DNA of 64,000 bases from Hyperoplus lanceolatus. Taxonomy: Eukaryota > Chordata > Actinopteri > Uranoscopiformes > Ammodytidae. The notes under the pieces are model-generated. The model had not been told where the DNA came from, ran no database searches, and saw only the letters and a list, made by a program, of their open reading frames with translations. Position numbers and translations under genes: made by a program. Positions within the stretch are counted from its first letter, which is position 1, and each line of letters starts with the position of its first letter. Positions 1 through 64,000 of the stretch are shown here, one piece after another. Location: the NCBI GenBank assembly GCA_026929865.2, contig CM049397.1:26788198-26852197 (forward strand), read 5' to 3'.

Positions 1-3000
1 GGGGTTAAGATCCGTGTGTGGGAGCAAGTACACTTAGGTATGTCAGAAGATTTCAGTGTAATTTGAGTTGCAAACGCCGTCATCATGCCTTCAGGGAGGT
101 TGCGTAATCTTCTTCAAGCCAAGACAAGGTTGTTTCTGTTCCTTACACAGCAGAGATTCCCACAGAATACCATAACATACAGTAAAGCTCAGGTGGTCCT
201 TTCCCATACATGAGCAGAATGGGAAGGTTGAGAGGTGAGCTCTTCTTGATAACAACGCATTGTTTTATTTGGACGGGGCCTTTGGAGGAAAGTAACACAA
301 ACCCGCTTTTGTGATATGTTGTAATCTGATAACGAGGAAAGAAATCATCCAGTGGGAAGGAAAGCAGATGAAAGCAATACAAGTCAAATCAAGTGCAGTT
401 AACCAGAACAAATGATCAAACAGAACTGTTCACTCTTAACAATTTTACAGCTCCCATCATTGACTTTTCAATTTGGACAAGAAAGAACTTCACTGGAAAC
501 CTTTCAATGAGGAGAAAAGGAAAGGAACTGAACTTCCAGGGAAAGAAACAAGTAATAAGTAGTACAAAGTAGACACACTTAAAAGAATTACAATATAGAC
601 AGAACGAAAATATTACGAAACAGAACGATAACAAAACATCCAAGTGAAATTGTAGTGGCCAGAACTAATTTACATTATGGGATTTAGCTATTTAATGGTA
701 TTTGAAAATATACTGATATGGAAAACATAATCGCAATTGAGCAGTGCTTTGCTTTGAGACGATTTTTTGAGCAGGTTCACTCGTTAATAATTTTTTTTTT
801 CTAATTCATTTGTTTTTTTTATCTCATTCATATGTGTCTGAAAGAGGAAGTCTGGATCAGAGAGGGTCTCTTTAGTACACATGATGGACCCAAAACATGG
901 AGAGCTTTTAACACACCGTTCATTAGAATGAATGGTTGAACCTTTAGGGATGCAGTATCCAGTTCTCCTTAAATGCCAGGACACACCGGCCCGATAATCG
1001 CCGTCGCAGAGTTTCGAGGGGACGGAGACACGAATCTGTTTGGTGTGTGCCGTGAAATTGGTCGTAGTTGATGTCGTCGGGCAGTCTTTCAGTTTGAGCA
1101 ATTTGATTTGTGGAGGGCTAGCGAATCAGTGAAGCCCGGAAGTGAGGCGAGTAGCACAAACAGCTAACAACAGTTAGCCATCGTTTTAATGTGTTTGTTT
1201 GTTTCGTTCAGCGAGTACTCACATGCATCAACCCTTGTTGACTGCTCGACACCATGCTCGACACTCTTTGCTAAAAATGGTGCTCTTTATGGTCCTATGT
1301 TTATGGTCTAGAGAGCCGTCCCATCATTTCCGGCTTCCGTATTTTTTCGGGCCACAATACAGATTAGCGCCGCCTGCTGTTATGGAGACATTACGTCCCG
1401 CGCAAGCGCAGAGCGTACGGAAAGGCAACAGTTGGTTTGGTGTGTTCTTTGCACTTTTTCTCCACCGATTCAAGAGTGAAATATATAGCCCCTTAATCGC
1501 TAAATGCTCCACTGTGTTCACAGGGTTCTTGCTAACTCTTTTTTTACTGAATAAAAAGGTTGTATAAGTTTTGAGACTAGACAAAACACTAAAGTTTTGG
1601 TGAAATACCGAAAACAATCAGCTTAGATGAATCTACATTAGAATGAGCTACACCTTTCACAAACACATCCTTATATGAACTATCGTTATTTAATCATATT
1701 GATATTAGGCAGCTGCAGTATTATATAAATACTTGTTGCATCTTCCTTTGATATCTGTCAAAACCACAGCTCCATAATAAAGGTGCAGTTTGACACATCG
1801 ATTTCCCACGCTTAGTTCGCCAAGTCGTAAAACCTGGTTTACCTGTACTTGCTTGAGGGCGTGCCTCAGGTTTTGAGCCGATGATCCATTCAAGACATTT
1901 GCAAATAAGGCTACATTATTGGGTGGGACTTATTTGAATACTGACAACAGATCTACAAGAGGCTCAGGACTCCACAGAGAGCAAATACCACCGGCAGAAG
2001 CTTATAGGCAGTTGCTGCAACTCAGCAATAGCACTATAGCCCTAATTAGTAATATAAAATGTTTCTGATTAAGACAAAAGTGAACTGCCAGTCCAAAAAA
2101 TACAGAGAAACATCTGTTTCTCTCCTCGTTGTCTCCTCTCTTGTTGGATGCTTTGTATCTCGGAAATTCAACGCAGATGTAGTTATGGATCCAAGACAGT
2201 TTTTATCCTATTTGGTTTGCGTGTGTCGTCTAAATGCTCTTTCCTTTTTTGTTTGATTCCCTATAAAACAAATAAACCATTTGAGTTCAGGCAGATGGCG
2301 TTCTTTTCTTTGGATGCTCTGCAATCTCTTATCTTTCATTGTTCATGATCACAAACAGACAACTATGACTTCAGCCAGAAACATAAAAGCCAACCACTTT
2401 TCTGTACAGAAAGAACATGATTTTGAAGTTAGTCAGTCACTAAAAAGTCACTCACTAGTTTTAGAACAACAATTGTTTAGCAAATATTGGGAATTGTGTT
2501 CATTGAGATACACATTTGGTGTTGGTGTCTCAGAGATCCACACAGACCTGGTGTTTTCGTCTGTTCAGTCTAAGCTCATTCTCTTAAGCTTATTCACAGT
2601 ATATTTTTATTGCACTTTGTCACATTTAGCTTTTCTCAAATGAACTCTACCGTCTCAGCCAAACGTAAAAAAACTTTTTTTTTCTGGTGTTTCGTTTTTA
2701 TATTTACAATACAATTAATGTATAGAAACAAAAAATGGAAACACACTTATTATACTATTTCTCTAAATATTATAGCTTTATTACCTAACCTTGTTTTTTC
2801 GGGGAAACGTTTCTTGGAAATCATTAGCAATCTATCTTATATGCCCTCTCTGCACTTACAACTGCCCCTCACTGCTGTCTTCCCCAAGAAAGGAAAAACA
2901 ATGTCCATGGAACGTACAGTTGGTATTAAAAGATTAACAGTAAATCCTCATTCCACACTATTGTAGCTCTGATGAAAGGTGAAGTTCCCTTTGAGGTGGG

Positions 3001-3976
3001 ATCTGTCTGCTGCTGCCGAGGTTTGGGCCGAGGACACCCTGCCGTGTTTGATCTACTGTACTGTGTAAGTGATTTACAGTCTTCAGATCATATAATTCAA
3101 ACCATGTGACTTCAAAGCCAAATACCTTCATATACACTTCATGGATTCGGTTTGGCAGCAGCACAATACGTCTGTGACCCATATCCCTACCTTGAAAGAC
3201 CATGACCATTTGCAGGCAGTTGTTTGTGGTCTCATGGAGCTTTAGTGAGTGTTATTCAAATGTCAGCACATTACATCCATGTTTACAACACAGGCAGCTA
3301 AGACCCCTACGTACAGTAGATTAAACTATAATAGAAACAATAGTAAGTGTTTTGGTTTATGCCTTGTCATAAAGCTGCTTACTGCATTACGCAGGCAAAA
3401 TAGGTGTCGAAATCATGAGAGGAACAGATTGAAAAGGTACAAACCGGCTATTTTAAGACGGGACTGGTATTAAATGCCCAAAAGCATGTGTGCAGAAAAC
3501 TCACGGTATCAATAGTATTGTGATTTGATTGGGGAACATAAGCCAACAATTAGAAGACTGATATATTCATTCACATGAAAGTCGTAAACTGTATAACTAA
3601 AAAAAACAACAACATTAAAACCAAAAATTGTAAACTCCATTGCGTACTTTTGCTTTGCCACTTCGCTGACCTGCGTTCTCGTGCAGGTCGTAACCGTGTT
3701 TGTGTAAAAGTATGAGCCGATTTTCAAGGCGTAGACAAATTAAGCCAAATCAACGTGCCCGTTTTGTAACATGTGAGAATTACATAAATCCCATTCTCAG
3801 GAGATTAAAGCTTTTTTTTCCTCCAAACTTTCTTCCAGCCAGAGGGGCATTTCTTTGCATTCTTTGACCCTCCACTGGATTCATTCCCATGAGAAAGTCT
3901 CAGCCTACTCTTCTGACACCATAAAACAGCCACAGACGAAATGACAATGCTCTGACCCGCATCAGAGACTCTGTTT
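1..3976. other. No gene recognised
   Basis: I see no exon or protein family here. The longest distinctive reading frame (784-1101, minus, 105 codons, six cysteines) has no ATG and resembles nothing I know. A slightly GC-richer stretch at about 940-1440 could be an old mobile-element remnant, but it shows no clear terminal repeats. Confidence 0.5.
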
Positions 3977-4006
3977 GTGTGACTGTGTGTGTGACTATGT
4001 GTGTGG

Positions 4007-4040
<34 letters not shown>
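3977..4040. repeat. (GT)n microsatellite, imperfect
   Basis: An interrupted GT tract whose purest run is at about 4010-4039. It is ordinary simple-sequence DNA, and it generates spurious reading frames on both strands. Confidence 0.9.
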
Positions 4041-4043
<3 letters not shown>

Positions 4044-4789
4044 ACGGAGAAGAGGGATTCATTGTGTTTCCAATCCAATATTGTCCCATTAACAGTGAGG
4101 ATCTCTGTGATGCTGTGGGAGAGCTGTATGCGTGTGTGTGTGTTATATTGTGTTAGAAAAAGAAGCATGCGTGTATGTTCTCTTGTACCCATAATTTAAA
4201 ACATTTCTGTAAAAGGAGAACGTTGTAGCAGGTCTTCACGTTTGAAAGGTGCTGCTTTGGTGCTAAAACTTGGTTTAAAAGCTTATTTTGAAATGAGCTT
4301 TAGGTGAAGGGATTGGGTTTCAGTGCTGTTTTGTTTTGCAATGGTAAATGGTTCAGTATGCTTGAAAATAATCAACACACTTGAATGCAATGTAAAAAGC
4401 TGGCTGACATAACTTCATCTTGGCCCTATCACACCACTGCCTCCCAGATCTTTCTCTGAGAGCTCTGTGCCTTTTCTAAGATTTTGTTGTATCAGTGTTA
4501 AGAGTAAAACACATAAGGGTGACAGCTGTAAGATCGCGGAGTTGTAGTTACCCATGTACAGGAGGTTCCGGTACCAGCTCTCCGTTTAAAGGGTCCGATT
4601 CCTATCACCTGAGAGTCTTACTCGTTTAAGGATAACAGACAGACAGGACAGACTTGTATGTTTTTGAATACTTTTGCAGATGTGTTTAGACTATCAGATA
4701 AGAAATTGAACAGGCCACATACAAGGCCACTTCACACTTTGCATTGTCACAGACAAACTGAACTGAGCTGAGAACTGCTAATTTGGTCT

Positions 4790-5072
4790 CTATATGCCAA
4801 TGACCGCGTGTTTTCAACACGCGTCTGTTTGTTTTTTTCTTATTTTTTTATTGTTTGTTTTAATTTAAATTTTTATAATTTTCTGAAACAATAACTGTGT
4901 ATCTGGGTATCTAAATCCGAATCTGATGAAAATGGGGGCGGGACCTGATAAGCCTTTGGCTTCTTCCGTCACCCTTCGGACAACACAAAGTAAGATGTAT
5001 GAAGATATGAAAGAGAAAATTGTGTATTGTGTGGAATTGTCCGAAAGAATAATAAATAAATAAATAAATAAA
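4790..5072 (+). mobile_element. Probable retroelement 3' end with (AAAT)n tail
   Basis: The segment has a GC-rich stretch (GGGGGCGGGACCTGATAAG at 4934) followed by AT-rich DNA, and ends in an AATA/AAAT tetranucleotide run at about 5048-5072. That layout is typical of the 3' end of a non-LTR element. No coding sequence remains, so the family is not assigned. Confidence 0.35.
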
Positions 5073-5454
5073 CTAGGAATAATTAAGCTGGTGGCGAGGA
5101 GACACGCCTAGCTTTCTAACTGCCTTTGTCCTGATGTCTACCCTGCTTACACTGGCCCAGCAGTAGGACCGAATTGCCATCGGGTCTTACTACCACACCA
5201 GTCGCATCAGTTAACGGCAGCTCTCCTCTAAATGATCCAGGCTCTTGGTATAGTTGCTAGGATAGGGTTTTAATGGCCAGGACAGCAGGCCATAAGGGTA
5301 TGTTTAGTTTAAAGGGCTAGAAGTAACCTATAAGAAACCTTTTGTAGATGTAAGAACACACTTCACCTAGTAAATTACAACCTTAGAAAAGATAATGATC
5401 CAAGGTCCACAACGTGTTAAAAGAAGATTAAATGCTTTATTGATATATGTATAT

Positions 5455-5725
5455 ATTTTTTTCTAACCTTTATTTATACAGGTAAATCCCATTGAGTCCG
5501 AAGACTCTTTTTCAAGGGAGACCTGTTCCCATTCCCACGTTACCATTCACACACACATTCATACACCGATAGCAGGCTAACTATCGACATTCACACGAGG
5601 CAAGGTGGGTGAAGTGTCTTGCCCAAGGACACAACAACTATGACACAGGTGGCAGGGCGGGGATCGAACCTCCAACCCTTTGATCATCGTCCGACCTGCT
5701 CTACCACCTGAGCCACAGTCGCCCT
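5455..5725 (-). mobile_element. tRNA-derived SINE
   Basis: Read on the minus strand, the element begins with a tRNA-like head. An A box, TGGCTCAGGTGG, is the complement of 5704-5715, and a B box, GGTTCGATCCC, is the complement of 5660-5670. Their spacing fits an RNA polymerase III internal promoter. The body contains the GGGCAAGACACTTCACCC block seen in many fish SINEs. It ends with a LINE-like tail, TACCTGTATAAATAAAGGTT, followed by an A run. I could not find a clear target-site duplication. The element is not coding; the short frame at 5680-5904 is a shadow of it. Confidence 0.85.
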
Positions 5726-7370
5726 ATCGTCTAATATCTAACCTTCAATGCAGCAGAGCTGAAGCGGGGATTGTTGGTTTCCGGTTGGGTTGTGGAGAGG
5801 CAGAGGGAAAGTCACTTGGCCGTGCAACTTCTCCTTCACTGCTGTCTGGGAACTGCAAGGAGATCCTCACGAACTTTGTACAAAGTCTCAGAAAGTTCTC
5901 CTAAGAGGAAAGGAGAGGGGAGCTTAGTCAGGCTCAGCCTTCCAAACCTCCTAGCCGTCCGGTCTTGATTCACTCAGTCCAGCAGTGTGAGCGTTCAAAC
6001 AAAGAGTTCTTCTAATTGTCCCTTCAGCTGGTTGGAAGTGGTTAAGCGCTCTTCTGGTCGGTCCTCTGTGATTTAGCTGATGAAGGGTGTTGAGTTCTCT
6101 AAGTCTTGCAATGTTTTGGCTGCTCTGTTTCTCTGTCTCGTCCAGAGACTCAAGTTCTTTTCAGAGACTAAGTCCTTTTCTTCGTCCGTAGCTTGCTTCT
6201 CCGGGGTGGTCGATCCGAGGTTTGCTTGCTTCCGTCCGCGAGGTCCGACGAGGCTTAACTGACTCTTTCTCTGCAAAACCTTGCCTTATATCTCTCACAA
6301 TTTTATGATGAATAACTTTTGCTAGTTTACCCCTTCCCCTCTCTCTCTCCCCACCTGCTTTTGCTGAGATGCAATATTTGGTCACCTACTTCTCTCATGG
6401 CAACAAAAATAACTTTCTACTTAGATTCTTATCTTGACACCTGCTTATACAGGATGCTGCCAGCTTCCAGTGCCGCATCCTGTCACTCCAACTCTTGACA
6501 GCACTTGTCTGACTATACTTCTAACATAATAACACATCATAGTACCTCTAAATCATATTATTCATTAACACATCAATCAACCATTTCATGGTAACAACAT
6601 AATTCATTACATTTTTACTTCATAGCTTTAGCTTGCATGCGGTTACATATGGTTATAATCTCTGTGTTTACATAGCATGATTATATAGTCCCTTTAAGTT
6701 GCTTGGTATATTCAGAGCCTTGTCCCGGGCCTTTCAAAGAGGCCTACTGGTAAGAAAGCATTATTATGGCTTTATACCAGAGGTGGTGAGGAGCAGTTAG
6801 GGATTCAGATTACTTGACACAGCGCACACCTTCACTCTCTCCTCGAAGGTCTTTATGGTGCTGCACTTGAAGAGCGCTTGTATGAAGGACTGAAGAAGCC
6901 AATGAAAGAGCTTAAGAGAGAAGTTCAAACCCTACATCCTTTCTCATCTCTACACATCTGGCCTACCGCTGTGTTATTGTTGGACTGATGGTTTTGGAAA
7001 GTTAGAGAAATTGTCGGCAGCAGTGCCCAAAATACAATGTTGAAAAGGGGTTTGTGGGAATGAGTTTCAACAAACACTTTGTTTGAAGCACTGGCTGACC
7101 CCTTTAGGGTCAGGTGTTAACGACTTTTACGATACTATGTCACTGAGGACGCCTGACATAGGTTGTAATTTTTCTTAATGGACAGTTCTCATGTGTCACT
7201 TACACTTGATGTTCTAAACTTTTGTATTAAAAGACGCCCAGCTTTTGTGCCAGGTGCTCTACTACAAAAGTTTTTAAGCATTTATAAGAGGGAGGAGATG
7301 CAACAAATGTATTTTATGGTCTGTATCTTGACCCTGTAAGCTACGGGTTCAGGAAATGCATGAAATATTT
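5726..7370. other. Intergenic, no gene seen
   Basis: Only short, unrelated reading frames are present. I see no splice-site-bounded coding segment and no recognisable repeat. Confidence 0.5.
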
Positions 7371-7470
7371 GGATGGAGCAGGTTTTCCATTGATCACAGG
7401 TTTGTTGGTTCAATCCCTGGATCCTCAGGCACACATCAAAGTGTCCCTTAGCAAGATACTGAATCCTTAA
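7371..7470 (+). mobile_element. Degenerate tRNA-SINE-like fragment
   Basis: A B-box-like GGTTCAATCCC at 7407-7417 is followed by GTGTCCCTTAGCAAGATACT. This matches the layout of a fish SINE head and post-tRNA block. The A box is degraded and no tail is visible. Confidence 0.45.
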
Positions 7471-9607
7471 TTAGATTGAGCATGACAACCTTTTTATCTT
7501 GTGTTGAAAGTGCCATGACTCAATATGACGCCATGTGGGAGCTTTGTTTACAGAGCGGTTTCCCTAGCTCCTCAGCAAACTGCATGCAAGCAGGAACAGT
7601 TGCATGGTTCAACTTGAAACCTGTTCATCTTTGACCTCGTACCCTATGAGGAAGTGTTGCAGCGGAGCACTCACAATGACTCAGTGAATTCTTATCTTTT
7701 GGATCACTGTTCACTGTCGGCACACTGTCAGGTATTTTCTGGTAACAATGGAACACTGTAGGTGTAACCTATGCCATCTATTATACCTGTATTGAGTCCT
7801 GTATAAATTGTCAAGAAAAAATATGAGGTGAGGGTTGGTTTTATACAGCAGGCTATATGGGAAAAGTCAAGCGTTTTTGGAAAATACACTTTTTCTCTTT
7901 CTTTCAGAGAATTATATGATATAATACATATCAGTATAATGCCATCAGGGTGTAAATTCAAACCCTGGTTCTATCCTAGGTTCAAAAATGAACAAACTTC
8001 TCTGTATGCAAATACAAAACAACAGCAATTTGTGGTTTGGGAAAGGTGTGGTGCTTAAACCATGCTAATACTAGATACGCCACACAGAATTGCTGGGAAG
8101 AATTGACAAAATGATGTCCGTATTTACAGCATATAACACCCTCTTAAACGACAAATCATAGTCCTTCATTTTCTGTTTGTATAGAAGATATATACAGTAT
8201 ATATATAAATATACTAATAGGATAAGACCTACCTTTCCTCTTACTTTTGGTCTTTATGTTGAACTAGGTGTAACATCTCCTTGGCCTTGCAAGAGAGTGT
8301 CATTGATCTCATCGAACTTGGCAAAATAAATAGTATTATTTCTCAAAATGTGGACCTATTCCTTGAAAAGATCACATGGAGTAAAATGAGACATGTGCAT
8401 GAGCAGAAGACAGGGATGAACAGAACACAGCCTGTGTGAATAGCACACCTAGTTCAACAACATGATTGATACATGCTGGTTTGGACGTTTTGACTGAGCT
8501 TTTCCCAGGGTTTGGATTTCCCCTGCAGTAAATCGCTGAAATATGATGCATTTCCTGTCTCAGTAACAATTGAAATTTTTTCACACAGTTCATAACAATA
8601 TCCTATTCGAAAATAATTCAACGTGTCTACTTGTAAGCTAATTCTATAATTGACATTTGACATTTTCAAGCAAAGGTCCTGGCAAATATGTGGCATTCGG
8701 ACAAAAGCGATAATTCTCCCTTTAATTGGGGATATTCCATGAGAGAAAGTGATGCGAACTGATGCTGATTATGCCTCACAGCTGATCAGGTCAACTGGGT
8801 TTACCAGATGGCCTGTTCTTCCTCCATTGGCTCACCGGTCTCGCCAGTTGTGCGTCTGTTGGCCGCTATTATAGGGGGTGTGCTCATAGTCGGATATGGT
8901 TTGATACAGTAACTCTGAGTCTGGGGGTAATTGGACACTGAGGACAGCCGGGTGTGGGAAGCTCAGCCAGGCAGAGGTCCAACTGGGTAGGAGCTGTGTG
9001 TCAGGTCAATGACCTGCAGGCTGACCCGCCCTCCTTCTCTTCCTTGTCTTTGATAGAATAAAATACATTTTAATCCTTGAAATTCAGTTTTCTGTCAAGG
9101 CAGCATATTTACCAAATCAGGGGCCATAGATGAGCCTGGTAGCAATAACCTTTCCTGAAAGTCATTCCCAAAAAGTTTCCAATAATCTTTCCAATTTTTC
9201 ATGATTACAATTGGCAATGTATTGGTGAATTCTTGCTGTTGCTCTATGTATTATTTTGTTTTTGCTAAGTGCACAGTGAGCTGTTTTTACCCCAATTGCA
9301 CCAATTGCATAGCCTGGCACCACCTGCCTACCTACATCCGCTCAATCTTCATTTCCCTTCAGTAGTCTTCTGTACAAATGAAATTAAGTACGATGGTCTG
9401 GTAGGACCAGGCTACCAATTGCATGTTTTTTGGTCTACTATCCTTTCAGCACACATTCAACTACAAGTCTGAGGTATTGGTCTTTTAACCTTAATTGGCC
9501 AAGTGGTTGAAAAAAAAAATACACACAAATTAATGTTAAACATGACATAACTTCCTTTCTACCAACATGTATACAACAAGAGCTAACTCCCAGGCAAATC
9601 TCAGAAA
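7471..9607. other. Intergenic, no gene seen
   Basis: The region is AT-rich with a short TA-rich run near 8190-8215. I see no exon, RNA gene or clear mobile element. Confidence 0.5.
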
Positions 9608-10617
9608 TTAAGGGTGTATTCACACTGGGAAAGTCTGCTAGTTCACTTGCTTTGGTCCAGACCAAATAGAGTTTTGATTTTTTTTGTTTGGTGTGGTCCA
9701 ATTTCATATTGCCCCTTTTGCAAGTGAACCAGCATTACGAAGCAAAACCACACGTGATCTGAGGTTATTCATTCATTGGACAGACATTCTGGGGTGGAGA
9801 GAAACAGGAAGCACAAAGTTAAAACTGCGAAATATATATCATTGATATAATATGTGGTTAAAAATAATAAAATGGCCTACATCTAGCCTATAAATAAAGA
9901 GGAAAAACATCAAATTATTGTTGTTTCTTATGGTTATAATATGTAGCCTATGTGGCTTGTAGCCTACAATGTGAAAACATAATTTTTACTGTATTTTTGG
10001 TGCTGGACGCACGTCACGCGAGAAGATTAGGCTCAAGCTGACACTCAGCTGATTAAGCTGTGTATCAGCTGGGTCGGCGCAGTTCAGCTCCAAACTGACA
10101 GGGGGATAGTATTGACGGTCCCGTACATGGAAAGCAAAATAAAAACACACACTTCTTGCGCAGCGTGAACCTGTTGGCACTGTGCGAGAGACGCTCCCCT
10201 CTCCTTCATCTGATCGCTGAACACATTCAGCATGTTTACGCGTCCTCTCGATCAAATGTAATATATTGTTCTGGGCTCCCGGTCAAACCACAACGTATCG
10301 TCCTAATAATGGCGACAACAACACTTTCCCCATAATGTGAAGCTGACGGCTATTTATTAAGAAAGAAAAGGCACAGTGCCTCCTGCATTTGGGTCGGATC
10401 GAGTCCGGACAAATTCACACCACAAACGAACTGCAGCAGAGTGCGTTTGGAAACGCACCGAGACTACCTCTTCAGCTGGGTCTCGGAGCGTTTGTTTGGT
10501 CCGCCCCCGAGTGCGATTGCTGTATTCACACCTGCCTGAAAGATGCGCACCGAAGGCAGAAGTGCATCTGAGTTCGTTTCAACCGAACTAAACACGGCAT
10601 GTGTGAATAGACCCTAA
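9608..10617. mobile_element. Non-autonomous DNA transposon with terminal inverted repeats, about 1 kb
   Basis: The left end reads TTAAGGGTGTATTCACAC (9608). The right end, read in reverse complement, begins TTAGGGTCTATTCACAC, so the ends form an imperfect inverted repeat of about 17 bp. Subterminal blocks on both sides contain TTTGGTCC-type motifs. No transposase frame is visible inside, so it would be non-autonomous. The flanks do not give an unambiguous target duplication, so the superfamily is open. Confidence 0.6.
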
Positions 10618-13600
10618 ATGTATGCTTCTGCTCCATCTATAGACATAATGCAATACTGTATGAACGCCACATGTCAACATTTTCTACTAGTTTAAGTCTA
10701 TTTGTCTTCTTGTGATGCCAATATAAGCTTATGTATTTTCAAATTAATATTATAAATGTCTTCATCAAACAACAGATGGAGCTACAGCAGCTGAGAGCCT
10801 GAAGCACAAAAGCACTCCATATCATAACAGCGTAACCTAAGGCATGACCCAGAAACAAACTGTTGAATAGACTAGATTTATCTGCCAAATACATATTTAA
10901 ATATAGCCTGATAATCCCAGGATGAACACAAAAACCCACACTGTCAATAGACATGGTTCCCTTCAGCTCCATTAAATTAAAGGACTCATCTTCTTAACAT
11001 ACTTAGTTCATATTATCATTCAGTTTGTTTCTGATGCCCTCTATCTCTTCCATTGTACTAACAGGTAAAACATGTTTGACCTAAGACCTGATTATTAGCC
11101 TTACCTAACCTCTGGAACTCTTCTCTGGAAGTCCCGGAACAAGACTTGATGACTTTAACAACAGCTGAGACCCCGACCCCTGCGGTACTTCTCAGCCATA
11201 ACACAACACTGTGAGCTAAGCACAAAGCAGCAAACAAACGTGACACCATAACAGTGGTGTCAAGTATAGTCAAGTGCACCAATAGGAGCTCATGGAACTC
11301 ATAGAAAATTGCCCACCCTCAAACACTGACATACATATACAGTCCAGGGACCAGGTGACAGTGTAATTATAACCGCCTGTAAACAAACACAGTCTGTACT
11401 GTCAAAACATAAACACAGGACTCAAAGCATGCGGTCTCTGATTGGATATTCATCTTCGTTCTCGATTTTGATTGGCTCATAATGTCATTGTGTCACCTTC
11501 CCTCCTGGACACAGCACTGTACCTCGCATGTGAATACTGTTCTCTGCTTTCCTTTCTACGTCACTACATGTAGTGTACAAGTGCATGACAATAAATACGA
11601 CAGACAGGCACTTGGAAAGTATTTAGAACAGGTAGCTACCTTTGTACAGATGGTAAATCTAAAGGTTACTGAAGCTTGTTCAAGTGTTGATCATGTGCAG
11701 TGTCACGTTTGAAGCAGATAATTGTTAGACATCACGGCATCATCTGCGGCCCAGAGATGATGGGCACATAGCAGCACAGCTTAGAGGATAGCAATGTCGG
11801 CAGGTTGCTCAGCCCGAAACTCTGATCAACAAAAAAATATCTAAACCGTATTGGTTGGATTGCAATTAACTTAAAATATCTCATGTTAGCATGCTGGCAA
11901 TAGCATTTTAGGCAAAGCACATATGTTTCTAGGGGAAAGGTTATTCCAGTCAATAAATGGTTCGTAGGAAGTTAAATCCAAATAGGTCGGAAGTCAACAG
12001 TGTTTATAGTTGTTCCTAACAGCGACTCAAATGCAGAGGAAAACAAGATAAGGGAAACAAAATATTGCTTAACTCTTGGAGCTTGTCAGTATCTCAAACA
12101 GAGTTGCAATCATTTGTACCACAAAAGTGACTAGTCTAGCCATAGAGAGAATTTGAAACCCTTCCAAATGTCTACACTCCACACAGCTGGCCAATCACTG
12201 CAAGAATTATTTGTAAATGACGGATGATGGGTTTGGAAAGTTACAGAAATGGTTAGACACATTCCACCTAGACGCTCTTTTACCATCCAACATGTACTTC
12301 TGAAAAAGCCTCACAGAGCACTCAATTTTATTTCTGTAATTTTAGGTTGCCTTTTAAATATCTGGCAGGTGACAACAGATGAAAACTAGCCTCTTAGGCT
12401 GACTCTGGCTCACATACATTTTGAATGTTGATTAGTGTGCAATGCCTCTGAACTAAACCAATAAATAAATAAAGAAAATAGAGGCTGTAGATATTGAATC
12501 TTGTTTTTCCTGTTTGCAGTAAACAATTCTAATCAACATGCTTTTATGCACGTCTCAATATCAATCTTCTATTCTATCAGCCTGACTGCCAATCTCCCTC
12601 AAATTATGTAATTGCTCTCCAAAACAAACGGTAACCAGGCCAAACTGATGACTCTTGACTGCCAAAAGGGAAACATAGTTAAGTCTTGTTTGGAAATAAT
12701 TGTCTGGTTTATCCCCTGCAACCCTCCGCTGCTCCCACTTTTATTACCACAGCATGCTTCTTAGATGAAATATCCAATGGATTATTTGTTCAAATAATCA
12801 CATCTAAGAACAAATCCCTCGAAAACAAAAGTCAAGTGGATCTTCATCCCTTTTGCCTCTCACATTCCTAGAAATAGCGGAGGGTGTCTTACTTGGAACC
12901 ACTGATGGTCCATGTGATCTCTGTGCTTTCAACTCATGCCAGACTCTGATTGGTATGCCACATACAATAACTCAACTGGCATCACATTGAGCAAAGAACA
13001 TGCAACGGGTGTTATGGGTTCAACCACCTGCTCCGCTGAAAGTGTTTCCATTGTGATGACTGTGATGCTAACGGAACATCCTTCAAGTGGTTCCACTCTC
13101 TGACTTACATTGGTGCGTGCAAGGCCTGATGGGATCATGTGAGGTGACCTACCACTCCCGGGCCTTTGCCGTTGATCCACAGGGCAGAGGCTGATGTGGA
13201 GCTTGAGATAACATCCCAAAGCTAACATGTGGCCACCCTTTAATCTGCTAGGCACGTGGCCCGAGGTAACCAGCGGCACAGAACCGCTCATGGGGTGCTG
13301 CTCCAAATGATCTGGAGGCCTTGATAGAGATACTGTTTATTTATTTTCATCACGGCACATGCACACATTCATTTATTGTTGGATTGCGAATGTGGGACAC
13401 AGTTGACTGAAATCCTTTTTCGATCATGTCATCGGTCTTCAGACGCTGTGTGGCAACAGTGGTCACATGACGTCTGGATAATGCTGTGAATACCTTGTTT
13501 CTTTTCAATTGAATGTATTCACCAATAGCCAGTGTGGCTGTAAACTGTTGGTTTCAGTTCTAATTGTTTTCCTTTTACAGTGGAGTTCCCCTGAATTTTG

Positions 13601-15784
13601 AGGAATTGACAGAAACAATAAAAAGGAAGAATGGCTAAGCTGGCACAACAGTTATAGCCTACAGAACAGGTGGCATGATTTATGGTCAGGTTGCAAACTG
13701 GGCTGCTCCTTCAGTGATAGGCTGAGAAAGATAATGCAGATACTTTCCTCCTGCTTCTGTGAGTCTTTACAATCAACATTGCTCCGAGAAGACCACACAC
13801 ACCAAAACTGAAGATTACACACATCTGCAATAGCCCTGTGCAATGTTTATTTACGTATTTAAAGTACATTTACTGTCTGTTTGTTTACTTATTTCTCCTG
13901 CTGCTAATATCCCCACTGTTGGACTGATTGTCTTATCTTATCTCTCATACTGTATAAGAGAGATATTAATAAAGAGTTTAAAATGAGACTGTATAACCAT
14001 ATTATCATCAGAACAGTTATTGTAGCCAATGTGGAGAACTCTTTTAGCATCAGCATCATAAACCTTTAGGAATTCCTGAAAGTTTCCCTGAAACTGCGTG
14101 AGTAATCCAAAGCCTTGTTCCGTAATAATTTAGTTTTGATCATGCCACATTAACCCCCGTCTTGAGCAACTTGATCCAATTTTTTACAGATTAAACAACT
14201 GAGATGTAAGTACTGCTGCTTGGAGGATTTGGTCATCTCTAGGTAGCCAGGCTAGCTGTTCTACCCCCGTTTCCAGTCTGTGGTTGCTCTTGTAAGCTTC
14301 ATATTTAGCGTACAAACAATCTTTTATCGTTGACCATTACAAAAAAATAAAATAAAATAGTGAATTACCTTTGAGTTAAGAGTTACCTCAACCATATTCA
14401 GCTTTCAGCACACTAAGATTTACTACTCTGCTACCAAAGCAGTGCTACATTTGGCATTGTGGCGAGTTGATCCAGTAATGTGTGTTATGGCATTGCAAGG
14501 CACACAGAAGTTCCAGTAATAAAACTCAAAAAGAAGCTCTGCTGGACCAAGCAGATGGTGACTTAAGAGGTTGCGGTTTGTTATACATAAGAGGTACATG
14601 GAACCAAGGGCGTTAAAATACTCCATGTGACCATAAACCTAAAGTGAGTCACCAGACCAACACTGGGTGGTAAGTTGGTTAGTAACTAAGGATGGAGGGC
14701 AGCTCCACCTTCTCAGCAACAGAAAAAACTTGTGGGGTAACTGTGGTTCAGAAGATAATTACAAACAGAGAACAAAGAAAGGCAGGAAGGAATCATTTTA
14801 ATTGATTAAAGCTTCCAAGAAAACTGACATCCAACAATAATAGACAGCCACCCGATGTTAAGTGTAGCATACTTTCAAGTGCTCCCTCCTCTTACTAACC
14901 GTTCAGGCATCTTAGGTAAACATGTCTTGACAGAGAATAGTGCGATACAAAATATTTGACTCGACAGGAAGCTGAAGTAGAAAATGAGCGGGAAGACATG
15001 CTCAATGGGATGTTGCCACTTCTTGCACCAACAAACACGTATGTTTTTATGGCTCGGGAATGTTGGCGGCATTCCTTTTTTATTACAAATCCAATTCCAG
15101 GGGAGGACAGAGATTTTACTGTGTTGAAAGATAGGATTACTGGTGAACAATGTCAGTACATGCGTGAACACATGTACCAAAACAAATAGACAGATAAACA
15201 AGACTCAATTCAAAGACTGTGTTATACAGTTACTCAGTAGATGTATAATGGGAAAGAATATTTCATCATAAGATTTCCAGTTTAGAGGGGAGATACTGAG
15301 GTCAAATAAAAAGGGTTTGTAAGGAGAGCCGACAAGGCCAAACTAAATCTCCAAGTTGGCACGTGTTAAGCAGAATAAGAAAACAAATCCACTGATTGAT
15401 TGAGCATTTGTTAGTGTTCATTTTCTTTTATGCTCAGGTGTCAATTCCACAAAAGCGTCTTCTGAGTACCTACCATCAGATTTCACAAATGATTTAAGAA
15501 ATTGTAGAAGTTTGAGTCCCACAGGGCTCTCGCGCGCTCATGCATGCCGGTTGTCACCGTTACTGGTATGTCGATATTGACAGGAAAGGAATTTCTCACG
15601 ATGCAAATCAAAGCTTGCATGTTGCCAATTTTGTGCAACCTACAATTATCTTTAAACGTAATGGTTTATGTGCATTTCATAGAACCATATTTTTCTACTG
15701 AGGCAGATGACAAAGACTCCAAGAAGTCTTTAAACAGACGTAGTGGTTAAAATGATGGGCAAACAGTTTTTACAAATAAGTGAA
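10618..15784. other. Intergenic, downstream of lipg, no gene seen
   Basis: The longest frames (12929-13306 minus, 14875-15201 minus) lack recognisable domains or splice-bounded structure, and the latter overlaps an equally open frame on the other strand. I assign nothing here. Confidence 0.5.
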
Positions 15785-15790
15785 TTTATT
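15785..15790 (-). terminator. lipg: Candidate polyadenylation signal of lipg
   Basis: AATAAA on the minus strand, about 0.9 kb downstream of the proposed final lipg exon acceptor. It is the first canonical hexamer I see after the stop in the direction of transcription. Confidence 0.5.
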
Positions 15791-16664
<874 letters not shown>

Positions 16665-16793
16665 CTGTCAATCAAAAGCATGTTTCATTTACTACACACA
16701 AACGCACCATACCACAACGTATTACTGATTTAAAGTTGAATAAATCATTTAATGCAAGATTATCCTGATGAAATAGCCATTTGATCATGTTTC

Positions 16794-19700
16794 CTACCGT
16801 TTTCTTGGTTTCACTTCCCAGCCATCACGACATTTCACAAAGGTTGTTGACTCCCCTGGTGAGATTTCGGTTTTGGAAGGGTCTTCGGCGCAGAACGTGA
16901 ACCTGTTGACAACAGTAAAAGAAGTCAAGTTAAGTACAGGTTTGCTGAAAAATATAAATCCTTTGAGTATAGTGTCAAGACAGCTGCTCCCCTTCCCACT
17001 TACTTCTTCTGGGTTTCCCCGGCTTTCACACGAATCCGCCGGACTTCCAGCACCGGTTTGGCTGGCTTGGGGTTCCAGGCCCAGAAAGATTTCTTAATGT
17101 TCTTCCAGACCGAGTTCCAGGATTCAGACTCGCCTTCCCAGCTCAAACGGATCTTCAGCAAGTCACCAATCTCCTGATCAGTGAACACCAGGAAGGTGTT
17201 TGTCAAGTTCAGGCCCACAGAATCATCATAGCTGGACAAAAAGAAGAAGAAACCAGGTTAAGGCATGAGCGCAAAAGTCATTTAAAATTGGTGTGGTGGT
17301 TGACTAAAGCAGACATTACATGCTGAACAATCTGAGCTGCCTGCACTTTACACTTTTACTAGCACCTATGGAAACTTGCTGGAGTTCCTGACCTTTGACA
17401 AAGGTCAGTAGAAAACAAGGTTCATGTTCAAACTCCAAATTTATTTCACAGCAGTCAGTTTGCCTCTCAATATAACTGGCAGTGCAGCTACAAGTTTGTA
17501 CCTAGACTCTATGCGGACAGTAGCCAAGCCATTGCACAGTGGTTTTATGGGTAGTCATGCTAAGGTGTTGTGGGAAACAAAACTTTGAGAAGAGATTTTG
17601 TACTTACACATCCACAAACATGTTTGCTGTATCATTGTGGGCTCCGTACAACTTAACATGGAAGGTAGGATCAGCATTATCGGCCTGCTTTCTGTTAAAC
17701 ACATGCATCTTCATCTGGTAGTGGTAGCCTTAAAGAAAACAGAGAGAACATTTAGCCACTGTGTATGTGTGCAGGAGTAGTTTAGTTTAGATAGGCAACC
17801 GTTAAAGCATAAATGTAAGATATGGAGGTTAAAGGATAAGAAACCCAGTATTTATAAAACGTGTTGCTTATCAGTTTTACTGTAGGAAAGGAGCTTAATC
17901 ATAAAACTGACTGCAATACACACAACCTTATTATTGTGACTCACCTCCGAAGGGAGTGTCGGCACGTGTCTTCAGGTACATCTTAGTGTTGCGCCTCTTG
18001 CGCATCTTTCTGGTGTTGTAGCCGATGTTGTTGCAACGATTTTTGCGGCAGCTAAGGCAGATTCCCTTCTTGAAGCGATCGGGACCGGTGCACTGATAGG
18101 CGAAGCTCATGTGGTCCTTGTTCATTAAAGAGTCCACAAACAAGTGCACGGCACGCTCATGCTCACACTTCATCACCTCCATGAAATCTGGAGTAAAAAA
18201 GAGGAAGATCTGTTAGATTTGTAAAAGGGATAAACCTAATAAATTGTTGTGTTGTGGTGGACAGCCGAGTATCTACAAAATAAAAAGCCACAGAGAGCCA
18301 TTTCTTTTCCATTCAAGAACTTACTTCCAGCAACTGCCAGCACGTCACCCAGTGCACAGCCGGGCTGCACTTCACCACCGTTGGGGTAGATATCAATGTC
18401 TCCGATTGGCTGCTGGATTCCAATGCTGACGCCCAAAGCCTCGCGAGTGTATGTGTGCAGAACATCCACAAAGTCGGCATCATCTGGAGAGAGACGGTTC
18501 TGTTCATCTACACCCTCAAACATTGGTCCTGCTGGGTCTAGACCTAAAATCGGCAAAAAAAGATGACAGAAGATCAGTAAGATGAGGCAACACCATCTTT
18601 AAGACTGTTTATGAAAGTATAATGTTGCACTTTATAACTTACCAGTGATTCTGCCGACGGTCCCCTTCACGTATGTTCCTGCGTAGCCGGCTACATGAGC
18701 ACCTAAACTGTAGCCAATCAGGTGCACCTTCTCCAGAGGCAAATGTTGCTCGTCCTGTCAGAGAAAAAAAAAAGTAGCAACACTCACATCAGCAGCTGCC
18801 ACCACGAACACGAACCCTCACTGAACAAATCCTGGACTTGAGCCAGCCATGATCGGTCATGCCTGCAGCTGAGCCAAGCTCTGTAAACCCCGGACAGGAA
18901 CTACTGACAGTCCATTCCACGCAACAGCGCCTCAACCATCTGTCTCAGTTTGTCTCCATGAAATACTCTTTTGTCCATGTTTACAACTACATGGCCGGAT
19001 GCCTAAATCTCTTCTCACTTGCCATTTGTGCACCGGTCCAATTTTGTGACAGTCATGCTGAATTATTCTTTGCTTTACAAGTACTAACTAGGCAGTGATC
19101 TTGATTTAAAAGCAACAATTTAAGGGTACTTAAATAGGCGAAATATCAAGCACCTTGAGCTGTGAAGACAACATACCAGAAGGATATTGAGCGACTGGAG
19201 GTTCCAAAACAGGTCAAAGATAACGGAATGGATGTTTAACATACCATTTCACTTATTCATACTGGTTTTGAAAGTCCTGTCATCAAACAAACGGTTGATA
19301 ATGCGATACCTTAAATCATCAAAGCTGAAAGACCGGTTTGATGGATTTGCAGGTACGCAGCTGCTCTTCAGGCGACTCAGAGTCACTGACTTTACTGCAG
19401 AGATAGCTCAGATGACGCACTACACACCATAAATCCTTTATAGAAATCATAGCCCCCCCCCCCACACACAAACATATGGGACCTATTCTTTCATGCTACC
19501 TACATACTAAAGATGCCTTTCCTTCAAAGAGCAAGCTATACAAAGGTTGGATGACAACATGGAATCAAGGCACTGTGGTATTTAGTGGTGGGTTGAAACA
19601 CCCAAACAGAAAAACAATGGGGCATTTGCATTGATCGATCACTCAATTTCAGCAGAACACCCCTACATCACAAATGTTTGAGTATACATGACTCTACACA

Positions 19701-21476
19701 CCTGAAGCCAGTTGATCATGTTGGCGATATCGTTTCCTACGCTGTCGGTGTAGTTGACTGCATCGGGGTAAAGCTGCTGAGCCATTGCGATCCAATCGAC
19801 AATAACCACGTTGGCGTCGCTCTCACGCTTCATCACCGCGGAGACAAGCTTGTGCATCCAGCTTTCGAACATTCCACTCATCTGAGAGGAAAAGGAGAAG
19901 AAGAAAAAGGAGTCAATTCTTTATTCAGCTGCGTTAACCTGTTGACCTCTCTCCAATACTCCACACTCACTTTCCTCACATTCACATGATACATTCCAAC
20001 GATCAAAGCACTCGGGCTGGAGAGACAACACGCCCTTCCATCCAGCACATACATTCACTTCACAGAGAAATAGAGAGGGACTGCAAGAAGATTGAATATT
20101 TTAAATGGTACGTACAGTCCATCCGTGGATGATGAAGATGGTCTTGGCTGTGGCATTGAAGCCACACTCCTCCAGACACTCCTTCTTCCCGGCCTGCAGG
20201 TAGCAGCCTTCCTGTTCCAGATCTAAATTCTTTCTCATGTTGTATTTGACAACAAGAGGCGTGCCATCCAAGCCACTGTCTTCATCTAAGGGGGGAGAAA
20301 AAAAACACAACATGAAAAGTGAGGAAATGCTCATTTATCAACTTTAAATTTCTCTCCTGCTTTTCTGTAGCCTACTGTAAGCTATCAGAAAGATCAAACT
20401 AATTCAATTTCAAACGCATAATTCAGGAGCCACCCAGCCAATCATTCTCACACTTGCAGGGTGAGGCTGAGAGAGCATCGAAACTTGCGTCAGCAGCTAA
20501 CATCTGTTACAATAATACCGGGTTGGGTGCAAGTTTAACCGGAGACTCTGGCGCACAGCCAAAAAGTCATCACCACGCTTTTGCTCTTATTTTATTTCGT
20601 CCTGCTTCCACATAGTTGCAGCCAGATCTCGTATAATTATATCTTGACTTCAACACACAGTAACCCTGAGGCTAAAACGGTACAGTGCCTTATGTAAGAA
20701 GCCTTTAAGCATTCCAAAGATGCTGCCAGTTTCTCCACAGATTCAGTGAAACAATCATAATCATGTAAATGTTGAAAATGTGGGTTATATTAAGAATATG
20801 TACATTGGTATCTTTGCGTTTACATCTTGGATTTAGTGGATAAATCAATTTAAACCCAGCCTGGGTTCACTTTGCCTCGCACAGCAGAAACGTCAAACGT
20901 GAATTTAAATTATCCTTTGGTAATGGGCCACACCGACCAAAATGACTTCAACTGGGTGGTAATAAGGCTGGTGAGCGGTTCGAGGTAAAACGCGGATTCA
21001 GCTGAACATCTTTCCAAATAGTTCACACAGACGTGGCGTTGTGTTTCCTGCTCCAGCTGCTGTGCGCCAAGACTCTCCCAAAAAGGACACGTCGCAGTCT
21101 CGTCTTAAATCCATCCCCGTTTTTCCGGTTCACTCCCGTCCGCCACACTTTTTCGCCTTTTGTAATTTAGCCTAATTGTCGCAAAATGCCCATTACTCAA
21201 GCTAAAATGTCGGGAAATGTAAGGTGTAATTAGAAAACAATTAATTCACCGGTTTATACATGGCGTTTGTTTGTTGCCCTATACTTCACATCTGTCACGT
21301 TAGGTTATGACACTGCCTCTGAGGCTTTGAATGAATGATAATAAAGAATGAAAAAAATATCAAAAGACACAAAGCCATTTCTTACCTTTAAGAACGGCGT
21401 TTTCCCCAAGAGCGGACGAGAAGAGAGCGGCTGCACATTGTAGGACAATCCATAGGAAAAGGGCTTTATGATTCAT
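16794..21476 (-). CDS. lipg: Endothelial lipase (lipg), nine coding exons
   Basis: Secreted, cell-surface phospholipase/triglyceride lipase that remodels HDL. Exons on the minus strand: 21476-21386, 20285-20116, 19881-19702, 18754-18643, 18543-18325, 18187-17945, 17728-17608, 17231-17004, 16902-16794. All joins use GT-AG and keep frame. The product is 490 residues (human about 500). Visible features: hydrophobic signal peptide from MNHKALFLW; nucleophile elbow GYSLGAH (Ser163); Asp187 in GLDPAGP; His267 in [10 protein letters not shown]; a 17-residue lid between two cysteines; basic stretch RKMRKRR with a furin-type site R320-K-R-R323, equivalent to the human cleavage site; then a PLAT/LH2 domain to the C terminus. 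[14 protein letters not shown] and [16 protein letters not shown] fit LIPG better than LPL. The stop TAG directly follows KPRKR and overlaps a possible splice donor. Head to head with kcmf1. Confidence 0.95.
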
Positions 21477-22905
21477 TTCTCAGTAAGAGGCGCGTGTTGA
21501 GGTATTAAAATCTTCCTGCGAAAATAAAATGTCTCTTTCAGATTGCTGGAGGTAGTACGATAGGTAGCCTAAGGTATGAGTGAGCTTAGATCCAGTGGTG
21601 TAAAAAGCAACAGAGACAGCGGTGGTGCGTTTTGGTGCGCGCCCGCGAAAGCACAGCTCAAGAGTAGTAGTATAAACTAGCGTCAAGTGTGCGATTAGAG
21701 TTTTAAATAGTTTCTCCTTTTCAGTCATCTGATCATCGGCTGATCTATCGCGCATCTTATTGGTCAAGCCCCCATTTGTTTACGTTCGAAGGCGTGGCAA
21801 AGCTGAATGAACTCGTAGTAGCTGGCTTCTGGCGTTGCGCGTGCTTTAACCGCCTTTAACCCTTGTGTTGGGTGTGTAGCCTACGACTGACGCAAGCCGC
21901 CACAAAACGTAGCCTATCCAGTAGCTTTGTATTGGTATGAAGGTCATTCAGCTCGCATATTTGTTCCAACCGGAAAAATAAATCAATAATCAGCCCGTGA
22001 GCGTAGAAGAATCACTGGAATGACATAAGCGATTCTGGAAAACTAGAAGCGTTGCGCACTTCTATGACATCATTTACAAACTCAAAGTAACATTAACAAT
22101 AAAAAAGTATCCCCTCTTTTGCTAATTATCATAAGTGTAAAGCCCACTAGCCCCCTCAAAGCGTCGTTGGGAATGTTTAAAAGGCTCCGACCCGTGTGTA
22201 GGGGGATGGCGAGGCTCAGCTGCCTGGCGCGCTGCCAAACCATCAGCTTAGCTCACCGACCGGTTTCAATTGATGAGGCGAAGAATAGGCGCCCTCACGC
22301 CAGGATTTCCGCTACAATAACACCACTGTTTTGTGTACATACATCAGCGCCCACCGCCTTGTAGGAAGTGTCACCTGCCAACCCAGCAGCCACTGTTACC
22401 TGGCGTATAAACAGTCTTTACGCATCTCTGAATACAAAGTCATGCTGCTCGATACGCACTAGGTCAGTGGAGTTGAACACATTAAAGTGTTCAGTGATTA
22501 AGGGTTGTTCCTCAGCTTCATCAAAAGTATGTTCTATGTTCTTGACAATGTTATACTATCTGTGAAACCTGTCACATGATGTAGATGACAGAATGTATTG
22601 TATGTCAAACGTGCCCTGGAGAATGAGTGCTGAAGTGTGTTTGGTAGCTGCAGTGTTTTTCAAAAAACAGCATTCTTATTAAAACATGACATTTATTAAA
22701 TAGGAAATAACTTGTCCTATTTTTACCCATGTATTAATAGCCATACAGTATGATTTGAGAGAATACAGCGGTAGGTGCTTGATGCTGCATCTGGAGAGGT
22801 CACTACAGTTCAAATGATGCTGTGACGCACTGCTGCATCCAACTGGAGGATGAGGATCTCTGAGGAGATGAAGACATTGTTCATTGTCATTTACACAACA
22901 TAACA
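21477..22905. other. lipg upstream region
   Basis: 5' flank of lipg. On the minus strand a TATA-like CTATTTAAAA lies at about 21698-21709, roughly 230 bp above the ATG. This is weak evidence for a core promoter. No coding exon is seen. Confidence 0.35.
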
Positions 22906-23430
22906 TTAAAGTTCCCATATTATACACTTTTCGGTTCTATTATACACCATATCATATGGTCTTAGTGGTCCCTAATACGTTTTTCTTTAATTGTTTGCTG
23001 AAAAAAACTTTCAGATAATTTATTGTACTATGCTGATGTTCAGCTACTCTCACAATGGCCTATTTTTTAAAAAGAGCTGCAGCTCCCCTCGTAAATATAC
23101 AATCTTTAAGCTCCCCCCGCCCCCTGTCCGGAAGTGAAGCCAAATATGCCTCGCCCTCTGTCTGTCAGGGCCGTGGACCAATAAGAAATAGGGGTGTGGG
23201 CTGCCCAGTGGAAGATTCTGGCTTTCCAGTTTTTGAGGTCAGAAACGAGGAGAATTCTGACTGGAGTATATTGGGGGGGAGGGGTGGGGGTTTCAGAAAG
23301 GGGGAGAGTGAGAAAAGGAGAGATTGTTATTTTTTTATATATATTTTGGCAGTCTCTAGGCACACCGTGGACCCATGGATATGTTAGAACACATTTAAAA
23401 AGTGCATTTAGCATAATATGTGACCTTTAA
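22906..23430. mobile_element. Inverted-repeat element (MITE), family 1, complete copy
   Basis: The ends read TTAAAGTTCCCATATTATAC at the left and, in reverse complement, TTAAAGGTCACATATTATGC at the right. A right-half copy recurs at 43131-43305 and a left-half copy at 38393, so this is a dispersed family. No transposase is visible. It sits in the shared lipg/kcmf1 upstream region. Confidence 0.75.
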
Positions 23431-24325
23431 CATTAACCTACCACTTATATTTGAACATACAGTAAAATAATATTAAATTGTGAAAAAAAAAATCAATCAG
23501 ACTTTTGAACAAATTACTTGAATCTATGTCACATTCTTCTTTTATTTCCGTTCTAAAGCTGAACATTTGAGTGACAAAAAGTCTAGTTCTTCAATCAATC
23601 AATCAAATACATGAATTAATTAATAAAACTCAATGAAACTCAACAGAATCTTATTGTTGGGCTAACTTGATGTAAGACATTAGCAGTTATATTCACTTCA
23701 AAGTTAAAGTTGCTTCTCATGCAGGAGTATTGTTATTCTTTCCATCCGCACAGTTTCCCATTGCCAGTTTGATTCTGCACTATATGCTGACCTGTCATGA
23801 TTCTGACCCACAAGGTTTGTTTGGCAAGACCCAACAATAAGGCACTGTGTGAAACACTAAGAGAATAAAGTAGACCTACGCAGGCTGCTCTGTGGGGAGA
23901 GCACAAAGACATCTGTATTAATAAGTGTAACCTTGGTCTGACTCATTCCTGAAGTTATTGTCAAAATCTCCTGGCATGAGCTGTGAAGTGAGAACAAAGT
24001 TTACAGTGTCTGCAAACCACAGTTTTCCACGTGCAGTTTTTTTTTATAGATATTTTATTTAGGTTAACAGGTGATGGGCAATGAGTTTTTGGTATTTAGG
24101 TCTAGCTATTATTGATGTAGCCTACTTAGAGAATGGCATGGCTGACATTCAGGTATAGCCTATGTTTGTTTTATAGTAGGCCTATAGTTATTGTAAAAGC
24201 TATATATGTTATGGCCTGTCTATTTAATTCAATTTATTTTATTTTAAACAATACTGTTTTCCTGTCACTCCTGGTTACATATTTTAAAACAAAGAATATA
24301 GAGTTTTTTTTAGCAAGAGAATATA

Positions 24326-24927
24326 CAGTCATGGAGCTCCATCATGTGACAGGGAAACATTTAGCAGAGATTTGAATGTCTGTTCAGAAAGATGGACAAG
24401 GAACAACATTTAGTAAGTAGGCATGAATAATATTTTCTGTTATAATATAATATGTTATTATCTTAAATAAATGTTTTTTTAGATCCTTTTAACCCTTTCA
24501 AGCATAGTGCTCACTGCAGTTGACAGCTGTTTTAAAACTGCTTTCTTGTGCATGCGTTTTGATTGTATAGTTGAACATCCAGCCACCACCGTGAATGTTG
24601 TTATCATGAAGCCTAGTTATGATTACAGATGACTCTATAATAGACTATTGTATTTCATAGTTTTCACATAATTTATTATTTATCCATTGGTTTGTTAAAC
24701 GTATGCATACTTGAAATGGGTGTCTGAAATAATAGTAAGAGTAGGCCTAAGTCAATTATAGTAGGCTAAGTAAATTATTTTGATGTTCAAATGTCTTAAT
24801 TTCTGCATCAAGTTGTTGGAGGACAATTTAGTCATGGAGCTCCATTGGGCGAAGATTGGAAACATATCTAAAAGGAGATTTGAATTCCGGTTCAGAAAGC
24901 TGGACAGGGAACAAAAAATCTAAGTAG
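24326..24927. repeat. Local duplication, two copies about 500 bp apart
   Basis: The segment beginning GTCATGGAGCTCCAT (about 24329) and running through TTCAGAAAG.TGGACA.GGAACAA recurs at about 24831-24927 with many substitutions. Both copies have the same orientation and are about 95 bp long. Confidence 0.65.
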
Positions 24928-25008
24928 CCTAGCAGAATATTTTACAAACATTTTTCAAGAAAATATTTGTTTACGGACTCTTAGGGTCCTTATAAAGTCC
25001 CTGAGTCC

Positions 25009-25051
25009 ACCTTTGCAGGTGGTGACATGTCAGTCACCCACCTGCAAAGGT
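25009..25051. other. Perfect 14-bp inverted repeat (hairpin) upstream of kcmf1
   Basis: ACCTTTGCAGGTGG at 25009-25022 is matched by its reverse complement at 25038-25051. The 15-bp centre contains GTGAC...GTCAC, so pairing could extend inwards. It lies about 225 bp above the kcmf1 start codon, just before a CpG-rich stretch. Confidence 0.7.
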
Positions 25052-25273
25052 AACCTCCGTACCAAAAATGAGAGCACAGCGCCACCGCGTGGACAGAGGT
25101 GCATTGCACCGCACAGTGATACAGCGGAGGCGGGCAGCGAGCCAGACCGGATCTTTCATGAGGGAAGAGGCCAGGGACAGCCAGCCAACCCCGGCTTCTC
25201 GTCTCTTCACCTATATTATTCTGTACTTGCAAGCCAGGGAGCCCGAGCAGGGGGCTGCGATAGTGTCCATAGG

Positions 25274-35015
<9,742 letters not shown>

Positions 35016-36252
35016 TGACATGGCCACTCCCTCCTCCCCTCTCAAAAACCATCAACCATTGTAACCGGCCGACTTTGCTGCGTCAGCCCAACTGCCAATG
35101 GATGACATAAAAAAAGACTGCAGTTTTCTTTTTGGCTTTGTTTTAATTTTTTTAATTTTTTTTCTCAGTGATTGTCATTTCAGCTCTGTCGTCCCCCCTC
35201 CCCCATGTTTATTACGTTGTGTACATTGAATAAAAGTAGTGAGGCGAGAGAATGTGAAAGCAAGCAAGCGTGGTGGGTGCGTGAGCGAAAGGAAAAAAAA
35301 ATATCTATATAAATATATTATAGAAAAAAATCTATACGAAAGTTGATAATCAATTCCACATAACCCGTGTTTCCTCTTAGCAGATGAGCAGAATGTTAGT
35401 TAGCCGTTCAAAAGACAAACACATCACACACTCACCCTGGGAGAGGAGGCAGACAGAAACCTCTCCGATAAAAACGCTGCTGTGTATTTATAGTTATTAA
35501 TTAAAGAAGTGCTTGGATGGTTTACCACAACTTAAGCATGAGCTTAAATCACCATGTGCCCATTTTTAACTGCACAGTCACTACACGGGGAGGTCTTTCT
35601 CTTTTGTTCAGACACCTGAGTAACTGTAAATTAATGGTGCTGAGTGCCACATCACTGGCATTCCTGCACTGTGCGCGCACACACACACAAACAAACAGAC
35701 TGATGGCCGTGTTTGGTTATGTTCATGTCCAGTCTCAAACCCCTCCCCTTTGTGTGACATCACCTGTTTTGGGTCATGTGACCTTGCTTTATATCGACAG
35801 TGGGCACTTTGGTTTTGAATTGCATATCCAGTGTCCATATGTGTACACTACAGATGCGCAACAAAAAGGCGTTACACAACTCTGAGGCAAGTGGAGACCA
35901 AGCGGTTTCTTCCGTGTGACCATTTTCTGGCCTTTTCTAACATGGAAGAAACACATACGGTTGTTTGTTTTTTGTTTATGTTTTTCTCTCTCTGTTACGG
36001 AAGACCAGACACTACTCTCTCCAGCTTCCCGTGACCTGAAATTAATCTTCTCCATTACTCATGAATGCAAAGATTACTCATCATGTGACTTGAAGGAGAG
36101 AAAGCCTGTATCGCTCTTTCCATGAAACTTCTCTCGGTCAAAAAGACCTTTGTATGTCTCCACTGCTACCTGAAGAAATGCAAATGTATGTTTTTGGCTC
36201 AGCGAACAAGCCAAATCACAGGGTAACCTTTTCAGTTTGGAGGACAATAAAA
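35016..36252 (+). other. kcmf1: kcmf1 3' UTR and flank
   Basis: AT-rich non-coding DNA follows the stop. Two AATAAA hexamers are seen, at 35229-35234 and about 36246-36251, so short and long 3' UTR forms are possible. The frames in this stretch are shadows. Confidence 0.6.
35229..35234 (+). terminator. kcmf1: Proximal polyadenylation signal of kcmf1
   Basis: AATAAA 214 nt after the stop codon, followed by GT-rich sequence. Confidence 0.6.
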
Positions 36253-38392
36253 ATGTTTTGGATGGAAATGAACTAACCCAATCCTACTCTCTGGTTTGTC
36301 TTTTTACCTTCTTTTTTCTCAGCTGCTAACTTCTTGGTGAGCATGTACAATATATGGTCAAAATAAACACCCATCTTACAGGTTCATTTCAATCTCAATT
36401 AGTCTTGTCATATCCTGATGCGTCTCGTCAGTAAGATGTTAGATTAGATATAGTACAGGTGAAGATTTCCGAGTAAAACATTACATTACCAGAATATCTC
36501 TTTCAAGCCCTGAAAGAGTGCTCCACCAGTTTAGCATCACACCCCCTTGTCCTGGCTGTGGGGACTAATATAGGTTTATTTGATCTCTTCTCTACAAATT
36601 GTTGGAGCCCACAATGGATAGTTTTAAAAAAGGCAAATTCCAATTTCCACTGGGGATTACAATTCCTAAAGAGAAGTTATTGAATATGCCAAGTCACTGA
36701 ATTATTATCGGAGTCCTGAAAAGATCTGGCATTAAAACAACTTTTAAACTGTTTTTTAGAGTTTTATATAAATAAAGCCTTACCTAAAAGAATAGGCGGA
36801 CATTAATAGAAAAAATGTCATTAGGCCTATAATGCAGCATCAATCAATGCTGCCTTCAAACTGACTTAACAGTTGAGACCCCCCTCAAACAATTCCACCT
36901 TCACATAGGCCTATATAACCTACAAATATATAGCCTACAGACATGTGTGTTTAGCCTGTAAATATGTAAATCTGACACATGTTCTTTGTAAAACAAAACA
37001 AAAATTAAACGTTTACATTACCCACAATGCAAGTTGAGCGCCGACAGTACGGTCCTTTCTTCAGAGATTCCATTGTTAGCAAGTGTAGGCTAATTTAACC
37101 ACCAGAGATATAAGGGATGTACTACAGATATTTGGTAAGCTTAAATGTTGGTTCCTTTAAAATATCTTTCCTTCAGGCTCCTGACGTAGCCTAATTTGCA
37201 AGTTACATCGCTTGTGGCAGCAGTAACACACACATCTGTCTGCCTGTGTTGATAGCATATTTAGAGAAGGCTGAGTGAGATGAAAGTAAAAATTAAACTC
37301 CAAACAAGCCATGTCATGTAGCCTTAATAATTTACTAACTCTTTCTGCCAAACTAATTGCACGAGAATGTCACGCTCTTTAAACGTAATGCCTTTCAGTA
37401 GCGTTACAGTGCCACCTAGAGTTCCAGGATGGTAAATGCTGTAGTCTACTGCAACCCTGTACTGGGAATATTGGCTTCAGCTTCAGACATGGTGACCAGC
37501 TGTTCATTTAAATATTTTTCACAAGAGGTAGGCCTATCTTACATGATGGCTTATTACGAAACATCGAAATAGTTATTTTTGGATTTCTACATTTAGTAGC
37601 CTAATTAAGGCCACTCAGAAATCCAGTCACTCACATTAGAAACTCCAAAACAGAACACAAATAGCCTTAGCTTGGTCATCCGTGCAGTGCATTGTCTGCC
37701 ATATTTATTTAGTTGTGTCATAGTAAAACACCATAAGGGCTAGGAATCTCAGACATTAAATGAATAATAACAAAATATGTCTGGAATTACCAAACTTCTC
37801 TTGGTTTGAAGCATGTACGTTTTTCTGGACCTTTGGGGACACCATGAGTAACAAAACAAGTGCATCACTTAGGCCTACGTTTTAGAGCAGCTGTCCTCTA
37901 TTGATGGTATTTTCCACTGGTCTCTTTTTACTGTTGAAGGTGACAGACGTGGGCTTGGGAAGTAAAGTGTTTTTAAAGTCTTGTAGTCCAAATTTAACAA
38001 CATTAAACCCTGATTTTGCAAACAAACAGAGGCGTAACAACATTCAGATTCATTCAGACATCAGGGTGGGAAGAGTAATCCAAATGATAAAGATCTTAGA
38101 ATTGAATTGTCATCTAAATGGACTTAAAGATAAAGTGACGTCAGTGCCTTGTGAGATCTGATTGGCTTTATGAAAAAAAGCTCTACAGCCAGAAAACTAA
38201 CTGATTAAACAAATGCAAAGAGGGATGAAATAATGAAGCCTAAAAAAACATTTTGCTTTTTGGTGACCATTACTTTTTTCAAAGGAAGACCAATAGGCCT
38301 ACATTTAAGCAGAAGAAAAATATTGCCATTTAATTTCAGCTTTAAATAAAAGTATTTTTACCATGTCGACATCTGAATTGATAGTTTATTGC
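36253..38392. other. Intergenic between convergent kcmf1 and slc20a2
   Basis: No gene seen. A segment at 36687-36735 shares its sequence with 49355-49428, which carries 23 or so extra bases. Confidence 0.5.
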
Positions 38393-38650
38393 TTAAAGCT
38401 CACATATTATGTACTTTGCTGTCAGTTTTATATGGTCTAAGTAGTCCCTAATACTTATTTTTTTAAATGTTTGCTGAGATCATTTATTGTAGCAAGCTTC
38501 TATACCCTGATGTTCCTCTGGTCTCAGGATGACCTATATTGGTGTCTGCAGCCTCCGATCTGGCTGGCCCCTCCCACCGTCTCTGCCGTGCTCTCGTGAT
38601 ACTAGAGAGACACTGCGTGACTACGAACACAGTGTTTACCCAGAGCGAAG
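38393..38650. mobile_element. Family 1 MITE, left half
   Basis: TTAAAGCTCACATATTATG and the following TATGGTCTAAGTAGTCCCTA match the left part of the element at 22906-23430. The right part is absent. Confidence 0.65.
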
Positions 38651-39155
38651 CCATACTTTGAACAGTATGACCTGACATGATTAACCCTTGTGCCCCCTTC
38701 GAATTTACTATACACTCACCACTGTCGTGCCAAAATGTCCACGCTCACAAAAAGTGCTATTAAATCATCATACATCAATATTTTTTCTGATTTTTTTTTT
38801 TGCATAAATCTCTTAAACAACTTCTCACCGACTCTAAACTACCAAACATTTAATAATGTTCAGGAGTTTAACCCTTTAAATGCCAGTTTAAGCATTTGCA
38901 TTATTTCAACATTTCATACCAAAAAACATATAGGGGAAGGTGGGGTGATTTGTGCAACTTTTTACTCAAAGTGATTTTAAAGTGAGGCCTTGACAGTTAT
39001 GTCTCCAACTCAAATATGTACATATATTTCAGGATGTTGTGCATCCCTGGCAATAAAAACTTTGGATCTGGAATAAACTGTTTAAGAAATATAGCTTTCG
39101 GAAAAAAAGTTGTCTTGTCGCACAAATCACCCCACGTAGTGGGGTGATTTGTGCG

Positions 39156-39345
39156 TCATTGTGTCACAATGACAAAGTCACCATCATCATCTTTCTGGCC
39201 ATCTGAACTCTCATCAGTGGTGTCGTTAAGTGGAATTGAGATGTCACTCTCTCCTGAGCTACTGTAGACTATCACTTTCTTCTGGTGACCAGCGTATACA
39301 GCCATGCCACTGGCACAACTCTCAGAAATGTACTTTGCACTAGTT
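39156..39345 (-). pseudogene. Possible transposase C-terminal remnant
   Basis: An open frame of about 60 codons ends with an acidic, Ser/Asp-rich tail (DESSDGQKDDDGDFVIVTQ, stop at 39156) right beside an internal palindrome that repeats the terminal-repeat sequence. It is cut off upstream by the inserted LINE fragment. The position inside a TA-flanked element suggests the end of its transposase. No catalytic DDE/D segment survives, so the call is an inference from context. Confidence 0.4.
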
Positions 39346-39657
39346 GCTCCGTGCTTGTGGAACCAACTGCCACCTGACAAATGTGATTCCCCCTACATTT
39401 CTGCCTTTAAATCAAGGCTCAAAACCCATATGTACACCCTGGTGTTTCCTCCCCATTAACCTCTGCACTACTTACTTACCTCTGCACTACTATCTGTGTT
39501 TATGTGGATGTATGGGCTTTACGTCTTTTATTTTGGTTATTGTTATTTTACCTTCATTGTTTACCTACTGAATGCACAGCACGTGTACAGCACTTTGGAC
39601 AGTGCAAACTGTCATAAATGTGCTTTTATAAATACATTTTACTTACTTACTTACTTA
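39346..39657 (+). mobile_element. LINE 3'-end fragment with (ACTT)n tail
   Basis: The frame starting at 39358 reads WNQLPPDKC then SAFKSRLKTHMYTLVF and stops. This is the typical C-terminal end of fish CR1/Rex1/L2-group ORF2 proteins. It is followed by a short 3' UTR and an ACTT tetranucleotide tail at about 39640-39657. It is heavily 5'-truncated and nested inside the DNA transposon. Confidence 0.8.
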
Positions 39658-40563
39658 TAACTCACCCAGGCCCTTGCGCACAAATCACCCCATCCCCAGA
39701 ATTTTGGATAATAGGCATGATGCAGCAATTTAGGGTTGACATTGTGCTAACTATATAGACTCAAAGTGTAGCATACCAAAGCACTAAAACATGTGTCAAA
39801 TGTTTTCAAACGTGTCTATAATTGTTCAGACACAATAATCAAAAAACCTTGATCATGGAAATTTTACTTTGAAAGGCAAAACACAGTTTTTTTAGCTTAA
39901 ATGTGCTTATATCTTATTCCTTGTGTCTCCCTTCTTTACAGGATGAGTCAAATGGATGGCTCTTCTTAAATATGTGGTCACATTTCCAATTTCTTCCACG
40001 GTTTTCTAGAAACAAGGGGTTTTGCAACTTCCAAAATGCACAAATCACCCCACCTTCCCCTACAATTAATTATTTTCCATAAAATAAATAGTAGGGGGAT
40101 GTGGCATTAGTGGTGATTAGAGTATGGGATATGTCAAAGATTAGCAACCAATTTGATTTGATTGCATTAGTATTTTTTATGTAGTGCCAGATGTAACATA
40201 AAGCAACCTCTCACCACCTTCAAGCCAAAAATGTCCACGCTCACAAAAAGTGCTATCAAATCATCATACATCAATATTTTTTTCTGATTTTTTTTTGCAT
40301 AAATCTCTTAAACAACTTCTCACCGACTCTAAATTACCAAACATTCAATAATTTTCAGGATTTTAACCCTTTAAATGCCAGTTTAAGCATTTGCATTATT
40401 TAAATTTGCATACCAAAAAACACAAAAAATTAATTATTTTCCATGTAATAAATAGTAGGGGGATATGGCATTAGTGGTGATTAGAGTATGTGTCAAATAT
40501 TGTCAAATGATTAGAAACCAATTAGATTTGATTGCATTAGTATTTTTTATGTAGTGCCAGATG

Positions 40564-42103
40564 CAGAGGTGGAAAGAGTACACAAATATTCTACTCAAGT
40601 AAAAGTATGATTACTTGGAAAGTAAAAAAGTAAAAGTAAAAAAAAGTAAAAAAGTAGCTGATTTAAAATGTACTTAAAGTACAAGTTACTAGTTACTTTT
40701 TAACAGCGGGAGGGGGCGGGGGTCTCTTCAGTGTAGGGCATTATATGTATAGACAAACTAGTTTTGTTTAATTAATGCAACACTTTTACAAATTAAAGTG
40801 CACAAATTAAACAAATCATGTCACCACACATGTATGTATGTATACTGTGTCATTATACTTTAGATAAGCAAATATGGAGCAAATAGTCTGTTAATATGGG
40901 AATTTAACCGGTCTACAGACCTAAACAGACTGCAGCTGCAGTTCTAATAATGTAATTGTGTATAATTGATCTAAACCATGGACATTGCAAGGTTAGGCTG
41001 CTCGATTTTGACAAAAATCATAATCATGATTGACATTGTGTAATCACAATTATTATAGACAATTATTCATTGATTTAAGAACTGCAACATGCACTTATTT
41101 AACATTTGAAACCATCACTTTAAACATAGCCTATCCTAATTGAACTGAAAACAAGGAAATGCAAATAGCCTAAGTAAAACATATGTTTAATAATTAAATT
41201 AAATAAGTGTCAAAATCTAAATAAACCGTTGCAAATGTTGTTGATAGGGCACATCTTTTGCTAGCAGGAATGTGAGGGCATATTTTATTTATATCTCATG
41301 GAGCTGGCTGGATAAGCAAGTTGCATTGTAGGCTACAGTGTTCTTAATTGATGACTGTTGTGGTGGCAAGAGTCAAGGAGCTTTAAACTTCCTGTGTTTT
41401 TTATTTCTTTTATTGCTTGGTCATAGACCACTAGGATTCAACTTAAAGTGAGTAAACTAATTGGTCGTGATGTTTTGAGGTGCAGCTGGGTCGCATGCCT
41501 TTTTTCTCTCTCTCTCTCTCACGGTCGCTTATGTCATCTGACTCACGTGTCCGCGCGTAACATATCTTGCACATTATTTTAGTCTATTAGTTTTACCTTT
41601 CTTCTCGACCAAAGGCTGCCTTTCTGCCGTCTTCTGCACTGTTAAACTGAAAGCTAAACTATCAGGTGAGGGAGGGGCCGATCGCACAGCTGGATGAAAG
41701 GTTTGCTGCATTTAAAAGCCTTCACGTCTTCACGTGCGGTACAATGATAGTTTAACTAGGATTATTTTGTTTTAATGATAAAGGGAAACAATGTTTGTTG
41801 TTATCATGTAGTTGCAATGTGTTCTCTCCTCCTGTCGATCATTCACTGTGTTAGTTTCCGGTATTGTGCCGTAAAAGTAAAAGCCCCCCGCGATATTTCT
41901 TTTCTTTTCTCTCCTTTCCCTATCTATTTTTTTTACTCAGTAACGCAGGTGATATAAAATGTAGCGAAGTACAATACTTCACAATAAACATACTCAAAGT
42001 AAAAGTATAGGTTTTAAAAATCACTTAAAAAAATACAAGTACAGGAAAAAACTACTCAATTACAGGAACGCGAGTAAATGTAATTCGCTACTTTACACCC
42101 CTG
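40564..42103. mobile_element. hAT-type element, 1,540 bp, with 8-bp target duplication
   Basis: The ends are CAGAGGTGGAAAGAGTA and, in reverse complement, CAGGGGTGTAAAGTAG. The insertion is flanked by GCCAGATG at 40556-40563 and 42104-42111. The 8-bp duplication and CA..TG-type ends indicate the hAT superfamily. No long transposase frame is visible, so it is non-autonomous. Confidence 0.93.
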
Positions 42104-43130
42104 GCCAGATGTAACATAAAGCACCCTCTCACCACCTTCAAGCCAAAAATGTCCACGCTCACAAAAAGTGCTATCAAATCATCATACATCAATATTTTTT
42201 TCTGATTTTTTTTTGCATAAATCTCTTAAACAACTTCTCACCGACTCAAAATTACCAAACATTTAATAATGTTCAGGATTTTAACCCTTTAAATGCCAGT
42301 TTAAGCATTTGCATTATTTAAATTTTCATACCAAAAAACACAAAAAATTAATTATTTTCCATGTAATAAATAGTAGGGGGATATGGCATTAGTGGTGATT
42401 AGCGTATGTGATATGTCAAAGATTTATAGACAACTTATGGCGTCTCTGCTGCCAGCATTTTACTGTTATTTTACAGATACATTATTTACAGTGTAGGTAA
42501 ATAACAGGCAAACAACCATTGAGGAGATTCCTTTTAGTTTCACCGATGGAATTACTACACAAGTAGCTCCCTAAGCTTTGTCTCGTTATAAACGCGGCAT
42601 TATTAAGACTGCTGTGATTAAGATAAATTAGTAGCCTGGCATTCCCAGACCTGCCACTAGGCGCTGGCAAATTAAATTTGCTGCGCCTGTTGGTCTGGAA
42701 ACTCTCCGTTGAAGCTTTTTCAAAAAGACCAGAAATCTGGGCTCACGTTTCAATTGGTTCTATCTAATATGGGCGTGCCAGAGCCCTTTGTATGGTGCTC
42801 TGGGGCGGACGTAACCGGATGACGACAGTGACGTGCATGCGACGTCGAAGCCGTCCAATCAAAGATGGCTGCCGATATGTTGTGTGAGTTTGAGACTGCT
42901 TTGGCCTCGACCCTTTACGATTTGGAAGACGGCACTCAAATATTTCATTAGCAAGTAAGTGGAATGTTCCGTTTTGCCGACTGACCACGGCAAACGTTTA
43001 ATTTAGTTTAATTAGTTATCATAGACCACTGCAGGTGGAAGTTTCTGGTTACTAATGTGGGGGGGAAACATGGACATATAATGAAAATATGGGGATGTGG
43101 CTGTGCCGACTGTGACGTTATAGTCAGCTA

Positions 43131-43305
43131 GAATTCTGACTGGAGTATATTGGGGGGAGGGGTGGGGGTTTCAGAAAGGGGGAGAGTGAGAAAAGGAGAG
43201 ATTGTTATTTTTTAAATATTTTGGCAGTTTCTAGGCACACCGTGGACCCATGCATATGTTAGAACACATTTAAAAAGTGCATTTAGCATAATATGTGACC
43301 TTTAA
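43131..43305. mobile_element. Family 1 MITE, right half
   Basis: Nearly identical to 23250-23430, from GAATTCTGACTGGAGTATAT to the terminal ATATGTGACCTTTAA. The left half is missing. Confidence 0.85.
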
Positions 43306-43330
43306 AAAACCTGCTTCTGGGAACACCTTA

Positions 43331-44223
43331 TGGAAGTAAATGAGTGTCATCGGATTTTGAAAATAAAAAGCCATTGAATTTTAAGCACTGAATATTTATG
43401 CATTGAAATAACGTATCTGAATTTTTTGCAGCAATGAAATAATGTATCTGAATTTTTTGCCTCTGAATTTAACTCATTACATTTTAAACAACTAATTTAC
43501 ACCTTTATTTTACAATGTTCTCAAATTCAAAATCAAATATTCAATGTTAAAAAATTCAACGTGCCAAATTCAACTGCGAAATCCCATGTATGAAATTCAG
43601 AGTAAAACTTTGGGGACCCAAGGAAGAGCAATCGATCATAGATGCTAGATCGCGTTCAAACAAAGAGAGCCAGTGGGAATACCTTGGATACCCCTGACTG
43701 ATGCAGGAAGGCAAATCAGGTTTTAGTCAACGCAAGTAACGATGGTGCTTGGGTGAGTACAAACATGTTTCTATATAGGGAAGAATATAATGGCTAGCTA
43801 GCATATATATAGAAACATGTTTGTAGTACTCACCGAAGCACCATCGTTGCCGTTTGACATGGCTAAAACCTGATTTGCCTTCCTGCGTCAGTCAGGGGTA
43901 TCCAAGGCAACAAGCTAATATTCCCACTGGCCCTCTTTGTTTGAACGCGATCTAGCATCTATGATCGATTGCTCTTCCTTGGGTCCCCAAAGTTTTACTC
44001 TGAATTTCATACATGGGATCTTGCAGTTGAATTTGGCACGTTGAATATTTGCTTTTGAATTTGAGAACATTGTAAAATAAAGGTGAACATTAGTTGTTTA
44101 ACATTTAATGAGTTAAATTCAGAGGCAAAAAATTCAGATACATTATTTCAATGCATAAATATCCAGTGCTTAAAATTCAATGGCTTTTTATTTTCAAAAT
44201 CCGATGACACTCATTTACTTCCA
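43331..44223. mobile_element. Foldback-type palindromic element, 893 bp
   Basis: Almost the entire element is one inverted repeat. The left arm is about 43331-43777 and the right arm about 43804-44223, with a loop of about 26 bp. The ends read TGGAAGTAAATGAG...CTCATTTACTTCCA, and both are flanked by TA, fitting Tc1/mariner-like mobilisation. The arms differ by scattered substitutions and small indels. No protein-coding content. Confidence 0.92.
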
Positions 44224-44235
44224 TACCTTCTCACT

Positions 44236-46050
44236 TAAAGGTGCAGTGTGTAATATGACATCATCAAGAAAGTTCTACAAAGTTCTAGAATGCAACGCTC
44301 CCTGGGTAACCCCAACCCGTTCGAATAATAACAGAAGCTACAGTGGCCTTCAAGGTCAAGAACAATTCTAAATTTTAATTCAAATTCAAATTCAAATTCA
44401 AAGAACTTTATTTTTCCCGTGAGGTAACTTCATTTGTGGTCAGGCACATACAAACAAGACATACTTCAACAATAAATAGTCAGTATCATGTACGAGAATA
44501 AATAAATTTTTAAAAGTTAAAAGCTAAAAACCCTGTGGGTAGGGAGAAGGCTTCAATAGGTTGAAGCCTGGAGTAATGGGTTGGGTTTGGCGGGCTGGGG
44601 GGCCTACTGTTTATTCAACAGCCTGATGGATGCTGGAACAAAGGTGGACATGGCTCGTTTGGTTCTTAGGGGCAGGGAACGAAGTCTCCTTCCTGAAGGT
44701 AGCAGGTGGTACTGGTTGTTGAGGTTATGGGTGGGGTCCGATATGATCCGTCTACTTTTCCTGATGGCCTGTTTTTCAAATATGGCTGTGAGGGTGGTCT
44801 GTGGCTGTCCAATGATCTTCCCACTCAACTTTATGATCCTGTTGAGGGGACCTTTGTTCACCTCACTCAGGGAGCCAAACCAAGCCAGGATGCTGAAGGT
44901 GAGGGTGGATTGGATGAAGCAGTTGTAAAATGACTGGAGTATTGACTTGTCGACTTGCAGTCGTCGCAGCTTCCGGAGAAAGTACAGGTGTTGTTGACAT
45001 TTCTTGAAAATGCGGTCTGTGCTGCTTTTGAAGGTGAACTTGTGATCAATGATGGAACCGAGATATTTGTATTCTTCCAGTCTCTCAATTATCTGGCCAT
45101 CTAACTGAAGTGCAGGGGGGCTGGTGGAGGAGCGCCTGAAATCTATGACCATCTCTTTAGTTTTAGAGATGTTCAAGGTGAGATGGAAAGACGGCACCAA
45201 CTGCCGTCTGTCTGTGAGGAAGGAAAGGACCCACAAGGTGAGGTGTGGACTAACACCCAGTTTCTGGAGCTTGTGGCCCAAGAGGTGAGGTTGCACTGTA
45301 TTAAATGCACTTGAAAAGTCAATGAACACTAGCCTGGCGAAGTTCCCTGGTTTCTCCAGGTGCATGTGGACATTGTGCAGCAGCGTCACAACTGAATCCT
45401 CAACCCCTATGTCCTTCCTGTAGGCAAATTGAAGTGGGTCTGTAACGCCACTCACCTCCATCTGCAGTTCAGTGAGAATGAGCCTCTCAAAGCTCTTCAT
45501 CACGATTGATGTTAGAGCTACAGGGCGGAAGTCATTTTTGCAGGTGGGGTTGCTGTGTTTTGGTACTGGACAGATGATGGAGGATTTCCAGAGGGCAGGG
45601 ACGGAGTGCTCTGCTAGGGAGCGATTGAAGAGCCCACAGAACACTCCTGAGAGTTCCCTGTAGCAGGTCTTCAGGAGGCGACCTGATATCCTGTCAGGAC
45701 CAGCTGCTTTGCTGGGGTTTACTCCTTTGAAAACGTTCTCTACGTCCACCCTCTGTACTGCAAATGCCGCTGTGGATACTGTATTTTCCGTAAGCTCATT
45801 CATGAGTGACTCTGTCTCAAACAATGCACCTGATGACATTCCAACTATGACACTTTCAAGATGGCGGCACTAGGCCTTGGTCCATAATATGCAGAAATAT
45901 GGACATATATGAGAACCTTTCTAAGGGAAACAAATTATTAAAAAAAAATCAGCTATTATGCACTAGATTAAATGTACTTATGGATATTATAATTACTTTC
46001 TACAAAATCTGCTAGGAAATAAAACCCAAAATTCTACACACTGCAGGTTT
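44236..46050. mobile_element. MITE interrupted by a LINE
   Basis: The left end TTAAAGGTGCAGTGTGTAA pairs with the right end (reverse complement GCAGTGTGTAGAATTTTGGG, near 46046). Element body remains at 44236-44364 and 45841-46050. The stretch between is the LINE described separately, so the MITE is the older insertion. Confidence 0.65.
44365..45840 (-). pseudogene. Truncated LINE with reverse transcriptase lacking the catalytic core
   Basis: The 411-codon frame (44604-45839) starts in the RT fingers (KGVNPSKAAGPDRISGRLLK) and contains FIDFSSAFNTVQPHLL. It jumps from LSFLTDRRQLV straight to FHLTLNISKTKEMVIDFRR. The region that normally carries the GSPQGCVLSPLL-type block and the FADD catalytic aspartates is absent, yet the frame stays open. 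The C-terminal region is intact to SIRLLNKQ. A (TTTGAA)4-like tail lies at 44378-44402. The endonuclease is missing. It is a fish non-LTR element; I cannot set the clade. It cannot encode active RT. Confidence 0.88.
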
Positions 46051-46052
46051 AA

Positions 46053-48793
46053 AGCATGATCATCTCATCTTCAACTGCTTATCCGAAATCGGGTCGCGGG
46101 GGCAGCAGCTTGAGCAGGGAACCCCAAACTTCTCTTTCCCGGGCCACTTCAACCAGCTCTGACTGGGGGATCCCGAGGCGTTCCCAGGCCAGCGTGGAAA
46201 TATAATCTCTCCACCTAGTCCTGGGTCTTCCCCGAGGCCTCCTCCCAGCTGGACGCTCCTGGAACACCTCCCTAGGGAGGCGCCCTGGGGGCATCCTTAC
46301 CAGATGCCCGAACCACCTCAACTGGCTCCTTTCAACGCAAAGGAGTAGCGGCTCTGCCCCGAGTTCCTCACGAATGACTGAGCTTCTCACCCTATCTCTA
46401 AGGGAGACGCCAGCCACCCTCCTGAGAAAGCCCATTTCGGCCGCTTGTACCCGCGACCTCGTTCTTTCGGTCATTACCCAGCCTTCATGACCATAGGTGA
46501 GGGTAGGAACAAAGATCGCCTGGTAGATCGAAAGCTTTGCCTTACGACTCAGCTCTCTTTTCGTCACAACAGTGCGGTAAAGCGAGTGCAAAACCGCCCC
46601 TGCTGCTCCGATTCTACGGCCAATCTCACGCTCCATTGTTCCCTCACTCGCAAACAAGACCCCGAGGTACTTGAACTCCTTCATTTGGGGTAAGGACTCA
46701 TTCCCTACCTGTAGTAGACAATCCATCGGTTTCCTGCTGAGCACCATGGCCTCCGATTTAGAGGTGCTGATCCTCATCCCAACCGCTTCACACTCGGCTG
46801 CAAACCGATCCAATGAGAGCTGAAGGTCACAGGCCGATGATGCCATCAGAACCACATCATCCGCAAACAGCAGAGATGAGATCTTCAGACCACCAAACTG
46901 CAACCCCTCCCCACCACGACTACGCCTTGATATCCTGTCCATAGATATCACAAACAGGATTGGTGATAAAGCGCAGCCCTGGCGGAGGCCAACCCCCACC
47001 GGAAACGAGTCTGACTTACCGAGAACCCGTACACAACTCTCGCTTTGAGTGTACAGAGATTGGATGGCCCTGAGAAGAGACACCCTCACCCCATACTCCC
47101 GCAGCACCCCCCGCAGTATCTCCCGGGGAACCCGGTCATAAGCCTTCTCCAGATCTACAAAACACATGTAGACTGGATGAGCAAACTCCCAAGCTCCCTC
47201 TAGGATCCTTGCGAGAGTGAAGAGCTGGTCGGTTGTTCCACGGCCAGGACGGAATCCGCATTGTTCCTCTTCAATCTGAGGTTCGACTATCGGCCGAACC
47301 CTCCTTTCCAGCACCTTGGAGTAGACTTTGCCGGGAAGGCTGAGAAGTGTGATACCCCGGTAGTTGGAACACACTCTCTGGTCCCCCTTTTTAAAAATAG
47401 GAACCACCACCCCGGTCTGCCACTCCTTCGGCACTGTACCCGACTTCCACGCAATGTTGAAGAGGCGTGTCATCCAAGACAGCCCCTCCACACCCATTGC
47501 TTTCAGCATTTCTGGACGGATCTCATCAACCCCCGGGGCTTTGCCACTGTGGAGTTGTTTGACTACCTCAGTGACTTCCACCAGGGAAATTGACGATGAT
47601 CCCCCATCAGCCTCCAGCTCTGCCTCCAACATAGAGGGCGTGTTAGTCGGATTCAGGAGTTCCTCAAAGTGCTCTTTCCACCGACCGACTACCTCCTCAG
47701 TTGAGGTCAACAGCGTCCCATCCTTACTGTACACAGCTTGGATGGTTCCCCGCTTCCCCCTCCTGAGGTGCCGGACGGTCTTCCAGAAACACTTTGGTGC
47801 CGACCGAAAGTCCTTCTCCATGGTTTCTCCGAACTTCTCCCACACCCGCTGCTTTGCCTCTGACACGGCAGAAGCTGCAGCCCTTCGGGCCTGTCGGTAC
47901 CTTGCAACTGCCTCAGGAGTCCCCCGAGATAACATATCCCGGAAGCACTCCTTCTTCAGTCGGACGGCTTCCCTGACCACCGAGGTCCACCACGGCCTTC
48001 GAGGGTTACCGCCCCTTGAGGCACCTAAGACCTTGAGACCACAGCTGCCTGCCGCGGCTTCAGCAATGGAAGTTTTGAACATCGACCACTCGGGTTCAAT
48101 GCCCCCAACCTCCACAGGGATGCTAGAAAAGCTCTGCAGGAGGTGCGAATTAAAGATCTCTTGAACAGGGGCCTCCGCTAGACGTTCCCAGTTCACCCGC
48201 ACTACCCGTTTGGGCTTACCAGGTCTGTCCAGAGTCTTCCCCCACCCTTTGACCCAACTCACAACCAGATGGTGATCAGTTGACAGCTCCGCCCCTCTCT
48301 TCACCCGAGTGTCCGAAACATGCGGCCTCAGATCAGATGATACGATCACAAAATCGATCATCGACCTTCGGCCTAGGGCGCTCTGGTACCATGTACACTT
48401 ATGAGCATCCTTATGTTCGAACATGGTGTTTGTTATAGACAAACCATGACCAGCACAGAAGTCTAACAACAAACGACCACTCGGGTTCAGATCAGGGAGG
48501 CCGTTCCTCCCAATCACGCCTTTCCAGGTGTCTCCATCATTGCCCACGTGCGCGTTAAAGTCTCCCAGCAGAACTATGGAGTCCCCTACCGGAGCCCCAT
48601 GCAGGACTCCGTTCAGGGTCTCCAAGAAGGCCGAATACTCCGAACTGCTGTTTGGTGCATACGCACCAACAACAGTCAGAGTCTTCCCCCCCACAACCCG
48701 GAGGCGTAGGGAGGCGACCCTCTCGTCCACCGGGGTAAACTCCAACGTAGTAGCGCCCAGCCGGGAACCGTACTTCAGGTTTAAAGCAATGGA
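46053..48793 (-). mobile_element. 5'-truncated LINE, RTE-like, with long open frame
   Basis: The element's 3' end on the minus strand reads GGATAAGCAGTTGAAGATGA, the familiar end of a common fish LINE. The 5' end is truncated inside the endonuclease, at about 48790. It abuts the interrupted MITE on its 3' side. Confidence 0.85.
46079..48745 (-). CDS. LINE endonuclease/reverse transcriptase, 888 codons, N-terminally truncated
   Basis: Retrotransposon ORF2-type protein that nicks target DNA and reverse-transcribes its own RNA. The frame is open without a stop or frameshift and remains open to about 48794, but has no natural ATG: the first annotated codon is TTG. It starts part-way into the apurinic-like endonuclease, whose later motifs remain ([21 protein letters not shown]). 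RT blocks follow: [62 protein letters not shown] and catalytic [12 protein letters not shown] basic C-terminal region ([13 protein letters not shown]) ends at PPRPDFG. It resembles the RTE-type (Rex3-like) LINEs of teleosts; the clade should be confirmed. The intact frame suggests a recent insertion, though the missing N terminus makes it inactive by itself. Confidence 0.9.
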
Positions 48794-48812
48794 TCAGATT
48801 CTCCCAGCGTGA

Positions 48813-51800
48813 CGATAACGAGTTTTATGGTGCGATTGTCACTTAAAAACGTTATACATTATAAATGTTTGTATGTATAAACCAGAAAAAGAGCGCTATT
48901 TATTAGCTGGAACGACAATATACTTAACCCTCTTTAATAAGTCAGGATGTCACTATAAAACATTTAGCTGGAGTTATGGATTTCCAGCCTGATCCATGAT
49001 GAGACTTGAGAAAAATGTTGAGTAGCAACTGCACTTTATCACAGCTGAAGGGGCCCTCTGTTGAACACTTACAAGAACACAAGAGCCACAAATAAAGAAA
49101 TCAAGATTAACAAAAAGCTCCAACAATGCCACTCTTCCTGAGACACTACCAACCCCCTGACAGGGTTTCCATTTCTGGTTAGTTACTGATTTAACCAACA
49201 CGAAATGGAAACCATTATCCCATTGAAGGGAAATGGTGTCACTTGCTGTGAGCCAGCATCAAACAGGCATTTTTCTGTGTTACTGGAGAGACATCTTCGA
49301 TAGTAAACCTAGCACAGGCAGCCACACAGCGCTGGGAACTAAAGAGTGCCATCCATGCCAAGTCACTGAATTATTATCGGAGCTCCAAACCCTAAATAAC
49401 AGCAGCCTGAAAAGATCTGGCAGGTTGATTCAGTCTTTAAAGAGGTCGGTTGCTGTAGGAAACCAAATGCATGCAAAGTGGGGGAGACATGCACGACCAC
49501 GACGCTAAAAAGTTTCAGGGCACAGCCGTGGAATTCAGATTGAGTTACAACTAAACCAAACCAAAAAATTAAAGAAGTATTAGATTTTTCTTGAAACAAT
49601 ACAGGTAAATTAAAAGAGTAACTATATTAGAAGATTGACTTGCAATGATACAAAAATCAAATCAAAAACTTATGTTCTTGTTTGAGTATTTCTAGCTTCA
49701 CAGTATCATGCCAAATACATTAGGAAATACATGATAATGAAATATGGAAAATGCTTCCAAGGATTTTCATAGACAAAGATTAAAACACACATTAAAAAAG
49801 GAGATATTTTGGCAAATTTTACACAAACCATGTGTTGATAAAAGGCTATGTATCACTCTGCTGCACATGTATGTTTAAGTTTTAAAGGATGTAACAAAGA
49901 AATTAAAAAAATAAGACACAGGACTCAGTGAAATGTAGGTATTCTTTGTAATTTTAATTCCCATAATTTAGTTTTAGATGCAGACATTTTTTTCCACTAA
50001 AATCTTAAATAAAACATTACAGTACGATATATGCAAATCAGAAGAGATTTAAGATTTTGTAGAAGCGGGCTACATTTTTCTTTAGATTTTTTAATCATTT
50101 ATTTGTTGTTTTTTTCTTTTAAAACTTTTGAAGGGCCGGACAGTAAAATAGCAGTCAACAAGTGAAAAGACAACACAGAGCTGTAAAGCCTGCAGGCCAG
50201 CCAAGGAGCACATTCTATTACGGAACAGACCAGAAAAACTAAAGACAGCACGCCACATCCAGATGAGGGTCTTTGAACCACAGATAGTATATAAAACTAT
50301 CTGAACCAATGACCCCTCGGTGCTAGTCGCATACAAACAGGAGAGGGCGCTATAACACCAGGACAGGTGGAGCTACGGCATGTAGTTGCACCTTCACAAC
50401 AGCTTGTACTGCACATTCAGGGAGAAAGAAATGGCACTTTCTGTTTCTATTTTTTTTCCTCTACAAGAAAAGGTTACAAAACAATTATAATGCAATAGAA
50501 GCAAAGCAACTCCCTCCATGGCAATGACACCATACATGGTTTACAATGATCATTTGATAACAGACTGGGCAGAGAAATTGTCCGACAACACCACCCGGTG
50601 GCTGCGTTTACATCTAAACAGATTAAAAAGAAAAAGGTCACAAATTTTACCTGTACAGTTATTGGCTTTTGATATTAAACATGAACACAAATCTATCAAT
50701 AGAACACGTTGTTGGGTTAAACTGAATAAGATTGGATGCATTTACAGGCCCTGAAAAAAATCATTTTGTCAATCAGCTTCTTGCTTTAAATGATTGTGTC
50801 AAACATAAACACACTGTTCTATAAAAAAGTACAACAGTTTTTGGTTATTTCACATGAGATTTCTCTTTTTGTCCAAATCTGTTGGGGAAACAGGTTTTGC
50901 TTATTAATAAACAGCAATGCTTCTTTTAAATTGAATTTGACATGGGAGTCTAAGCCGTGACTATCGGTTCTGTTTAACGCTGCCACTAGAGGACAATTTC
51001 ACTTTCCCATCTCCATCTTGAGCAGTGCATCCCTTTTGGCCTATCAGGACTGAGAATGCATGTGGAAAAATATAAAATAAAAATGACAGTGTGAGTTACA
51101 AAGGAGGGGGGGGGGCCTGTGGAGCATGGTGACGAAGCAAACGCCAGACCTCCAAAGTGTGCTGGCTGACCTCAGTCCATTTATAAATAAACCTTATAAT
51201 CCAATATGAGTCATGGATTTAGTCTCACAGTATTGTTTATTTATCTAACTACACCCCAGAGCAACAAACGTTCATCCACAAGCTGTGGCCAGACAACACT
51301 GTGTTCATCAGTCCTCTGACAAGCTGCAATAAGATTTTCCTAGACAGTAGGATATGAACATCATTCTTATTATTTTAAACATGAATGAATATTTGGATTT
51401 TTTATTCATGTCTAGTATAGTGGTGTGTGGCTACTTCATTTAGAAGATAAGTCTGAGCTTTTTTAAAAACCTTTCTGAAGACAGAAAAAACCGTTAAATG
51501 AGAGAAATTCCTTTTTTTATTGTGGTAATGTTGACTATCAAGTTAGTGCAAGATTGTGCACCCGTTTAAGATTGCATTGATTCAGTAAGTTTACTTTTAA
51601 TCAATGACAATAAATACAATTAAAGCGGGACTATGTGACTTTTGAGAGAAGAAAAACGAAATCTTACTTTTACAAAAAAAGCACAAATTTGCTCAACACA
51701 ATTGACCCAGTGGTTTTGCTGCTAAAGCATTGTATGACCAGAATCGTGGTGGTGGATCATTGTGGTGAACATTAGATTGCTATTTGTGTAGAAGTGACAC

Positions 51801-53871
51801 TTACTCACTGAATATTATCTCACAATCGTCACAATGGTAGCCGTTTAGCAATGAAGTTAGCAAGTTACTACAGCTGGCTTTAAAGGGATGAACAATCTGA
51901 ACTTCCACACAGCAGGGTAACAAGGCCATTACTGATGTGCATTATTCCTTCCTCCTGGCACCTTAAGTATACAAGAGTACAAAGAGAATTTACAGACACC
52001 AGCTCCGTGCCGCCCCCTGTGTAACACACAGCCTTTAGAATAGTAAAAGAGTATGAGCTTAAAGAGTGGTTCCCTGCCAAAACAAGGAAACAAATGTCCT
52101 CACGGTCCAGTTATCATTCACCAAGTTATAGATTTCAGTATCTCAACTGCTGATTTTGCTTCTAGATTTTGCCTCCGGCGAGCAATCGTCCTGGTTTTAG
52201 CAAGATGCTGTCCTGCTCTCACAGCTCATGATCCAAGCGGTATAGGGAAACAAAATTACAAAGTGTTTTCATCTAAAATTCTAAAATAAAAATGGTAATT
52301 TAAAAATCTGATCTATTGGCAACCAACACGTCAATCTACAAGTTAGAGGAACACACTGGGCTTAGGGGAAGTGTGGCACATGGCACTGGCGAGGCAATGT
52401 GATGAGACCGTTTCTCAGCCCGTCTCTTATAACTATAGTCCTCGTCGCAATCGGCCCCACAGTATGTCCTCATAAGTGTCTGGAAGCTCGCCCAGGTTAA
52501 AACGCCGATATGGTAGAAAAATATATAGTCTTGATGAAATTTCTCTAGTCATTCTCTTCATTATTGAATTGCACCCATACATAGTGTTAACACATCGTAG
52601 TAGTAGTGTAAAGAGATGGGGATCGTGATTAGCACTACTACAACAACACAAAAAAAAAAGTCATCGCACGCTTGCTCACTCTCTCTCTAGACACTTCAGG
52701 TTATTATTTTTTTTACTTGCACTTAAAAAGTCATGGTTAATAGTTTGTCTTTCATTGGCATCATTAGGCAACAGTTTTTTTTTCAGATACTCTACAATAT
52801 GGTTACCATGTAAACAACACAGTATTTAATAATTTGACTGTATCTGCACAAAGTAAAACACAAAGTTACAAGGCAAGTGTCTACTTAAGCATAGATTTGT
52901 TCATGAGAAAAAAAAAGAAATTAGGAAACACAGCACAAGAACAAAAAGTTACTTGCAACACCTGACATTGAGTTTGTTCAAAACTTTGTTCATCTATGGG
53001 TCAGGTGACCCTGTTAAAAAGCTGGTGATGATCAGTACTATCCACCCTTTACCATCTCATTCAGGCATAATAGTCTGAAGATAGACGTCTTTTGATGTTT
53101 AGCGACATAAGCAGCCCTTAAATCCCCAACTGGGCAGCCCCCTATCTACAACCTAACCTTTAGCACTTGGATAGAAACACAGGTGATCGATAGGCTAAAT
53201 GCTTTTATACTTCAAACGCCAGCCCATTTTGAGAAGCTACACATGTGGCTGGGGGTAAATCCCCTTTCTTTCCACCTCTGCATAACTGGCTGGTTATAAT
53301 ACAACAGTTTGACATGAAACATAATAGCTGTCTAAAATGACAAGACTTTAACTTTGAGTGCGGTACCTCGGGTTTGTCACGCGAGGTGTATGAAAAGAGA
53401 TTCAGCAACAAATCGGAGATCTTAAATGACCCCAACATAGACAGTGTAGAGGTCTGTCATTGGCAGGGAGCCTTCAGTGAAACGAAATGACTCCGCTAAC
53501 TGATTTATGGAAAACAAAGGCATTCAGATGAAGATATGTGAACATTTTGTGGGACCTTATTAGTGTTTTTTTATGTGACTGTTCTTACTTAGCGTTTTGG
53601 CTTTTGATGCACCTAAACCATACTCTACTTTTAGAGCCACCTCCCTCGAATATCGCCGTCTGAAACCCAACCTAAACATATTCTCAAGAAGAACAACTTT
53701 TAGCTTAAAAACCTTCTGCCAATACCGTTGAATTTACGGATATGGTAAAACAGAAGGAATGGAGTATCTACAACAGGTAGTTATCAGTATCAGCTAACCT
53801 CAGCCAAACAGCAGCTTGGCATGTTGTGTGTGTATGTGTTCATTGAGTGTGTTTTTGTACCCCAGGACGAA
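48813..53871. other. Region downstream of slc20a2, no gene seen
   Basis: AT-rich non-coding sequence. Part of it may be slc20a2 3' UTR (minus strand), but no polyadenylation site can be chosen with confidence. A segment starting TAAAGCGGGACTATGTGAC at 51622 looks like the end of another fish MITE. 49355-49428 matches 36687-36735. Confidence 0.4.
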
Positions 53872-54306
<435 letters not shown>

Positions 54307-55219
54307 CACAAACCACAATCCCCCTCCCTCTTAAAGGACAGTATTTACAGAACAAATTAAAGTATAGTACATAATTAAAAAATATGAGATCCATCTCTAA
54401 AAAACAGAGGAGCTTTTGACAAAAAAAAATTAACTCTTTCGCAGATCAGGTTTCTATGGTATCGTGGAAAAATAAAAAGCAGAGCGACAGTCCAACCAGC
54501 CCTCACTGACGCGTCCTTTCCGTTTGGCCCTAGTTGTACCTTGCTAGCATGTTAAAGGGAGATGATGGATGGCTTGGGTGACCACACATCTTTTTGTCTT
54601 TTTCGTTTGTTTTGTTTTAACTTTAAAGCAAGCTGCATTACAACAAACCACACTCAATCCAATACAACAATATTTACATTTTTTTTCTCTCTGGCATTCT
54701 GGAACATAAAAATAATAATAAGCACTTGACCGACTATGCTTCCTTGGTTTGCAGGCAAAACTGTATATATTTGCTGCAGACATGTTTGTCAGTTTAGGTG
54801 TGCAGAATTAACCTTTTGATTATTTTTTTTGTCCTGTGCCGTCAATGATGAGACCATAATTATTGTTAAAAGTTACTAGAAATCACCCACTATTATTGTC
54901 ATATGTACAGCAGATTGAATGGTGAAACACGTTGGTTACACGCACTTTCTTATGCACCCAAAAAAACGGAACATAAAAATAAATAAAAAACCCATTGGAA
55001 AATCAAACAAGTGAAAAAGATCTCTGGACTACGGAGCCAGGCAGCATATGAACCAACCCTCCACACATCCACATTACAATCAAGTCCATGTGAAAAAAGC
55101 CTTGCCCTTTCAAACCTCTCTTCATTTCCTTCTCTGTCTGCACCCACAACCCGTTGAGCTTTGATCTCTCCCTCTCCCTCTCACTCTCTCTCTCCCTCTG
55201 ACTCTTTCCTACTCTGTTC

Positions 55220-55384
55220 TCAGACGTAGGGCAGGATGCCGTAGACAAACAGGGCCATGACTGCGGCGCTGAACAGACCGGCCACGGGCACCGTGACGAA
55301 CCACGCCAGGAAGATGTTCCTGAAGAGGCGCCAGTCCACTGCTCTCTGGGAGCGGATCCAGCCCACGGCCACCACAGAGCCCAC
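55220..55384 (-). CDS. slc20a2: slc20a2 (PiT-2) last coding exon
   Basis: Sodium-dependent inorganic phosphate cotransporter of the plasma membrane. After an acceptor CTCCTCCAG the exon encodes [36 protein letters not shown] and [18 protein letters not shown], then TGA at 55220-55222: 54 residues, phase 0. This is the final cytoplasmic loop and last membrane helix. The ending GILPYV and the absence of the PiT-1-type terminus point to SLC20A2 rather than SLC20A1. It follows either of two alternative upstream exons, both ending in HCK, giving the conserved STTHCKVGS or SSTHCKVGS junction. Confidence 0.95.
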
Positions 55385-55683
55385 CTGGAGGAGACACACA
55401 ATCAGCAGCAGCACAGAACCAAAGTTCTATACAGAGACACAGTGAAGAGCTGCGGCTTGTTCAGGCTTTCCTTTCGTCACTATGTTTAGCCATTGTTTGT
55501 CAAACAGGCTTTAATAGACAGCGGAGTCATGGGCACTGCTGAAACTGATAAATTATGTGTGTGGCCTTCAATCAATAATGATTATGTTACAATTAGCAGT
55601 AGTAGTAAACTAGAGTAAAAGTACAGCATTATTATCTGTGAATGGATTTCATCAGAAACAAAATACTCTACAGTATTATGACA

Positions 55684-56717
55684 CAGATGTTAGGAATATA
55701 CAGCCGTTTAAAATAACGGCGTCATAAGGTAATGCCACTTTTTTTCAGTAAAAGGGGTAATCTAACTAATTACTTTTTCCGTCGTTACAACGCCGTTATC
55801 GTTACTGAACGTTAAATGCGGTGCGTTACTATGAATTGATTGAATAAACTGTGTAATCCGAACGCACCCTGGCTCCATACTGCTAGTGAGGAGACCGGTG
55901 TGTTTTAAGTTGTGTTTTATTCAGTGTGGATGACATTATAACTGTCAGTTAGCGCCGTCACGTCAGTCAGCCGGAGCGCCTGTTTAGTGAAGTTTCTTCA
56001 CTAAACGTGCCCTCCCTGAGTTTGTTTGCATCGCCCTTGTGAGTAAGTGCATGGAGTTTTCCCATCTCTATAAGTTATAATTTATGCACGTTATTAAACG
56101 GCGCGATTCGCCGGTTGAAACAGCTGTTTAGCGTGTCATCACAAGCCGAATATTGCTACTGTTCTTTTCCTGGGATCTGTATGCTGCTGTGCATGTTAAA
56201 GAAGGAAATAAACATAGGATAAATCCTTACTCCTCCTCTCATCGTCTCATGCTTCATAGTCTGACGTTTTTGGCCTTAAGTAGTGTTTTATTATTTAGGC
56301 TACTATAGTGGTTTTAGCCGACACCCCTGAAGTGAATCCAGTGATATAGCAGATCAGCACGGTACATTCAGCAGTTTCCTCTATTACTTTTGTTGAGAAC
56401 AAAATACTTGAAGTGCAGGATAAACCTCTTGCTGTCTATTGATGTGCAATACACATTGAAGGTTATGTAGCCTACAAGTAGGCCTGCATGTTTGTTCTAC
56501 TCATTTCAACTGACTTGTGAAAACTGCTCAGAAAAATCAATTTTTTTGACATATAGCAACTTTTTTTTTTTACAGTAGGCTAACGCAAATAGTTACTTTC
56601 CCTGGTAACTGATTACTTCTATTATAAAGTAATTCAGTTACTAACTCAGTTACTTTTTGGAACAAGTAGTGAGTAACTATAACTAATTACTTTTTTAAAG
56701 TAACGTTCCCAACACTG
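55684..56717. mobile_element. hAT-type element in slc20a2 intron, about 1,034 bp
   Basis: The right end in reverse complement is CAGTGTTGGGAACGTTACTT, a very common fish hAT end. The left end CAGATGTTAGGAATA is a diverged version. The flanks carry ATTATGACA on both sides (55675-55683 and 56718-56726), an 8-9 bp target duplication. It is non-coding. Confidence 0.88.
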
Positions 56718-58883
56718 ATTATGACATAAGATATTATGATATATACTTTTTTATTCTCTCCTCTGTAGAAATGAGCATTGCTCATAAGATGATGCCACAT
56801 ATTGTGAGTAATTAAGCTGTTAGATAAATGTAGTGGAGTAACATGTTCAATAATTCCAACTGAAACAAAAAAAATATACAGATTAAGTTGAAGTGTGTCA
56901 AAAAAAAAGTGAGCCAAAGGTGATAGAACACGTTAGCATGCGGACAGAAAAGCCTGCATACAGCCTTCAGCTCTTCAACACCAGCTTGATCCTAAATATA
57001 TGTTAGTTAAAGCAGCAGATTGTAAAGGTTAGTACTACCTACATTTCATTTTACTGTTTGGAAGTCTGAAATAAGCATTTCTAGTGCATCAAATATCTGA
57101 TATGTTTGTCTTTATTTACACACAAAGACATTTCACACACCTCAGACATGTACAGTGACTGGTTTCAGCTCTGTGTGTGACGCTCAGGGACACTAAGCCT
57201 GCTATTATATGGCCAGAGGAACATGAGACGGCTCCTGTCACATTGTGGACTAAATGTAGAAGGTCAGATCAACAGACTCTATAGACTCTATAGATTACAA
57301 ACAATACCTGTCTCTACGACAGGCAAAATAGTGCCACACTACACACAAATATATTCAGAGGAGCAGATGTTAGTCAAGTAGCTTACTCTGTGGTCTAAAA
57401 TGTATCAGATTTACCTTAATTTGGATATTAAGCATTATTCTAAAGCAGTTTTTCAAAAGCCTGTGAAAACAATATCTTAACGTTGTGCTCAGGGTGTCTG
57501 TTTTCAGTAAATTGCAGTATGTGAGGCATGCAAAGCCTGTACTCAATGTGTGTGCTGCTGAATGCCTGGAGAGCTTTTGAAACAACAAGTCATTGTACAT
57601 AATCACCATAGCGCCCTGCACACACACACACACACACACACCAGGGCTGGGCATCAGTTCAGTTACACAAGTACACAAACATAAGAAGCCTAACACATAA
57701 TGAAAAAATGGTCTTTCTCCATTGAGACGAACCCAAACAGATGCCCAACACTGCTCATTCACTCTCAGAGACGGCGGGGAGATATTAACAGACATTGTTG
57801 GCCACTTTTTAAAAACGTTAACGTCAATTTTAACATTTAAATATAGAAAAATTACATTAAACATACTACATAGTCATTAATATCTTAAATACTAATTTTG
57901 TCCAACAATGTCTGAGGATCCCCCTGACACAATCACCAAATCAATCAAATCATAACCACCACAATTACAGCGTATACCTCTAGCCATCAGTAGATTTAAC
58001 ATTTTGGCAAAGCAGTTGATTATCTGAGGTGTTATGGAGGAGCGAGGGGTATTTGGAGGTGAGAAATGAAAATGATGTATCGATGGCAATGTTGGAGTTA
58101 AGACGAATTGATCATAAGAAATCAAATAAAAACTGTTTTGGGTCTTGTGCAGTTTCCCTTCAGCAGTCATTTTTTAATTATGTATCAAAATGATAAAGAC
58201 AAATGTGACAATGTCAATAAGATGCATATGTATCACTTCACTTGAACAAGTGAGATATAACATGTTAGTGAGCATTTCCCCGTCTCCAATGTTGTTGCTA
58301 AGCTATGCTAACTGGCTCCTGGCTGACAGATATGAGGGTGAAATCAATCCTCTCATTAAACACTCAGACACTGTTTCCAGAACTGTCAATATAATCCTTC
58401 AGTAAGCTTTCATAATGTTCTAGGAACACAAGTTCAACTTTTACATACTGTTCATCAAAAGAACATTTTCTTCGACTACAAAAAGATGTGGTCCTTAAAA
58501 TTGATATAATGAATAACACTATTAATGTGAACAAGTACTTAAAAATAAATGGCTACAAAAATGGAATAAAACAGCTGAACGTGTCAGATAAGTGATCTCT
58601 CATCGCTAGTTTTTTCTCATCCACCCGTCTGCTCTCAAAACATTAGTAGCTAAATGCTACTTCATACTGTTCTCTATCTAGTAAGCATGCATTGAATTTC
58701 ATAAAATGTTTCGCTTAAAGGCAAACTTGGTGGGGTTTGCAGCAGGAGGGAAACTGCAGGAGAGGTCAAAACAGCAACTTCAGGAGTTGTGATTGATTGA
58801 CTATGGACAGCTACAGGTGAAGCAATGACGCAGAGCTCTCGGAGGGCTCTCTAGAACAGCTTCACAACCAATGACTCCAATAC

Positions 58884-58968
58884 CTTGCAGTGGGTGGAGC
58901 TTATTGGGATGCCCACATTAGATGCAACAAGCACTGATAGCGCACTCATTACTTCAATGCAAAATCCG
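58884..58968 (-). CDS. slc20a2: slc20a2 penultimate exon, downstream variant copy (B)
   Basis: An 85-nt exon with acceptor CATCTGTCTTCACAG and donor AAG|GTATTG. Using AG from the previous exon it reads Ser, then GFCIEVMSALSVLV and ASNVGIPISSTHCK, and ends in phase 0 for the last exon at 55384. It is a second version of the segment encoded at 60043-60127: 19 of 28 full codons give the same residue, and 11 of those 19 use different codons. The substitutions are mostly conservative (Thr/Ser, Leu/Val, Ile/Val), with Thr-to-Cys and Ala-to-Met the largest. No stop, frameshift or splice damage is present, so it is unlikely to be a dead copy. The segment includes the PiT family P-S-T-T-H type motif near the phosphate site. 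Confidence 0.85.
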
Positions 58969-60042
58969 CTGTGAAGACAGATGAGTGGAGAGAGAGAGAA
59001 AGATGGAGAGGGAGAGGTAAGATAGTGGAGAACAAGTGTGATGGTGGGGTGGGGTGGAGGGGTGTGCGGGGGGCGCAAGTCTGTTTGCAGCCAAACACAG
59101 GACTTTGGTGGAGCCACACACACACACACACACACACAGCTAACCATGCCAATGCTGAAAGTGCAAAATGTAAGAGTTGTTGGACATGAAACAGCATGGT
59201 CCGTTACTTCTTCCTGCCCGGAGCCGAGGAACCTGAAAAGAGCAGGGGAGAGAAACTGCACACGGCCATCTGCAGCGGGCTCAGAATGTTTGATTGTCTG
59301 TTTTGTTACACTGAAAAGTTTATGACAATGTGGTTCTGATAGTCATAGTTTTAGCAATTGTTTTCTTAAAGTAACTAAGATCTGGAAAAAAGTGACACTA
59401 CTAAATGATAGATAATGATACGTTTTGATGAATGGTGTTCCATTTACTACATTTTCCTTTAGTTATCTTTGATTGATATTTAATTACCGCATGTTTTAGG
59501 CTAATTTAATAATGTAATTGATTAAATAAAAAGCTTAAATTAAATAATTTTATATGATAAACATGCAATGTTTAGCACTGACAGTCAAAGGAAACTGTTT
59601 TAGTGAGTAAATTGCACAACATTGTTTGTGACTTTAGTTTCAGCAATCTTCCCAGATCCCAGCAATTACTTGAGCTTGTACAATGTAATCACGATTGATA
59701 GAAATCACTGCCAAAACTAGTGAATAAGACTAACATTGTAATAAACCGGAACTATCTTTCTCCCACAAGAGACTGATGAAATAATATTTATCAATGGATC
59801 CTTGCAAACACTACCAGGGAGAAGAGACAGATTTCCTGGAAACATTTTTATGACCATATTTTGGTCATAAAAATGTGGCAAATCCACAGAAATGATTAGA
59901 TTGCTAAATAGGATTTTGATTTAGGGTGGTATGTGTATTTCCAGCCCGCTGCATGGGGAGGCAATGTGAGCTCCCTGTCCCCTGGGAATGCCTGTGGAGA
60001 GGGGGGTTAAGAGGCACGCTGGGAAGGGCCGCTCAGTCATAC

Positions 60043-60127
60043 CTTGCAGTGTGTCGTACTGACAGGGATTCCGATATTGGAAGCGAGCACGACTGTGAGT
60101 GCAGAGGCCAGTTCAATAGTGAATCCA
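60043..60127 (-). CDS. slc20a2: slc20a2 penultimate exon, upstream canonical copy (A)
   Basis: An 85-nt exon with a very strong polypyrimidine tract and acceptor (CCTCCCTCCTCCACAG) and donor AAG|GTATGA. It encodes (Ser)[14 protein letters not shown] then [14 protein letters not shown], close to the known vertebrate PiT-2 sequence. Entry phase is 2 and exit phase 0, the same as the variant copy 1,074 bp downstream. Part of a membrane helix plus the conserved re-entrant motif that contributes to phosphate binding in this family. The preceding exon (the cytosolic loop and GKDLTP-type segment) is not found before the right edge, so the upstream intron is longer than 3.8 kb. Confidence 0.93.
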
Positions 60128-61699
60128 CTGTGGAGGAGGGAGGGGGGAAGAGGAGGGGGGAGGAGCAAAGATATATCCTTCATTGTAATGTCTGAGAAGT
60201 GCTGCTGGTGGCACGCTCTGACCACAGACCAGCATCCACATTTACCACAGCACACACAGGGGAAGAAATATGATTGTCACACACTTTTTGAATTTTTTTG
60301 AACACACTAACAATGAAAAAAATAGCATTTCTATCTGATCCTAAATGGTAAAGTAATTCCTATAATAATCCTATAAAGTATGGCTACATGTGAAAGAAAG
60401 GTCGTGAGAGTGTGTTTCTGTATCGCGTCGTGCTGACTTCATCTGTCCCATTTCCAGAGAGTTATTCACACTGACACCAGAGCAGTGGGCACACAGGCAG
60501 AGAAGAATGAAGAAGAAAACAAATAGCAGCCAATAAACCTCTCTATGAGACTGAGATAAAAGCAGTGAAGACAGAAACCTCTCAACAGGAGCTGAACCCA
60601 TGTTCAAAATGCCACTCTATGCAGTTTGTGTGAGTGAAAATATTTAAGACTGTATAGGTGTGGGATGTCTTGGTGGTGTAGGGATTTAAGAAGCTGACCA
60701 TGCGAATGCAATGTCCTCTAGCAAAGGCAATAAAAATTCCCAATAGACTATTTTGTGTGTTCCAGTAAGCGTTATATTATGTCACCATCCCAGTCCGTTG
60801 CAGATAAGCAAACACCAATCAGGCAGCTATAAACACTTGAGTAGCTGGTTAATTATAGATGCGTGCCACACAGGATTAGCTCGTCAAAAAGAGACGGAAT
60901 TGTTTGCATTTCCCAGGGTTCCACTGGCAGAAACTCAGTGAGGCCAGTGAGACCCGCAGCAATCCGTTTCTGTGGTGTTGTGATACACTGCACTGTTCAT
61001 GTGATCATTGTACCTGCTTAAATATATGCCAGAGACACACAGATGGACAGGCAACACAACACACTTCCCTGTCCTTGACCCAAACATTTTCTCTGTCAAG
61101 ACTGATGCATGGTAACAGACGATGGAGGAAAACAAGCCTTTGGAAGAGTGAACCAGAGCTAATCTGTCTTGGCAAATGTCTAAGTGGGTGATGGAAAGAC
61201 TGAGTTTAAGAAAGGCACAGAGAGAAAGGGAGGCCAAAAATGAAAGGAATTAAGAAAGAGTGGGAAATAATGAGACAAAGTGAATGTGAGAACAATAGCA
61301 GGAATTAAGGGAAGGATTCAGGTGATGGAGAAGAGGAACAGAAATGGAGATTTACAGGGAGAGGGTGGGAAAGAAAAAAAAACAGAAGAAGACAGAGAGG
61401 AAAAAGAAAAGAGAAGGAGTCAGGCTGGCGTCCCTCCCTGAAGAGAGGCTAGGGTTCCCACTGTGGCTTTGGCCTCCCTCACCCTTCCTGCTCTACTTCT
61501 CTCTCCCAGAATGCCAAACAACTTCCTTTAACCCTCTACGCTATTCCTGCTAGGCAACAGAGTGTAGACACACACACACAAATTGCTGGAATAATTGGAC
61601 CGTAACTTGCCTGCATGCACATACACATACAGTGCACAATGACCAGCAGGCATACAGCCTGGCTTCCTTAAGCTGTCACAAAACACAAAAAACATCTTT

Positions 61700-63096
<1,397 letters not shown>

Positions 63097-64000
63097 CAGC
63101 TAATGCGTGGAAAGCTGAGGACAGCAGGAGAAAGAGAGAGATCAATCTAAAAAGGACAGAAGCAGCAGCCTTTGGTTAAGGATGTGTGAGGTCTGCTGCT
63201 TAGGTTTTGGGTCGAAGTGAGCCCTGGGGCCTTATGTGTCGTGGTCCAAAAGACTATTTTAAATTCATAAATATTATGTAATAAGTCAGAGGAAGAGAAA
63301 AAGTGTATAATTTTTACTTCTTACTAAGTTTAAGGAATACTTTGTGATTAGTGTAAAAAGGACCAAAGTTACTAATGTGTTGTGTTTTATCTCAAACATA
63401 AGATATTAAAATATAGAAATGTTTAGTAGTAAAATCAGTCTGCCTCTTGAAAAACAATCATGCCTTTACAGATGCAGCCAAGATAGAACATTCAAATACA
63501 GCATTGTACTTGCAGGATGCCTGTGTAGTAAATGTGCATGTGCTGCATGCTTGCAGCTGGAGCTCTGTTTGGGGAGTACAGAGTGGTTAATCAGTGCATG
63601 CTCGAGACAGACAGGCAAGTTTACTGTAGCTGTGAATCGGGAGCAGAACGTGATTGTGTGTATCTTAGGGTTATGTATTTTTACGGTCAGTTCAAATTGT
63701 AACTACTTGTTCAATAACATTTAAAAGCCTATAATAAAATGCATTGTGTGTGTGTGTGTACATTCTAATATAGCAGTGTACACATTGACACTTACCAGGG
63801 AGGCTGTTGGCACTGGCTAGACTTGTGAGTGTCAGCATGCCGAGGCTTTTTCAGAGCAAGCATGCTGGAAAGTTAACTTCTGCCTCTCTCTCTTTCTTTA
63901 TTTATTTCTCTCTCTCATCCACATATTTTTCCTCTCCACTTTTCATATATCCAGACACACATCCTTTCGCTCACCCTCCCAATGCGATGGCTCTCTCACC

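Follow-up and report, generated by a model that had tools for sequence, protein, structure and literature searches.

The 3' end of slc20a2 and its two 85-nt exons

The window analyzed here is a 64-kb stretch of DNA (C3:26788198-26852197) from a host genome of 806.7 Mb in 527 contigs, which was searched as well. Its minus strand carries the 3' end of the slc20a2 gene, encoding PiT-2. This identity, already proposed in an earlier, sequence-only reading of the DNA, is borne out by the full-length 677-aa product, and the PiT-2 type of C terminus, set against human PiT-1 and PiT-2, presumably points to the same assignment. The gene runs beyond the end of the window: in window numbering, its first coding exon starts from 75675 and is followed by E2 to E8, then by exon A or B, and then by the last exon. 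The constitutive exon upstream of A and B, E8 (minus strand), ends at position 64000, the remainder lying at 64001-64185, and its donor is AAG/GTGAGA (the slash marks the exon border). Except for A, B, and the last exon, the exon borders were placed by eye, with frame and GT/AG signals as guides. With either copy, slc20a2 has 10 coding exons, and the joined frame, which is open to its end with no earlier stop, reads through as a 677-residue PiT-2 with A or with B. Both repeat signatures are present in this single 677-aa frame, the first, GANDVANS, in the first coding exon and the second, GGNDVSNA, spanning E7/E8, the PiT signature being described as two GANDVANA-type sequences, one per repeat (PMC3126765).

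Exon A (60043..60127, minus strand, 85 nt) is the canonical version and has an STTHCK motif; its residues 5 and 23 correspond to human E575 and S593, respectively. Exon B (58884..58968, minus strand, 85 nt), the alternative version, reads GFCIEVMSALSVLVASNVGIPISSTHCK and is separated from A by an intron of 1,074 nt as defined by the exon borders (58969..60042, minus strand). The coding part of the last exon, including the stop codon (55220..55384, minus strand), ends with GILPYV and is in frame after A or B. Both copies have AG/GT borders, the same phase, and no internal stop codon, which reproduces the pair of intact, equally phased 85-nt exons described in the sequence-only reading. The STTHCK motif, which that reading had ascribed to both copies, is found in A only, B having SSTHCK instead.

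When joined to the last exon, both versions match the PHO4 domain (PF01384) at identical profile positions, with E values of 1.3e-27 for A and 2.9e-26 (92.7 bits) for B, and the B version also matches the solved PiT structure 6l85 (E 4.6e-18). Taken alone, the 28 residues of each exon align with PHO4 positions 283-310, A with an E value of 1.2e-9 (38.1 bits) and B with 3.2e-8 (33.4 bits), just missing the cut-off of 33.7. A chance resemblance of B to A could be ruled out: in a six-frame ungapped scan of the 64-kb window with the A peptide, B scores 108 and the runner-up 27.

With B as the query, a DNA search of the host genome matched nothing but B, and a protein search identified four places, namely B, A, and the matching exon at two other loci. 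A genome search with PF01384 gave at least 22 matches, all of them at three loci (at least 7, 7, and 8, respectively). Among the matches listed, profile positions ∼282-311 are covered by a single match in each slc20a1-like locus and by two in slc20a2, where the match of A (35.5 bits) is above the cut-off and that of B (31.4 bits) below it. No second copy of the exon was found in the slc20a1-like paralogues in this search of the three PiT loci; the second 85-nt exon that the sequence-only reading had suggested looking for at slc20a1 loci is thus absent from these matches, each slc20a1-like locus having a single copy. By match coordinates, the introns flanking the matching exon in these loci are roughly 90-180 nt long. 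The human SLC20A1 and SLC20A2 genes have nine intron-exon borders, eight of which are called homologous (PMC3126765), and the fish gene, counted with A, is like them in having ten coding exons. It differs by its second exon copy, none being mentioned for human SLC20A1/SLC20A2 in the portion of PMC3126765 considered.

Residue differences and predicted transport

The two copies are identical at 53/85 nt and 19/28 residues, and the codons differ for 11 of the 19 shared residues, as the sequence-only reading had counted. The codon split between exons is synonymous too, because the terminal AG of E8 forms AGT with the T of A and AGC with the C of B, both of which encode serine. We consider it very probable that this teleost slc20a2 gene underwent an ancient tandem exon duplication and that splicing of the two copies is mutually exclusive, both giving full-length PiT-2. 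Each mRNA would then take A or B, yielding two full-length transporters predicted to differ at 9/28 residues. These lie in TM9 and in the phosphate-site motif next to it, which is S-T-T-H with A and S-S-T-H with B.

TM9 of human PiT2 corresponds to G571-S593 and includes two residues critical for transport, E575 and S593 (PMC3126765); E575K has been reported in brain-calcification cases (PMC5321689). The counterparts of these two residues, at positions 5 (E) and 23 (S), are the same in A and B. Conservation of the segment was assessed in the best 80 of 559 confirmed prokaryotic PiT loci, all of which were used, a sample biased toward the query; 65 of these match a pattern demanding STTH, 9 match another pattern covering positions 1-10 only, and 6 match neither exactly. 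In this sample (best 80 of 559), G19, P21, S23, and H26 are invariant (80/80) and T25 is present in 79/80, all five being kept in B. Position 24, where B has Ser, is Thr in 74/80 and Ser in 6/80 of these best 80 loci. Because 65/80 were found by a pattern that requires STTH, this position is judged on the 9 loci matching the pattern without STTH, five of which have Ser24. Among the same best 80 of 559, 18 have Cys at position 3, 17 have Ile at position 22, and none has Met at position 7, as B does. Relatives of the A and B versions were not found in two scans of viral contigs.

Because both versions keep the residues required for transport, a changed affinity, rate, or ion dependence is likelier than a loss of transport. 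Swapping A and B would accordingly be expected to alter one of these properties of phosphate uptake between tissues or conditions while transport is retained; by analogy with other transporters, the isoforms may differ in kinetics and be under tissue control. It is improbable, by our estimate, that B instead makes a transport-poor PiT-2 that damps A in mixed oligomers, as a built-in dominant negative. PiT2 does oligomerize, and transport-dead human PiT2 variants lower wild-type uptake in mammalian cells (PMC5321689), an effect that an earlier oocyte study, as told in the same paper, did not see for such variants. What speaks against this role is that B keeps the E575 and S593 counterparts and mostly family-typical residues, which makes transport competence the default expectation.

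Divergence of the copies and constraint on B

By codon position, the differences between A and B number 10, 3, and 18 (chi-square, P = 0.004). When A was evolved neutrally in silico to an equal divergence, at least 19 residues were kept in only 2 of 100,000 copies, none of 100,000 reached the observed BLOSUM score, and 18 or more third-position changes occurred in 0.028%. The open frame alone is no evidence, because 62% of the neutral copies are without a stop codon. Nei-Gojobori (NG86) estimates, which supply the dN/dS-type comparison proposed in the sequence-only reading, give a pS of 0.80 between A and B (lower 95% bound 0.56, corresponding to a dS of ∼1.0 or more) with a dN of 0.26. For comparison, the two slc20a1-like loci differ from each other with a pS of 0.70 and a dN of 0.03; A differs from them with a pS of 0.62-0.76 and a dN of 0.05-0.10, and B with a pS of 0.63-0.66 and a dN of 0.26-0.31. 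In residues, the slc20a1-like loci agree at 28/28, A agrees with either at 25/28, and B agrees with all three at 19/28. Protein change in B has thus been several-fold faster than in the other copies, although most of it is conservative, and this faster evolution could also mean partly relaxed constraint.

With a pS of 0.80 against 0.70, the A-B duplication is at synonymous saturation, a range that it shares with the slc20a1 paralogues. At a substitution rate near 4e-9 per site per year, the duplication would be older than about 100 million years. The slc20a1 paralogues of grass carp have been attributed to the teleost genome duplication (PMC7662828), and the two slc20a1-like loci of this genome probably correspond to slc20a1a and slc20a1b. 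Their matching exons (C3:11554741-11554825 and C18:15056329-15056413) share 28/28 aa and 67/85 nt; residues that are identical despite near-saturated synonymous sites are a striking case of conservation of this segment. The introns flanking A and B show no clear similarity to each other (shuffle P 0.11 on the 5' side; 0.52 and 0.6 on the 3' side), and these dissimilar flanks, with the saturated synonymous sites, rule out a recent copy.

That B might be a decaying remnant of the exon duplication, fallen out of use, possibly by a very recent loss in this lineage, fits its donor being weaker than that of A and its protein sequence changing faster than in A and the slc20a1-like copies. We nevertheless regard such decay as quite improbable: 19/28 residues, the splice signals, and the frame survive at saturated synonymous sites, which neutral simulations match in 2 of 100,000 copies, and the five near-universal PiT residues are kept in B. 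Long-term protein-level constraint on B is supported by these comparisons, in agreement with the earlier claim of a copy that is neither recent nor decaying, the argument resting on 28 codons of one genome.

Predicted splicing outcomes, candidate signals, and known parallels

The full transporter frame is kept only if one of the two exons is included, as had been claimed: A or B gives 677 aa, A plus B gives 627 aa, and neither gives a frame-shifted product. Skipping both would lead to a 721-residue product that ends in the last exon and lacks the C-terminal domain. For this case the previously stated shift of the last-exon frame is correct; including both copies goes beyond a mere shift of the last exon, the stop being the fifth codon read in B, after 627 aa and 70 nt before the last junction. 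The range for decay is set by the 50-55 nt rule, counted from the last junction. Nonsense-mediated decay of A-plus-B transcripts is therefore predicted, because their stop lies 70 nt upstream of that junction; transcripts stopping inside B would be removed in this way, and those with neither exon would lose the C-terminal domain. Frame and constraint together suggest that A and B are spliced exclusively of each other.

Such a stop, being within decay range, would also suit a poison exon, added after A to halt translation, trigger decay, and set slc20a2 expression. This is very improbable as the main role of B, since the constraint sits in the frame of B joined to the upstream exon, not in the A-plus-B frame, and a poison exon has no need of PiT-like residues; it could act in addition.

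Mutually exclusive splicing of A and B could in principle be enforced in several ways. The two donors are AAG/GTATGA and AAG/GTATTG and the acceptors are CAG. The consensus of U12-type donors is RTATCCTTT, which is absent here; there are no U12-type sites in either exon, and U2/U12 splice-site incompatibility is ruled out. Steric interference is likewise ruled out, the intron measuring 1,074 nt where a distance from donor to branch point below ∼50 nt would be needed. A branch point of B is not expected near the donor of A, because the AG-free zone of B is only 110 nt. Neither this zone nor the donor of B is a strong sign of regulation. The other nine acceptors have AG-free zones of 26-92 nt, with 92 at E7 and 85 at E5, and as a sign the zone of B is weak. 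Its donor scores 4.2 bits against 7.9 for A, which is not special among the eight other scored donors of slc20a2 (3.5-10.7 bits), E2, E6, and E7 being at 3.5 to 4.8 bits.

The pyrimidine tract of B (58969..59038, minus strand, 70 nt) is rich in UCUY/CUCUCU words as assessed by word counts against shuffles. TCTY occurs 11 times, where 2000 base shuffles average 3.8 (P given as 0.0), and three times each in the A and last-exon tracts, the A tract being C-rich. Several other words counted in the B tract showed no departure from shuffles. Words of the UCUY/CUCUCU kind are bound by PTB, and a role for PTB at this tract would be our guess.

As an addition to mutually exclusive splicing, exclusion could operate through competing intron pairing, which we hold to be unlikely. 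A candidate docking arm downstream of B (58141..58164, minus strand), recognized by complementarity, would have two alternative partners, a selector after A, pairing with which would loop out B, and a selector after B. The candidate selectors, which like the dock are weak leads, lie between A and B (59249..59267, minus strand) and just downstream of B (58742..58763, minus strand), with predicted duplex energies of -25.3 and -27.0 kcal/mol, respectively, on the same dock. This best shared-dock pair was reached by 0/300 dinucleotide shuffles, and the two selectors align with each other at 17/20 identical columns, with one mismatch and a 2-nt gap. Against this, the arrangement was spotted in a repeat list before being tested, equal energy is reached by 16/357 (about 4.5%) same-size, partly overlapping placements in real neighboring sequence, and 7/300 shuffles reach it in a simpler exact-word test; the candidate pairing also comes from one genome. 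An upstream-dock arrangement was dropped, 53/300 shuffles reaching it. We take the layout to be that of downstream-dock models. One human candidate for such a model is CD55 (PMC5740500).

In its fullest form, which we put forward tentatively as a possibility falling short of an even chance, the proposal is that teleosts have a second ancient PiT-2 isoform in which the substrate-site segment of the second repeat is swapped (STTH to SSTH, plus eight other changes). This isoform would have its own kinetics or ion dependence and would be chosen by tissue or by phosphate/salinity state via the dock/selector switch and/or PTB-type repression of B.

Tandem exon pairs are a known kind of gene organization. 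In human, 236 events of tandem duplicated exon substitution in 214 genes have been described, more than 90% of which have orthologous events in teleosts; they are mostly ancient and enriched in ion transport genes (PMC9741552). The A/B pair of slc20a2 resembles them in that the exons are homologous neighbors and their products differ in a single homologous region, and unlike these annotated human events its splicing is predicted, from one fish genome. The closest functional parallel is exon 4 of SLC12A1 (NKCC2), the variants of which exchange the second transmembrane segment, at the ion site of this cotransporter, and so alter ion affinity (PMC6873903); PMC9741552 likewise names a mutually exclusive exon of SLC12A1. 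Both cases involve the swap of a transmembrane segment. NKCC2 differs in belonging to an unrelated transporter family, in transporting another ion, in having three variants, and in that its function was measured, slc20a2 being known from sequence. SLC25A3 and SLC39A14 belong to families other than SLC20. Like slc20a2, these genes encode transporters with alternative exons, mutually exclusive exons being reported for SLC25A3, the mitochondrial phosphate carrier, and for SLC39A14, a zinc transporter (PMC5740500). SLC25A3 shares phosphate with PiT-2 and differs from it in being mitochondrial.

In a limited open-access search of main texts, we found no report of a mutually exclusive exon pair in SLC20 genes. 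SLC20A2 is absent from the main texts of PMC9741552 and PMC5740500, as is SLC20 from the main text of PMC9013439, and the open-access papers that join slc20a2 with mutually exclusive exons concern other matters only (an alternate-promoter event of human SLC20A2, or the gene being named in a reference). Within this limited open-access literature, the SLC20 case thus appears to be new, as the sequence-only reading had supposed, and automatic fish genome annotations may already list both isoforms. If B is expressed, one gene would have retained two versions of the highly conserved phosphate-site segment of PiT-2, and a phosphate importer would join the ion transporters tuned by mutually exclusive exons, which would hint at how phosphate handling is adjusted in fish without recourse to a second slc20a2 gene. 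A short list of determinants of affinity and coupling in the SLC20 family would be given by the nine residues that differ. Human SLC20A2 is mutated in primary brain calcification, and the swapped isoform proposed above would, if true, amount to a natural active-site exchange experiment in a gene linked to this disease.

The surroundings of the exons also contain repeats. In the intron before exon A, an element of ∼1.2 kb (61803-62990) with terminal inverted repeats, TAGGGCTGTCGCGATAA ... TTCATCGCGACAGCCCTA, lies within a (GT)n microsatellite; by its looks it is a hAT-type element of the non-autonomous kind. At 55720-56740, in the intron that separates B from the last exon, there are two exact copies of TAACTAATTACTTTTT 917 nt apart along with inverted repeats, possibly another small transposon. 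A long (AT)n microsatellite (54000-54310), which may be part of the 3' UTR, lies ∼0.9 kb past the stop codon of slc20a2. LINE-type elements are located beyond the last exon of this gene, with reverse-transcriptase (RVT_1) domains in three of the eight open frames scanned (89 listed), at 28305-29714 (plus strand), 44607-45869 (minus strand), and 46082-48793 (minus strand); one of the three also has an endonuclease match and one an ALKBH8_N match.
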